Assembly (NCBI GenBank): GCA_030429345.1
Contig: JAUIFJ010000007.1
Location: forward strand, 62,001 to 126,000
DNA from: a bacterium
GTDB lineage: Bacteria > CAIWAD01
Length of the DNA stretch: 64,000 bases
Reading direction: 5' to 3'
The notes beneath the pieces were generated by a model. The model was given only the letters and a program-made list of their open reading frames with translations. It ran no database searches and was not told the origin of the DNA. The position numbers were made by a program, and so were the translations under genes. Of this stretch, positions 1-64,000 are shown in pieces. The first letter of the stretch is position 1. Each line of letters starts with the position of its first letter.

Positions 1-914
1 TAGGTATTGACGATGCGCGGCAGGAAGAGCTGGTAGCGGTCTCCGCCCGTATCGCTGCGCTGGTTGACAATGTAGAAGGATGAGCCTCCGACGAGCTGAG
101 TCTCGGCGCTTTCCCAGGCAAAAGGAATGCCCAGCAGGCGGCCTTCCCAGGTGGCGCGCTGCAGTTCCCAACCCAGGCGGTAGAAGTCGTGATCCATAGG
201 CAGGAGGATCGAGCTGCTGGCGGGCAGCAAGGCGCGTTCCGTGCCGCTGATCTCGATCTGCACGGGGCGCAGCAGCTGATTGACGATTTCCAAGTCTGGG
301 TACGCGGTGCGTTCGACCGCTGCCGGCAGGAACTGGGCTCCGGTGGTGGTGCGGAAGACCAGCTGCTCCACGACCGTCGAGGGCGAGGCCAGTCCGGAGC
401 GGTCGACGCGGATCCACAGGGAATCCGGCGTGCTGCCTTCCTGCCGTTCGACTTCCAGCCAGGAAGGAGGATCATCCAGGGTCCATGGGGCCTGCACCTC
501 GCTTCCCTGGCGGATCCGCAGCCAGCGCTCACCGTAATGCCAGCTGAAATCGAGGGTATCCGTGTCGAATTCCAGCCAGGGCAGGTTCCGGTCCCGCTCC
601 AGCACGGGGTCGTGTGACAGGGTCAGCGGGCCGGCGATCTGCAATGCGGCCTCGTAGCGCTCCCAGGGCGGCTGGTCAATCACGAGGGTTTCCGGTCCGG
701 CTTCCAGGCGGTAGAAGGCGAAATGGCCGTTCTCGTCCGTACTCAGGCTGAAGCCGCTGGAGCGCAGCTGGATCAGGACGTCCGCCAGGCGGCTCCCGCT
801 GAGCGAGTCCTGGACAATTCCCTCCAGCGAGGGGCGTTCGCTGGTTGTGGATGAATTGGAGCCGCAGCCCTGCAGGAGCAGCAGAACTGCCAGCGGCAAC
901 AGGCGTGATTGCAT
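1..914 (-). CDS. Partial lipoprotein (carboxypeptidase-regulatory-like plus BACON-like repeat), runs off left edge
   Basis: Minus-strand reading from ATG at 914: MQSRLLPLAVLLLLQGCGSNSSTTSERPSLEGIVQDSLSGSRLADVLIQLRSSGFSLSTDENGHFAF..., lipobox LLQGC; open to base 1. Absent from the ORF track because it has no stop in the window. Confidence 0.75.
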   Translation of the reverse strand, partial: MQSRLLPLAVLLLLQGCGSNSSTTSERPSLEGIVQDSLSGSRLADVLIQLRSSGFSLSTDENGHFAFYRLEAGPETLVIDQPPWERYEAALQIAGPLTLSHDPVLERDRNLPWLEFDTDTLDFSWHYGERWLRIRQGSEVQAPWTLDDPPSWLEVERQEGSTPDSLWIRVDRSGLASPSTVVEQLVFRTTTGAQFLPAAVERTAYPDLEIVNQLLRPVQIEISGTERALLPASSSILLPMDHDFYRLGWELQRATWEGRLLGIPFAWESAETQLVGGSSFYIVNQRSDTGGDRYQLFLPRIVNT

Positions 915-1020
915 GCCCTTGGTTCCTTGTTTCCAGTGCCGCGTGCGGAAAGCGCGACGGGTTCGAACCGGCCGGACCCGGTGGAGAGCGCCTTAATATA
1001 AGGCTTCCCGCAAGGCTTCG

Positions 1021-1037
1021 TGGCCCTTGCCTTGCTA
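1021..1037 (+). promoter_or_regulatory. Putative sigma-54 promoter TGGCCCTTGCCTTGCTA
   Basis: GG and GC with exact -24/-12 spacing; palindrome GCCTTA-N3-TAAGGC at 990-1004 just upstream. Confidence 0.55.
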
Positions 1038-1190
1038 CATTCAATCCTTCGAAGGAGGAAGCAGCGGCATGTGGCCCGGTACCAGCAGCAGCGCGTCCAT
1101 GACGCAGAGGCGCAACACCCGAAGGGGACACCCCGGTTTCCACCCATGGTTGCCGGGCTGTCCCGCGAGTATCCGCAGCAGCCTGCCGCG

Positions 1191-3617
1191 ATGCCGCGCG
1201 CAGGAAGGCGGCGCCGCTTGAAGCTTCTGCCCGTCTGTCTGCTGCTGCTGTTGACCGCACGACCCTCTTCCGCCGAGCGTTTCTGGGGGCAGGTTGTCAG
1301 CAGCACGGGGACTCCTGTACCACGGCCTCTGGTGCAGGTCAAGGGACAGGGCGCGGTCCTGGGGGACGGGCGCGGCTATTTCGCGCTGGTCGATGTTCCC
1401 CTGGGCGAGCTGCAGGTCCTGATCGAGGCCGCGGGCCACCTGCCCCTGCGGAGACGCATCTACCAGTCCCGCGAGAGCGCTCGCGTCTTTGAACTGCTGC
1501 CGCTGGCCAGTGACGGCCAAAGCCCGGACCCTCTTCTGCGGGGCGAGCTGGACGGATCCGGGGCCGGCCGACGGGCCCGCATGGCGCTGGACCTGAACCG
1601 CGACGGCCTGCCCGAAGGCTGGCAGGGCGAGGAGCGCACACTGGCCCTGCTCGATGGGCGTCCGCTCTCCAGTCCCCTGGGCTACTGGGCGACCCCCCTG
1701 GAAGAAGCGGCCCTGTGGGGACCCGGCCAGTGGCAATCCAGCGGAAAGGACGCCTTCCTCTTTCGCGGCGGCCTCCTGGAAAGCCGGCACCTTCCGCGCA
1801 GCTGGAACCTGTCGCCGGAAGTGCTGCAGCCGGCCACGCTGCGGCCGCAAGCCTTCTCCTTCCAGCTCTCCGGTGGTACCGGCGGTCGTGGAGGCAGCTC
1901 CTTCGAGAGCTGGTTCCGGCCAGGCTTCAATCGGGTCGAGCGCCTGCGGCTCGAAGAACTGCGGGCCCCGGGCGATGGCGGCCGCAACCGGGATGCGCGG
2001 CTGTCCCTGCTGGATCGGCTGGTGCTGCCGGGCCTGTTGCTGGAACAGGGACTGCAGTTCAGTCGCCAGCAGCTGCAGGCTCCCCTTCCCTGGGAAGGCG
2101 AGCAGGTCCTGCTGGATCACACTCGCGGTAGGCAATCCGGCCGCAGCGTTGAGTACGGCGCGCGCGCCCTTTCAATGAACTCCGACGGTTTCCGCATGCG
2201 CCTGGACCTGCAGTTGGGTGGTCGCTGGCAGCAGCTCGAACGAATGGAAGAAGACCTCCTCTTCCGCCGGGGCGAAGGCAGTGCCGCGGAAGGCACCTTG
2301 ACCTCCTCCGCCTGGTTCAACAGTGAACGGCGACGAAGACTTCTGCGCCAGGCTTGTGCATTGAGCCTGGTTCTGCCCCATGATCGCGGCCTCTTCGAGC
2401 TGGGCTTCTTTCTGGACTTCCAGCAGCGCCTGCAGGAGGGAAGCCTGAAGGGCAGTCCGCAACCGGAGCTGGATCCTCGCGGAAACTGGTACGGCCTCAA
2501 GGATCGTCGCAACCTGGCCGGCCTGCGGCTGGCGGACCGCTACCAAGTCCTGCCGGACCTGGCTCTCGATGCCGGATTCGCTGCCCGCTACTCGAACTAT
2601 GTTTTCGAGCGCCTGGCGACGCCCCTCTTTCCGGCAAGCCAGCAGATCGAGTTCGATGACGCCCTGCTGGCTCTCGAACCCCAGATCGGCCTGCTCTGGA
2701 CGCCCGGAGCGCGCCACAGCCTCTCCCTGGCCTGGCTTTCGAGCCGGCGTCCGCTGGATCCGGAAGACTACTGGGACGGGGACCTGCCTCCCCATGTACC
2801 CGGCACAAGCCCCTTGTTCGACAGCGATCTCTTCGGCGCAGCCGTTCCCCTGCTCGGCACGGAAAAACGGCAGCTCTGGTCGCTGGTCCTGCAGCAGCGC
2901 TTGTATACAGGCTCCCTGCACGCGGAACTGCACTGGCACCAGGTCGAGCGACGGAGCGGCATGGGCCTGCGCGAGAACCGCGGCTCGACGCTTCGCCCCC
3001 TGAGGGCCAGCGGCGGCCGCTACGAGCGTCTGCACAGCCGACTGGCCTGGGAACCGACGCATCGCCGGCTGCTGAGCGTCGACCTGGCCCTGGAGGGCAC
3101 CTGGACGCGCTGGCGTGAAGGCTGGTTCATCCATCCGCTGGAGGATCGCTTCCAGCCTGCGAGTGGGCGGCCAATGCAGGATCCGGACCCTTTGTACTAC
3201 GATGACGGCGGGCGCTACGAGCTGCGTCGCCTGCGAGGGCTGGAAGTCGCCGGCTGGCCCCGGCTGCAGGCCCGCATTGGCCTGCAGTCCAACTGTCGCC
3301 TGGGCCCCTGGAGCCTGGAAGCGCGCCTGGAAGCCCTGGCCCGCAGCGCCTATGCGGTCGACATCGGCCTGGCTGCCGCTTCTCGGCTGGATGCCCTCAG
3401 GCAGCTGGACCTGCACGTTCAGGGCTTGCGCCAGGCGGGGCCCTTCCGGCTGAGTCTTGCGCTTCGCCTGCGCAACCTGCTCGACGCCAAGGGCGAACAG
3501 GCGGGCGTGTATACACGCTTCCAAAACCGGGAACCGGTGCTGAACAGCACGACGCAGACCGGGCGTATCGCACTGCTTGAGCTGGGCCTCGGGATTCGGG
3601 AGGGCGCGGGGAAATGA
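1191..3617 (+). CDS. Outer-membrane beta-barrel / TonB-dependent receptor-like protein with N-terminal carboxypeptidase-regulatory-like domain
   Basis: Signal peptide MPRAGRRRRLKLLPVCLLLLLTARPSSA; regulatory-like domain GQVVSSTGTPVPRPLVQVKGQGAVLGDGRGYFALVDVPLGELQVLIEA; barrel-like alternating pattern. Start uncertain (GTG 1071, ATG 1146 and ATG 1191 are in frame). Confidence 0.65.
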   Translation: MPRAGRRRRLKLLPVCLLLLLTARPSSAERFWGQVVSSTGTPVPRPLVQVKGQGAVLGDGRGYFALVDVPLGELQVLIEAAGHLPLRRRIYQSRESARVFELLPLASDGQSPDPLLRGELDGSGAGRRARMALDLNRDGLPEGWQGEERTLALLDGRPLSSPLGYWATPLEEAALWGPGQWQSSGKDAFLFRGGLLESRHLPRSWNLSPEVLQPATLRPQAFSFQLSGGTGGRGGSSFESWFRPGFNRVERLRLEELRAPGDGGRNRDARLSLLDRLVLPGLLLEQGLQFSRQQLQAPLPWEGEQVLLDHTRGRQSGRSVEYGARALSMNSDGFRMRLDLQLGGRWQQLERMEEDLLFRRGEGSAAEGTLTSSAWFNSERRRRLLRQACALSLVLPHDRGLFELGFFLDFQQRLQEGSLKGSPQPELDPRGNWYGLKDRRNLAGLRLADRYQVLPDLALDAGFAARYSNYVFERLATPLFPASQQIEFDDALLALEPQIGLLWTPGARHSLSLAWLSSRRPLDPEDYWDGDLPPHVPGTSPLFDSDLFGAAVPLLGTEKRQLWSLVLQQRLYTGSLHAELHWHQVERRSGMGLRENRGSTLRPLRASGGRYERLHSRLAWEPTHRRLLSVDLALEGTWTRWREGWFIHPLEDRFQPASGRPMQDPDPLYYDDGGRYELRRLRGLEVAGWPRLQARIGLQSNCRLGPWSLEARLEALARSAYAVDIGLAAASRLDALRQLDLHVQGLRQAGPFRLSLALRLRNLLDAKGEQAGVYTRFQNREPVLNSTTQTGRIALLELGLGIREGAGK

Positions 3618-4213
3618 GCTTCTTCGATGCTCGTCGTGAGCTGGTCGTTGCCGGAGCCCGGCTGCATCAGCGCGGGCTGGTCGCCGGTCGCCAGGGGAAC
3701 CTGAGCCTGCGCCTGAGGGAGGGCATTGCGATCACGGCCGCCGGCCGCAACAAGGGAAAGCTGCAGCCGGCCGATATCGTCCTGCTGGATCCTGCCGACG
3801 GCCGCGTCCTGAGAGGAAGCGCGCCGGCCAGCAGCGAGAGCGCCCTGCACCTGGCGGTCTACCGGGCGCGTCCGGATCTGCGGGCGGTGGCGCACGCCCA
3901 TCCTCCGCAGGCGACAGGCTTTGCCGCCGCCGGGCTGGGCCTGGAAAACGGGATCCTGCCGGAGGTCGAAGCAGAACTCGGCGGCTGTCCCCTGGCCCCC
4001 TTCGGGCGGCCCGGCGGCGAGGAACTCGCCGACAGCATCCGCGGATTGATCCTGTCACACGACGTTCTCCTGCTGGCCAACCACGGCGCGCTGGCGGCTT
4101 CGGCGGAAAGCCTGGATCACGCGGTCGACCGCATGGAACAGCTGGAGTCCGCGGCACAGACCCTGCTGGCGGCGCGGCTGCTGGGCGGGGGGAAGCGGCC
4201 AGGGAATTGGTGA
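3614..4213 (+). CDS. Class II aldolase/adducin family protein (fuculose-phosphate-aldolase-like)
   Basis: GNLSLRL...AHAHPPQA...LLLANHGALA motifs typical of class II aldolases. Confidence 0.85.
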   Translation: MSFFDARRELVVAGARLHQRGLVAGRQGNLSLRLREGIAITAAGRNKGKLQPADIVLLDPADGRVLRGSAPASSESALHLAVYRARPDLRAVAHAHPPQATGFAAAGLGLENGILPEVEAELGGCPLAPFGRPGGEELADSIRGLILSHDVLLLANHGALAASAESLDHAVDRMEQLESAAQTLLAARLLGGGKRPGNW

Positions 4214-4260
4214 GGTTTCTTGGGGCCCTGCGAGAGCAAGGCCCAGCTGGAGGGTATCAC

Positions 4261-4731
4261 ATGAACTGGAATCGAGGTCTGATCCTGGCGCTGTCCCTGC
4301 TGCTGGCGGCCTGCACGAGTGATCCGCGGTATACGAGGGACCTGCGCGCCTCCTCCGGCGGGAAAAAGCCTTCCGGACGCGTCAGCGCCGCGCCGAAGCA
4401 GCCGGCAGGAGAGTTCCGTGTCAACCAGGTGCTCAAGGGCAGCGCCAGCTGGTACGGGCCCAAGTTCCATGGCCGACCGACGGCCTCGGGCGAGATTTTC
4501 GACATGGACGACATGACCGCGGCGCACAAGACCCTGCCGCTGGGGACCTGGGTGCAGGTCACCAACACGGCCAACGGGCGCAAGGTGGAGGTCAAGGTCA
4601 ACGACCGCGGCCCCTTCGCCGGCAACCGCATCCTCGACCTGAGCCGCGAAGCCGCCCGCCGTCTGGACTTCATCCAGGCCGGCGTAACAGACGTAGAGAT
4701 CCGGATCCTCACCCTGCCCGTTAATAAATAA
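4261..4731 (+). CDS. rlpA: RlpA-like septal ring lytic transglycosylase, lipoprotein
   Basis: LLAACTS lipobox; ASWYGPKFHGRPTASGEIFDMDDMTAAHKTLPLGTWVQVTN...VNDRGPF. Confidence 0.9.
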   Translation: MNWNRGLILALSLLLAACTSDPRYTRDLRASSGGKKPSGRVSAAPKQPAGEFRVNQVLKGSASWYGPKFHGRPTASGEIFDMDDMTAAHKTLPLGTWVQVTNTANGRKVEVKVNDRGPFAGNRILDLSREAARRLDFIQAGVTDVEIRILTLPVNK

Positions 4732-4894
4732 TTCCCCAAAAGACTCGAAGAGTCGACAGAACAGTAGCTGCGAGTGCCAACCCGCAGACAGGGCATCAAA
4801 CCCCCAGGGCAAGGCAACCCTTGCAACAAATTATTCCACGAAACGGGCGGACACCAACCCGCAGACGTCCTAACACATACCGGACCTGTCACAG

Positions 4895-7252
4895 CTAGTG
4901 CAGGATCTCCTCCAGGCGCAGGCGCTCCGTATCCTGGAAGGCGTCCCGCAGGTGCTGGACCAGCTCTTCCAGCTCCTGCAGCTCGGCCGGCAGAATGTAG
5001 CGGCCGCTTTCGTCGGTCAACTCCTCCAGCAGCGCGCGATCCCCCAGGCCTTCCTGCTCCAGTTCCTGTGATGCATCCTGCTCGCGGGCGTCGCCGCCTA
5101 ATTCCGCCGCCAGGCGCAGGCCGGCTTCGCTTTCCGGGAATCGGCGAATGGCGTCGCGCCAGTGGTCGACCGCGCGGCGGCGATCCCCCAGGATGTCGCG
5201 CTGGATCTCGGCGCGGGCCAGCAGGCTCACCAGGGCGGCCTCGCTCTCCGGGTAGAGGCTGTCCAGTTCCGTATACAGGTAGTAGGCCTCGAGGGCCTCG
5301 TAGGCTTCCAGCCACAGGCGCTCCGCCTGGTGCAGCAGGACGCGCGCGCTGTCCGCCTGGGTCGGCTCGCGCGGCAGGCCCAGGCGATCCCGCGCCGCGT
5401 TGGCCACCGCCGAGCTGGGGTATTCCTGCAAGAGGCGATTCAGCAGGGCGCGGGCAGCGGCGCTGTCGGCCAGTGATTCCTCCTTGAGCAGGGCGTGGCT
5501 GAAGAGCAGGCGGCTGTGCCGGACAGGGCTGCCCGGTTCGTCCTGCAGGGCGCTCATCAGGCTGTCGGCGGCCCTTGTGTGCCCCAGGCGCAGCTGCTGC
5601 AGTTCCGCCAGCTCGAAGCGTCGGTCGAAATAGAGCAGGTGCAGGCTGTCCTGTTCCTGCAGCAGCAGCATGGAATCAATCTCGACCTCGACCTGGCTGC
5701 TGTCGAGCAGCGCCGCCAGCAGAGTCGAATCGAGGCGTGCGCCCTCTTCCGCCAGGCGGATCTGAAGCAGGGAATCGGCGATCTGCGCCTCGCGCAGGCT
5801 GTCGGCCTTTGCCTCTTCCCTCTGGCGCCGCGACTGGAAGAGGTTGCGGCGGCCTCCAGGGTCCTTGAGGCGGTTTTCCAGGCGCTCGATGGCGCTGGAT
5901 TCCCCGCTACCTTCCTGCAGGGAGTCGGCCGCTTCCAGGCGCACCTCGAAGGCCTGCCGGAAGGCCCAGTCGGGAATGCTGTCCGCACGGGCGGCCAGGC
6001 TGTCCAGCGCAGACGACAGAGGCGGTCCGGGGGCTCCGGGAAGGCTGTCCAGCAGCAGTTCCGCCTGTGTGACAAATTTCACCGTGTCGCGTTTCAAAGC
6101 CGTTTTCAGCGCCGGCAGGCTTTCCTTGAGCTGCAGCCAGCGCGCGGAATCCGGATCCATGCGCAGGGACACGCGATGCAGCTGCTCTTCCAGGCTGTGG
6201 ATTTCCTCGCGCACGCCATCCAGCTCCTCCAGCTCATCCAGTCGCCGGGAAGCGCTGTCGGCCCAGGCGCTGCGGCTGTCCTCCTGGCCGCTGCGGCGGT
6301 AGTAGACCACGGCGCTGTCCACCTCGTCGACGGCGAAGAGCCACAGGTTGGCCAGGTGGTAGGCCGCCTCGCCGGCAGCCGGTGTGCGCTCGTAGTCCTC
6401 GAGCAGCCGGCTGTAGGCCTGCATGGCTTCGAGCTGCAGCCCGCGGGCCCGCAGCAGGTTGGCGTCGCGCAGGGCCACCGATTCCAGCAGGTCGTGGAAG
6501 TGCTCGTTGCGGCGGACCTTCTTCAGGCGGTTTTCGGCGCGCTCAAGCCGCCCCAGGCGGATCAGGTCGTCGATTTCCGCCATGTGGGCCTCGAACTCGA
6601 TCAGTCGTCCGGGCCGGTAACGAGGGACACGGGAATAGGCCTTGACTGCGCCTTCGAAATCGCCGAGCGCATGCAGGCTGCGACCGATCTCCAGGTTCAT
6701 GCGCCCCTTTTCCGGGCGGGATCGGGCATAGTCCAGCAACTGCTCCTGCAGCTGTGCCAGGCGGCCCCAGTTTTCTTCCTGGCGGGCCAGCTCGCTGTGG
6801 ATCTCGAGCCAGGTGCGGCGCTCCTCCTTCTTCAATTCCAGGGCTTCCAGTTCGCCGAGCAGGCGGCGGCACTCCTCCAGCCGGTTCAGTTCCAGCAGGG
6901 CCCGGGCGCGGTATACGCGGGAGCGTGGAATCAGTTTCGAGTCGGGGAAGTTGCTTTCCAGCTCGTCGAACTTGCGCAGGGCGCGGTGCTGCTGCTCCAG
7001 TTCCAGGTAACACAATCCGATCAGCAGGATCGTGTCGTCGACCCAGCGGCTTTCAGGGTAGAACTGCAGGAGCTTGGAGCTGACCGTATTGCTTTCACGA
7101 AAATCGGACTCCCCGCTCTGGCGGCTGTCGTCAGCCTTCTTCTCCATGCCCGCCTCGTAGTACTTGCGGGCGTTGTAGTAGGTATTGAAGTAGGCGCAGC
7201 CCCCCAGGAGGAGCAGCAGGACGAGGAAAGAGATCGGCCGAAGAAATCGCAT
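4895..7252 (-). CDS. Tetratricopeptide-repeat lipoprotein
   Basis: Lipobox LLLLGGCAYFNTYYNARKYYEAG followed by many TPR-like helical repeats. Confidence 0.75.
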   Translation of the reverse strand: MRFLRPISFLVLLLLLGGCAYFNTYYNARKYYEAGMEKKADDSRQSGESDFRESNTVSSKLLQFYPESRWVDDTILLIGLCYLELEQQHRALRKFDELESNFPDSKLIPRSRVYRARALLELNRLEECRRLLGELEALELKKEERRTWLEIHSELARQEENWGRLAQLQEQLLDYARSRPEKGRMNLEIGRSLHALGDFEGAVKAYSRVPRYRPGRLIEFEAHMAEIDDLIRLGRLERAENRLKKVRRNEHFHDLLESVALRDANLLRARGLQLEAMQAYSRLLEDYERTPAAGEAAYHLANLWLFAVDEVDSAVVYYRRSGQEDSRSAWADSASRRLDELEELDGVREEIHSLEEQLHRVSLRMDPDSARWLQLKESLPALKTALKRDTVKFVTQAELLLDSLPGAPGPPLSSALDSLAARADSIPDWAFRQAFEVRLEAADSLQEGSGESSAIERLENRLKDPGGRRNLFQSRRQREEAKADSLREAQIADSLLQIRLAEEGARLDSTLLAALLDSSQVEVEIDSMLLLQEQDSLHLLYFDRRFELAELQQLRLGHTRAADSLMSALQDEPGSPVRHSRLLFSHALLKEESLADSAAARALLNRLLQEYPSSAVANAARDRLGLPREPTQADSARVLLHQAERLWLEAYEALEAYYLYTELDSLYPESEAALVSLLARAEIQRDILGDRRRAVDHWRDAIRRFPESEAGLRLAAELGGDAREQDASQELEQEGLGDRALLEELTDESGRYILPAELQELEELVQHLRDAFQDTERLRLEEILH

Positions 7253-7337
7253 GGCCACCAAGCTAGAAATTCGCGGTGATTCCGCCCGCCCGTCGCAAAC
7301 TGCGTGCTACGATGCGCGTGTCCATACAAGAGCGAAG

Positions 7338-10109
7338 CTACTTGATCAGCAGGGCGCGCCGGATCAGCGGCCGTTCCCCTTCCGCCTCCAGCCGCACGAA
7401 GTAGATGCCGCTGGCATGGGCGCCCAGGTCCAGCAGCTGGCGGTGCACTCCGCTTTGCAGAAGGCCCAGGTTCTGCTGCAGCACGCGCCGGCCGCGCAGG
7501 TCATAGACCGACAGGTCGACCTGTCCCGGCCTGCTCAGGGCGAACTCGGCCAGGGTCGTCGGATTGAAGGGATTGGGGGCGATGCTGAAGGCGAAACTGG
7601 CCGGCAGGCTGAGCGGCTCGGCCTGCACGGAATTCTCCAGCCAGGCCATCAGGCGCGCCAGGACTTCCTGGCGTGACAGGAAACTCGCCGCGCCATGGAT
7701 CGCTTCCAGGCTGAAGGCCATGAAGGCCAGCCGGCTGCCCGAGGGATGCTCGCGCAGCACCGCCGCCTCTCCGCCGATGGCCCACTGCAGCAGGGCCTGC
7801 CCGCTGGTGGCGCTGATGGCGGCGGTGGGGAATTCCTGGTTGAAGGCGCCCTGCCCGCCGGTGACCAGCAGGCGTTCCCCCGCGCTGAAGAGAGGCGCGT
7901 TTTCTGCCGGGTCGAGAATCGGCGTGCTCTCGACCATGCCGGACAAGCCCAGACCGCAGGCTTCCAGCAGGTCCCCGCCGGCCCCCTGGGCCAGGCGCTG
8001 GCCGCTCAGCAGCAGCGATCCGCCCTGGGCGATGCGCTCGAGCAGGTGCTGGCGCTCCGTCTCGTCCAGGGGCTGGTTCGCCCTGCCGCTGTAATACACC
8101 ACATGCTCGTAGAGGTCCAGGTTCGTCCACTCGGCCCCGCTGAGCGCCGAGCGGCGTTCCACGGTGTAGCCCAACTCTTCCAGGGGCTCGCTGAAATACA
8201 GGTCGTGCTGGCCGTCGCTGTCCGTCGAGCTGTCGTCGTTGATCAAGAGGACCTGCGCCCGGCCGACGGCGGTTTCCGCCTCGACGGTCTCGATCCAGCC
8301 CAGGTCGTCCTCGCTGCGCAGGCTGAAACGGTGATTGCCCGGAGTCGTTTCAGCGGAAACCTGGATCTGGAAGCCGGCCTCCTCGCTGTAGAAGGGCACA
8401 TCGGCCTCGATCGGACCGACGCTCTGCGTCCCGCTTGTGACCGTCATCCAGTCGTTGTCCAGCAGCTGCAGGTCGACGGAGTTCAGTGGTTCGGTTCCCG
8501 TGTGACGCAACCGCAGCCGGATGGTGGCGTTCTCGCCCGGGTCCAGCCACTGGTCGCCGTTGTCGTCGCTTAAAACCTCGACTGCCTCGACAACCAGGCG
8601 CTGGTGCGGAAAGAGCTGGTGGAAGTCGGCGCGCATCGTGTCCGCGCTGTCGGAAATGTTGTAGATCGCCACCGGGCTCGGCGCGTTGTTGTAGCCCCGG
8701 CTGTCAGGTGTGGTATCCGTGTTGAAGGTGCGCCTGTCGCTGCTCCCCGGAAAGGGGTCGCCCGGGTCGGCACCAAAGCCCGAGTTCAGGTGATACAGTC
8801 CGTCCGCCTGTTCCAGGTCCACCTTGCGGTGCCAGTCCTCCGTGTTTCCCGCCATGCCCTGGTCCACGTGCCAGACCAGCATGCCGGCCTCGCTGATGCC
8901 CTGGTCCCAGGCCGTTTCCTGGCGGTTCTCGACCAGGAAGAACTCGGAAAAGCTTCCCGGAATCTCCAGGCGGATCACTTCGTCACACAGATGCAAGGCG
9001 CAGAGACCGTAATCCATGAGGGTGCTGGATGTGGTCGTCACGGTAGACCATTCCAGGTCCATACGGCACCAGGCGCTCAAGGCTGCCGGACGGTCCGGAC
9101 CCGAGTTGGGTCCGCCCCAGCTGCCGCCGGACATCACGCACCACTGGCCGATGCCGTCGCTGCTGTAATCCGTGTCGTAAAGGTCCGGCAGGCCCAGGGC
9201 GTGTCCGAACTCGTGCACATATACACCGATGTCGACCATGTCGCCCTGCTGCATTTCGGGCTGCATGGTGTAGTCCCAGATATCCACCCCGTCCAGTTCC
9301 AGAGGGCCGACGCCCCACAGCGACCAGCGGTGGCTCCAGATGTTGCTGTGGTTGCCCTCTTCCGCGCCATAGCCCTGGTGCACGATCATCAGGGCATCGA
9401 CGCTGCCGTTGCCGCTGTTGTCGAAGAGGCTGAAATCGACCTCGGCGTCCGCAGCCTCGACGGCTTCGACGACCAGGGCCTGGGCCCGTTCGTAGCCGTT
9501 GTTGTAGCCGTACCAGTCATGTTCGTGCTCGGCCGTGTACCAGCCGAAGACGCTGGCCGTGGTGCTGTAGCGGCCATGGCTCATGTCTTCCCAGTAGTTG
9601 CGGAAGCTGCCGACGCCGCCATAGTCCTCCTCGTTCATCAGCAGTTCGAAATTGCCGGCGGGCTGGCTGTGGGAGGCATCCGGGAAATTGATCAGCAGGA
9701 CACAGACATTCCACTCGCCCTCGACCCGCTGCTCCCGGGCCGCCTGGCCGGGAGGGGGCGCCAGTTGCCGGGCGCGCAGGGGTGCAATCTCCCTCTCGAT
9801 CCATTCCGGGTCCGGGCGCAGGTCGCGCGCCGAAGCCGGCCCCTGCGCGTCGGGGCGCACGGGAAGCGCCCCGGCCTGCAGTTCCCCTGAAGTCCCATGC
9901 TCGGCGTAATACCACAGGCCATTGTCGGCTTGCAGGATCGTGCAGCCGTCCTCGCTCACTCCCCAGTTGAGAAACTCGTCGCCGACCTGCCGAAAACGGA
10001 AACGGCCCTCTTCGCTTTCCCCTTCCAGGAGCCAGGGCGGAGCGGGAACAGCCTGCAGCAGGGCGGGCAAGAGCAGAAGGGCCAAAGGCGCGCAGAGGTG
10101 GCGGAACAT
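7338..10109 (-). CDS. M6 family secreted metalloprotease with C-terminal type IX-like/FlgD-Ig-like sorting domain
   Basis: VHEFGHALGLPDLYD zinc motif; signal peptide MFRHLCAPLALLLLPALLQA; C-terminus APNPFNPTTLAEFALSRPGQVDLSVYDLRGRRV. Confidence 0.88.
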   Translation of the reverse strand: MFRHLCAPLALLLLPALLQAVPAPPWLLEGESEEGRFRFRQVGDEFLNWGVSEDGCTILQADNGLWYYAEHGTSGELQAGALPVRPDAQGPASARDLRPDPEWIEREIAPLRARQLAPPPGQAAREQRVEGEWNVCVLLINFPDASHSQPAGNFELLMNEEDYGGVGSFRNYWEDMSHGRYSTTASVFGWYTAEHEHDWYGYNNGYERAQALVVEAVEAADAEVDFSLFDNSGNGSVDALMIVHQGYGAEEGNHSNIWSHRWSLWGVGPLELDGVDIWDYTMQPEMQQGDMVDIGVYVHEFGHALGLPDLYDTDYSSDGIGQWCVMSGGSWGGPNSGPDRPAALSAWCRMDLEWSTVTTTSSTLMDYGLCALHLCDEVIRLEIPGSFSEFFLVENRQETAWDQGISEAGMLVWHVDQGMAGNTEDWHRKVDLEQADGLYHLNSGFGADPGDPFPGSSDRRTFNTDTTPDSRGYNNAPSPVAIYNISDSADTMRADFHQLFPHQRLVVEAVEVLSDDNGDQWLDPGENATIRLRLRHTGTEPLNSVDLQLLDNDWMTVTSGTQSVGPIEADVPFYSEEAGFQIQVSAETTPGNHRFSLRSEDDLGWIETVEAETAVGRAQVLLINDDSSTDSDGQHDLYFSEPLEELGYTVERRSALSGAEWTNLDLYEHVVYYSGRANQPLDETERQHLLERIAQGGSLLLSGQRLAQGAGGDLLEACGLGLSGMVESTPILDPAENAPLFSAGERLLVTGGQGAFNQEFPTAAISATSGQALLQWAIGGEAAVLREHPSGSRLAFMAFSLEAIHGAASFLSRQEVLARLMAWLENSVQAEPLSLPASFAFSIAPNPFNPTTLAEFALSRPGQVDLSVYDLRGRRVLQQNLGLLQSGVHRQLLDLGAHASGIYFVRLEAEGERPLIRRALLIK

Positions 10110-10174
10110 GCATTCTCCCGAATTGGTTTTCCCGGACTCCCTGTGCTTCAGCGGGATGGGGGATGCCCAATATA

Positions 10175-10191
10175 AAGCAAGAAACGTGCCT
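10175..10191 (-). promoter_or_regulatory. Putative sigma-54 promoter AGGCACGTTTCTTGCTT upstream of M6 protease
   Basis: GGCACG-N4-TTGCTT with correct spacing; about 66 bp upstream of the protease start. An overlapping TATATT could be a sigma-A -10. Confidence 0.5.
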
Positions 10192-10274
10192 TGGGCTTCC
10201 GGCTTCTGATCAATGCAGGAACAGCGGTTTGAAGGCGAAAGCAATCGAGCGGGAGTAAGAAAAAGAGGAACGCG

Positions 10275-10955
10275 TCAAGATTCCTGAACATCCGTGGCAG
10301 GGTCGAGCAGGAGGAATCCATCCAGCCGGGCGTGAGCTATCATGGTCCACCTGAGGGAGGGATCACGTGTCTGCAGGATCCATGTGGACTCCTGCCGCTT
10401 CAGGCTGCACTGTTCGCTGAGCGCGATTCCTTCCAGCAGTCCGGGCCACTGCCGGCTTCCGGGATCCGCAAGGAAGAGCACCTGTGTGTCCGCGTCAACT
10501 ACCAGGAAGGGAGTAGGAAAGTTCTGCGCCAGCTTGGCGCAGTAGTCGCTGACGCAGAATTCCGCCAATCCTTCCTGTCGTGACAGAGGATCCGCTCCGT
10601 GCCATTGTCCCCATTCTTCCAGAAAGCGATCGAATTGCACAAGGAAGTGCCCCCGTTCCGCATGAGGCCCGGGCTCGGGAGTCGCTTGATCCAGGCGGCC
10701 ACGCAGGTATTGCAGGCGCCGCTCAAGCTCTTCCACCGATCGCCGAAGAGCGCCCCCTTCCTCCGGTTGTTGCACCGGGTCCTTCGCGACTCCCGGCAGG
10801 AGGGTTTGCCGGTAGAGGTCTTTGCTGGCGCGGAGACAGGGACCCTCGTCCGGCTCGGGGTCAAGGCCGAGCAGACGCAGCAACGGGAGGGATTGCCGGG
10901 CAGGAAACCGGGACGGGTCGCCATCCCGTGAATCGGGTGCAAATTCGAGGAGCAT
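10275..10955 (-). CDS. Orphan hypothetical protein
   Basis: 226-aa ORF; coiled-coil-like RRSVEELERRLQYLRGRLDQ segment; no family recognised. Confidence 0.55.
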   Translation of the reverse strand: MLLEFAPDSRDGDPSRFPARQSLPLLRLLGLDPEPDEGPCLRASKDLYRQTLLPGVAKDPVQQPEEGGALRRSVEELERRLQYLRGRLDQATPEPGPHAERGHFLVQFDRFLEEWGQWHGADPLSRQEGLAEFCVSDYCAKLAQNFPTPFLVVDADTQVLFLADPGSRQWPGLLEGIALSEQCSLKRQESTWILQTRDPSLRWTMIAHARLDGFLLLDPATDVQES

Positions 10956-11114
10956 GGTCCGTGCAGTTCAGGGTTCAGATGACGTGTCACCTTATCAAAC
11001 CCTGCCAACAAGGACAAGCAGAAAGTCGCTACCTGGAAACTAGTCAGCCAATATTGGCATTTGCAGTCATTATTGTCGCTAGGCCGCCCTCTGCGAGCCA
11101 ATCATGGCAATTTT

Positions 11115-11435
11115 TTAAAGTACTCGATTAAGTCTGGCGATGAACATTCTCTTGAGCAATTCCTTTTCGTCTGGAATGTCATTCAGGTCCAGGTCGAGGG
11201 TCTTCATGAAATCGATCAGGCAGCGAATGACGCTGTTCTTGGTAATGCGTTCCTTTTTCCGGCTGCGGTTGCGCATGACTTTCATCACCACATCCTCCAG
11301 GTACTTCTGCTGTTCCGAGCTGATCAGGATCGACAGCTTGGACTCGTAGGTCTGGTACTTGGGAATGTGGGCCGGACGCTCCTCCTCCGCCGTCTGCTGG
11401 CGGGAACGAACCAGGTCATTCGTATAGAAATTCAT
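11115..11435 (-). CDS. Small basic protein, ribbon-helix-helix-like DNA-binding candidate
   Basis: KLSILISSEQQKYLEDVVMKVMRN...KKERITKNSVIRCLIDFMKTL (beta-strand then two helices); SD AAGGAG 6 nt before ATG. Confidence 0.6.
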   Translation of the reverse strand: MNFYTNDLVRSRQQTAEEERPAHIPKYQTYESKLSILISSEQQKYLEDVVMKVMRNRSRKKERITKNSVIRCLIDFMKTLDLDLNDIPDEKELLKRMFIARLNRVL

Positions 11436-11463
11436 TCGGGACTCCTTGCTTCTGCATGGGGCA

Positions 11464-11480
11464 AAGCAAGGGTCGTACCA
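11464..11480 (-). promoter_or_regulatory. Putative sigma-54 promoter TGGTACGACCCTTGCTT
   Basis: -24/-12 spacing exact; predicted TSS about 11454, just before SD and ATG at 11435; TTCTT-N-AAGAA palindrome at 11490-11500. Confidence 0.55.
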
Positions 11481-11626
11481 GTTTCCTGCTTCTTGAAGAA
11501 CAGCTACTTAGAAGAAATGCTGAGCGGTGCACCTGAGAACTTCGGAAGATCCATCCTGCGCGTGGGCAATTCCTTCCGGGCAAAGAAGGACGGGGCGAGG
11601 CTACGACTTCGCCGGGCGGGAGGCGT

Positions 11627-12606
11627 TCAGGGGGAATCCAGCAAGCGCAGGTGGGCCTGCCAGGGATCGATTTTTCCGGCCATCAGCGCTTTTTCCATGT
11701 CTTGCAAAGATTCCGCCCGTCCCTTGCTGTTCCAGAAGCGGCGCAGCAGTTCCTCCTCGACGAGGCTGCGCATCCAGGCCAGATCCTGCCGGCGACGCAA
11801 GGCCTCCACTCCGCCCGGCAGCGCTTGCAGATGGCGGGCATGATCCGCCAGCACCTGGTCCACCTTCTCGAGGCCTTCACCGGTCCGGGCGGACAGGCAG
11901 TGCACCGGCGCCTTCCAGCCACCGGCGCCGCGGGGCAGGAAAGGAAGCGAGATCTCCAGATCCATGCGCAGGCGCTCCGCCCGGGCGCGGTTCTCGCCTT
12001 CGGCCTTGTTGACGAAAAAGGCGTCGGCCAGTTCCATGATGCCGCGCTTGATCCCTTGCAGATGATCCCCGCTTTCCGGCAGCAGCAGCAGCAGGAAGCT
12101 GTCGACCATGGAGCGGACCTGGGCCTCGTTCTGTCCGACGCCGACCGTTTCCACGATCAGGGTGTCGAAGCCGGCGGCCTCGCAGAGGCGCATGCACTCG
12201 CGGGTGCGTCTGCCGACGCCGCCCAGGCTGCCGCTGCTCGGGGAGGGGCGTATGAAGGCCTCTTCGTGGCGCGACAGCTCCTCCATGCGCGTCTTGTCGC
12301 CCAGGATGCTGCCGCCGGAGAGCTCGCTGCTGGGGTCGACGGCCAGCACCGCCAGGCGATGGCCGGCGGCGATCCAGCGCTCGCCCCAGGCATTGAGGAA
12401 GGTGCTCTTGCCCACGCCGGGCGGGCCGCTGATGCCGATGCGGCGGCTTTCCCTTCCGGGCGGCAGGCTTTCGAGCAGTTCCCGGGCCCGGCGGGAATGC
12501 TCCGGAAGGGTGCTCTCGACCAGGGTGATCGAGCGAGCGAGGGCCAGCCGGTCTCCTGCCAGCAGGCCCTCGCGCAGGGTCTTCGCATCCGGCAGGCGTC
12601 GGGACT

Positions 12607-12610
<4 letters not shown>
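11627..12610 (-). CDS. meaB: Methylmalonyl-CoA mutase-associated GTPase MeaB
   Basis: [16 protein letters not shown]-loop, [33 protein letters not shown] overlap with mutB. Confidence 0.95.
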
Positions 12611-14734
<2,124 letters not shown>

Positions 14735-14742
<8 letters not shown>

Positions 14743-16522
14743 GGGGTTCTCCTTTCCGCAGAGCGTCGCGCAGGGAGGTGAGGATCTCCAGTTGCGGACG
14801 CCCCATGTGGATCCACTCCAGCGCTGGATCCTCGGGCAAGTCGGCCTTGAGCATCTTCGGATTGGCCGCCAGCACCAGCAGGCGCTCCCGGCCGGCAGCC
14901 TTGCGCACCTGGCGCAGCAGGTCCGGAAGATCCGCGTCTGTGGCACACAGCAGCCAGGGGGCGTCGCCCTGCCCGGCCAGTTCGTCCAGCTCGCCGGCCA
15001 GGGACTCCTTCTTGCAGGCCCGCTCTTCCGCCTGCAGGCCGCCGGCGGCCAGGTACTGTCTCACGAAATCCCAGCGGGCGCTGGTGGCCGCCGTGGAACC
15101 GAAGCGGATCACGTTCAGCGGCAGGGGCTCTCCGGGGCCGCGCAGCTCTTCCCAGGGCTCGGCGACTCGATGAAACTCCAGGGAGCCGCGCTCCAGGCGA
15201 CGGTGCCCATCCAGTGGCATACGCAGCTTCTCGAGCAGGTTGCTGTAGCGGTTCACGCCGACCAGCACCCGGCGCCCGCGATCCAGCTCTTCCAGTTCAC
15301 GACGACGCTGCGCGCGGGACCATTCAGCGGGCAATCCCTGCTGCAGGATGGCGGCCAGGCCTCCCTTTCGGTGGATCTCGCGGAAGCGCTCCCAGGCGGC
15401 CTCGGCGAGGCGTGCGCTCATGGATTCAATGTAATACGAGCCCCCGCCGGGGTCGGCCACTTCGCCCAGGCAGCCTTCGCGCTGCAGCAGGTGCTGCGTG
15501 TTGCGCGCCGTGCGCCTCGCCAGGCCGTGTTCGGAAGCGGCAGGGCCCTGCGCGTTCTGCCAGGGACCACTGGCGTCCAGGAAGGTGTGCACGCTCAGGG
15601 CGGCAATGCCGCCGCAGGCCGCGGCGGCAGCCTGGCTGCCGGTGCGCAGCAGGTTGCTCCAGGGGTCGGCCAGCGAGAGCTCGCGCCAGGAAGTGCGCGC
15701 GAAGAGGGGCAGGGGGACGTTGGCCTTCAGCTCCCACGCTTCCAGGAGGCTGTCGAGCAGGCGACGCAGGGCGCGGAACTTGGCGATGGTGGTGAAGAAC
15801 TCGCGGTCGCAGGAAAGCTGAATGGCATAGCCCTCCAGCAGATGGGGTCGCAGTTCCGGGGGGGTGGCAGCCAGGGCCTCGTCGAGGCTGGCCAGCGCCA
15901 GGGCCAGCTCGCCGGCGGCGTCTACACCGGCCTCGTGCCAGCCGCAGCCGCAGGAGCTGAAGATCCCCGGCAGGTCCTCCTGCCCGAGAGCGGGGACAAG
16001 TGCAGCGTATACATCCTTCGGGGAAACCTGCGAGCCCAGGGCCCGGCCCAGCCAGGGGTCGGCGAGCAGCCTGCCGCCCCCTGCCGTCTGCAGGCGCTTC
16101 AGCCCTGCGGCAGGATCCAGGTGGGCCTCGACCAGCAGGCGGCATTCCCCGGAAAGCGAATTGCGGAAGGCGGCCAGCTCCTTGTCCCCCAGGGGGCAGA
16201 GACCGCTTTTCCAGGGCAGGTCCTCGTGTCCCGCAGGGCTGGCATCGATCAGCAGCTGCCCATTCGAGGCGGCTTCCAGGGCCAAAGACTTCCATGCCTC
16301 GCCTTCGGTGGAACCGAGATCCTGAAGCAGTTCCCAGGGGCCGCCGGGAACTCCGAGGATCGCTTGGGCGGGAAGGTCGGCGGATGTATACAGGGGGTCG
16401 GTGCGCAGCCCCGCGTTGTTGCAGCCAACGAGGACTTTTTCATAATCGGCGCCTTTCAGCGCCTGGGTTGCCAGATCGCGCCACTGTTCCAGGGCGGACG
16501 CGGCAATCGAATCGTGTGTCAT
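14735..16522 (-). CDS. mutA: Methylmalonyl-CoA mutase small (beta) subunit
   Basis: MCM-like fold without the canonical B12 DxHxxG motif; adjacent to mutB. Confidence 0.9.
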
Positions 16523-16636
16523 GGGGCGGAATCACCTCCAGCTCGAATCCGTGGGTTCCCTTCAATGGAAAGCTGGCTCCGCCGCGGGTGGCAAGGCTTG
16601 CGACAAGTCAAGAAGCGGCAAATCCCGCGCAGGAAA

Positions 16637-17317
16637 TCAGCCGAATTCCCGCTCGAAGGCGCGGTAATCCAGGATCACGAGATCCGCTCCACGCTTCTCG
16701 AGCCAGCCCTCCTCTTCCAGTCGGGCCAATAGCCGGGACATTGTCTCACGACTGGTGCCGGCCATGTTGGCCAGATCCCGCTGAAGGGGCAGGGCATTGA
16801 TCACCCGGCTGTCGCCCTCTTCGCGGCCCAGGTCGCGGGCCAGGCTGCGCACGGTGTTGATCACCCGGCCGCGGGCATCCATGGTGGACAGACTGACGAT
16901 CTGCTGGTCCGTCTTGCGCAGGCGACTGGCCATCAGCTTGAGCAGGCTCACGGCGACGGCAGGGTACTGGTGCATCAGGCTGAGGAAGTCCTTGCGTCGC
17001 ACGCAGAGCAGTTCCACCTCGTCCAGGGATGTCACGGTGGCGCTGCGCGTGCCGGCGTCGATCACCGCCACCTCGCCGAAGAAGTCCGTCGGCCCGAGAA
17101 TGGCCAGAATGACCTCTTCGCCGCTGCTGTTGATGCGCGAGATCTTGACCCGGCCCTTGCGGATCACGAAGAGCGTGTGTCCTTCGTCTTCCTCGAAGAT
17201 GATCAGGTTGTTCTTCAGGTAGCGCTTTTCGGTGACGCGTTCGGCCACCGCCAGCAGATCCCGGTCCTCCAGATCCTCGAAGAGCAGAACGCTGCGCAGA
17301 AATAGCGGGTCGGTCAT
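16637..17317 (-). CDS. Crp/Fnr family transcriptional regulator
   Basis: cNMP domain ...FGEVAVIDAGTRSATVTSLDEVEL and HTH LPLQRDLANMAGTSRETMSRLLARLEEEGWLEKRG. Confidence 0.92.
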   Translation of the reverse strand: MTDPLFLRSVLLFEDLEDRDLLAVAERVTEKRYLKNNLIIFEEDEGHTLFVIRKGRVKISRINSSGEEVILAILGPTDFFGEVAVIDAGTRSATVTSLDEVELLCVRRKDFLSLMHQYPAVAVSLLKLMASRLRKTDQQIVSLSTMDARGRVINTVRSLARDLGREEGDSRVINALPLQRDLANMAGTSRETMSRLLARLEEEGWLEKRGADLVILDYRAFEREFG

Positions 17318-17634
17318 GCCGTTCCCTCCTCTGTCGCCGGGCCTTCCGGGGCCGGCGCGTGGGCAAAGTCCTGCAGGAATTCCCGCAGGTCCTCGTTCTC
17401 TACCGCTTGCAGGTCGAGGCGCGGAGCCAGCAGGCGGCCCAGGGTCAGGCAGCGCTGCAGGGGGTCCAGGCGTCGATTGAGAAACAGCATTTCCTCGTTC
17501 TGGTGCACGCAGAAACCACTCTTGAAGGCGCCGCTTTCCAGGCGCACGCGCAGCCCCTGCGCCTTGGCGGCGTCCATGAGCCCGCGCATGCGTTTCAGGT
17601 CTGGATGATCTTTCCTGGCTGTGTGTCCGGCCAT
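17314..17634 (-). CDS. Conserved-looking small hypothetical protein
   Basis: Translationally coupled (ATGA) to the Crp/Fnr gene; start MAGHTARKD. Confidence 0.55.
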   Translation of the reverse strand: MAGHTARKDHPDLKRMRGLMDAAKAQGLRVRLESGAFKSGFCVHQNEEMLFLNRRLDPLQRCLTLGRLLAPRLDLQAVENEDLREFLQDFAHAPAPEGPATEEGTA

Positions 17635-17705
17635 GGTCTCTCTGTGCTGCTGTCCGTTTCCGGAATTGCCCTCAATATAGGTCTGTCCGGTTGCGCAAAT
17701 CCACT

Positions 17706-18776
17706 TTATAGAGGCTCGTGCCAACCGCGCTGCTTCAGGTCCTCGATCACGGCCCGCACCTCCTGGTCCGCGTCCATGCGGCAGACCAGCAGGGCGTCCT
17801 CCGTATCGATGACGATGGTGTTCTCCATGCCCACCAGGGCGATCACGCGCTCCTCGCCTCCTTCCACCAGGCAGCCCCTGCTGCGCACCAGCACCACCTG
17901 CCCCGTGGCGGCGTTTCCTTCCGGATCCTGCTCGCGCATGCCGTGGAGGGCCTGCCAGGTGCCGACATCGCTCCAGGGAAAAGTGGAGGAAATCACGGCT
18001 ACGCGGTCCTTCTCGCGGGAGGCCGGTTCCATGAGGCCCACGTCGATGCTCAAGGAAGGCAGGTTGGCGAAGGTCTCTTCCAGCGCCTGCGGGAAGGCCG
18101 GATTTCCCGTGGGGGGCAGGGCCTGCAGGGGCTGGTGGATCTGGGGGCAGTGCCGCTCCATGCCCTGCAGCAGGCTATGGCACTGCCAGACGAAAATGCC
18201 ACTGTTCCAGAAGTACTCGCCGCTGGCCAGGTACTCCAGGGCCTGCTCCCGCCGCGGCTTTTCATGGAAACTGATCACCGGCCGCGCGCCCTCGCCCTTC
18301 GCGGCGCGAATATAGCCGTAGCCGGTTTCGGGGCGGTCCGGCTGAATGCCGATGGTCAGCAGCCGCCCGTCCCTGCTGGCCCGCACCGCCTGCTGCAGGC
18401 AGTCGCGGAAGGCCGCGTCGTCTCCGATGTAGTGGTCCGCGGGCAGGCAGATCATGCTCGCCTGCGGATCCCGGCGCTGCAGCACTGTCGCCGCCAGGGC
18501 GATGCAGGGGGCCGTGTTGCGTCCCGCCGGCTCCAGCAGCAGGTTCTCCTGCGGCAGCCAGGGAAGCAGTTTCCGGCAGATCGGCTCGTGGATCCCGCTG
18601 CCGACGACCAGGATCGCCTCGTCGGGCAGCCAGCTGCGCAGGCGTTCGCAGGTCGCCTCGATCATCGACTGTCCGCCGATCAGGGGCAGGAACTGCTTGG
18701 GCCGTGTGACACGGCTGCGCGGCCAGAACCGGCTGCCGATGCCCCCGGCCATGATGACGGCGTATACATGCTCCAT
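17706..18776 (-). CDS. manC: Mannose-1-phosphate guanylyltransferase
   Basis: VIMAGGIGSRFWPRSRVTRPKQFLPL; LPADHYI. Confidence 0.93.
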   Translation of the reverse strand: MEHVYAVIMAGGIGSRFWPRSRVTRPKQFLPLIGGQSMIEATCERLRSWLPDEAILVVGSGIHEPICRKLLPWLPQENLLLEPAGRNTAPCIALAATVLQRRDPQASMICLPADHYIGDDAAFRDCLQQAVRASRDGRLLTIGIQPDRPETGYGYIRAAKGEGARPVISFHEKPRREQALEYLASGEYFWNSGIFVWQCHSLLQGMERHCPQIHQPLQALPPTGNPAFPQALEETFANLPSLSIDVGLMEPASREKDRVAVISSTFPWSDVGTWQALHGMREQDPEGNAATGQVVLVRSRGCLVEGGEERVIALVGMENTIVIDTEDALLVCRMDADQEVRAVIEDLKQRGWHEPL

Positions 18777-20369
18777 TCAGCGCACCTCCGGGGGGATCTC
18801 AAGGCGAATGTTGTCCTGGGTCCAGCCGGGCAGGACTTCCAGGCTGTCCAGGTCCAGGTCCAGCCAGGGTTCGGCGTGGGCCCAGGGACGCAGGCTGCCC
18901 GGACTCCAGCGGCCGTCCCCGTCACGGTCTTCGTAGAGGGCCAGCCGCAGCAGGCCTCCGGGCAGGCCCTCGAAGCGCATGGTTGCGGACAGTGCTTGTT
19001 CCTGCAACAGGCTGTCGCCCTTCAGGGCCGCCAGCATCCAGGGGCCGTTGGCCGCGCGGTCGCTGTGCAGTTCCAGGCTGCCCAGCGAAGGCGCGCGAAA
19101 GGCCTGCAGCGGAAAGCGGAGGGTGCTGTCCGGCCAGCTGCGCCCCCACAGGTCCCGCAGCAGGCCTTCGCCGATGAACAGGGTGTCCGCCCGCGGTCGT
19201 TGCGGCGGGGAGGCCCAGCGCAGGGTCCAGCTGTCCTCGAAGCGAGGCCGAATGGAAAGACTGTCCGCGCCGCTCTTGAGCCAGGCCTGGCCATAGGCCT
19301 GGCGCTCCATGGCGAAGCCGCTTTGCCAGCGGAAGTCCCCCCGCTGATCCGGTCCCGCATCCCGCTCCCAGCGCTGGAAGGCCGAGAGGCTGTCCAGGCT
19401 TCCGCGGAAGCTCAGGGTATCTCCGCCCGCGCTAAGAACGTAGGGCAGGCTGTCCAGCAGGCTGCAGAGCAGCTGATAGCGCCCGGCTTCCACTTCGCGC
19501 ACCTCCAGCAGCTGGGCGAAGCGCCCCAGGCTGTCCTGCAGCTGGAAGAGGCGCAGCAGTCCCGCAGGGCCGGGGTCCTCGCGGAAATCGAGCAGGGCCT
19601 GCAGTTCCAGGTGCCGGCGGTCGACGGCTTGCACACTCAGCAGGTTGAGGCTGTCAAGAGAGACCTGCGCCAGGCGCATGCCCAGGCTGCGGCCTTCAAT
19701 GCGCGGGTGCGGGTCATGGTCGCCGGTGGCCGCCCGTTCATCGGGATAGTCCCAACGGCGATTGCCGTTGCGGTCGTCAAAGGCCAGCACGCGAAAGGGG
19801 GTTTCCGGCAGATGGCTGAAGCGGAAGTCCCCGCTCGGCGCGGCGCGAGTCTGCCAGGGGGCGCCGGCGAAGGGGGGCGTGGAGGACGAGTCCAGCGGCC
19901 AGGCCCAGAGCAGCGGACGCGCTTCTTCATCCAGGCCGCTGAGCCGGCCCTTGAACTCGAAGGAGTCGATGCGGCTGCCCGTGCTGAAGGCCAGCTGCAG
20001 GGAGCGCTCCATGGGATTGCCGCTCAGGTCGCTCAGGCCGCTGCCCAGTTCGAGCACATAGGTCCGGTTCGGGTCCAGCGCTTCGCTGAGGCTCAGCTTC
20101 AAGCGCCGCCCGAACCACGTCAGCTCGAAGTCGCCCGGGTGTTCCGGGCTGAGACGCAGTTCCGAGGCGACCTGGGAACGGTTGACATACTCATCGAAAA
20201 GGAAGCGGAAGGTTGGGCGCAGGGGCTGGTTGAGGCTGCCGCTGGCCGGCTGCATCTCGAGCAGCTGCGGACCTTCCTCGTCGGGCGGACCGCCGGGCGG
20301 GGCCTCGATGCGGGCGCAGGCCACCAGGAGCGCCAGCAGCAGAAGGCGCGCCGGACGCACCTCAGGCAT
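18777..20369 (-). CDS. Ig-like domain (SbsA-type) lipoprotein
   Basis: [52 protein letters not shown]; typical Bacteroidetes/FCB Ig-like lipoprotein start. Confidence 0.7.
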
Positions 20370-21303
20370 GGCTGTCCGCCAGGGCCTCGCGGAAATAGGC
20401 AATGGTCCGCTCCAGGCCTTCTTCCAGCGGAATCTTCGGCTCCCAGTCCAGCAGGGCCTTGGCGCGGCGAATATCGGGTTGCCGGACCTTGGGGTCATCC
20501 GCCGGAAGGGGACGCTTGCCGATCTTCGATGAGCTTCCGGTCTGCCCGATCACCAGGTCGGCCAGCTGGCGAATGGTGAACTCGCGCGGATTGCCCATGT
20601 TGATCGGCCCATGCTCCTCTTCCTGGGCCATCATGCGCATCATGCCCTCAACCAGGTCATCCACGTACTGGAAACTGCGCGTCTGCTCGCCGTCCCCGTA
20701 GAGGGTGATCTCCTCGTTCTTCAGGGCCTGCAGGATGAAGTTGCTGACCACGCGGCCGTCATCCAGCGCCATGCGCGGGCCATAGGTGTTGAAGATGCGC
20801 ACGACGCGAATGTCTACACGGTTCTGGCGCAGGTAGTCGAAGAACAGGGTTTCCGCGACACGCTTGCCCTCGTCGTAACACGAACGCAGGCCGATGGGAT
20901 TGACATTGCCCGTATACTCCTCGGGCTGCGGATGAACCTGGGGATCGCCGTAGACCTCGCTGGTGGAGGCCTGCAGAATGCGCGCGCCGACCCGCTTGGC
21001 CAGCCCGAGCATGTTGATCGCGCCCATCACGCTGGTCTTGACTGTCTTCACCGGATTGACCTGGTAGTGCACCGGCGAGGCCGGGCAGGCCAGGTTGTAG
21101 ATCTGGTCCACTTCGAGCAGGATCGGCTGAATGATGTCATGCCGCAGCAGCTCGAAGCGGTGATGGTCGATCAGGTGATCCACGTTGCGCTTGCTGCCGG
21201 TGAAGTAGTTGTCCAGGCAGATCACGTCCTGCCCCTCGTCGACGAGGCGCGTGCAGAGGTGGCTGCCGATGAAACCGGCTCCGCCGGTGACCAGAATGCG
21301 CAT
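20362..21303 (-). CDS. UDP-glucuronate decarboxylase-like SDR
   Basis: [17 protein letters not shown]...[13 protein letters not shown]...STSEVYGDP...YDEGKR. Confidence 0.92.
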
Positions 21304-21324
21304 GCGGATCTCCCGGAACTGGGT

Positions 21325-22635
21325 TCAGGCCTTGTTGGGACGGCCGATGGAATGGTACTGGAAGCCCCGTTCCGCCATGGCCTCGGGGCGGTAGATGTTG
21401 CGTCCGTCGAAGACCAGCGGCTCGGCGAGCGTATCACGCATGCGCCCGAAATCCGGTGTGCGGAAGTCGCTCCATTCCGTGGCGATCAGCAGGGCATCCG
21501 CACCGGAGAGCGCCTCGTACTGGTCCTTCACGAAGGTCACACGGTCCCCGAGCAGCCGCCGCGCGTAGTCCATGGCTTCCGGGTCGAAGCAGCGGAAGGT
21601 GGCGCCGTGTTCCATCAGGCCGGCAATGATCTCCAGGGAGGGCGCTTCCCGCATGTCGTCGGTGCGCGGCTTGAAGGCCAGGCCCCAGAGGGCGAAGGTC
21701 TTGCCCTTGACCTCGCCCTTGTAGTGTTGCAGGACCATCTCCACCAGGCGTCGTTTCTGCGTGGCGTTGACCGCCTCGACGGACTTGAGGATCTGGAAGT
21801 CGTAGTCGTACTCGCCGGCCGTATGGATGATGGCCTTGACGTCCTTGGGAAAGCAGCTGCCGCCGTAGCCGACGCCGGGAAAGAGGAACTGGGTGCCGAT
21901 GCGGCTGTCGCTGCCGATACCCTGGCGCACTTCGTCCACGTTGGCGCCCACCCGGTCGCAGAGGGTCGCGATCTCGTTCATGAAGGAGATCTTGGTCGCC
22001 AGCATGGAATTGGCGGCGTACTTGGTCAGCTCGGCGCTGCGCACGCCCATCATCAGGACCGGGTGCCCCGTGCGGACGAAGGGGGCATAGAGCTGCTGCA
22101 TGATTTTACGCGCCCGCTCGCTGTCCGCGCCGACGACCACGCGATCAGGCTTGAGGAAGTCATTGAGGGCCGCGCCTTCCTTGAGGAATTCCGGATTGCT
22201 GACCACATCGAATTCCTCGTCGCAGACCGATGCCACCACCTCGCGCACCTTGTCCGCCGTGCCGACGGGCACCGTGCTCTTGTCGACAATGATCGTATAG
22301 CCCTTCATGGACTGGCCGATCTCGCGGGCAGCCTCCAACACGTGCTGCAGGTCGGCGCTGCCGTCCTCGTCGGGCGGAGTGCCGACAGCAATGAAGACCA
22401 CGTCGGCGCGAGCAACCGAAGGCGCGCTTTCGGTAGCGAAGGACAGGCGTCCGTTGGCCACCACCCGGTCCAGCATTTCCTTCAGGCCGGGTTCATAAAT
22501 CGGGATGATGCCCCGCTGCAGGTCCTGGATCTTGGTTTCGTCCACATCAACGCAGACCACTTCGTTGCCGACTTCGGCGAAACAGACTCCTACCACCAGG
22601 CCTACATAGCCGGTGCCGATGACCGTCAGTTTCAT
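21325..22635 (-). CDS. ugd: UDP-glucose 6-dehydrogenase
   Basis: [43 protein letters not shown]. Confidence 0.95.
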
Positions 22636-22756
22636 TCGGAAACCTCTACTGGTTGGATGCGCCGGAAAGGCGCCGGTTGTGCATGAGCGGAAGCGGGCGC
22701 GTGGGCGCCCGCAAAATGGAATGCAAAGGTAAGGAAGAGCACCTGCATTTTCGAAC

Positions 22757-22781
22757 AAAGGGGCCCCGAAGGACCCCTTTT
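22757..22781 (-). terminator. Hairpin terminator downstream of ECF sigma/anti-sigma
   Basis: AAAGGGG(N10)CCCCTTTT inverted repeat. Confidence 0.5.
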
Positions 22782-22811
22782 CAGTGCGAATGCATCACGA
22801 AAAACGGGAAG

Positions 22812-23360
22812 CTAGTCGCGTCCCTCGCGCAGGGTGCTGACCGACTGCAGGTCGTCGGGCCGGCTGGCCTCGCGCAGGCTGTCGGCGCTCAGCGTGTCCT
22901 GGAAGCTGGCGTAGGACCGGGTAGCCAGCACGCCGGTTGCCGGAGCGCTTTCGGCAGGCGCTTCCGGCCGAAGACCGGCGTCGTCGGCCACTTCCGCGGG
23001 CTGCATGCCCGGCCGTCCGGCAAAAACGAACAGAAGGGCTGCCGCGGCTCCCGTAAGCAGCAATGCGCTGCCCCGGCCCCAGAAGCCCTTCTCCGGTCGA
23101 ATCACCTGTGCGGGCGCATCTTCGCCCTGCGGTTCTTCCATTGCCCGGGCCAGGCGCTCTTTCAGGCTTTCTTCAAAACCCGCGGGCACCATCGGGCGAT
23201 CCTCCTGCAGGCAGCGACGCAGGGCGCTCACCTCCTCCCATTCGGCGCGCAGCTCCCCGCTGCCTTCCAGCAGTTGCTGCATGCGCGAGTGGTCGGGAAA
23301 ATCTTCCCCTTCCGCCAGCCAGTCCCAGAGGTGTGAAACAAAGAAATCGCGATCGTTCAT
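22812..23360 (-). CDS. Putative anti-sigma factor (single TM)
   Basis: N-terminal cytosolic domain, TM GSALLLTGAAAALLFVFAG; immediately downstream of ECF sigma gene. Confidence 0.6.
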   Translation of the reverse strand: MNDRDFFVSHLWDWLAEGEDFPDHSRMQQLLEGSGELRAEWEEVSALRRCLQEDRPMVPAGFEESLKERLARAMEEPQGEDAPAQVIRPEKGFWGRGSALLLTGAAAALLFVFAGRPGMQPAEVADDAGLRPEAPAESAPATGVLATRSYASFQDTLSADSLREASRPDDLQSVSTLREGRD

Positions 23361-23363
23361 CGG

Positions 23364-23942
23364 CTAGTCCCCGACATAATCTGCCAACAGTTGCCTCAGC
23401 CGCCCCCGCGCCCGGTTGACCCGGCTCTTCACGGTACCCAGCGGCACTCCGAGGACTTCAACAATCTCTTCATAGGAAAGTTCCTGCATTTCGCGCAGGA
23501 GGATCACTTCCCTGAATTCTTCGGGCAGTTTTTCCATGGCGGCGCGCACGGCCTCGACAGTCATCTTGCCCGCCACTTCCAGGTCCACGTCCCTTTTTGG
23601 ATCACGCAGCTCGCGCGGCTTGTCGTCGTCGCGATCGGTTTCCAGGTCCTGCAGGGGCATGCGGTTCTGTTTGCGCATGTGGCTGCGCACCAGGTTGGCG
23701 GCAATGGTGTAGATCCAGGTGCTGAACTTGGCGATGGTGCGGTAGCTCATGCGGTGCACATAGAGCCGCATGAAGGTTTCCTGCAGCAGGTCCTCGGCCG
23801 TCTGGCCGTTGCGGACCATGCGCAGGATGAAGGCATAGAGCCGATCCTTGAAACGCCGGACGAGCTCGTCGTAGCACTCCATGTCCCCGGCCTGCAGCTT
23901 GAGCATGACCTCTTCGTCGCTTAAGGACTTCAGCATCGACAC
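23364..23942 (-). CDS. RNA polymerase ECF sigma-70 factor
   Basis: LLQETFMRLYVHR; KLPEEFREVILLREMQELSYEEIVEVLGVPLGTVKSRVNRARGRLR. Confidence 0.95.
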   Translation of the reverse strand: MSMLKSLSDEEVMLKLQAGDMECYDELVRRFKDRLYAFILRMVRNGQTAEDLLQETFMRLYVHRMSYRTIAKFSTWIYTIAANLVRSHMRKQNRMPLQDLETDRDDDKPRELRDPKRDVDLEVAGKMTVEAVRAAMEKLPEEFREVILLREMQELSYEEIVEVLGVPLGTVKSRVNRARGRLRQLLADYVGD

Positions 23943-24898
23943 AGTTCCACCACCAGTTGACTCAAGCGGACCTTCGCCGGCAGCGCTCCGCCGCCCTTCA
24001 GGTCCATGTCTGTATCACGAATCATTCGGCTGGCCCGCGAAAGGGAGGCCGGCTGCCAGCCGCGAATCTGCTTCAGCAGATTGCCGGCCTGCCAGTCACC
24101 CCGCAAACCCAGGGCGCGGGTCATTTCCGCGCGATTGCTCCCGAACTGCGAGGCCAGCCAGGCCCTGCCGAAGGAGCGCGCCATGGCGCCCGTCAGCATG
24201 AACTCCATGGACGGCAATTGTAGCAACTCCTTCAGGATGCCGCAGGCCACGCGCGCATCGCGGGCGAAAACAGCGTCGATCAGGTTCCAGACGCTGTAGT
24301 TGGCCGGCATGCCCAGCACCGTGGCCAGGTCCTCGTCCTCGACCTTGTTGCGGCCATCCGACTGGACCAGCAGGGACAGCTTCTCCATTTCGCCGCTCAC
24401 CTGGCGCAGGCCGGCGCCCTCCAGGTGCATGGCCAGGCTGCGGGCGATCTCCCGCGGCAGCTCGATCCCTTCCCCGGCCAGTCGCCGGCTCATCCATTCA
24501 GGCAGCTCGTGCACGCTCGGTCGACTGAACTCCTCGCTTCCCGGCGCCTTGACCAGCTTTTTCCAGAGGGATTTGCGCTTGTCCGGCTTGGCGCAGCAGA
24601 GCACCAGGCAGGTGGAGGGACTGGGAGCCCGCGAGTATTTCTCCAGATCCCGCAGCAGGGCGGCGCTGGCGCGTTCCATGCCCTTCAGCACCACCAGTCG
24701 CTGATCACAGAGAACCGGATAGGAGCTGGCCAGGCGGAAGACCGCCTCGGGCTGGACCTCTTCGGCCAGGAAGACGTCCTGGTTGAAATCCCTGGCGCTC
24801 TCGGGCACCACGGTTTCCAGCAGTTCCGCCAGGCGGGCTTCCAGCAGGAAGTCCTCTTCGCCGAAGAGCAGCTTGATCGGCGGGGCGAGTTCAGGCAC
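23930..24898 (-). CDS. holA: DNA polymerase III subunit delta
   Basis: LLFGEEDFLLEARLAEL...SVWNLIDAVFARDARVACGILKELL. Confidence 0.9.
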   Translation of the reverse strand: MPELAPPIKLLFGEEDFLLEARLAELLETVVPESARDFNQDVFLAEEVQPEAVFRLASSYPVLCDQRLVVLKGMERASAALLRDLEKYSRAPSPSTCLVLCCAKPDKRKSLWKKLVKAPGSEEFSRPSVHELPEWMSRRLAGEGIELPREIARSLAMHLEGAGLRQVSGEMEKLSLLVQSDGRNKVEDEDLATVLGMPANYSVWNLIDAVFARDARVACGILKELLQLPSMEFMLTGAMARSFGRAWLASQFGSNRAEMTRALGLRGDWQAGNLLKQIRGWQPASLSRASRMIRDTDMDLKGGGALPAKVRLSQLVVELCRC

Positions 24899-25634
24899 GA
24901 GGGCCTCCGCAGGCCTGGAGAAATTCTTCCATCAGCACCTGGCTGGGCAGATCTTCGTGCATGCGTTCGGGATGCCATTGCACGGCGCGCAGCCAGCGGC
25001 CCTCGTCCTGCAGGCGCAGGGCCTCGACGACCCGGTCCTCGTCTTCCTGCCGCGCCACCACGCAAAGGTCACGCCCCAGGTCGCGCACGGCCTGGTGGTG
25101 GGTGCTGTTGACGGCAAAGCAGCGCGGCAGGCCCTCGCCCAGGCTGCAGTCCTCTTCCAGGCGGACCCGGTGGACGCCGCTCCAGGGTGCGTCGGGGCGG
25201 TCATGTCCCTGAATGCCCAGGTCTTCTTCCAGGTCCTGCCACAGGCTGCCGCCCAGGCTGACATTGATCTGCTGCAGCCCGCGGCAGATGCCCAGCACCG
25301 GCAGCCGGCGCTGCAGGGCGGCATGCAGCGCCTCATGCTCGAAGCGGGTGCGGCGGGCCTGCTCGGGGTCCGCCGCGGAACGGCCCAGCGTGCCTTCGCT
25401 CGCCGCCGGCAGCTCCAGGTCGGCGCCACCGCTCAGCACAAGGCCGTCCAGCCTCGGAAGCAGGTCAGACAGGTAGTCCAGCGCCCGATTGGGCAGCAGC
25501 ACCGGAATACCGCCGTAGTGCGCCACGTAGCGCGAATAGCTCTCGGTCTGGAAATCGAGCACATAGCCGGGCTTGAACTCGCGGTCCCTTTCGCCGTTGA
25601 CGGCCAGGCTGATGCCGATCAGGGGAGCGCTCAC
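24891..25634 (-). CDS. Gamma-glutamyl-gamma-aminobutyrate hydrolase family (class I GATase-like)
   Basis: GLVLSGGADL; PVLGICRGLQQINVSLGGSL; VQWHPERM. Confidence 0.92.
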   Translation of the reverse strand: MSAPLIGISLAVNGERDREFKPGYVLDFQTESYSRYVAHYGGIPVLLPNRALDYLSDLLPRLDGLVLSGGADLELPAASEGTLGRSAADPEQARRTRFEHEALHAALQRRLPVLGICRGLQQINVSLGGSLWQDLEEDLGIQGHDRPDAPWSGVHRVRLEEDCSLGEGLPRCFAVNSTHHQAVRDLGRDLCVVARQEDEDRVVEALRLQDEGRWLRAVQWHPERMHEDLPSQVLMEEFLQACGGPRA

Positions 25635-26428
25635 AGGAGCCTCCAGGCCACGCTAATCCCCGCGACGATGAAACAGTAGATGGCGAACCAGGTCAGGTTG
25701 CGCTTGCGGACGGCCACCAGCAGCCATTGCAGGGCCAGATAGCCGACCACCGCCGAACTGAGGAAGCCCGCCAGCAAGGCGCCCGTTCCAATGGAAACGC
25801 CTTCCGCCGGCAGGTCGCCGAACTGCAGCAGCGCGGCGCCCAGGACGGCCGGCACGGACATCAGGAAGGAAAAGCGGGCCGCTTCGTCGGGCTTGATGCC
25901 CAGCAGCAGGCCGGCAACAATCGTGCTGCCGCTGCGGCTGATGCCGGGCAGGATCGCCGCCGATTGCGCCAGCCCCAGCAGGAAGGCCCGGGAAGGGCCG
26001 GCATCCTCGGCATGCAGTTCGCCGCGCCGGACCCGGTCGCCGACCAGCAGCACCAGTCCCGTGACCACCAGCAGGCTGCTGACGATCATCGGTCTGCTGA
26101 AGATCCCTTCGAAGAAGTCCTTGAGGGTCAATCCAATCACGGCGGTCGGCACACTGGCGGCCAGCAGCAGCAGGAAGAGGCGCCGGTGTTCGGCGTCCTT
26201 GCTGCCGGGCATCCAGCAAAGGGCCAGGCGCGCAATATCCTGGCGGTAGGCGAAGAGAATCGCCACCAGCGTGCCCAGGTGCAGGACCACTTCCAGCAGG
26301 ATGTCGTGGCCGTGCTGCAGTCCCAGCAGCTCCTGCCCCAGGACCAGGTGCCCGGAACTGGAAATGGGTAGGAACTCGGTCAGCCCCTGGACCAGTCCCA
26401 GGATGATGGTTTCCAGAATGCTGCTCAC
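25631..26428 (-). CDS. uppP: Undecaprenyl-diphosphate phosphatase (GTG start)
   Basis: LGLVQGLTEFLPISSSGHLVL; LPGISRSGSTI. Confidence 0.95.
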   Translation of the reverse strand: MSSILETIILGLVQGLTEFLPISSSGHLVLGQELLGLQHGHDILLEVVLHLGTLVAILFAYRQDIARLALCWMPGSKDAEHRRLFLLLLAASVPTAVIGLTLKDFFEGIFSRPMIVSSLLVVTGLVLLVGDRVRRGELHAEDAGPSRAFLLGLAQSAAILPGISRSGSTIVAGLLLGIKPDEAARFSFLMSVPAVLGAALLQFGDLPAEGVSIGTGALLAGFLSSAVVGYLALQWLLVAVRKRNLTWFAIYCFIVAGISVAWRLL

Positions 26429-27978
26429 CGCGCGCTCCCGATGCTGCGAAAACGGCGACCGTCCCACAACACGGGCAAGGTCGTGGCGTTGGCCCGGTCA
26501 ACCAGGCGCAGGCGACCGCCGAAGGCGGAAGGCAGGTCCAGCCCGGAAAGCACCTGCTCGAAGGAACTGCCGCTCGTGTGCGCCAGTTCGCCGCAGTCCA
26601 GCAGCAGGCGCAGGCTTTCGAACACCAGGGCCTCGTTCTTCTGGAAGCTGCGGCCCGAATCCCGCTGGTCGTCCAGGTAGCCCTTCCAGAGCGGAAAGGA
26701 GGGCGAAGGCAGCCAGTCGGTGGCCAGCAGCAGGCTGTCCCGGTAGCTGGCCATTTCCCGCTTGCCCAGGCCTTCCATGAAGGAGGCGTCGGAAAGGATC
26801 CAGCCCGCCGGCCCTGCCCCGGCCAGCTGCGGAATCAGCACCTCCATGTCCCCGGCGCGGGCAAAGATCAGCATGGCGTCGCTGGAATCGAAGGCCGAGG
26901 CGTACAGACTCAAGTTGTCCGCCTGGCGGCGCATGTCCTTCATGCCCGGCAGGTAGCGCTGGGGCTGGCCCAGTTCAATGCCCCGTTCGAGGGCCAGTTC
27001 CGTCAGGCGCGTTTCCAGTTCGCGTCCTTCGCGGTCAGCGGGCGTCAGGCTGATCGCCTGGCGGATGCCCAGGCTGTCGGCGGCCCACTCGAAGAGCGTC
27101 TGCAAGCGGCTTTCGGGCAGGCTGTTGAACTGGTAGAAGGTCGGATCGGCGGGCAGCAGAGCCGTGTTCTCGACCCAGGGGAAGACCTTGGGCGCCTTGC
27201 CGGTGGCGGCAGCCGCGGCGGCATAGCGCGGCAGTCCGGGCAGGAGGATCGCGTCGACTCCCTGCTCCTGCAGTTCGACACACTGCCGACGGGCGATCAG
27301 CGGATCCGATTCGCAGTCCCGAATACGAAGATCCCAGGCGGCGGCCTCCGGATGACGGGCAAGCAGCTCCAGGGCTCCCTGCTCCATAATGCGGCCCAGG
27401 GCCCCGTCCCGTCCGCGCAGGGGCAGCACCAGGCCGATGCGGCGCCTGGGCAGGCGTTCCTGGCGCAGGCTCTGCCAGACGGCTTCGCGGCGATCGTCGA
27501 GGGGCGGCAGCCAGGATCGTCCGGCCAGCTGCGGCAGGCCCGCGTTGAGCAGGGCCAGCAGCTGGGCGCGCATCCGCGGTTCCAGCGAGGGCTCGACTCT
27601 CTCCGCCAGCAGGTCCAGGCCGTGGATCACCGCGGACCGCTCCTCGCCCAGGCGGACCTGGGAACGCAGGCCGTACCATTCGGCCCAATCCAGGTACCGG
27701 CTATCGGGCCACTTCCGGCGAAAGGCCTGAAGCTGCTCCTCGAGCGCCAGGGGGGCCATCTCGGAAAGGAAGCGCAGCTCGAGCAGGTCCCAGAGGCTTG
27801 CCTGCGCCGGTTCCGCCTGGCGCAAACTGTCCAGCCGGGCGCGCAGCATGGGCAGGGACTGTCCGGCCTTTTTCGCCGCCAGCAGGCTGTCGACGGCGGG
27901 AGCATCCGCCCGGCCGGCCGGGACCAGGAAGAAGCACAGGATGAGCAGGCTTGCGAGCGTCCGTCCTCGAAGATTCAC
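26425..27978 (-). CDS. Periplasmic substrate-binding-like protein (LppC/ABC-receptor fold), GTG start
   Basis: Signal peptide VNLRGRTLASLLILCFFLVPAGRA; RRIGLVLPLRGRDGALGRIMEQGALELL; the 835-aa track ORF is an out-of-frame extension across glmS. Confidence 0.75.
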   Translation of the reverse strand: MNLRGRTLASLLILCFFLVPAGRADAPAVDSLLAAKKAGQSLPMLRARLDSLRQAEPAQASLWDLLELRFLSEMAPLALEEQLQAFRRKWPDSRYLDWAEWYGLRSQVRLGEERSAVIHGLDLLAERVEPSLEPRMRAQLLALLNAGLPQLAGRSWLPPLDDRREAVWQSLRQERLPRRRIGLVLPLRGRDGALGRIMEQGALELLARHPEAAAWDLRIRDCESDPLIARRQCVELQEQGVDAILLPGLPRYAAAAAATGKAPKVFPWVENTALLPADPTFYQFNSLPESRLQTLFEWAADSLGIRQAISLTPADREGRELETRLTELALERGIELGQPQRYLPGMKDMRRQADNLSLYASAFDSSDAMLIFARAGDMEVLIPQLAGAGPAGWILSDASFMEGLGKREMASYRDSLLLATDWLPSPSFPLWKGYLDDQRDSGRSFQKNEALVFESLRLLLDCGELAHTSGSSFEQVLSGLDLPSAFGGRLRLVDRANATTLPVLWDGRRFRSIGSAR

Positions 27979-27980
27979 GC

Positions 27981-29801
27981 CTACTCCACCGTCACGCTCT
28001 TGGCCAGGTTCCTCGGCTGGTCGACGTCGCAGCCGCGGGCGACGGCCACGTAGTAGGAAATCAGCTGCAGGGGAATCGAGCTCAGGATCGGCGAGAGAAT
28101 GGGGTGGCTGTGCGGAATCTGGATCACCTCGTCGGCCAGTTCCTGCAGCTTGGTGTCGGCCTGGGTGGCGATCACGATGGTCTTGCCCGAACGGGCCCGC
28201 ACTTCCTGCAGGTTGGAGATCACCTTTTCGTAGTTGTCGTCGGAAGGGGCGATCACGATGACGGGCATGTTCTCGTCGATCAGGGCGATCGGGCCGTGTT
28301 TCATTTCGGCGGCCGGGTAGCCCTCGGCGTGGATGTAGGAGATCTCCTTCAGCTTCAGCGCCCCTTCGAGGGCCACCGGGAAGGCCAGGCCGCGCCCGAG
28401 ATAGAGCGCGTTGTGATGCGGAGCCAGCATCTGCGAAATGCGCTCGATCTCCTTCGCGCCCTTCAGCACCTGCTCCACCTTGTCCGGCAGGCCGCGCAAC
28501 TCGTCGACCAGGTTCTTGCCTTCGCTGAAGCCCATGCTGCGAATGCGGGCCAGCTTGATCGTCAGCAGGGTCAGCACCACCAGCTGGCTGGTGAAAGCCT
28601 TGGTGCTGGCGACGCCGATCTCCGGCCCGGCGTGGATGTATACGCCGCCGTGGCTCTCGCGGGCGATGGCCGAGCCGACCCGGTTGCAGATGCCGAGCAC
28701 CAGCGCCCCCTTGCGCTTGGCCTCCTTCATGGCGGCCAGGGTGTCGGCGGTCTCGCCGGACTGGCTGATGGCGATCACGGCCGTGTTCTCGTCGACCACC
28801 GGATTGCGGTAGCGGAACTCGCTGGCGTACTCCACTTCCACGGGAATGCGCAGGTATTCTTCCAGCATGTACTCGCCGACCAGGGCCGCGTGCCAGCTGG
28901 TGCCGCAGGCGGTAAGGATGATGCGGTCGCATTCCATCAGCCGGTCGATCACATTGTCCAGGCCGCCCAGGTGCGCCGTGCCCTCTTCGGAGAGCAGGCG
29001 GCCGGCGAAGCTGTCGCTGATCGTGCGCGGCTGCTCGAAGATCTCCTTGAGCATGAAGTGCGGGAACTCGCCCTTCTCGATGCGCTCGACCTCGTCCTTC
29101 AGCTCGGTGACCTGGGGATCCAGGGCTTCCGCCTCGATGGTCGAGAAGCGGACCTCGTCAGGATCGATGACGGCCATTTCGCCGTCCTCGAGGATCACCA
29201 CGTTCTGCGTGTGGCCCATCAGGGCCGTGCGGTCGCTGGCCAGGTAGTTCTCCCCCGTCCCCAGCCCGATGATCAGCGGCGAGCCCATCTTGGCGGCGAC
29301 AATGCGGCCGGGTTCGTTCTCGTGCATCACGGCAATGCCGTAGGCGCCGGTGACCAGGCCCAGCACTTCGCGGACGGCGGCTTCCAGGTCGCCCTTGTAG
29401 CACTTCTGGATCAGGTGGGCCAGGACCTCCGTGTCGGTCTCGCTCTTCATCTCGAAGCCCAGCTCGATCAGTTCGGTGCGCAGGCTGGCGTAGTTCTCGA
29501 TGATGCCGTTGTGGATCAGCGCCACCTTGCCGTCCTGGCTGCGGTGCGGATGGGCGTTGGCCTCGCTGGGCTTGCCGTGGGTGGCCCAGCGCGTGTGGCC
29601 GATGCCGCAGGTCTGCTTCAGCTCCCGCGGCAGCTTCTGGCGCAGGTTGTCGATCTTCCCCTTGGCCCGGTGGATCTCGATGCCCTTGTCCGACAGGGCG
29701 ATGCCCGCGCTGTCGTAGCCGCGGTATTCCAGGCGCTTCAGGCCTTCCATCAGGAAGGGGCTGGCCTTGGCTTTTCCGGTGTATCCGACGATTCCGCACA
29801 T
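27981..29801 (-). CDS. glmS: Glutamine-fructose-6-phosphate aminotransferase
   Basis: MCGIVGYTG; LEYRGYDSAGIAL; AKSVTVE C-terminus. Confidence 0.98.
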   Translation of the reverse strand: MCGIVGYTGKAKASPFLMEGLKRLEYRGYDSAGIALSDKGIEIHRAKGKIDNLRQKLPRELKQTCGIGHTRWATHGKPSEANAHPHRSQDGKVALIHNGIIENYASLRTELIELGFEMKSETDTEVLAHLIQKCYKGDLEAAVREVLGLVTGAYGIAVMHENEPGRIVAAKMGSPLIIGLGTGENYLASDRTALMGHTQNVVILEDGEMAVIDPDEVRFSTIEAEALDPQVTELKDEVERIEKGEFPHFMLKEIFEQPRTISDSFAGRLLSEEGTAHLGGLDNVIDRLMECDRIILTACGTSWHAALVGEYMLEEYLRIPVEVEYASEFRYRNPVVDENTAVIAISQSGETADTLAAMKEAKRKGALVLGICNRVGSAIARESHGGVYIHAGPEIGVASTKAFTSQLVVLTLLTIKLARIRSMGFSEGKNLVDELRGLPDKVEQVLKGAKEIERISQMLAPHHNALYLGRGLAFPVALEGALKLKEISYIHAEGYPAAEMKHGPIALIDENMPVIVIAPSDDNYEKVISNLQEVRARSGKTIVIATQADTKLQELADEVIQIPHSHPILSPILSSIPLQLISYYVAVARGCDVDQPRNLAKSVTVE

Positions 29802-29884
29802 GGTGTTGTTCTCCGTACTCGTGGAACCTGGCGCCGCCGGGGCGGCCTTGTGTCACGGGCGATTTGCCCATGTGTCTCGTTTCG

Positions 29885-29963
29885 GGGGCGACCTGTTCGG
29901 GTCGCCTGCCGGGTGGGCGGCCGCAGGCCGCCCTTACATGATGGAGGGCATCCTGCGGATGCC
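29885..29963. repeat. Three consecutive perfect or near-perfect hairpins (REP-like) between glmS and guaA
   Basis: GGGCGACC..GGGTCGCC; GGGCGGCC-GCA-GGCCGCCC (29915-29933); GGCATCC-TGC-GGATGCC (29947-29963). Confidence 0.65.
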
Positions 29964-29965
29964 GT

Positions 29966-31506
<1,541 letters not shown>

Positions 31507-31507
<1 letters not shown>

Positions 31508-32262
31508 CAGCTCATCTCCCAGTTGGCGGCAAAGTCGCGCCATTCGGCGGCGGTGACATCCATGCGCAGGGGACTCAGCGAGACCCAGCCGTTGTGCACC
31601 TGCCAGTCGTCGTGTTCCGCTTCGGCGTCGTGGTAGTCCTTGCGTCCCTCGACCCAGTACCACTGCCGGCCGTCGGGGGCACGGTAGCCGTGGAAGCTTT
31701 CCTTGAAGCGGGCCACGCCCATGCGGGAAAAGCGGTAGCCCTTCATCCGCGCGCGCGGCAGGGCGGGAATGTTCACGTTGAGCAGGATGTCGGCGGGCAA
31801 GGGACGGCGCTGCCACATGGCCAGCACCTCGCGGACCACCTCGATGGCTCCGCTGAAATCGGGCTGCTCTTCCCGGTCTCGGCTGAAGGCGATGGCCGGA
31901 ATTCCGGCGAAGACCCCTTCGGTGGCCGCGGCGACGGTCCCGCTGTAGAACACGTTCTGCCCCGTGTTGAGGCCGTTGTTGATGCCGGAGAGCACCAGGT
32001 CGGGAGGAGTGTCGGCCATCAGCTGGCCCAGGCCGAACTTGGCGGCGTCGGCCGGCAGACCGGCCAGGCCATGGAAGCGCCCTTCCGGGAGGTCATGCAT
32101 TTCCAGCCGCAGGGGATCGCGCAGGGTCAGGCCGTTGCTGGTGGCGCTGCACTCCCCGGCCGGGGCGCAGACGACGAGTTCGTGCTCCTCGTGCAGCGCG
32201 CGGGCCAGGGCCTGCAGGCCGGGGGCCAGCACCCCGTCGTCATTGCTCAGCAGCAGTCTCAC
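31507..32262 (-). CDS. surE: 5'/3'-nucleotidase SurE (GTG start)
   Basis: VRLLLSNDDGVLAPGLQALA; LVLSGINNGLNTGQNVFYSGTVAAATEG. Confidence 0.95.
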
Positions 32263-33122
32263 ACCTTCTCCGGGGCGGGCACGCCCTGCAGCAGGCGAAA
32301 GAGTTCGCCAATAGTCTGTTTGAGCTCCGGGCGCGCCACGATGCGGTCGACGAAGCCATGCTCGAGCAGGAATTCGGCCCGTTGGAAGCCTTCGGGCAGG
32401 TCCTCGCCGATGGTCTGCTTGATCACGCGGGGACCGGCGAAGCCGATCAGCGCGCCGGGTTCGGCGAGGATCACGTCGCCCAGCATGGCGTAGGAGGCGC
32501 TGGTGCCTCCGGTGGTCGGGTCGGTGAGCAGGCTGATGAAGGGCAGTTTCGCATCCGCCAGGCGGGTCAGCAGGGCGCTGACCTTGGCCATCTGCATCAG
32601 GGACATGGTGCTTTCCTGCATGCGCATGCCGCCGGAGGCGCTCAGGATGAGCAGCGGCCGCTTCTCTTCCAGGGCCAGGCGGATCACCTGGGCGATCTTC
32701 TCGCCGACCACGCTGCCCACGCTTCCGCCGAAGTGGAAGAAGTCCATCAGGGCCACGGCCACCGGCAGGCCGTCCATGGTGCCGCTGCCGCAAAGGACGG
32801 CGTCGTTCATGCCGGTGCGCTTCTCGTAGTGCCGAATGCGCTTGTGGTAGTCTTCCGTGTCACGAAACTTGAGGAAGTCCTTGCTGCGCAGCTCGCCGCC
32901 GATCTCCTTGAAACTGCCCTCGTCGAGCAGAATGTCCCGGTAGACCCGGCTCGAGATGCGCATGTGGAAGTTGCAGTTGTGGCAGACATGCTGGTTGGCC
33001 TCGACCTCCTTGCGGTAGAGGATCGTGCCGCACTTCTTGCACTTCAGCCAGAGCCCGTCCGGCACGGAGCTCTTTTTCTCGGCCGGCTTGATGGCGGGTT
33101 GGCTGCGTCTGAACCAGTTCAT
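32259..33122 (-). CDS. accD: Acetyl-CoA carboxylase carboxyltransferase subunit beta
   Basis: Zn ribbon CKKCGTILYRKEVEANQHVCHNC; SASGGMRMQES. Confidence 0.97.
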   Translation of the reverse strand: MNWFRRSQPAIKPAEKKSSVPDGLWLKCKKCGTILYRKEVEANQHVCHNCNFHMRISSRVYRDILLDEGSFKEIGGELRSKDFLKFRDTEDYHKRIRHYEKRTGMNDAVLCGSGTMDGLPVAVALMDFFHFGGSVGSVVGEKIAQVIRLALEEKRPLLILSASGGMRMQESTMSLMQMAKVSALLTRLADAKLPFISLLTDPTTGGTSASYAMLGDVILAEPGALIGFAGPRVIKQTIGEDLPEGFQRAEFLLEHGFVDRIVARPELKQTIGELFRLLQGVPAPEKV

Positions 33123-33158
33123 CCGGGCTTCCTGTTTCCCTTTGCGGACAAAAGGCGG

Positions 33159-33187
33159 AATGTACCAAGAGGGCAGCTATGCCCAAA
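33159..33187 (-). promoter_or_regulatory. Sigma-A-type promoter for accD: TTTGGG-N17-TACATT
   Basis: 17-nt spacer; same form seen upstream of three other transcription units in this window. Confidence 0.5.
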
Positions 33188-33276
33188 GACTCAGCCGCCC
33201 TGCCAGAGCATGCCGGATGCTGCCTCGGAGCACTATCGGCACAAGAGAAGCAGGCCGGGTGAAGCGGCCTCCCGGC

Positions 33277-33759
33277 CTATGCCCCCTGGTCCCGGCGTCC
33301 TGCCCGAAGTTCACAGGCCATCAGCAGGCCGTCGCCCTCTGCTCCGTAGTAGTCCGGCAAGACCTTGAGCTGGCGGAAGCCGCGGGCGGCATAGAGCCCG
33401 AGCGCCGCCTGGTTGCTCTTGTTGACCTCGAGGAAAATCCGGGCGACTCCCTGCCGTCCGCAGTCGGCCAGCAACCGGTCCAGCAGGCGCCCGCCCAAGC
33501 CCTGCCCCTGGAAGCCCGGGTGCACGGAGATGCTCTGCAGCTCGGCTTCGTCGAGCACCACACGCGCCAGCAGGCAGCCGATCAGCCGCTCCTTCACCCA
33601 CAGCCCGAAGGTGATCGCCCCTGCGCCCCGCAGGCTGCCGGCCAGCATGCCGCGGGTCCAGGCTTCGCTGAAGCAGGCCTCCTCGAGCAGCAGCATGGAG
33701 GGGAGATCGGCTTCACGCAGCTCCTTCAGTTCCGGTTCCATTTGCGATGGCCCGCTCAT
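33277..33759 (-). CDS. rimI: Ribosomal-protein-alanine N-acetyltransferase
   Basis: GNAT: LQSISVHPGFQGQGLGGRLLDRLL...IFLEVNKSNQAALGLYAARGF. Confidence 0.92.
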   Translation of the reverse strand: MSGPSQMEPELKELREADLPSMLLLEEACFSEAWTRGMLAGSLRGAGAITFGLWVKERLIGCLLARVVLDEAELQSISVHPGFQGQGLGGRLLDRLLADCGRQGVARIFLEVNKSNQAALGLYAARGFRQLKVLPDYYGAEGDGLLMACELRAGRRDQGA

Positions 33760-34634
33760 GGCGGGCTTCCGGCAATGGCCCGCGCCACGCGCAGATACTG
33801 GGCGCTGGCCTGGACATCATGGACGCGGATCACGGAAACACCTGCCGCCAGACCCGCCTGCAGCGCGGCCAGGCTGCCGCCCAGGCGCTGTGTGACAGGA
33901 GCCGGATGGAGGGCGTCGATGAAACGCTTGCGGCTGGCCCCGAGCAGCAGGCGGCGGCCGGGCGCCAGCTGCCCCAGGCCGGCCAGCAGGCGCAGGTTGT
34001 GCTCCAGGGTCTTGCCGAAGCCGATGCCCGGATCGAGCAGCAGCCGGCCTTCTTCACCGCCCTCTGCGACAAAGGCCGTCGCGCGCTCCTCGAGAAAGGC
34101 CGAGACCTCCGCAACCACATTCGTATACGCGGGGGCCTGCTGCATGCTCTTCGAGTCCGCTCCCTGGCGGTGCATCAGCACGGCCAGGCAGTCCGAGCGG
34201 GCCATCAAGGGCAGCATGGCGGCGTCGTCGCGGGCGGCGCTGACATCGTTGATCAGGCAGGCCCCCTCGCCGAGCGCCTCTTCGGCCAGCGCCGCGCGAC
34301 GGGTGTCGATGCTGATCCAGCAGGCGGGGCCGCGGCGCGCCAACAGGGAAAGACAGGGCAGCAGGCGACGCGCCTCCTCTTCCGGCGGAACCGCTTCCGC
34401 GCCCGGTCGCGTGCTTTCCGCGCCCAGGTCGAGAATCCCGGCCCCTTCCGCCACCATGCGCTCCGCCTGGTCGAGAACGGCTTCCGGATCCAGGCGGCCC
34501 TTCCTGTGATACAGGGATCCATCGCTGAAGGAGTCCGGCGTCAGGTTGAGAATGCCCATCAGCAGCGGGTGGCCGGGGCTTCCGGAGCATCCGGAGGCTG
34601 CGAGACGCTGAAGCAGCGATTCCGCGTTCTTCAA
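33756..34634 (-). CDS. folP: Dihydropteroate synthase
   Basis: LMGILNLTPDSFSDGSLY; DLGAESTRPGAE; LLDPGIGFGKT. Confidence 0.97.
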   Translation of the reverse strand: MKNAESLLQRLAASGCSGSPGHPLLMGILNLTPDSFSDGSLYHRKGRLDPEAVLDQAERMVAEGAGILDLGAESTRPGAEAVPPEEEARRLLPCLSLLARRGPACWISIDTRRAALAEEALGEGACLINDVSAARDDAAMLPLMARSDCLAVLMHRQGADSKSMQQAPAYTNVVAEVSAFLEERATAFVAEGGEEGRLLLDPGIGFGKTLEHNLRLLAGLGQLAPGRRLLLGASRKRFIDALHPAPVTQRLGGSLAALQAGLAAGVSVIRVHDVQASAQYLRVARAIAGSPP

Positions 34635-36145
34635 GGCCGGGCCTCCTGCCGCGCCTCTTCCCGGTCCTCGCGGTCCAAGCGCTTCAGCTGTCTTCGGCTA
34701 CGATCGACTTCCACCGGATTGCCGCCGCGCTCGATGCGCCGCTGGAAGTACCAGCGCGCCCGCTCGCGGTCGCCCAGCTGCAGGGAACTCATGCCCAGCA
34801 GGTGCAGGGCCTCCGCCGGGCAGCCCATGCGCACGGCCTGCTCGAAGGCGATCACGGCCAGGCTGTCCTTGCCGGTGATGTAATACAACTGCCCGCGCTC
34901 GTAGAAGGGGCGCACGTCCCCGGGGAGCAGCTCTTCGGCGCGATCCAGGCGCTGCGCCGCGCTGCCGTAGCTCATGCGGCTGCGGTCCGATCGCACGGCC
35001 TGCAGCAGGATCTCCGGGTGGTCCGGACACAAAACAAGGGCGCGCTCGAGCAGGGCGTGGGCCTCGCCGGCGCGTCGCATGTCGACCAGCCACTCCGTCA
35101 GGTCCTTCAGGGCGGGCCAGTACGCGGGCTGCAGCTCCAGGGCCTTGCGCAGGGCCTGCTCCTTTTCCCGGAAGCCGAAGTGGGCCAGGTTGTCGCGGTT
35201 GAGCTTGCTGACGATCCACCAGGCCCTGGGATGGCGCGGTTCCAGGCTCAGGGTGTTGTCCAGGGCCTGGATCGCCCTGTCCCAGTCGCCCTCCCAGGCG
35301 AACCAGGTCGCGGCGTAGAGGAACAGGGCGGAACCGGCATTCCCGGGATTCGCCAGGCCCTCGTTGAGCACGCGGCGCAGTTCCCGGTCATAGTCCTGGC
35401 GTGCGGCCGCCAGGCGGAAATCCGCCGCGCGCAGCCGGTCGCGGAAATCGGCGAAGTCCTCTTCCAGGTACAGCAGCTGGGCCGCGCTGTCCTGGACCAT
35501 GCCGTAGAGGGGCAGGTGGCGGGCTTCCAGCAGCCGGTCCGGAGCGCGTTCCGGCTCGATCCCCAGGGCCCTGCAGCAGAAGGCGTAGTACTGGGCCAGG
35601 AGGTCCTGCAGGTCGCTGTGTTCCCTGTCGAGGGGCAGGAAGGCCCCGGCCTCCAGGCTGACCACCTGGTGCTTAAGGCGCAGGTGCTCCAGCTGCAGGC
35701 CGCCGGCGTGCAGCCGTCCCCCGATCAGCTCGCTGGCGCCGCTTGCTTTCAGGACTTGCCGCAGGGCCAGCGAATCCTGTTCCAGTCCGCGGATCACCGA
35801 GTGGCGGCGCACGCGCATCGGCAGGCCGCGCTCCTGCAGGTGCTCCTCGCAGATCGAGGCCAGGGCACAGCCCAGGCGCGGATCAACGGTCTCCGGCGGC
35901 CAGAGCAGGATCGTTGCTTCCGCTGGCGGAAGGCTGAACTGCCTGTGAGCCAACACAAAGAGCGCGCAGAGCGCAGCCACTCCGACAGCGAGCGCTGGCA
36001 GCGGTCCGCGATCCCCGAAGATCCCGGTCCCCGGCAGGATTTTCAGGAAGAGGACCGCCAGCAGCAGCAGGGCGATGCCCAGCAGCAGCAGGCCGCCGGG
36101 CACGTTGCCCGAGAGCTGGTGATACAATCGTTCCAGCTGGATCAC
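34631..36145 (-). CDS. Membrane-anchored TPR protein (GTG start)
   Basis: Two N-terminal TM segments, then TPR-like repeats. Confidence 0.6.
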   Translation of the reverse strand: MIQLERLYHQLSGNVPGGLLLLGIALLLLAVLFLKILPGTGIFGDRGPLPALAVGVAALCALFVLAHRQFSLPPAEATILLWPPETVDPRLGCALASICEEHLQERGLPMRVRRHSVIRGLEQDSLALRQVLKASGASELIGGRLHAGGLQLEHLRLKHQVVSLEAGAFLPLDREHSDLQDLLAQYYAFCCRALGIEPERAPDRLLEARHLPLYGMVQDSAAQLLYLEEDFADFRDRLRAADFRLAAARQDYDRELRRVLNEGLANPGNAGSALFLYAATWFAWEGDWDRAIQALDNTLSLEPRHPRAWWIVSKLNRDNLAHFGFREKEQALRKALELQPAYWPALKDLTEWLVDMRRAGEAHALLERALVLCPDHPEILLQAVRSDRSRMSYGSAAQRLDRAEELLPGDVRPFYERGQLYYITGKDSLAVIAFEQAVRMGCPAEALHLLGMSSLQLGDRERARWYFQRRIERGGNPVEVDRSRRQLKRLDREDREEARQEARP

Positions 36146-37542
36146 GGGGCGAGCTCCAGTTTCAGGCCCTGCAGCTCGGCCCAGGAGGTGTTCGATTCCA
36201 CGGCGCGCACGGTGATCCGGTTGCTGCCGGGGCGCAGGGAGCGGCCGACCGGCCAGCGCCGTTCGCCGGCCTCTTCTTCCAGCAGCAGTTCCCGGCTCAG
36301 CGCCACTCCGTTGCAGTCCACGTAGAGCTGAGCCCGGTCCCGGAAGGACATGGGGAAATTGTCGCCCGTGTCCCGCGCCCGCAGGCTCAGCCAGGCGGGG
36401 AGATCCGGGTGGGTTTCGGCCGGCAGCACGCATTCGAAGACGAACTCGCTGACCCCCCAGGGACGGCGGTCATTGCGGCCGCGGCCCAGCCGCAGGGGGG
36501 CCTCGCCAGGCAGCTCGAACTCCCTCAGGCCTTCCTTCGGTATACGCGCCCCGGCGGCGACCAGGCGCAGGACAGCCCGGCCCTCCTCTTCCGGCCAGAC
36601 GAAGCTCTGCTCCGGGAGGTAGCGTATCACAAGCGGCGTAGGCTGCTCCGCGGAAACCAGCGTGTCCGCCGGCACCAGCCAGCCTGCCAGCTTCCCGAAG
36701 CGCAGGCGGCGCGGCAAAAGGCTGCGCGGCAAGAGCTGGCTGCCGCGGGCGGCGGCCAGGCCCTCGAATAGCAGCTGTCCCTCCGGCGGTTCGACCCGTA
36801 CCTCCAGCAGCCTCTCCGGACCCGGAAGGAGCAACCGGTGCGTCTCTCCCCCGGCGCGCAGGGTCAGCACCGTATCCAGCAGGACGGCTCCACCCAGGTG
36901 CACACGGAAATAGCCCGGGCCGGGTTGTCCCGGCCTGGCCCGGCCCTCTTCGTCGACGGCCAGGGGCAGCGAGTTCCGGCTCAGCCGAAAGCGCGGATCC
37001 CAGTGTTCCAGGACCAGGAAGGGCAGGCCCCGTTCTTCCGGCCGAGCCTGCGCCGCGGAGGGCTGCTGTCGTGAATCGTTCGATGAGGCAGTTTCAGGGT
37101 CGACGTCGGACTCGCCGCCGTCCGCCGGCGGCATCCTGTCCGGCACTTGCGAAGGGGGAACCGGTCGTGTCGCATCCGAAGCCGGGGCTTTCAGCCCTGC
37201 GGGAGGTGTCGTCAATGGACGGGCAACGGAATCCGGGGCAGAAAGCGGGACATAGGGCCGAAGATGAAAGAAGGCCGTATCCGGCAGGACGCCGGCCGTC
37301 ATGCGCTGAATCAGGGGATCGCTCTGGTGGCCGGGCAGGCGCACCTGGAGGGACAGTTCTTCGTGCAGGGGATAGCTAAGCAGGGCCGGAGTTCTCAGGC
37401 CGCTGTCTTCCAGCTCAACGAAGACAGCGGCTCCCGGGGGATCGCTGAGCACGAGGATCTCGCCGTCCACGGGGCGCAGCCACCAGTAGAAGGCCGCAAG
37501 CAGCAGCAGGGCAAGGAATGCCAGACTCAGGACGCGTCCCAT
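36142..37542 (-). CDS. PEGA-like domain membrane protein, unknown function
   Basis: N-terminal TM; SDPPGAAVFVELEDSGLRTPALL...LSLQVRLPGH PEGA-like repeat. Confidence 0.55.
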   Translation of the reverse strand: MGRVLSLAFLALLLLAAFYWWLRPVDGEILVLSDPPGAAVFVELEDSGLRTPALLSYPLHEELSLQVRLPGHQSDPLIQRMTAGVLPDTAFFHLRPYVPLSAPDSVARPLTTPPAGLKAPASDATRPVPPSQVPDRMPPADGGESDVDPETASSNDSRQQPSAAQARPEERGLPFLVLEHWDPRFRLSRNSLPLAVDEEGRARPGQPGPGYFRVHLGGAVLLDTVLTLRAGGETHRLLLPGPERLLEVRVEPPEGQLLFEGLAAARGSQLLPRSLLPRRLRFGKLAGWLVPADTLVSAEQPTPLVIRYLPEQSFVWPEEEGRAVLRLVAAGARIPKEGLREFELPGEAPLRLGRGRNDRRPWGVSEFVFECVLPAETHPDLPAWLSLRARDTGDNFPMSFRDRAQLYVDCNGVALSRELLLEEEAGERRWPVGRSLRPGSNRITVRAVESNTSWAELQGLKLELAP

Positions 37543-37560
37543 GTGCCTCTCCGCTGCGGA

Positions 37561-38178
37561 TCAAGGTTCTGTAGCGGCGGGATCGGCGACCAGCCGGAAA
37601 CTCAGCACCTGGTGCTCCCCGCCGTCCAGGCGAGTGTGCTGCAGGCCGCCCTCGCAGCGATACCCGGGCAGGCGGACCTCGACGAAGTGCTCGCCGGCGG
37701 CCAGGTCCAGACGGGCATCCGTCTGTTCGCCGCTGAACTGCCCGTCGACCCAGATGGCGGCTCCCGGAATATTGCTGACCACGTCCAGGGTGGCCCGATC
37801 CGGCTGGATATAGGTCCATGCAAGCCAGCCCAGCAGGCAGAGCACCAGGCCGCCGGCGAACCAGCGACGCAGGACCGTGCGACGGCCGCCTTCAATGTCC
37901 TCGACCTTTTCCTCGTAGTCGAAATAGCCTTCCCGGCGCTGGATCTGCTTGGAGGTGAGCCATTCGACTTCTCCCTCCTCGTTCACATAGCGCTGGTGTT
38001 CGCCGCTGTCCTGGAACAGGCGTTGCTTTTCCTCTTCGCGGATCCGCTGCCGCATGCGCTGCTCTTCCAGCAGCCGCTCATGGGCCCGTTTTTCCTCTTC
38101 CGCGGCCCGGCGGCGCGACTCCTCCTCTTCCAGCTCGCGGCGTATTTCCGCCCTCAGGCGATCCTCTTCAGAGGACAT
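37561..38178 (-). CDS. PEGA domain protein with charged N-terminal coil
   Basis: EEDRLRAEIRRELEEEESRRRAAEEEKR... TM ...SNIPGAAIWVDGQFSGEQTDARLDLAAGEHFVEVRLPGY. Confidence 0.7.
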   Translation of the reverse strand: MSSEEDRLRAEIRRELEEEESRRRAAEEEKRAHERLLEEQRMRQRIREEEKQRLFQDSGEHQRYVNEEGEVEWLTSKQIQRREGYFDYEEKVEDIEGGRRTVLRRWFAGGLVLCLLGWLAWTYIQPDRATLDVVSNIPGAAIWVDGQFSGEQTDARLDLAAGEHFVEVRLPGYRCEGGLQHTRLDGGEHQVLSFRLVADPAATEP

Positions 38179-40217
38179 CAGGCGGGCCTTTCCTCGTCGG
38201 ATTCGTCCGCGCCCTTGTCGTCCGCCTCCCTGGGGCCCGGCTCTTCAGCCGCTTCCGGGGGTGTGGCGGCGCTTGCCTCGTCAGGCTGGGCCGGCGCCTG
38301 GCCGTTCTTGCGCAGGGGCGGGAGTTCCTGGTCCGCGATCAGCAGGTCCAGCTCATCACCGTCGATCAGCTCGCGGGTCAGCAGGGCCTCGGCAATACGG
38401 TGCAGGGCCGGCAGGTGATCGCGCAGCAGCTGCACCGTCTCGACGCGGGCCTCCTGCAGAATGCGGTCGATCTCTTCGTCGATCTTCAGCGCTGTGGCTT
38501 CGGAAAAGTCGCGATGCTGGTTGATCTCCCGCCCCAGGAAGATCTCTTCCTGCTTCTTGCCGTAGTTGCGCAGACCCATGGACTCGCTCATGCCCACGTC
38601 ACACACCATGGCCTGGGCGATCTCCGTGGCGCGCTGGATGTCGCTCGAGGCGCCGGTGGTCACCTCGTTGAAGATCAGCTCCTCGGCGATGCGTCCGGCG
38701 AAGAGCACGCGCAAGGTGGCCAGCATCTTGCTGCGGGTCTGGTGCAGCTCGTCCTCGGGCAGATGCCAGGTCAGGCCCAGGGCGCGCCCGCGGGGAATGA
38801 TCGTCACCTTGTGCACGGCGTCGGCGTGATCCAGCAGCTTGCCGACCAGGGCATGGCCCGCCTCGTGATAGGCCGTGATACGCCGATCGTTGTCGCTCAT
38901 CAGCAGGCTCTTGCGGGCCGTGCCCATCAGCACCTTGTCGCGCGCCTCCTCGAAGCAGGCGCCGTCGACCTTGTCCTTTCCGGCGCGGGCCGCCAGCAGG
39001 GCGGCCTCGTTGACCAGGTTCGCCAGCTCGGCGCCGGCAAGGCCCGGCGAACCGCGGGCGATGGTCTTCAGGTCCACGTCCTCTGCCAGAGGCACGTTGC
39101 GGCTGTGCACGATCAGGATGCCTTCGCGTCCGCGCACGTCGGGGCGGTCGACGACAATCTGGCGATCGAAACGGCCGGGGCGCATCAGCGCCGGGTCCAG
39201 CACGTCGGGGCGGTTGGTGGCGGCGATCAGGATTACGCCCTCGTTGGACTCGAAGCCGTCCATCTCCACCAGCAGCTGGTTCAGCGTCTGCTCGCGCTCG
39301 TCGTGTCCGCCGCCGAGCCCGGCTCCGCGCTGCCGACCGACGGCGTCGATCTCGTCAATGAAGATGATGCAGGGGGCACTCTTTTTGCCCTGCTCGAAGA
39401 GATCGCGCACGCGACTGGCGCCCACGCCGACGAACATCTCGACGAAATCGGCGCCGGACATGCTGAAGAAGGGCACGCCGGCCTCGCCGGCCACGGCCCG
39501 GGCCAACAGGGTCTTGCCGGTGCCCGGAGGGCCGAGCATCAGGGCGCCCTTGGGAATCTTGCCGCCCAGGCGGCTGAATTTCTTCGGATCCTTGAGGAAC
39601 TCGATGACTTCGGCCAGCTCCTCCTTGGCCTCGTCGGCGCCGGCCACATCCTTGAAGGTGACCTTGACACTGTCCTCGGCCAGCATCTTGGCCCGGCTCT
39701 TGCCGAAGCTGAAGACGCCCTTGCTGCCGCCGCCCTGCATGCGGCGCATGATGTAGATCCAGACCGCGAAGAGCACGATCCAGGGCAGAATGGTGGTCGC
39801 CGCGTAGGCGATCCAGTTGCTGTCCTGCTTCTCGAAGGTGTAGGGGATGTTCTGCTCGTCCCAGCGCGCCATTTCCTGTTCCAGGTCCGGCGGCAGGTTG
39901 ACGCGGAAGCGCGTATAGGTGGTTTCCCCCAAGGCCGAACTGTGGATCTCGGGGCTGAGCAGAGTGCCGTGCAGGACGGGTGTCAGGTTGTCGCTGACCA
40001 CCTGGATGTCCTTGATGCGGCGTTCGCCGTCCAGAAGGAGACGGTATTCGGTGTATTCCAGCTGTTCTTCGGCGTCCTGATCGTCGAAAGCGCGAGTCAG
40101 GAAGACCATGATCAGGATGATCATCAGCCAGAAAGTGATGGTGCTGCCCGTGCGACGCCAGTTGTTGCCGTCGTTCTTGTTCGGGCCGCCCTTGTTGCGT
40201 CCGGGAAGTTTATTCAT
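38178..40217 (-). CDS. ftsH: ATP-dependent zinc metalloprotease FtsH
   Basis: [57 protein letters not shown]. Confidence 0.98.
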
Positions 40218-40826
40218 CTAGACAGTATTTCCGCTTGAGGCATCCGGTTCCCCCGCCTCTTCGCGACGCACGTAGACCGCGGGAAGGTTGCGCCAGTTCT
40301 GCTGGTAGTCCAGCCCGTAGCCCAGTACGAATTCGCTGCCGATGTCGAAGCCGACAAAGTCCAGCTTGAAGTCCAGCCGGCTGTTCTCCGGCTTGTGCAG
40401 AAGGGTCACGAAGGCGACCGATGAAGGATCCTGCAGTTCGAACTTGCGCTTGAGGAACTGCAGGCTGAGGCCGCTGTCGACAATGTCCTCGATGACCAGC
40501 AGGTGCCGGCCCTTGACGAGGGCATCGTAGTCCTTCTTCATTTTGATCTCGCCCGAGCTGGTCATTTCATTGCCGTAGCTCGAGATCTTGATGAAATCCA
40601 CTTCGCAGGCAATGTCCAGGCTGCGCATCAGGTCCGACGCAAAGATGAAACTGCCGTTGAGCACGACCATCAGGATCGGGTTGAGCCCGTCATACCTGCG
40701 GCTGATCTCGGCTCCCAGTTCCTGCACGCGTTGCCGGATCTCTTCCGGGCTGAAGAGCACCTGGAAAGTCATGTTGTCCACGTGGACCTCAGGCGGGCAG
40801 ATCGATCCAGAGACATTGTCGCTCAT
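40218..40826 (-). CDS. hpt: Hypoxanthine phosphoribosyltransferase
   Basis: HLLVIEDIVDSGLSL PRPP loop; SD AAGGAG before MSDNVSG; tilS-hpt-ftsH order. Confidence 0.95.
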   Translation of the reverse strand: MSDNVSGSICPPEVHVDNMTFQVLFSPEEIRQRVQELGAEISRRYDGLNPILMVVLNGSFIFASDLMRSLDIACEVDFIKISSYGNEMTSSGEIKMKKDYDALVKGRHLLVIEDIVDSGLSLQFLKRKFELQDPSSVAFVTLLHKPENSRLDFKLDFVGFDIGSEFVLGYGLDYQQNWRNLPAVYVRREEAGEPDASSGNTV

Positions 40827-42108
40827 GCGAGCTCTCCTTTTGCTGCTCTTGCCGGTCGCAGAGCGCCGGCAGGGCGACCACGCGTCCGTCGTGACACAGA
40901 ACCGGCTGGGCCCTCAGGGGAAGGGGCAGGGCCGCTTCCGAGAGCAGGTCGCTGATGCGGCGCCGCGGCCTGCCGGGCAGTTCCAGCCGTTCACCGGGGC
41001 GGGCGGGCCGCAGCAGCCATTCCCCGCGGGGCGGATCCGGAATCCGGATACAGGTCCGTCCCGGCGCTTGCCCCCAGCCATAGTGTGTGACACCGACGCG
41101 GCCCCGGCACCCGGGCTTCAGCCGCGCCTGCGCCGGCGGCAGTTCCCAACGATGGAAACAGACCCGGTCCCGCGTCAGGCTGATCTGCCAGCCGCGGCCC
41201 AGGTCCTGCCAGCCGCCGGAGCTTCCCCGGCGGCAGAAATCCAGCAGGTCCGCCAGGCGGCTTTTCGAGGGGCTGCGGGTCCAGGCCCCGAGCCGCCTCC
41301 CAAGCCCCTCGAGGGCCAGCTGTATTACTGGATCATAATACCGTTCCAAGCCCGATCGGACAAATTGCAGCCCCCAGCTGCGACGTTCCAGGCCCTGTAT
41401 ACGAAGCAGTCCCCCTGCCTCCTTCCGAAGGCCCTTGGCGAGGGGAGCGGCTTCCCGCGCGATCCCGGTCAAGAGCGGCGCAACGCCGGGCGCATCCGGC
41501 AGGCCGCCGAGTCGCAGGCGGTTGCGCAGACGGCCCCTGTCCTGATTGCTGCTGTCCTCGACCCATGACTCACCCCTTGCCCGCAGCCAGTCACGCAAGG
41601 CCTGCCGCTCCTGGTCCAGCAGGGGCTTGAGCCAACGGCCTGCTCGCTCGGACATGCCGGCAAGGCCCAGGGGAAGGCGCTCCCGGACGAGGGCCATCAG
41701 CACCTGCTCGCGCTGGTCGTTGGCCTGGTGGCCGGTCAGGATCCGCCAGCCCGGCGCTGCCGCCTGTTCGGCAAAGGCGCGGCGCAAGGTCCGGGCGGCG
41801 GCCAGGCGGTTTCCCTCTTGAGGAAGAGGGGCGCAGCGGCATGCCAACGGCAGGTTTCGGCCTTCTGCGAAAGAGCGCACGAAGGCTTCGTCCCTGTCGG
41901 AATCGGGGCGGGTCTTGTGGTTGAGATGCAGCAGAAGCAGAGGCAGCTTCTGCTGCCGGCAGTAGCAGGCGGCCAGCAGGGCCAGGGCAACAGAATCGGA
42001 GCCGCCGCTCACAAGCGCAAGCAGTCCGGCAGGAGGGTCGGGGCAGTTCCTGGCCAGAGCCTCCCGGAACAGGCTTTCGGGCGAACCCCCGGCCGGAGCA
42101 GGCATCAC
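40789..42108 (-). CDS. tilS: tRNA(Ile)-lysidine synthase
   Basis: LVSGGSDSVALALL PP-loop; adjacent hpt-ftsH. Confidence 0.93.
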   Translation of the reverse strand: MMPAPAGGSPESLFREALARNCPDPPAGLLALVSGGSDSVALALLAACYCRQQKLPLLLLHLNHKTRPDSDRDEAFVRSFAEGRNLPLACRCAPLPQEGNRLAAARTLRRAFAEQAAAPGWRILTGHQANDQREQVLMALVRERLPLGLAGMSERAGRWLKPLLDQERQALRDWLRARGESWVEDSSNQDRGRLRNRLRLGGLPDAPGVAPLLTGIAREAAPLAKGLRKEAGGLLRIQGLERRSWGLQFVRSGLERYYDPVIQLALEGLGRRLGAWTRSPSKSRLADLLDFCRRGSSGGWQDLGRGWQISLTRDRVCFHRWELPPAQARLKPGCRGRVGVTHYGWGQAPGRTCIRIPDPPRGEWLLRPARPGERLELPGRPRRRISDLLSEAALPLPLRAQPVLCHDGRVVALPALCDRQEQQKESSHERQCLWIDLPA

Positions 42109-42764
42109 TCGACGTTGTCGACAGGTACGCGAAAGTCCCGGTTGAGGGTCTGGCCGGCGATCAGGTCCATGGCCACGCCGTCGTGGATGGTGCGGTTGCG
42201 GTAACGCACTTCAAGGTCGTAGTGGTAGCTCTCGGCGTGATCCCCTTCACGGATCATGGGCAGGTTGAGAAAGGCGAAACGCCCCTGCTGGTCGCTCTTG
42301 GTCGAGCGGAACTGGGTGGAGCGCCCTCCGGGGGAGCCGCGACGCAGGATCAGCTGCACTCCGCTGATGGGATGTCCGTCCGCCTCGCTGCTGATCCGGC
42401 CCGAGACATGGCCCGCCGGCCCTCTGGCCGGTGTGCGCCGGTCCTGTCCGGTTTCTCGGGTCCCGCCGGGCGCTTCGCGCCTTTCCGGGCCGCGATATTC
42501 GCTTTGGCTGCGGGCTTCGATGCCGGTGTTGGCGGGCAGGCCGCTCTGGTCGCCCAGCTGGACCTTGAGGTTCATGACGGCGTCTTCGAAATCGCCGGGT
42601 TCGAAGACCCCCTTGTCCTCCAGCAGCATCACCAGCGCGTTGATGCGCCGGTTGATCTCGGAAGCACTGTTCGTGCTGCCGCTGTTGCCGGCGCTCTTGC
42701 GGGCCGGCCGCGCCGGCTTGCTGCGCTTGCCCTGGGTCGAGGACGGACTGGCGCTTTCCTGCAT
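42105..42764 (-). CDS. Carboxypeptidase-regulatory-like domain protein (start uncertain)
   Basis: GHVSGRISSEADGHPISGVQLILRRGSPGG...DQQGRFAFLNLPM; ORF is open to 42998 but would overlap a tRNA, so an internal ATG (42764) is suggested. Confidence 0.55.
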   Translation of the reverse strand: MQESASPSSTQGKRSKPARPARKSAGNSGSTNSASEINRRINALVMLLEDKGVFEPGDFEDAVMNLKVQLGDQSGLPANTGIEARSQSEYRGPERREAPGGTRETGQDRRTPARGPAGHVSGRISSEADGHPISGVQLILRRGSPGGRSTQFRSTKSDQQGRFAFLNLPMIREGDHAESYHYDLEVRYRNRTIHDGVAMDLIAGQTLNRDFRVPVDNVE

Positions 42765-42968
42765 GCCGCTCTTGGGGCGTGCGGATCCGGATGCGGATCG
42801 TCTGGGGCGCTGTGAGCGCCCGCTCTGGCGTTTCGGTTTCGTAAGAACCCCGGTGCTGAATAGAAGTGATGGGATAGCCGGGGGCTCGAAGGAGCCCGGC
42901 AGGATCGGGTGATCCGGGTATCGCTTGCGAAGGGGCTGCGATGACAGGGCTGCCGGCCGTCCCGGGAA

Positions 42969-43042
42969 TAGCAGTGCAGGGACTCGAACCCCGGACACGC
43001 GGATTATGATTCCGCTGCTCTAACCAGCTGAGCTACACTGCC
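42969..43042 (-). tRNA. tRNA with CAT anticodon (elongator Met or Ile2)
   Basis: GGCAGTG TA GCTC..GAGC GCGGA-ATCATAA-TCCGC ... CGGGG-TTCGAGT-CCCTG CACTGCT A; all four stems fold. Confidence 0.93.
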
Positions 43043-43062
43043 AGGATTTCCCCTTTCGGGAA

Positions 43063-43135
<73 letters not shown>

Positions 43136-43149
43136 ATGAATAGACGCCG

Positions 43150-43178
43150 AATGTACCCAAGGCAAAGTGCATTCGCAA
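43150..43178 (-). promoter_or_regulatory. Sigma-A-type promoter for tRNA operon: TTGCGA-N17-TACATT
   Basis: 17-nt spacer; about 15 bp upstream of mature tRNA-fMet 5' end. Confidence 0.55.
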
Positions 43179-43200
43179 GCCTTGGACATCTGGAAGGGGG

Positions 43201-45183
43201 CTAGCCTTTCAGTTTGGAACGCACCCAGTTCTCCAGCCCTTCCGCCAGGAGCAGTTCCTGGGCCGCCGCGCCAAGGGGCGGCAGGCTCCATTCCTTCCCG
43301 CCGCAGCGCAGGCGGCAGGCGCGGAAGTCGAGCTCTATCGGCAGCCGCAGGCGCCGACTCAGGCCCTCGCCGCTGTCCTGCTCGCGCACCCACTGCAGGA
43401 AGCCTGGAGCCTCCAGGACCAGAAAGCCGTTGTTCAGCGCGTTGCGCTTGTAGGTCTCGCTGAGGCTTCCCGCCAGCACGAGCTGAATGCCGAAGGCCTT
43501 GAGCGCCGTCGCCGCCTGTTCGCGGCTGCTGCCGGTGCCGAAGTTGAATCCGCCCAGCAGAATATCGCCCGGGCGGGCCAGCTGCCGGAAATCGGGATCG
43601 TAGTTCTCCATGACGACACGGGCCTGGCCTTCCAGGGTGATGTCATCCTGGTAGGTGTACTTGCCCGGATAAATCCCGTCCGTGTTCAGGTTGTCCTGCG
43701 GACAGTAGATCACATCGCCCTGCAGGGTCTGCGGAAAGCCGGGCAGCAGGTTCAGGCTGCCGCTGAAGGCCGGAGCGTCCTCCCGCTGGCGCAGTTCGGC
43801 TTCCGGCGCTTCGTCTTCCAGGCCGAAGGGGTCGCAGATCTTCCCGGCGATCGCCGAGGCGGCCACCACCGCCGGAGACGCCAGGTAGGCGCTGGCATTC
43901 GGGGAGCCCATGCGCCCCTTGAAGTTGCGGTTGGTGGCGCTGATGCCCACCTCGCCATCCTCCAGCAGGCCCGTGCCCAGGCCGATGCAGGGACCGCAGC
44001 CCGGCGGCAGCACCCTGGCGCCGGCATCCAGCAGCACCTGCCAGTCGCCGGCCAGTTCCGCGTCCTGCTGCACCTCGCTGGAAGCGGCTGCCACATAGAA
44101 TTCGACGCCATCGGCGATCTTCTTGCCCTTCAGCACCTTGGCCGCTTCCTGCAGGTCCTCCTTGCGGCTGTTGACGCAGCTGACCAGGTAGGCCTTCTGG
44201 ATCGCCAACCCTTCCTGCTGCAGGCGCGCGGCGCTGGTCATGGTCTTCACGTTGTGCGGACCGGTGACCATGGGACGGACCGTCGAAAGGTTCAGCCGGA
44301 TCTCAAGCGCATAGTGGGCGTCCTCGTCCGCTTTCAGATTGCGTTCGATCAGCTGCTCGAGTCGTGTCGCATTGAGGCGCGGGTGCAGTCCGCCGCCATC
44401 CTCGTCCGACGGCACTCCGGCCAGGCCGCGCCGTTCCACCGTGGCGATGCGTTCGCGCAGCCAGTCCAGACAGACCCCGTCGATCGGGAAGACGCCGGCC
44501 AGCGCGCCCCACTCGGTGGTCATGTTGGCGATGCTCAGGCGCTCAGCGATGCTCAGGCCTTCCACCCCGGATCCGGTGAACTCGACGGCGTGATTCAGCA
44601 CCTCGTCCTGGTTGAACATGCCGCAAAGGGTCAGGATCACGTCCTTGCCGCTGACGCCGGGCTTCAGTTCGCCTTCCAGCACCACCTTGGCCACCGGCGG
44701 CACCTGCCACCAGGTACGCCCGGTGGCCCAGATGGCCGCGGCGTCGGTACGCACGATGGGCGAGCCCAGGCAGCCCAGGCCGCCGTACATGTTGGAATGG
44801 CTGTCGCTGGCCACGACCATCGAGCCGGGCCAGGCGTAGCCCTCTTCGCACATGATCTGGTGTCCGATGCCGCGTCCCGCTCCATAAAAGTCCAGGCCCA
44901 TGTCGCGGGCGAAGGACTGAATGCGGGCGTACTTCTCCAGGTTGGCCTCGCCGGTGTCCTGGATGTTGTGATCCAGGGCGATCACCACCTGGCGGGGATC
45001 GGCGACCCGCCGCGCCCCGATGCTGTTGAACTTGGGAATGATGGCCCCCGTATTGTCGTGAGACATGACATGGGCCGGGCGCACGCTGAGGTAACTTCCG
45101 CTGCGCACTTCCTCGTCGGCCTGCAGGCCGACGGCGTATCGTTGGGCGATTTTCTCGATCAGGTTCTGGGGCATGTCGGCCAC
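43201..45183 (-). CDS. Homoaconitase (fungal Lys4-type, single polypeptide) / aconitase family
   Basis: PAHVMSHDNTGAIIPKF; ALDHNIQDTGEANLEKYARIQSFA; AGRGIGHQIMCEEGYAWPGSMVVASDSHSNMYGGLGCLGSPIVRTDAAAIWATGRTWWQVPPVAKV; DGIYPGKYTYQDD; GFNFGTGSSREQAATALKAFGIQLVLAGS. Confidence 0.85.
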   Translation of the reverse strand: MADMPQNLIEKIAQRYAVGLQADEEVRSGSYLSVRPAHVMSHDNTGAIIPKFNSIGARRVADPRQVVIALDHNIQDTGEANLEKYARIQSFARDMGLDFYGAGRGIGHQIMCEEGYAWPGSMVVASDSHSNMYGGLGCLGSPIVRTDAAAIWATGRTWWQVPPVAKVVLEGELKPGVSGKDVILTLCGMFNQDEVLNHAVEFTGSGVEGLSIAERLSIANMTTEWGALAGVFPIDGVCLDWLRERIATVERRGLAGVPSDEDGGGLHPRLNATRLEQLIERNLKADEDAHYALEIRLNLSTVRPMVTGPHNVKTMTSAARLQQEGLAIQKAYLVSCVNSRKEDLQEAAKVLKGKKIADGVEFYVAAASSEVQQDAELAGDWQVLLDAGARVLPPGCGPCIGLGTGLLEDGEVGISATNRNFKGRMGSPNASAYLASPAVVAASAIAGKICDPFGLEDEAPEAELRQREDAPAFSGSLNLLPGFPQTLQGDVIYCPQDNLNTDGIYPGKYTYQDDITLEGQARVVMENYDPDFRQLARPGDILLGGFNFGTGSSREQAATALKAFGIQLVLAGSLSETYKRNALNNGFLVLEAPGFLQWVREQDSGEGLSRRLRLPIELDFRACRLRCGGKEWSLPPLGAAAQELLLAEGLENWVRSKLKG

Positions 45184-45243
45184 CTATGGTTCCTCCTGTC
45201 GGAGGGCCTTTCCGGCGGGTGCAGGTGTTCCGTTCAGGCGTCG

Positions 45244-45272
45244 AATCTACGCATTTGCCCTGCGGGGGGCAA
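45244..45272 (-). promoter_or_regulatory. Sigma-A-type promoter for homoaconitase gene: TTGCCC-N17-TAGATT
   Basis: 17-nt spacer; matches the other window promoters. Confidence 0.5.
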
Positions 45273-45306
45273 GGTCAGCTACCGGACCTGGTGTCACATG
45301 GTTCCC

Positions 45307-45513
45307 TCAGTCGTCGATCACCGTGACGCCCTCGGCGGTAGGACCCTTTTCGCCTTCGACCAGCCGGAAACTGACGTCCTGCCCCGGCTTGAGCACCCGG
45401 TGCCCCTTGCCGCGGATCTGCGAGAAGTGCACGAAGATGTCCTTCTCCATGCCCAGGCTGGAAATGAAGCCGTAGCCGTGCCGTTCGTCGAAGAACTTGA
45501 CTGTTCCCAGCAT
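45307..45513 (-). CDS. Cold-shock domain protein
   Basis: GTVKFFDERHGYGFISSLGMEKDIFVHFSQI. Confidence 0.95.
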   Translation of the reverse strand: MLGTVKFFDERHGYGFISSLGMEKDIFVHFSQIRGKGHRVLKPGQDVSFRLVEGEKGPTAEGVTVIDD

Positions 45514-45527
45514 GCGTCCGCCTTGTT

Positions 45528-47174
45528 CTAGGTCTGCAGCACCCCGGTGCGCAGAGGGGGGATATCCGGATTGTGGCTGGCGACGCGGAGCGCCATGTCG
45601 ATGCGCGATCGCATCTCGCGGGGATCAATGATCTCGTCGACCCAGAGGCGGGCCGCCGCGTAGACGGGATCCATTTCCCGCTCGTACTTTTCCTGGATCT
45701 CCTTGAGCAGGGCAGCCTTCTCTTCGGCCGTCAGCTCGTGTCCGCGACGTTTTTCCTGCCCCACGCGAATGTCGAGCAGCACATTCGCCGCCTGCTGGCC
45801 GCCCATGACCGCGATGCGCGAGGCGGGCAGGCTGTAGATGAAGCGCGGATCATAGGCCTTGCCACAGAGGGCGTAGTTGCCGGCTCCGAAGCTGTTGCCG
45901 ACGATGAAGGTGATCTTGGGCACCACCGAATTGGCGACAGCGTTGACCAGCTTGGCCCCGTCCTTGATGATGCCGCCATGCTCGGACTTGGACCCGACCA
46001 TGAAGCCGGTGACATCCTGCAGAAAGACCAGCGGAATGCGTCTTTGGTTGCAGTTCAGGATGAAACGCGTCGCCTTGTCGGCGCTGTCGCTGTAGATGAC
46101 CCCGCCCATCTGCATCTCGCCGCCGGCGCTCTTGACCACCGTGCGCTGGTTGGCGACGATGCCCACGCTCCAGCCCTCGACGCGCGCCGTGCCGCAGAGC
46201 AGGGTCTTGCCGTAATCCGGTTTGTACTCGACCCATTCGCTGCCGTCGACCAGGCGGGCCAGCAGTTCGCGGCTGTCCCAGGGGCGCCCCAGGTCGGCGG
46301 GCAGGATGTCGGGCATCTCCTCCGCGGCAAAGGCCGGCTCGCGGGGCTCGATGCGATCAAAGACCTGGGCGGCCTTGTGGTTCATGGAGGCGAAGATCTC
46401 ACGAATGCGGCGCAGGCAGTCCTCGTCGTCCTCCGCCGCGTAGTCGCAGACTCCGCTGAGCCCGCAATGGACATCGGCTCCGCCCAGGGATTCGTTGTCG
46501 ATCACTTCGCCGATGGCCGCTCGCACCAGGTGGCTGCCCGCCAGGAAGACGCTGCCCGTACCGCGGACGATCAGCGCTTCGTCGGACATGATCGGCAGGT
46601 AGGCGCCGCCGGCGACGCAGCTGCCCATGATGGCGGCGATCTGCGGGACACCCATGGCGCTCAAGACCGCGTTGTTGCGGAAGATGCGGCCGAAGTGCTC
46701 CTTGTCGGGGAAGATCTCGTCCTGTCGCGGCAGGAAGACTCCCGCGCTGTCGACCAGGTAGACAATGGGCAGGCGGTTCTCGAGGCAGATTTCCTGGGCC
46801 CGCAGGTTCTTCTTGGCGGTGATCGGGAACCAGGCGCCGGCCTTGACGGTGGCGTCATTGGCGACGATCATCGCTTCGCGCCCCGCAATCCGCCCGACGC
46901 CCATCACCGTTCCGGCGCCGGGCACTCCGCCTTCGGCCTCGTGCATGCCTTCTCCGGCAAAGGTGCCCAGCTCCTGGAAACTGTCCGGATCACAAAGGGC
47001 GGCAATGCGCTCGCGGGCGGTCCACTTGCCCTTGGCCTTGTGGCGGGCCATGGCCTTTTCGCCTCCGCCCAGCTCGATGCGCCGGCGAATCGTGTCCACG
47101 CGCTGAAGGGCTTTTTCCTGGTGCGCTCTGCGCGCGGCGGCATCTGAAGGCAGGGGCGTCCCCAGGGCATCCAT
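45528..47174 (-). CDS. Acyl-CoA carboxylase beta subunit (propionyl-/methylcrotonyl-CoA carboxylase type)
   Basis: ARHKAKGKWTARERI; DSAGVFLPRQDEIFPDKEHFGRIFRNNAVLSAMGVPQIAAIMGSCVAGGAYLPIMSDE. Confidence 0.93.
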   Translation of the reverse strand: MDALGTPLPSDAAARRAHQEKALQRVDTIRRRIELGGGEKAMARHKAKGKWTARERIAALCDPDSFQELGTFAGEGMHEAEGGVPGAGTVMGVGRIAGREAMIVANDATVKAGAWFPITAKKNLRAQEICLENRLPIVYLVDSAGVFLPRQDEIFPDKEHFGRIFRNNAVLSAMGVPQIAAIMGSCVAGGAYLPIMSDEALIVRGTGSVFLAGSHLVRAAIGEVIDNESLGGADVHCGLSGVCDYAAEDDEDCLRRIREIFASMNHKAAQVFDRIEPREPAFAAEEMPDILPADLGRPWDSRELLARLVDGSEWVEYKPDYGKTLLCGTARVEGWSVGIVANQRTVVKSAGGEMQMGGVIYSDSADKATRFILNCNQRRIPLVFLQDVTGFMVGSKSEHGGIIKDGAKLVNAVANSVVPKITFIVGNSFGAGNYALCGKAYDPRFIYSLPASRIAVMGGQQAANVLLDIRVGQEKRRGHELTAEEKAALLKEIQEKYEREMDPVYAAARLWVDEIIDPREMRSRIDMALRVASHNPDIPPLRTGVLQT

Positions 47175-47243
47175 GGCGTGTCCGAATTGTGATGAGTTCC
47201 GTGGGCCGCATCCCCTCCGACAGTGGAAGGGAAGCAAGCGCGG

Positions 47244-47272
47244 AATGTACCGATTTCGGCGGCGCAGGCAAA
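47244..47272 (-). promoter_or_regulatory. Sigma-A-type promoter: TTTGCC-N17-TACATT
   Basis: 17-nt spacer upstream of acyl-CoA carboxylase. Confidence 0.5.
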
Positions 47273-47350
47273 AGACAGGGGCCCGGGGGCAAGTGTCACT
47301 CCGCCTTCGGCTTTCTATATTCCACGCAGTCAACCTGCCGGAGATCCCAC

Positions 47351-49237
47351 ATGCTCAAGACCTTTCTCACGCTGCTGGCCCTGGGGGCCGGCGTCTCCCT
47401 TTTTGCCCTGGAACTGCGTCGCCGCCTGGCTGCCGTCGAAAAGGTCGGCCAGGGCTATCCTGAAGACCGCCCCTTTCTGCGCGCCGCGCGACTGGTTCGC
47501 GAAGTCCTCTTCCAGAGCCGCATCATCCGGCATCGCCCCGTGCCGGGCATTGCCCACGCCCTGGTCTTCTGGGCCTTCCTGGCATTCGCCCTGGAAACGC
47601 TGAACCACCTCAGCCAGGCCCTGGTGCTGCTGCCGACGGGCTTCCTGCCGGCAAGCGGCCTCTTCCACGACCTCTTCCAGGGCTTCGTCGCCTTCTTCGC
47701 CTGGGCCGCGCTGGGCGGCATCCTGACCCTCTTCGTGAGACGCTTCGTCCTGCGTCCCGCCCCCCTCGGCAGCAAGCTTTCCTGGGAAAGCGGCCTGGTG
47801 GCCCTCTTCATCACGCTGCTGATGAGCACCTATCTGCTCAAGTATCACATGCCCGGGCAGTTCGGCATGGGCGCGCCTCTCGGCGAACCCAACTGGTGGG
47901 TGCACACGCTGACGCTTTGCGCCTTCATGGCCCTGATTCCGCGCAGCAAGCACCTGCACCTGGTGCTCGGCCCGCTGGGCGTCTACTACCGCAACGAGGT
48001 CATGGGCCACATGCAGCCCCTGGATTTCGAAGAAGAGGAAATGGGCGTCTCCTTCCTCAAGGACTTTGCCCGCAAGGACGCGCTGGCCGCCTTCGCCTGC
48101 GTGGAATGCGGGCGTTGCATGGAGCACTGCCCGGCCACCGGCACCGGCAAGAACCTGGATCCCAAGCAGGTGGTCCTGCGCGTGAGACAGGGCATGCTCG
48201 AGAACACGGAACAGGAAGCCGTCAGTGACACAGTGGTTCCCGAAGAGTGGATCTGGCAGTGCACCACCTGCGGCGCCTGCGCCCAGCAGTGCCCCGTCGG
48301 CAACGACCAGCCCCTGCTGCTGCAGGAGATGCGCCGCGGCAAGGTCAGCGAGGGCGAGTTCCCCGCCACCATGCGGACAATGTTCGACAACCTGGAGCGC
48401 AGCGGGAATCCCTGGCGCTACCAGGGGACGGAGGCCGCGGCCTTCATTCGCGAACTGGGCCTGCCCCCCGCCGACGGCAGCCAGAGCGTGCTCTACTGGA
48501 TGGGCTGCATGGCGCGCTACGACGACGCCTACCGCAAGGTGGCGATGGACTTCGTCGCCATTCTGCGCGAGGCCGGGGTCGATTTCGGCGTGCTGCTCAA
48601 CGAGAAGTGCACGGGCGACGCCGCACGCCGCGCCGGCAACGAGATGGCCTTCCAGGAACTGGCCATGGAGAACGCGGAAATGATCAACGAGATCGCTCCC
48701 GCGACCATTGTCAGCACCTGTCCCCATTGCATACGCACCCTGAGCGAGTACAAGGACCTGGACCCGGAACTGCGCCTGGGCGAGATCCCGATCGTGCATC
48801 ACAGCAAGCTGATCAAGGACCTGATCCAGCAGGGACGGATCACGCTGAAATCCGACAGCGACTTCGAAGGCGCCAATGTGACCTATCACGACGCCTGCTA
48901 CCTTTCGCGCTACATCGGCCAGGAAGTGATCGACGCGCCCCGCGACCTCTTGAAGTACGCCGGCGCGACAGTGGTCGAACCGGAGCGTTCCGGCGACCGC
49001 AGTTTCTGCTGCGGAGCGGGCGGGGCCATGCTCTTCACCGAGGAGACCGCCGGCACGCGCATCAACCACGAACGCACCGGCGAACTGCTTCAGACCGGCG
49101 CCAAGACCGTCTGCACGGCCTGCCCCTTCTGCCGCACGATGATCAGCGACGGCGTCAACGACAAGGGCCAGGCGGAAAGCGTCGAGGTGCTCGACCTGGC
49201 CCAGCTGGTGGCGCGGTCGATGGAAACGAAGAGGTGA
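47351..49237 (+). CDS. Membrane-anchored Fe-S oxidoreductase (CCG domains), probable ETF:quinone oxidoreductase
   Basis: Multiple N-terminal TMs; CVECGRCMEHCPATG and CTTCGACAQQCPVG 4Fe-4S; CCG-type YWMGCMARY and CCGAGGAMLF. Confidence 0.88.
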   Translation: MLKTFLTLLALGAGVSLFALELRRRLAAVEKVGQGYPEDRPFLRAARLVREVLFQSRIIRHRPVPGIAHALVFWAFLAFALETLNHLSQALVLLPTGFLPASGLFHDLFQGFVAFFAWAALGGILTLFVRRFVLRPAPLGSKLSWESGLVALFITLLMSTYLLKYHMPGQFGMGAPLGEPNWWVHTLTLCAFMALIPRSKHLHLVLGPLGVYYRNEVMGHMQPLDFEEEEMGVSFLKDFARKDALAAFACVECGRCMEHCPATGTGKNLDPKQVVLRVRQGMLENTEQEAVSDTVVPEEWIWQCTTCGACAQQCPVGNDQPLLLQEMRRGKVSEGEFPATMRTMFDNLERSGNPWRYQGTEAAAFIRELGLPPADGSQSVLYWMGCMARYDDAYRKVAMDFVAILREAGVDFGVLLNEKCTGDAARRAGNEMAFQELAMENAEMINEIAPATIVSTCPHCIRTLSEYKDLDPELRLGEIPIVHHSKLIKDLIQQGRITLKSDSDFEGANVTYHDACYLSRYIGQEVIDAPRDLLKYAGATVVEPERSGDRSFCCGAGGAMLFTEETAGTRINHERTGELLQTGAKTVCTACPFCRTMISDGVNDKGQAESVEVLDLAQLVARSMETKR

Positions 49238-49241
49238 AGAA

Positions 49242-49395
49242 CTCGCACAGAGCACACGGAGAAGACAGAGTACACAGAGATTGAATGAAAAAAGGGCCTG
49301 CTTCCGATGGAAGCAGGCCCTTTGTGTTTCGCATTCAAGAAAACAGATCTCACTCTTCTCCGTGACCTCCGTCTTCTCCGTGCCCTCCGTGCGAG
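49242..49395. repeat. Inverted CACGGAG-unit element A flanking a terminator
   Basis: Left arm CTCGCACAGAGCACACGGAGAAGACAGAGTACACAGAGATTGAATG (49242-49287); right arm is its imperfect reverse complement (49332-49395). Confidence 0.8.
49294..49320. terminator. Bidirectional intrinsic terminator between convergent genes
   Basis: AAAAAAGGGCCTGCTTCC-GAT-GGAAGCAGGCCCTTTGTG. Confidence 0.85.
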
Positions 49396-49398
49396 CTC

Positions 49399-50340
49399 CT
49401 AGAGAGCCGCCGTCAGGGCCGGGCAGACCTCGAAGAGATCCCCGACGATGCCGTAGTCGGCGACCTTGAAGATCGGCGCTTCGGGATCCTTGTTGATGGC
49501 AACGATGTAGCGGCTGTTCTTCATGCCCGCCAGGTGCTGGATCGCGCCGGAAATACCGCAGGCGATGTAGAGCGTCGGGTTGACCACCTTGCCGGTCTGG
49601 CCCACCTGGTCGCTGTGCGGACGCCAGCCCGAGTCGACCACGGCGCGGCTGGCGCCGACGGCGGCTCCCAGTTTTTCCGCCAGGGCCTCGATAGGCGCGA
49701 AGCCTTCCGGTCCTCCCGTGCCGCGCCCCCCGCTGACGATGATGTCGGCCTCGGTCAATTCGATCTTGCCGGCGGCGGTGGCCAGGATCTCCTGGACCAC
49801 GGCCTTCATCTCCAGCGTTCCGGCGCTCAGGCCTTCGCGGCTCGCCTCGCCCTGGCCGCTCTTCGGGGCGAAGACCTTGGGCCGCAGGCTGACGCAGGCC
49901 ACCGGGGCGTTGCAGCGCACCCGCGTGATCACCTTCCCGGCGAAGAGCGGGCGTGTGACAACCAGGCTTCCGTCCTCGACCTCCAGGCCGACGGCCTCGC
50001 TGTATACGGACAGGTCGAGCAGGGAGGCAACGCGGGCCAGCAGCTCGCGGCCCCGCACCGTGGCGGCGGCGAAGACTCCCCTGGCTTCCTGCATGCCCAG
50101 GACCTTGGCGAAAGCCTCGGCATAGCCGTCGGCGCTGTAGGCTCCCAGGTCCTCGACCTCGAGCACACGCTGTGCGCCGTGGTCCCCCAGCAGGGCGGCG
50201 TCGTGTCCGCCGCCGGCGCAGAGGGCGACGACCTCGCTGCCGAAGCCCTGTGAGACAAGTTCCCTGGCGGCGCCCAGGCTTTCCAGCGAAGCGGTGGCCA
50301 CCGCGCCGTCCACGGATTCAATCAGTACGATCAGAGACAT
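49399..50340 (-). CDS. etfA: Electron transfer flavoprotein subunit alpha
   Basis: SGGRGTGGPEGFAPIEALAEKLGAAVGASRAVVDSGW; QVGQTGKVVNPTLYIACGISGAIQHLAGM. Confidence 0.97.
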   Translation of the reverse strand: MSLIVLIESVDGAVATASLESLGAARELVSQGFGSEVVALCAGGGHDAALLGDHGAQRVLEVEDLGAYSADGYAEAFAKVLGMQEARGVFAAATVRGRELLARVASLLDLSVYSEAVGLEVEDGSLVVTRPLFAGKVITRVRCNAPVACVSLRPKVFAPKSGQGEASREGLSAGTLEMKAVVQEILATAAGKIELTEADIIVSGGRGTGGPEGFAPIEALAEKLGAAVGASRAVVDSGWRPHSDQVGQTGKVVNPTLYIACGISGAIQHLAGMKNSRYIVAINKDPEAPIFKVADYGIVGDLFEVCPALTAAL

Positions 50341-50348
50341 GTTTCCCC

Positions 50349-51098
50349 CTAGAGAACCTTGGCTTCTTCCTTGAGCAGGCGCAGCAACTCGGGCACCGCG
50401 TCCGTGCCTTCGCCGATCACGCGTCCTGCGGGACGGGCGGGCGGATAGGCCATGCCTTCGGTCTGCCGGGCGCTGTCGGCCGGCGTGACGGACACCTTCT
50501 CGAGGGGTTTCTTCTTGGCCTGCATGATGCCCTTCAGCGAGGCATAGCGCGGCTCGTTCAAGCCCTTGTCGCAGGTCAGCACGGCGGGAAGGGCGACTTC
50601 GAATCGCTCGCTGGCGCCTTCGACATCCCGCTGCACCTTCGCCTTGCCCTCCGCCACTTCAAGGCTGGCGATGGCGCTGACGCAGGGAATCCCGAGGCGC
50701 GCCGCCAGCATGCCGCCGGTGGCCGCGTGGTCGTAGTCCACGCCCTGCTTGCCGCAAAGCACCAGGTCCGCCGACTGCTCCTTGAGATAGTCGGCCAGCA
50801 GAACCGCGACCTGCGCCGGGTCGGCGAGGTCTTCTCCGCTGTCCAGCAGGACTGCCTTCTGGGCGCCCATGGCCAGTCCTTTGCGAATGGTCTTGTCGCT
50901 GTCGGATGCCCCCACGGTGAGCAGGGTCACCTCGCCGCCTTCCTTCTCGGCCAGCTGCAGGGCGGCCTCGATCGCGTACTCGTCGTAAGGGTTGATGATG
51001 TAGTTGAGTCCGGCGGTATCCACGCTGCGCCCGTCGGCAGCCAGCTGGATCTGGCTTTCCGTGTCCGGCACGCGCTTCATGCAGACGAAAATGTTCAC
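50349..51098 (-). CDS. etfB: Electron transfer flavoprotein subunit beta (GTG start)
   Basis: NIFVCMKRVPDTES; INPYDEYAIEAALQL; CGKQGVDYDHAATGGMLAARLGIP. Confidence 0.96.
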   Translation of the reverse strand: MNIFVCMKRVPDTESQIQLAADGRSVDTAGLNYIINPYDEYAIEAALQLAEKEGGEVTLLTVGASDSDKTIRKGLAMGAQKAVLLDSGEDLADPAQVAVLLADYLKEQSADLVLCGKQGVDYDHAATGGMLAARLGIPCVSAIASLEVAEGKAKVQRDVEGASERFEVALPAVLTCDKGLNEPRYASLKGIMQAKKKPLEKVSVTPADSARQTEGMAYPPARPAGRVIGEGTDAVPELLRLLKEEAKVL

Positions 51099-51195
51099 GC
51101 CTGTCCTCCTTGCTTCGGTGTCGGGCCGTTTCTTCCGGCCGAAAAAGGCGGAAGATAGGATTTCACGAGGGCATTCCCCGCATGTGGGCTCCCTC

Positions 51196-52314
51196 TCAGT
51201 CCCCGCGATAGGGCGCCAGCATGGCGTCCCGATAGGCGGCCCATTCACCGGCCAGGATCGCCCGGCGGGCGCCTCGGACCAGTTCCAGGAAGTAGTGCAG
51301 GTTGTGGATCGTGCCCAGGCGCATGGCGCTGAACTCTTCCACGTGATACAGGTGCCGAATGTAGGCCCGGTCATAGGTGCGGCAGGTGTAGCAGGAGCAG
51401 TCAGGGTCAATGGGCTGGTCGAAGGAATCCTTGTAGCGTGCCGCCTTGGCGCTGAAGCGTCCCTGCGTGGTGAAGAGGGTCGCCTTGCGCGCGTTGCGGG
51501 TCGGCAGCACGCAATCGAACTGGTCCACGCCCAGGTCGATGCTTTCCAGGATATCCTCCGGGGTGCCGACGCCCATCAGGTAGCGGGGCCGGTCCTGCGG
51601 CATCTTCGCGCAACATAGCTCGGTCATTTCGCGCATTGCCGTCTTGCTCTCGCCCACGGAAAGGCCCCCAATGGCCATGCCGGGCCAGTCGCGTTCGAGC
51701 AGGCCGGCCAGGCTCTCTTCGCGCAGGTCGCCGTATACGCCGCCCTGGATGATCGGATACAGTTCCTGGCGGTGTCCGTAGAGCGGCTCGCTGTCCTGCC
51801 AGGCCCTGTGGCAGCGGTGCGCCCAGCGCGTGGTGCGCTGCAGGCTCTGGATCACGTAGTCCCTTTCGGCCGTTCCCGGGGGACATTCGTCCAGCACCAT
51901 CATGATGTCGCTGCCCAGGCTGCGCTGAATGCCGATCACCGATTCGGGGGTGAAGACATGCCGGCTGCCGTCCAGGTGGCTGCGGAACTCGGCCCCCTCC
52001 TCGCGCAGCTTGCGCAGGGAACTCAGTGAAAAGATCTGGAAACCGCCGCTGTCGGTCAGGATCGGCCGCTTCCAGCGCATGAACCCGTGCAGACCGCCGG
52101 CCCCTTCGAGGATTCCGGTGCCGGGCCGCAGGTAGAGGTGATAGGTATTGCCCAGCAGGATGGTGGGGTCCAGGTCCTCCAGGTCGCGCCCGTCCAGGGT
52201 CTTGACGCTGGCCCGTGTTCCGACCGGCATGAAGACCGGCGTCGGCACTTCCCCATGGGCCAAACGCAGCACGCCGGCCCGGGCCCGGCCATCTGTTGCC
52301 TGCAGTTCGAACAA
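51196..52314 (-). CDS. tgt: Queuine tRNA-ribosyltransferase (TTG start)
   Basis: TPVFMPVGTRASVKTL; ILLGNTYHLYLRPG; LTDSGGFQIFSL; C..CYTC zinc site. Confidence 0.97.
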   Translation of the reverse strand: MFELQATDGRARAGVLRLAHGEVPTPVFMPVGTRASVKTLDGRDLEDLDPTILLGNTYHLYLRPGTGILEGAGGLHGFMRWKRPILTDSGGFQIFSLSSLRKLREEGAEFRSHLDGSRHVFTPESVIGIQRSLGSDIMMVLDECPPGTAERDYVIQSLQRTTRWAHRCHRAWQDSEPLYGHRQELYPIIQGGVYGDLREESLAGLLERDWPGMAIGGLSVGESKTAMREMTELCCAKMPQDRPRYLMGVGTPEDILESIDLGVDQFDCVLPTRNARKATLFTTQGRFSAKAARYKDSFDQPIDPDCSCYTCRTYDRAYIRHLYHVEEFSAMRLGTIHNLHYFLELVRGARRAILAGEWAAYRDAMLAPYRGD

Positions 52315-52335
52315 TTTTTGTTTCCAAGATGAAGA

Positions 52336-52456
52336 CCTCGCACGGAGGCGCTGAGAATACAGAGATCACAGAGGAAAGTAGGGCAAAAATTGAAATGACG
52401 CAGTCAGACTGAAGAAGACTCTGTGTTCTCCGTCTTCTCAGCGCCTCCGTGCGAGG
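52336..52456. repeat. Inverted CACGGAG-unit element B upstream of tgt
   Basis: Left arm CCTCGCACGGAGGCGCTGAGAATACAGAGATCACAGAGG; right arm reverse complement CCTCGCACGGAGGCGCTGAGAAGACGGAGAACACAGAGTC (first 22 nt identical). Confidence 0.85.
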
Positions 52457-52469
52457 CCTTCAGGAAAAG

Positions 52470-52508
52470 GATGAAAAGAAAAAGCCCGTCCTGTAGCGAG
52501 GACGGGCT
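52470..52508 (-). terminator. Intrinsic terminator of small sigma-54 transcription unit
   Basis: Minus strand AGCCCGTCCT-CGCTAC-AGGACGGGCT followed by TTTTCTTTT. Confidence 0.85.
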
Positions 52509-52669
52509 CATTTCCTTGGGACCGACAAGGGCAGTGTCAGCCCCCGCAGGCGGGCAAAACCGAAAGGACGAGAGCCTTTTGAGCGAGGCTCTTCCCCACG
52601 GCGGCCCGGCGGGTTTTCATTGAACTCCACGATGTGGAAGTCAAGGAAAAAGGGCTACCGGACCGTACG
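52485..52669 (-). ncRNA. Putative small RNA / short mRNA transcribed from a sigma-54 promoter
   Basis: Bounded by sigma-54-like promoter (52679-52695) and intrinsic terminator (52470-52508); no annotated gene. TSS estimated from the -12 element. Confidence 0.45.
52537..52620 (-). CDS. Putative 27-aa small protein MKTRRAAVGKSLAQKALVLSVLPACGG
   Basis: Basic N-terminus plus hydrophobic segment; GGAG 4 nt before ATG, sequestered in hairpin TTGACTTCCAC-ATC-GTGGAGTTCAA. Not in the ORF track (too short). Confidence 0.35.
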   Translation of the reverse strand: MKTRRAAVGKSLAQKALVLSVLPACGG

Positions 52670-52678
52670 CTCTGTCTG

Positions 52679-52695
52679 AAGCAAGTTGTATGCCA
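52679..52695 (-). promoter_or_regulatory. Putative sigma-54 promoter TGGCATACAACTTGCTT
   Basis: TGGCA and TTGCT boxes at exact spacing; TTGA-N3-TCAA inverted repeat upstream (52719-52729). Confidence 0.6.
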
Positions 52696-52822
52696 CTTTT
52701 TACAAGTACTGCGCACCCTTGATTTTCAACGCTTTGCGAGTGGGCGTTCGTGCGGCCTGCCACGCCATGACCGGATTCTGAACAGCGGGCGACGGATCAG
52801 GGGCAGCTAGGCGCCTTCCCGG

Positions 52823-53140
52823 CTAGTTTTCGCCCGGCTGCCAGAGTGCCCAGGTCATGTCGACCTGCTCGGCGCTGCGCATCGGCACGTCCTCGTCCCA
52901 CAGGCGGCGGAACTGCTCCTCGCGCGTCTCCTCGGAGGGGATCCGGCTGTGGCCGTCGGCGCTCAGCACCCGGTGCCAGGGCAGGCCTTCTTCGGGCAGG
53001 GTGCGGCAGAGCCGTGCCGCCAGACGCGCCCGGCCCGGGAATCCGGCCAGTTCGGCCAGGCGGCCGTAGCTCAGCACCTTGCCGGGCGGAATCTGCGCCA
53101 GGATCGCCAGCATGCGCTCGCGGATCGTGTCTTCGCTCAT
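52823..53140 (-). CDS. Alkyltransferase-like (ATL) / MGMT-family protein
   Basis: MGMT C-terminal fold with PWHRVL, Trp replacing the alkyl-acceptor Cys of PCHRV. Confidence 0.9.
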   Translation of the reverse strand: MSEDTIRERMLAILAQIPPGKVLSYGRLAELAGFPGRARLAARLCRTLPEEGLPWHRVLSADGHSRIPSEETREEQFRRLWDEDVPMRSAEQVDMTWALWQPGEN

Positions 53141-53144
53141 CGGC

Positions 53145-56100
53145 TCATTTCAGCAGAAGGATCTTGCGGCTCTGCAGCTGCCCCCCGCTGCGGGCGCGGA
53201 CGATGTATACGCCGCTCGGCAGGGAGCGCCCGTCGACGCCCAGCCAGTACTCGCCTGCCGGCAGGCGACTGTCGACCAGGTCCTGCACGCGCTGCCCCAG
53301 CATGTTGTAGACGGCGGCCTGCAGTCTTCCCTCCCGGGGCAGTTCCACGCGCAGGCGGGTCTGCGGATTGAAGGGATTGGGCGCGGCGGCATCCAGCACG
53401 AAGCCCGCGGGGCGTGTGACAGGCGGTTCCTCCACGGCGACGGAGGGATCCGCCTCCAGGCGCAGGTTGTCGGCGAAATAGCCGATGCGCAGGCCGCTGT
53501 CATCCATGTCGGCGGCCATGCGGAAGCGGAGCCGCAGTTCCGCCTCGCCCAGCCAGGCATCCAGCGGGAATGAGGCCCCCGTCCAGGTGGCGATCACCCC
53601 GCCGCGCTCGGCCAGCTGCTCCCACTGGTTTCCGTCGGCGCTGGCCTCGATGTATACGAAATCCATGCCCGGCTGCATGAAGACCTGTTCGTCGAGCACC
53701 AGCCAGGCGGAGGTCGCCTGGGACAGGTCGAAGCTTCCCGGTACGAGCGCAATGCCGTTCGAACCGGCCTCGTAGAAGCCGTCGCTCGAACTGCCCAGGG
53801 CGAAGCTTCCCCCCGGGGAGACGCGGTTGTCCTGGATCGCCCATTCCCCGCTCAGCTCCCAGCCTGCGCTGTCGCCGCTCTCGAAGTCGTCGATCGGCTG
53901 GCGCTGGCCGAGGCTGGCGACGGCGATCCCGCTGTAGCCCACGTTGGCGGCCTGTGATGCATCGGTGGCCTTCAGGCGATACTCGAGTTCCCCCGTTCCG
54001 CCGAAGTCAAGAGGACCGGACCAGCTCCAGCGTGATCCCGCCTCTTCCAGGGCGGCCTGCGTGATCCAGTCGCCTCCTTCGAGCCGCGCTTCCAGTTCGA
54101 CGACGGCCAGGCCCAGGTTGTCCTCGGCTTCCGCTTCTACCGTGATCCATCCGCTCGCGCCGATCAGGTCCACCGGCGCTTGCAGGAACGCGGCCACGGG
54201 CGCTTCGCTGTCCGCGCCAAGCCGGAAACGATGCCAGCCTTCCGCCGGTTCCAGCACCTCGACATTTCCGCTGAACAGGCCTTCGACGCGGTAGTCGACG
54301 ACCGTCCCTTCGGAGAAGGGCCCGGGAATCGCTCCCTGCCAGGATCCGGGAGTCTCGCCGGCCGCAAGGGGCAGGCTTGTTTCCGGCCCTTCGTCCAGAC
54401 GATAGACCAGGATCAGGCTGTTCAGCTCGAGCAGGCTTTCCAACTGCAGCTCCAGCGGGATCTGCTCCTGCCCCGTATCCTCGGAATCCGCCTGCGGCAG
54501 GTGATGCATGACCGGAAGCGGAGCAAGGCCCAGCAGTTGGAAGTCGTCCAGGTACCACCCATCCAGCGGCTGCATGAAGCCGCTGAAAAAGTTGAAGCGC
54601 AGCTGCAGGCGATCGCCGGGCTGCAGGCTGCCGGGCAGGAGCACACTGAGGGACTGCCAGTCGAACATGCCTCCCGACCACCCCGGCTGGCCGCTTTGGG
54701 GCTGACTGGAATAGAGGATGCCGGAATAGCCGCTGCGCGGCTCAAGCAGCTGCCAGTCGCCCCCACTGGGTTTCCACTCCAGGTTCCCGCCATCTTCGTT
54801 GGTGTGGCTGTCCATGAAATACGCCAGGGACAGCGCGGGGTAGGCATGGTCCAGGACGACCCAGTCCGAACTCTGGAGCACAGACCAGTCCTGGGTGGGA
54901 TAGGCTCCATCCAGGTTTGTCCCCAGGGCTGCTGTGCCGCTGTGCGCCGAGCCCGGTCCGCTGCTGACCTCCCCCCATTCCCAGGATCCGCCCAGCGAGA
55001 AGCCTTCCGGCCCCTCTTCGAAATCCAGCAGCAGGGGCGGCGTGCCGCCAACGGCAATCCGGTAGGGACCTTCAGCGCCATCGGGGGGACTGCTGACATC
55101 GCCCAGTGCGGCGTATACGTCGACCAGGCTGTTGTCCGGCTGCCCGGGCAGTTCGGCGTTCCAGGTGAACCCCTCCTGCTCCATCACAATGCTCTGCCAG
55201 TCGCCGCCGTCTACACGGTAGCGCAACTCCATTTCATCCTGGATGATCAAGGGGGGCAGCTCTCCAAGGACACCCAGGCTGGTTGGCTGGTTTGCCGGAA
55301 TCCAGAGCGCCGGCTCGAAGAGCGTGAAATGGAAAAACTCCCAGGCCGCCTCGCTGCCGATGCCGTGTGCGTTGAAGGCGGCGTCGATCTCTTCCCAGTG
55401 CGGGGTCTGGTCGCCCAGGTCGCCGTTGTCGTCGTCGGCCAGCAGCACTTCGATGTAGTACTCGAAGAAGGCGCGTCCCGTGTTGTTGTCGTCGGGCGCG
55501 CCCCAGCGGGCGAAGTGGTGCAGCGGACGCGCCGCCTGAAGGCCGATGGCCTGGCGCAGGTCCCACATGGCCCCGCCGACGATCTGGCCGTCGTAGTGCA
55601 CTTCCGGAAGAATGTCCTCGGGATACCGCCGGGTATTCTCCAGCGCGCGAAGGGTCCATCCCGGTGATACAAAATCCACATCCTGCAGGTAGACGGCGGT
55701 CACATCGGCCAGGCCCTCGTGGAGTGCCCCGTTCGTCATGCCCTGTCCGACGCCGGCCTGCTGGTACTGGCGATGATTGATCCCGTGGCCGTATTCGTGA
55801 TACACCACTCCGGCGATCTGCCCCGTGTTCGGACAGCCGCCGCCGGCCGAGTAGAAATTGATCGTATTGGCGCTGGGGCTGTAGAAGGCATTGCAGGTCT
55901 GGGAAATGTTCACGTTGACCGGCATGGGGGCGTCCTGGCCGGTGAAGGAGGGATCCAGCTCCTTGATCCATTCGTATACGCGGTTGGTGTGGACATAGCC
56001 GTCTCGTTCGGCGATGTGCGCCAGCCCGGAGACGAAGAGCGTGTCGCCCTCGCCCAGCTGCACGGCATCGTAGTAGCCGGAAACGCCGTCCATGCGGTTG

Positions 56101-57020
56101 ACGGCCGCGTACTCGCCCGCCAGCTCGACGCCGACCCACCAGGGACCCTCGCCGTCGGTTTCCGCGCTGAAGGAGCCGTCGGCGCCGGTGACAACGGTCT
56201 CGCCGTCTACATCGATGCGCAGATTGGCGCCGGGCATCAGGCTCAGGCCGTCCGATGGCTGCTGCTCCTCGGCCAGAATGCAGACATGGCCGTTCAGGTG
56301 ATACACTCCCGGCCTCGCCCAGAGCACCTCGCCGCTTTCCGCCGAGAGCCAGACCACGGCGGCCAGGGAAGGATCGGAAGGCTCCAGGTGATACGCGCGC
56401 GCCGCCTCGAAACGCAGCTCGTCTTCCCCGTAGATGGGCAGGAGCGCCTTGCCTGTCTCGTGGACCGTGGCAAGCGGATCGAGGCCGGCAGCCAGGTCGC
56501 GGGCGCGTTTCAACAACTCCCGCGCCGAATGATGCTCGACGACGGAGGGCAAATCGGCAGGCGTATCACAGCCGAAAGCCAGCACGCGCCCCTCGGGCGA
56601 GACCCGGAACAGCAGGTCCTGGTCGAAGAGAGGCCAGCCATCGGCCAGGATGCGGAAGTCGGCGATCCACAACCGCCCCCGCAGCGCGATGTGCCGCGCC
56701 TCGATCCCGGCGACCGGGAACAGCTGCGGCCTGTCCGCCATGAAGCGACGCAGACGCTCTTCCAGGTCTTCCGCGTCGAGGATGTCGCCACCGGGAAGAT
56801 CCAGGGCCGCCGGGAAGATCCTGTGCGGCGAGGGGTGAAAACGGTCCCAGTCCAGGATCCGGCTGCCCGGGTATTCCCGCAGGAACTCGGCCCATGGCGC
56901 GCTCAGCTTCTGCTGCTCGGCCAGGATGTTCTGCGGCTTGGGCAGTTCGCGGTATTCAAGGGCGGACAGGGTGCCGGCACCGAGCAGCAGCGCCAGGGCA
57001 GCAATCGTGGGGAAAGCCAT
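53145..57020 (-). CDS. Secreted M36 (fungalysin-like) metalloprotease with C-terminal type IX-like sorting domain
   Basis: GVVYHEYGHGINHR and GALHEGLADVTAVYLQD; FTP-like propeptide; C-terminus APNPFNPQTRLRVELPREGRLQAAVYNMLGQRVQ. Confidence 0.85.
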   Translation of the reverse strand: MAFPTIAALALLLGAGTLSALEYRELPKPQNILAEQQKLSAPWAEFLREYPGSRILDWDRFHPSPHRIFPAALDLPGGDILDAEDLEERLRRFMADRPQLFPVAGIEARHIALRGRLWIADFRILADGWPLFDQDLLFRVSPEGRVLAFGCDTPADLPSVVEHHSARELLKRARDLAAGLDPLATVHETGKALLPIYGEDELRFEAARAYHLEPSDPSLAAVVWLSAESGEVLWARPGVYHLNGHVCILAEEQQPSDGLSLMPGANLRIDVDGETVVTGADGSFSAETDGEGPWWVGVELAGEYAAVNRMDGVSGYYDAVQLGEGDTLFVSGLAHIAERDGYVHTNRVYEWIKELDPSFTGQDAPMPVNVNISQTCNAFYSPSANTINFYSAGGGCPNTGQIAGVVYHEYGHGINHRQYQQAGVGQGMTNGALHEGLADVTAVYLQDVDFVSPGWTLRALENTRRYPEDILPEVHYDGQIVGGAMWDLRQAIGLQAARPLHHFARWGAPDDNNTGRAFFEYYIEVLLADDDNGDLGDQTPHWEEIDAAFNAHGIGSEAAWEFFHFTLFEPALWIPANQPTSLGVLGELPPLIIQDEMELRYRVDGGDWQSIVMEQEGFTWNAELPGQPDNSLVDVYAALGDVSSPPDGAEGPYRIAVGGTPPLLLDFEEGPEGFSLGGSWEWGEVSSGPGSAHSGTAALGTNLDGAYPTQDWSVLQSSDWVVLDHAYPALSLAYFMDSHTNEDGGNLEWKPSGGDWQLLEPRSGYSGILYSSQPQSGQPGWSGGMFDWQSLSVLLPGSLQPGDRLQLRFNFFSGFMQPLDGWYLDDFQLLGLAPLPVMHHLPQADSEDTGQEQIPLELQLESLLELNSLILVYRLDEGPETSLPLAAGETPGSWQGAIPGPFSEGTVVDYRVEGLFSGNVEVLEPAEGWHRFRLGADSEAPVAAFLQAPVDLIGASGWITVEAEAEDNLGLAVVELEARLEGGDWITQAALEEAGSRWSWSGPLDFGGTGELEYRLKATDASQAANVGYSGIAVASLGQRQPIDDFESGDSAGWELSGEWAIQDNRVSPGGSFALGSSSDGFYEAGSNGIALVPGSFDLSQATSAWLVLDEQVFMQPGMDFVYIEASADGNQWEQLAERGGVIATWTGASFPLDAWLGEAELRLRFRMAADMDDSGLRIGYFADNLRLEADPSVAVEEPPVTRPAGFVLDAAAPNPFNPQTRLRVELPREGRLQAAVYNMLGQRVQDLVDSRLPAGEYWLGVDGRSLPSGVYIVRARSGGQLQSRKILLLK

Positions 57021-57139
57021 GGGGGCTTCTCCTGGTGTTTGGTGGAACCGTACGGGGGTTTGCCTTCTGCCGAGGGGCAGAGTCCCATACAATACTTCAC
57101 GAAGGGCTTTGGGGCAAAGGGGGAGCTCTGCCGGAAGAC

Positions 57140-58432
57140 TCACTCCAGGAACTTCCCACTCATCAGCGCCTCTTCCGGGCTGTGCAGCCGCACCCGGCGC
57201 AACTCCCCGGCCGCGGCTACCCCTGAGGGCAGCTCGACACGGATGTAGTTGTCCGTGTAGCCGTATACATGCTCGCCGATCTGCCGCTCCTCTACCAGAA
57301 CCCGGGCCTCCAGGCCCTCGTGTTTCCTGTGGAAGGCGGCCATCTTCTCTTCGCCCAGGCGGATCAGCTCGCGGCAGCGGCGCTTGCGCTCGGCGGGAGG
57401 GACGGCTCCTGCGAAGCTTGTGGCACGGGTGCCGCGGCGCTCGCTGTAGGGGAAGACGTGCAGGCGGCTAAAGGGGCGCCCGGCGATGAAGGCCTTCGTC
57501 TGCTCGAAGTCCTCTTCGCTTTCCCCGGGAAAGCCGACGATCAGGTCCGTACCCAGACCCAGGCCATCGATTGCAGCAAGGCGGTCGAAGAGCCGCTCCA
57601 GGCCTCCGCGGTCAATGCGGCGTCGCATCAGGGAGAGGACGTGATCGCTGGCGCTTTGGATCGGCGCGTGCAGGTGGGCGCAGACCTTCTCTTCCTGCTC
57701 GATCAGTTCGACCAGCGCTCGGCTGATGTCCCAGGGCTCGATGCTGCTGATGCGAATCCGCTGCAGGCCTTCGACGGAAAGCAGTTGCCGCAGCAGGGAG
57801 GGCAGGCTGCCGCCGATGTCCTGGCCATAATCCCCGATGTGCACGCCGGTCAGCACAATCTCCCGGTAGCCCAGATCCGCCAGGTGGCGCGCCTGGCGCA
57901 GGATGTCCTCCGGCAGCAGGCTGCGGCTGCGACCGCGGGTGAAGGGCACGATGCAGTAGGTGCAGAAAACGTCGCAGCCGTCCTGGATCTTCAGTGTGGC
58001 CCGGGTGCGCTTCTCGAAGTCGGCGACTTCCAGGTACTCCCGGTCCTCGCGGCCGCCCGGGCGTGATACACGGACGACAGGACTGTCCTGCTTGGCCAGC
58101 TCCGGGATCTGCGCCGGCAGGTCCTGTTTCTCGCGATTCCCCAGGACGAAGTCCACTCCCGGAATCCCCGCGATCTCGGAGGCCGCTGTCTGCGTGTAGC
58201 ACCCCGTGACCACGATCACCGATTCGGGATTGCCCTTGACGGCGGCGCGAATCGCCTGCCTCGCCTTCTGGTCGGCGCGGTCCGTGACGCTGCAGGTGTC
58301 GATCAACTGCAGGTCGGCCTCGTCGGCCTTCTGTACGACACGGTAGCCCAGGGCGCGGAACTGGCCGACGACGGCCTCCGTCTCGTACTGGTTGAGGCGG
58401 CAACCCAGGGTATGAAAGGCAATGGTTGGCAT
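57140..58432 (-). CDS. mtaB: tRNA (t6A37) methylthiotransferase MtaB
   Basis: FHTLGCRLNQYETEAV; IQDGCDVFCTYCIVPFTRGRSRS; GADLIVGFPGE-like motif and TRAM-like C-terminus. Confidence 0.94.
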   Translation of the reverse strand: MPTIAFHTLGCRLNQYETEAVVGQFRALGYRVVQKADEADLQLIDTCSVTDRADQKARQAIRAAVKGNPESVIVVTGCYTQTAASEIAGIPGVDFVLGNREKQDLPAQIPELAKQDSPVVRVSRPGGREDREYLEVADFEKRTRATLKIQDGCDVFCTYCIVPFTRGRSRSLLPEDILRQARHLADLGYREIVLTGVHIGDYGQDIGGSLPSLLRQLLSVEGLQRIRISSIEPWDISRALVELIEQEEKVCAHLHAPIQSASDHVLSLMRRRIDRGGLERLFDRLAAIDGLGLGTDLIVGFPGESEEDFEQTKAFIAGRPFSRLHVFPYSERRGTRATSFAGAVPPAERKRRCRELIRLGEEKMAAFHRKHEGLEARVLVEERQIGEHVYGYTDNYIRVELPSGVAAAGELRRVRLHSPEEALMSGKFLE

Positions 58433-58458
58433 ATGGGTTAAATGGTCTCGCTATGATC

Positions 58459-58748
58459 TGAATGATCCGCCGCATTCTGCGACGGCCTTATGCAGCGACC
58501 GCTACGCGGTCGGTGCAACGACCCCGCTTTATTTTGAATGATCCGTCGCATTCTGCGACGGCCTTATGCAGCGACCGCTACGCGGTCGGTGCAACGACCC
58601 CGCTTTATTTTGAATGATCCGTCGCATTCTGCGACGGCCTTATGCAGCGACCGCTACGCGGTCGGTGCAACGACCCCGTAGGGGTCGCTGCTTCTAGCCG
58701 TCGCAGAATGCGACGGATCATTAAATCATCCCGCCGCTACGCGGCGGG
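58459..58748. repeat. Palindromic tandem array, 76-bp period (about 3 copies), ending in an inverted copy
   Basis: Units begin at 58459, 58535 and 58611 (TGAATGATCCGYCGCATTCTGCGACGGCCTTATGCAGCGACCGCTACGCGGTCGGTGCAACGACCCCG...); 25-bp perfect inverted repeat 58613-58637 / 58698-58722; hairpin CCCGCCGC-TAC-GCGGCGGG 58730-58748. Confidence 0.95.
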
Positions 58749-58764
58749 CATCCAATGAAACGAA

Positions 58765-58796
58765 AACGGCCCGACCCTTTGCAGGATCGGGCCGTT
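58765..58796 (-). terminator. Intrinsic terminator of rpsA
   Basis: Minus strand AACGGCCCGA-N12-TCGGGCCGTT then TTCGTTTC. Confidence 0.75.
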
Positions 58797-58823
58797 TGGT
58801 GTACGTGTGACAAAAGGGAAGAA

Positions 58824-60833
58824 CTATTCGCTCTTTTCCTCGTCGCCGCCCTCTTCGGCAGGAGTCTCGGGAGCGGCGGGCTCCTCGGCGGGGGCCTCCG
58901 AGGCGGGGGCCTCCGAGGCGGGGGCCTCCGCAGAAGGGGCCTCTTCGGCAGATGCTTCAGGGGCAGGAGCAGCGGGCTTCTGGCCGCCCTTGCCCAGACC
59001 GGCCTTCTTGAAAGCGTCGGCCATGGCGCCGCCACCGCTTCCTCCGCCGCCCTGGCGCTGACGGGTCTGGAAGTCGGCAACGCTCTTCTGCTCGGCGTTC
59101 ATCTTGTCCGGAGTGGCCAGGATGACCTTCTTGTTGTTGCGATCATATTCCAGGATGCGGAAGACATGCTTGGCGCCTTCCGCGGCCTCGATCTTGTTCC
59201 CTTCCTCGTCCATCAGCTTCATCTTGGAATTGGGAACGAAACCTTCCAGGCCGTGGGGCAGGGTCACGATGACGCCCTTGTCGATGACCTTCTCGATCTC
59301 GCATTCCAGCTGGCTGCCGACGCCGAACTCGTTCTCGAAGTGCTCCCAGGGATTCTCCTGCAGCTGCTTCACGCCCAGGGCGATGCGGCGCTCGTCCTGG
59401 TTGAACTCGAGCACCTTGACCTGGATCTTGTCGTCCTTCTTGACGACCTCGCCCGGGTGGCGCAGCTTGCGGGTCCAGCTGAGGTCGCTGATGTGGATCA
59501 GGCCCTCGATGCCGGCTTCCAGCTCGACGAAGACGCCGAAGGGAACGATGTCGCGCACCGTGCCCTCGTGGATGCTCTCCGGCGTGTACTTGTCGGCGAA
59601 CTCTTCCCAGGGATTGCTTTCCGTCTGCTTCAGGCCGAGGCTGATCTTGCGCTCGTCCTTGCGCACGTCCAGCACCATGACCTCGACCTCCTGGCCGACG
59701 CTGAGCAGCTGACTCGGGTGCTTGACATGCTGGGTCCAGCTCATCTCGCTGATGTGGATCAGGCCCTCGACGCCCTGGGCCAGCTCGACGAAAGCACCGT
59801 AGCGGGTCAGGCTGACCACTTTGCCCTGCACCTTGGTGCCGGCGGGGAACTTCTCGTCGACATCGTTCCAGGGGTGGGTCTGCAGCTGCTTGTAGCCGAT
59901 GGAGATGCGGTTCCGCTCGCGGTCGAAGTTGAGAATCTTGACCGTGATCTTCTGGTCCAGGCTGACCACCTCGCTGGGGTGGTTGATGCGGCCGTAGCTC
60001 AGGTCGGTGATGTGCAGCAGGCCGTCGACACCGCCCAGATCGACGAAGACGCCGAAGTTGGTGATGTTCTTGACCACGCCCTCTCGCACCTGGCCGACTT
60101 CCAGCTCGCTCAGGACCTTCTCGCGGATCTCGCGCATATCCTCTTCGATGAGCACCTTGCGGCTGACGACGATGTTCTTGCGCAGGTCGTTAATCTTGAC
60201 GATGCGGAAGTCCATCTTCTTGCCGATCAGGCTGTCGAAGTCGCGGACGGGGTGGATGTCGACCTGGGAACCGGGCAGGAAGGCCACGATGCCCATCACG
60301 TCGACCTCGAGACCGCCCTTGATGCGGCGGATCACGCGGCCCTCGATGATTTCCGCGTCGCGCTCCAGGTCCTTGAGGCGGATCCAGGTGCGCTCGGTGT
60401 CGGCGCGCTTCTTGGACAGCTGAAGCATGCCGTTCTCGTTCTCGAACTTCTCGATGAAGACGTCGATGGCGTCTCCCACCTTCAGTTCCTTGGGATCGTC
60501 GAATTCGTCGATGCCGACCCAGCCTTCGGACTTGAAGCCGATGTCGACGGCCACGTCACGATCCGTGATACGGACAATGCGGCCTTCGGCAATCGTGTTT
60601 TCCGAGCTGTTCTGCAGGGTCTCCTCGTACATGCCTTCCAGCTCGGCGCGCTCGCTCTCGCTGTAGGCGTCGCCGGAAAAGAGGTCCTCGTCCTCGGCGA
60701 ACATGTCGTCGTCGTTCTCCTCCACGGCGGGGGCGGGAGTCCCGGCAGCGCTCGCCTCGACAGCCGTTTCCTCGGCCGCGGTCTCGGGAGCGTTTTCCTG
60801 CGTCTCTTCGGGTCGGGTGGTTTCTTCGGACAT
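58824..60833 (-). CDS. rpsA: 30S ribosomal protein S1
   Basis: At least five S1 OB-fold repeats (e.g. VREGVVKNITNFGVFVDLGGVDGLLHITDLSYGRINHPSEVV); SD AAGGAA before MSEETT; low-complexity Ala/Glu/Pro tail. Confidence 0.95.
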   Translation of the reverse strand: MSEETTRPEETQENAPETAAEETAVEASAAGTPAPAVEENDDDMFAEDEDLFSGDAYSESERAELEGMYEETLQNSSENTIAEGRIVRITDRDVAVDIGFKSEGWVGIDEFDDPKELKVGDAIDVFIEKFENENGMLQLSKKRADTERTWIRLKDLERDAEIIEGRVIRRIKGGLEVDVMGIVAFLPGSQVDIHPVRDFDSLIGKKMDFRIVKINDLRKNIVVSRKVLIEEDMREIREKVLSELEVGQVREGVVKNITNFGVFVDLGGVDGLLHITDLSYGRINHPSEVVSLDQKITVKILNFDRERNRISIGYKQLQTHPWNDVDEKFPAGTKVQGKVVSLTRYGAFVELAQGVEGLIHISEMSWTQHVKHPSQLLSVGQEVEVMVLDVRKDERKISLGLKQTESNPWEEFADKYTPESIHEGTVRDIVPFGVFVELEAGIEGLIHISDLSWTRKLRHPGEVVKKDDKIQVKVLEFNQDERRIALGVKQLQENPWEHFENEFGVGSQLECEIEKVIDKGVIVTLPHGLEGFVPNSKMKLMDEEGNKIEAAEGAKHVFRILEYDRNNKKVILATPDKMNAEQKSVADFQTRQRQGGGGSGGGAMADAFKKAGLGKGGQKPAAPAPEASAEEAPSAEAPASEAPASEAPAEEPAAPETPAEEGGDEEKSE
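58887..58931. repeat. 15-bp x 3 in-frame tandem repeat in rpsA 3' end
   Basis: GGCGGGGGCCTCCGA x3, encodes EAPAS repeats. Confidence 0.85.
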
Positions 60834-60976
60834 TGGGTTTTCCTTGTTGGTCATTGGTTTCTCATACGCCTTCCGGCGCGAACCGCGCAAGGTAGCGGTT
60901 TTCGTGCAGATGTAAAGGGGATGTGGCGCGCTGCCTGCCCCAGGGCGGGAAAGCAGCGGAAGCAAGAAAGCCGGAG

Positions 60977-61618
60977 CTAGTCCCGCGGGTCTTGCAGAAC
61001 CTCCATTCCCGCCTGGCGGGCCGCCTGCTCGATGGGTTCCCGCACCTTGGCCGCCATGGCCGGATAGGCCGCAGGCCCCTTGAGGCCCGTCGATCGCAGC
61101 TGGTCGTATTCCAGCACCTGTCCGAAGACCAGCTGCACCTCGGGCCGCTTTCCGAAGAGGCGGCCTTTCTGCCAGGTGCCGTGCAGCATTACCGGCAGCA
61201 CCGGGCTGCGGCTCAGGGAGCTGACCATGCCGATGCCCTTGCGAAAGGGGCGCAGGCGGCCATCCTTGCTGCGGGTGCCTTCGGGAAAGAAGATCAGGTC
61301 CCGCCCGCCGCCAAGGGTGCGGCGCACGGCCTTCATGGCGCTCTGGTCGACGACGCCGCGTTCGATGGGGATGGTGTTGAGGGTCCGCAGCAGCCAACCG
61401 AAGGGCCCGAAGGAAAAGAGCTCCTTCTTGGCCAGGAAGAAAATTTCCCGCGGCAAGGCGCAGGCGATGACGACGGGATCCCAGTTGCTCTGGTGATTGG
61501 AGGCCAGGATCACGCCGCGATCCGGCGGCAGGTGCTGCAGCCCTTCGACCTTGACGCGGTAGTGCAGGCGGATCCAGAGGCCGACCGTGACATGCGCCAG
61601 CCGGTAGAAGAGTCTCAC
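60977..61618 (-). CDS. plsC: 1-acyl-sn-glycerol-3-phosphate acyltransferase
   Basis: ILASNHQSNWDPVVIA (NHxxxxD) and FFPEGTRSKDG. Confidence 0.95.
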   Translation of the reverse strand: MRLFYRLAHVTVGLWIRLHYRVKVEGLQHLPPDRGVILASNHQSNWDPVVIACALPREIFFLAKKELFSFGPFGWLLRTLNTIPIERGVVDQSAMKAVRRTLGGGRDLIFFPEGTRSKDGRLRPFRKGIGMVSSLSRSPVLPVMLHGTWQKGRLFGKRPEVQLVFGQVLEYDQLRSTGLKGPAAYPAMAAKVREPIEQAARQAGMEVLQDPRD

Positions 61619-62304
61619 GTCTCCTCCGCCCGCAGGCGTTCGCGCACGACATCGACGATCGCCTGGATCTGCTGCCGGATCGTCAGTCCGCCCGTGTCGA
61701 GCAGCCGCGCGTCTTCCGCCTGCCGCAGCGGACCGGCCGAGCGCTCGCGGTCCCGCCTGTCCCGCTCCTCCAGTTCGCGGACCAGCTGCTCCAGGTCGGC
61801 CGCCTGACCGCGCTCTTCCAGCTCCAGCTGCCGACGCCGCGCCCGTTCGCGGGAGCTGGCCACCAGGAAGAACTTGAAGAGCGCGTCCGGAAAGACCACG
61901 GTGCCGATGTCCCGGCCATCGATCACGCAGGAGCCCTCGCTGCCGATGCGTCGCTGCAGGCGCACCATTGTCTCACGCACGGAAGGCATGGCGCAGACCG
62001 GCCCCATGGTGGTCGAGATGCGGTTTTCGCGGATCTTCCCGCTGACATCTTCTCCCGAGAGGTAGACGCGCTGCGTGCCCTCCTCGTCCCAGTCCAGCGA
62101 AATGCCGTGCTGTTCCAGCCAGGGGGCGACGCCCTCTTCCCGCCCGTAGTCCGCTCCGGCCTCCAGCAGGCGCAGCATGAAGGCGCGGTACATGGCTCCC
62201 GTATCCAGGTAGCGGATGCCGAGGGCCTGCGCGACCCCGCGGGCGGTCGTGCTCTTGCCGCTGGCGGCGGGACCGTCGATGGCGATCTGGTAGACCGGGC
62301 TCAC
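61615..62304 (-). CDS. cmk: Cytidylate kinase (GTG start)
   Basis: IAIDGPAASGKSTTARGVAQALGIRYLDTGAMYRA; IDGRDIGTVVFP. Confidence 0.97.
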   Translation of the reverse strand: MSPVYQIAIDGPAASGKSTTARGVAQALGIRYLDTGAMYRAFMLRLLEAGADYGREEGVAPWLEQHGISLDWDEEGTQRVYLSGEDVSGKIRENRISTTMGPVCAMPSVRETMVRLQRRIGSEGSCVIDGRDIGTVVFPDALFKFFLVASSRERARRRQLELEERGQAADLEQLVRELEERDRRDRERSAGPLRQAEDARLLDTGGLTIRQQIQAIVDVVRERLRAEET

Positions 62305-63020
62305 GCCGGCTCCTTTCCAATGGAACGGCGCATGCGATCGACCTCCTTCTGGCCGAGGAAGATCCACTGCCCGGGCTCGAGGGAGCGGATATCGAGGCCG
62401 GCGAACTGCCGCCGCGTGAGACGACGCACCTTGACTCCGAGCACGGCCATCATGCGCCGCAGCTGGCGGTTGCGGCCCTCGCGGAGCACGACCCGGTAAC
62501 GGGCATGCTTGCTGCTGCGGCCGACGGCCTCGATCTCCGCGGGGGCCGTGCGGCGGTCGTCGAGCTTGATGCCCTTGCGGAAGCGCTCCAGTTCCGGTTC
62601 CGTCAGCGGACGGTCCACCAGCAGCAGGTATTCCTTTTCCACGTGTCCGGAAGGGTGCAGCAGGCGGTTGGAGAGTTCGCCGTCATTGGTCAGCAGCAGG
62701 GCGCCGCTGCTGTCCAGGTCCAGGCGGCCCACCGGCACCACGCGCTCGGGCACCTCCACCAGGTCGGCGACCGTGCGCCGGCCATGGGGGTCGCTCATGG
62801 AAGTCAGCACGCCGCGCGGCTTGTTGAGCAGGATGTATACATGCCGCTTCTCGGGCTTGACGGCGCGGCCGTCGACGCTGACATGGTCCTCCGGCCCCAC
62901 CTCGCGCCCCAGGTCGCCGAGTTTCTCGCCGTTCAGGCGCACGCGCCCCTGGCGGATCAGCTCTTCGGCGTGCCTGCGGCTGCAGAGGCCGCTCGAGGCG
63001 ATATAGCGGTTGATGCGCAT
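62301..63020 (-). CDS. rluB: rRNA pseudouridine synthase (RluB/RsuA family)
   Basis: S4 domain; VGRLDLDSSGALLLTNDGEL; EGRNRQLRRM. Confidence 0.93.
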   Translation of the reverse strand: MRINRYIASSGLCSRRHAEELIRQGRVRLNGEKLGDLGREVGPEDHVSVDGRAVKPEKRHVYILLNKPRGVLTSMSDPHGRRTVADLVEVPERVVPVGRLDLDSSGALLLTNDGELSNRLLHPSGHVEKEYLLLVDRPLTEPELERFRKGIKLDDRRTAPAEIEAVGRSSKHARYRVVLREGRNRQLRRMMAVLGVKVRRLTRRQFAGLDIRSLEPGQWIFLGQKEVDRMRRSIGKEPA

Positions 63021-63027
63021 CGAGGCC

Positions 63028-63975
63028 TCAGGCCCCTGCTTCGGGGGCGTCGCCTTCGGCGGGAGGCGGGAGGGGATGGCTGGGAGGCGCGTCTTCGGAA
63101 AGGCCTTCCTCGGCAGCGCCGCCTTCCCCGGTCGCAGGGCTTGTCGGCTCGTCCACGGCGTCCTCCCCGGAAGAGCCTCCCCGCGCAGCGGCCATTTCCG
63201 CGTCCGCCGGATCGGGGCCGGGCAGCAACTCGTTGACCGGGATCGCCGGCAGGTTCTCTTCGCCCGAATCCCGGCCGGCCATCAGTTCCTTGATTTCCTT
63301 CAGCCGCGGCATCTCCTTGAGATCCTCCAGGCCGAAATACTCGAGGAATTCGCGCGTCGTGCCGTAGAGCAGGGGCTTGCCGACAGCCTTGGAGCGACCG
63401 CGTATCACGACCAGGCGGCGATCGAGCAGGGTCTTGAGCACGCCGTCGGAGGCGACGCCGCGCAGGCTTTCCACTTCGCTCTTCGTGATCGGCTGCTTGT
63501 AGGCGATCACGGCCAGTGTTTCCAGCGCGGCCCTCGACAGGCGATGTCTCACCTGGACCTTCAGCAGGCGGCGGATGTCCTCGCCGTAGCGGCTGCGGCT
63601 GACCAGCTGCCAGCCCCCCGCCAGCCTCTTCAGGCGAAAGGACCGGCGACTGTCGGTGTAGTCTTCATTGAGCCGGTGGATGCAGGCCAGCACTTCATCG
63701 ACCCCGAAGCCCAGCAGCTCGGCCAGCTTCTCCTCGTCCAGCGCTTCCTCGGCGGCAAAGATCAGGGCTTCCACCCGGTCGCGGCCATCCTCGTGTTCCG
63801 CGACCAGGTGCTGCAGCGCCCGTCGGCTGTCTTCGGCATCCGCAGGGGCCGGTTCCTGGGCCGGGTCTTCGGCGCCTTCCCCGGATTCGCCCTCTGCCTT
63901 CGCCGTTTCCGCGGCAGGCTCCCGGGAAAGATCCTCGCTCCCTGGGGACAAGGATTCTTCGGTGGAAGAATCCAT
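63028..63975 (-). CDS. scpB: Segregation and condensation protein B (start may lie beyond window)
   Basis: RVEALIFAAEEALDEEKLAELL; ALETLAVIAYKQPITKSEVESLRGV; reading frame open to right edge. Confidence 0.93.
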   Translation of the reverse strand: MDSSTEESLSPGSEDLSREPAAETAKAEGESGEGAEDPAQEPAPADAEDSRRALQHLVAEHEDGRDRVEALIFAAEEALDEEKLAELLGFGVDEVLACIHRLNEDYTDSRRSFRLKRLAGGWQLVSRSRYGEDIRRLLKVQVRHRLSRAALETLAVIAYKQPITKSEVESLRGVASDGVLKTLLDRRLVVIRGRSKAVGKPLLYGTTREFLEYFGLEDLKEMPRLKEIKELMAGRDSGEENLPAIPVNELLPGPDPADAEMAAARGGSSGEDAVDEPTSPATGEGGAAEEGLSEDAPPSHPLPPPAEGDAPEAGA

Positions 63976-64000
63976 TTCCTCGACGTTCTCGGGCTGTTCC

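What the first reader, a model, noticed from the sequence alone, without database searches (positions are those of the whole stretch)
52470..52695. Unannotated sigma-54-driven transcription unit with a 27-aa ORF behind an RBS-sequestering hairpin
Seen: on the minus strand, TGGCATACAACTTGCTT (52695-52679) gives exact -24/-12 sigma-54 spacing. A strong intrinsic terminator with a T-tract lies about 170-185 nt downstream (52508-52470). Between them is ATG (52620) to TGA (52537) encoding MKTRRAAVGKSLAQKALVLSVLPACGG. The GGAG before the ATG sits inside the hairpin TTGACTTCCAC-ATC-GTGGAGTTCAA (10 of 11 pairs including one G-T wobble) ending at the start codon. A TTGA-N3-TCAA inverted repeat lies upstream of the promoter, where an enhancer-binding protein could dock. 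Inference: a stand-alone small RNA and/or a small membrane peptide under sigma-54 control. This is my best candidate for an undescribed element in the window.
Basis: partly seen in the sequence, partly recalled or inferred. Interest (0 to 1): 0.62.

Follow-up and report, generated by a model that had tools for sequence, protein, structure and literature searches.

The report
Conserved sigma-54-driven small RNA gene

Summary
The observed parts are real: a -24/-12 promoter (52695-52679, minus strand), hairpin, 27-codon ORF and terminator. In all three held genomes of the same family, the same interval (MGMT-like gene, unit, tgt) carries a -24/-12 promoter, a ~190-nt structured RNA and a strong terminator. 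A covariance model built only from those relatives finds the window's unit as its best hit (52666-52551, E=0.0046, full length), and base pairs are kept through two-sided changes. The reading frame is not kept. The genome has rpoN and 17 strong enhancer-binding-protein hits but no detectable Hfq or CsrA. A putative enhancer site, TTGAAC about 70-90 bp upstream, is shared with other sigma-54 promoters in the family (16 pattern matches against 0 in the reversed control); several of these drive exported proteins. I read it as a stand-alone sigma-54-dependent sRNA gene, new to Rfam, probably acting through the conserved segment CCUUUCGGUUU. Its targets are unknown. It is a new member of a known kind (sigma-54 sRNAs such as GlmY, Qrr, CrcZ).

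The parts
52779..52784 (-). Putative enhancer (activator) half-site TGTTCA at -89 from the promoter's first base
   Evidence: The family motif TTGAACA/TGTTCAA was the top 7-mer in a de novo count. It lies at -89, -90 and -69 in the relatives' units and -81 to -83 before another sigma-54 unit. Pattern with promoter: 16 matches vs 0 in the control. The window copy matches only 6 letters, in the opposite orientation.
52679..52695 (-). Sigma-54 -24/-12 promoter TGGCAT-ACAAC-TTGC-TT; predicted start of transcription about 52669
   Evidence: Sequence. Aligned with TGGCAC-GATTG-CTGC, TGGCAT-GATTG-ATGC and TGGCAC-GATTC-GTGC in relatives. rpoN present.
52475..52669 (-). Small RNA gene, about 195 nt, from predicted start to terminator T-tract
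   Evidence: Fold z = -6.2. Covariance model of relatives hits 52666-52551, 20.6 bits, E = 0.0046, next best 0.55. Covariation.
52602..52665 (-).
   Evidence: MFE of the window sequence alone; same architecture in relatives; P1 3 and inner helix 5 pairs with two-sided changes.
52560..52601 (-). Stem-loop 2 (P2), GAGCC-loop-GGCTC
   Evidence: 3 pairs with two-sided changes.
52552..52567 (-). Conserved segment CCUUUCGGUUUUGCCC, partly single-stranded, Shine-Dalgarno-complementary; proposed base-pairing seed
   Evidence: Most conserved part with P2 (29 of 30 columns identical in relatives) and shared with the window copy. Role inferred.
52522..52551 (-). Stem-loop 3, variable in sequence; a hairpin is predicted at this place in all four
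   Evidence: Single-sequence folds.
52482..52509 (-). Intrinsic terminator stem, followed by a T-tract to about 52472
   Evidence: -20.5 kcal/mol; strong terminators at the same place in relatives (-19.0 to -24.4).
52537..52620 (-).
   Evidence: Frame not conserved in relatives; no Pfam match.

Best explanation
A stand-alone, sigma-54-dependent small RNA gene. An enhancer-binding protein, probably bound at TTGAAC/TGTTCA sites about 70-90 bp upstream, activates sigma-54 RNA polymerase at the -24/-12 element. A ~195-nt RNA with three stem-loops is made and ends at its own terminator. The RNA most likely acts in trans without Hfq or CsrA, by pairing its conserved CCUUUCGGUUU segment with ribosome-binding sites of target mRNAs. 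It is thus a co-regulated, probably repressing, arm of a sigma-54 regulon that also turns on exported proteins. Shown by sequence comparison: promoter, structure, terminator, conservation, shared upstream motif, presence of rpoN. Inferred: transcription, trans action, seed, repression, identity of the activator.
For: Syntenic conservation in 3 of 3 relatives of the same family. Model built without the window finds the window unit at full length and in register. Structure with 97.2% paired cells and 11 pairs with two-sided changes, against 4.7 in shuffles and at most 2 when slid. Conservation rises at the promoter and falls after the terminator, with 4-6 of 30 columns identical in the spacer to tgt against 15-29 of 30 in the RNA. 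rpoN, 17 strong Sigma54_activat hits, no Hfq, no CsrA. Upstream motif shared with other sigma-54 units, 16 vs 0, several driving exported proteins. No consistent antiterminator.
Against: No expression data. Only four sequences, three of them close relatives, and A3 was fitted to the model's structure. The window copy is divergent (20.6 bits), E-values are rough, and the genome-wide run with stricter filters lost it. It has the enhancer motif only in a shortened, reversed form. The unit stands before tgt in all four genomes, which a cis-regulator would also do. Candidate targets are not conserved: dps is absent from the relatives, and co-regulated cargo mRNAs show no unusual pairing with the seed.
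Confidence: 0.72

Rival explanations
1. A cis-acting leader of tgt: the sigma-54 transcript is an attenuator or riboswitch whose terminator is conditional, controlling the queuine tRNA-ribosyltransferase.
For: The unit stands directly before tgt on the same strand in all four genomes, and in the relatives only about 45-85 nt separate terminator and tgt start, leaving little room for a separate promoter.
Against: No consistent antiterminator in folds truncated before the terminator's 3' arm. The spacer to tgt is not conserved, and in the window a 133-bp inverted repeat stands in it. The MGMT-like gene upstream is equally syntenic, so linkage with tgt may only be shared gene order. No PreQ1 or other riboswitch match in Rfam. 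Terminators are strong in all four.
Confidence: 0.17
2. The RNA acts mainly by binding a protein, as a decoy in the manner of GlmY, CrcZ or CsrB, rather than by base-pairing.
For: The long conserved stem-loops and conserved loops (GUGGGGAUA, CCGCUAC in the relatives) look like protein-binding structures. Sigma-54-driven decoy RNAs are known (PMC7073468, PMC8657755).
Against: CsrA and Hfq are not detected in the genome, so the best-known decoy targets are missing. The apical GUGGGGAUA loop is not present in the window copy. Other RNA-binding proteins (ProQ, KH or RRM proteins, RapZ) were not searched.
Confidence: 0.2
3. A translated small membrane peptide (MKTRRAAVGKSLAQKALVLSVLPACGG) controlled by a hairpin over its ribosome-binding site.
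For: ATG with GGAG four bases upstream. Other sigma-54 units in this genome do encode small proteins, for example a conserved ~49-aa one with a hydrophobic tail.
Against: 1-nt indels downstream of the aligned ATG put identical nucleotides in different frames in the relatives, and no ORF is shared. No family match. Substitutions preserve pairing.
Confidence: 0.03
4. A chance arrangement of promoter-like, hairpin and terminator sequences.
For: Sigma-54-like matches and hairpins occur by chance in GC-rich DNA.
Against: Conserved as a set in three relatives; fold z = -6.2; covariation.
Confidence: 0.03

Closest known systems
GlmY (E. coli, sigma-54/QseF-dependent sRNA)
   Same: Intergenic sRNA of similar size class with a -24/-12 promoter needing an enhancer-binding protein (PMC7073468).
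   Different: No match to any Rfam family at gathering score and no GlmY match at relaxed thresholds; different structure; different lineage; glmS/RapZ connection not tested.
CrcZ/CrcY/CrcX (Pseudomonas and Azotobacter, CbrB/sigma-54-dependent)
   Same: Sigma-54-driven non-coding RNAs with dedicated enhancer-binding protein (PMC8657755).
   Different: They titrate Hfq-Crc; Hfq is not detected here. No sequence relation found.
Qrr sRNAs (Vibrio, LuxO/sigma-54)
   Same: Sigma-54 promoter, structured sRNA, terminator, base-pairing at ribosome-binding sites (from general knowledge).
   Different: Qrr are Hfq-dependent and usually multicopy; this RNA is single-copy per relative in a genome without detected Hfq.
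PreQ1 riboswitches (queuosine-pathway leaders)
   Same: Structured RNA with terminator next to a queuosine-pathway gene (tgt).
   Different: No Rfam match; no consistent switching structure found.

Membership tests
Sigma-54-dependent sRNA (class) | -24/-12 promoter with canonical spacing, conserved in relatives | tested here: met
Sigma-54-dependent sRNA (class) | rpoN and enhancer-binding proteins in the genome | tested here: met
Sigma-54-dependent sRNA (class) | Non-coding, with conserved structure and own terminator | tested here: met
Sigma-54-dependent sRNA (class) | Transcript present and lost without rpoN or the activator | not testable with these tools
   Needs RNA data.
Sigma-54-dependent sRNA (class) | Acts in trans on defined targets | tested here: inconclusive
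   14-nt complementarity to the dps ribosome-binding site in the own genome only; dps absent in relatives.
Hfq-dependent sRNA (Qrr type) | Hfq in the genome | tested here: not met
   No PF17209 match in a 98%-complete genome; control genomes positive.
CsrA-sequestering RNA (CsrB/RsmY type) | CsrA in the genome | tested here: not met
   No PF02599 match in five genomes of the class.
Any Rfam family, incl. GlmY, PreQ1 and 6S | Match at the family's gathering score | tested here: not met
tgt attenuator/riboswitch | Mutually exclusive antiterminator/terminator structures | tested here: inconclusive
   No consistent alternative in truncated folds of four sequences; folding alone cannot exclude it.
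Small protein gene | Reading frame conserved in relatives | tested here: not met

The most novel reading that the evidence does not exclude
The RNA is the post-transcriptional arm of an undescribed sigma-54 regulon (enhancer site TTGAAC) in an FCB-like candidate lineage without detected Hfq or CsrA. That regulon switches on exported proteins, several with T9SS-like sorting tails, small proteins and this RNA. The RNA pairs with mRNAs by a chaperone-independent, anti-Shine-Dalgarno-like segment.
Probability: 0.3. Interest if true: 0.68.

Novelty: new member of a known kind. Interest (0 to 1): 0.55.

Why it matters
Few sRNAs have been described in uncultured FCB-like lineages, and Hfq-independent base-pairing regulation is poorly understood. 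Here a conserved sRNA with a predicted promoter, activator site and co-regulated genes is defined from sequence, so that RNA-seq or a reporter in a laboratory host could test it directly. It also gives a simple way to find more such units: the TTGAAC-spacer-TGGCAY-N6-TGC pattern.

Tried and rejected
Plain blastn of 301 nt against 97 other genomes found no clear homolog; the homologs appeared only by looking at the syntenic tgt upstream regions. Weak model hits outside the family (G004, G007, G013, G033) lie inside long open reading frames and were rejected as chance. Exact 11-mer complements of the seed: three of five non-self sites lie at apparent ribosome-binding sites, including dps with 14 nt, but purine-rich sites are expected there and none is conserved, so no target is claimed. 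Pairing of the seed with co-regulated mRNAs was not above shuffles; flgB (p = 0.01) and MGMT (p = 0.02) are unremarkable among 21 tests. CsrA decoy excluded by absence of CsrA. The organism could not be named: the two relatives are deposited as an uncultured bacterium and as 'Acetofilamentum sp.', a MAG name I do not trust, as that genus is Bacteroidaceae in NCBI.

Full report
What was checked. The window's minus strand between the MGMT-like gene (53140-52823; PF01035) and tgt (52314-51196; PF01702) was read. The terminator scan finds the stem 52509-52482 with a T-rich tail. The predicted transcript 52669-52470 folds at -92.5 kcal/mol, 6.2 standard deviations below dinucleotide shuffles, with none of 200 shuffles as stable.

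Sigma-54 in this genome. The genome (4.24 Mb, 98% complete) encodes RpoN (Sigma54_DBD, E = 2.3e-58) and 17 strong Sigma54_activat domains, with two further weak hits. The pattern TGGCAYRNNNNTTGCWT has five matches against none for the reversed control. One lies before flgB (flgB named from its N-terminal sequence), as expected of sigma-54.

Relatives. Only five genomes of the class are held. Blastn of 301 nt did not show homologs, but tgt orthologs at 69-70% identity in G001, G002 and G003 are preceded by the same arrangement: an MGMT-like gene, a -24/-12 promoter, an RNA-sized interval and a strong terminator, then tgt. The promoters are TGGCAC-GATTG-CTGC, TGGCAT-GATTG-ATGC and TGGCAC-GATTC-GTGC; GG and GC and their spacing are kept, and they align with the window's promoter. 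Among the three relatives the region upstream of the promoter has 2-9 identical columns per 30, the RNA 15-29 (14 in one window over the variable stem-loop 3), and the spacer to tgt 4-6. Stem-loop 2 plus CCCTTTCGGTTTGCCCTA (29 of 30) exceeds the coding sequence of the MGMT-like gene. Conservation thus covers promoter, RNA and terminator and stops there.

Homology of the window unit. A covariance model was built from the three relatives only. In the 64-kb window its best hit is 52666-52551, minus strand, 20.6 bits, E = 0.0046, all 121 positions, next best E = 0.55. This is the interval and register predicted from the promoter. The E-value is rough, and the large run with stricter filters missed this copy, but that run gave only four other hits up to E = 1 in 98 genomes, all lying inside long open reading frames, so a score of this size in a 400-nt syntenic interval is unlikely to be chance. 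Each relative has one copy. On the four-sequence alignment 97.2% of pair cells are standard pairs and 11 pairs show changes on both sides, against 4.7 in shuffles and at most 2 when partners are slid. That alignment was fitted to the model, which leans towards the structure. The independent fold of the window sequence alone gives the same architecture.

No peptide. The ATG is aligned in all four sequences because GAUGAA pairs with UUCAUC in the stem. Beyond it, one-base indels place identical nucleotides in different frames, and no ORF is common to the relatives. The hairpin thought to hide the ribosome-binding site is the inner part of stem-loop 1.

Control region. A count of 7-mers upstream of three sigma-54 unit families and three further promoters ranks TGTTCAA/TTGAACA first. 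It lies at -89, -90 and -69 before the RNA in the relatives, and at -81 to -83 (with an inverted partner at -109 to -111 in the three relatives) before a second, unrelated sigma-54 unit. The window has TGTTCA at -89, i.e. 52784-52779. TTGAACA or its complement occurs once in the 64-kb window. The composite TTGAAC-N56-86-TGGCAY-N6-TGC has 16 matches in five genomes and none in the reversed control. Seven of these are the two known units. Of the other nine, L088 and L092 do not look like gene starts, L093 is unclear, and the remaining six precede plausible genes: five exported proteins with apparent signal peptides and one 76-aa protein. Por_Secre_tail is above its cut-off in one of them (PF18962 in L091) and below it in L035 (found by the stricter promoter pattern, not this composite) and in the protease-like gene next to the unit. 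Others carry the NPFNP motif by eye. So the RNA probably belongs to a sigma-54 regulon rich in exported proteins. The activator is not identified.

Mechanism. Hfq and CsrA are not detected, which removes the two best-known partner systems. The best-conserved part shared with the divergent window copy is CCUUUCGGUUU(U)GCCC after stem-loop 2. It is complementary to purine-rich ribosome-binding sites, and I propose it as a pairing segment. In the own genome it has 14 perfectly matched nucleotides with the ribosome-binding site of a dps-like gene (named from sequence). But the gene was found by that very match and is absent from relatives, so this is a lead only. Co-regulated mRNAs show no special pairing.

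Cis or trans. The RNA stands before tgt in all four genomes, so a leader or attenuator role is the main rival. Against it are the non-conserved spacer, a 133-bp inverted repeat standing in the spacer in the window, the lack of a consistent antiterminator, and strong terminators throughout. The synteny of the MGMT-like gene shows that gene order is generally kept here. A genome with the two separated would decide.

Known relatives. No Rfam family is reached; sub-threshold matches centre on the terminator. Sigma-54-driven sRNAs are a known kind: GlmY is driven by sigma-54 and QseF (PMC7073468), and crcZ/crcX/crcY by CbrB and RpoN (PMC8657755); Qrr is from general knowledge. This is a new family of that kind, restricted so far to one bacterial family.

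Noticed in passing
L080/L032 (G000:C11:24104 downwards, minus strand); L081, L082, L083: A second orphan sigma-54 unit (U2) with excellent promoters (e.g. TTGGCACGCAAGTTGCTC), about 200 nt of conserved RNA without a conserved ORF, and a terminator; inverted repeats (AAGCCCATTCG/CGAATGGGTTTCTT and GCAAAATCAGA/TTTGATTTTGC) flank or span the promoter. No Rfam match.
   Followed up: partly
L080-L083, about 600-650 nt upstream of U2: A third sigma-54 unit (U3) encoding a conserved ~49-aa protein with a hydrophobic C-terminal segment (MEKIFEVHSFELGNSPAIRQMARRVAFHSNLLISSPVFLILLLVLCLFGM in G001), with the TGTTCAA...TTGAACA inverted repeat upstream in the relatives. No Pfam match.
   Followed up: partly
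L089, L091, L099, L101, L102, L103: TTGAAC plus sigma-54 promoters before exported proteins, several with NPFNP/T9SS-like C-terminal tails: an apparent secretion-related sigma-54 regulon.
   Followed up: partly
window 52330-52462: A 44-nt inverted repeat (91% complementary, 45-nt spacer) between the terminator and tgt; similar CACGGAGAACGCGGAGAAGACGGAGA-type sequence also follows the L034 unit, so it looks like a dispersed repeat.
   Followed up: partly
window 52314: tgt has no ATG start here (TTG used), whereas relatives begin ATG-GAA (MEL..IF); the region is 2 nt shorter, next to the inverted repeat.
   Followed up: no
L034 (G000:C25:127004): A sigma-54 promoter before a ~63-codon ORF (MLHWHPSEPYARQHRANLRRRDIRWPERERALEHREWGRAWVTLSLLLVGSWFSLAGLLSLLG) with a hydrophobic C-terminus, followed by a terminator-like hairpin.
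   Followed up: no
L078 (G000:C75:142319): dps-like gene whose ribosome-binding site has 14 nt perfectly complementary to the RNA's conserved segment; gene absent in relatives.
   Followed up: partly
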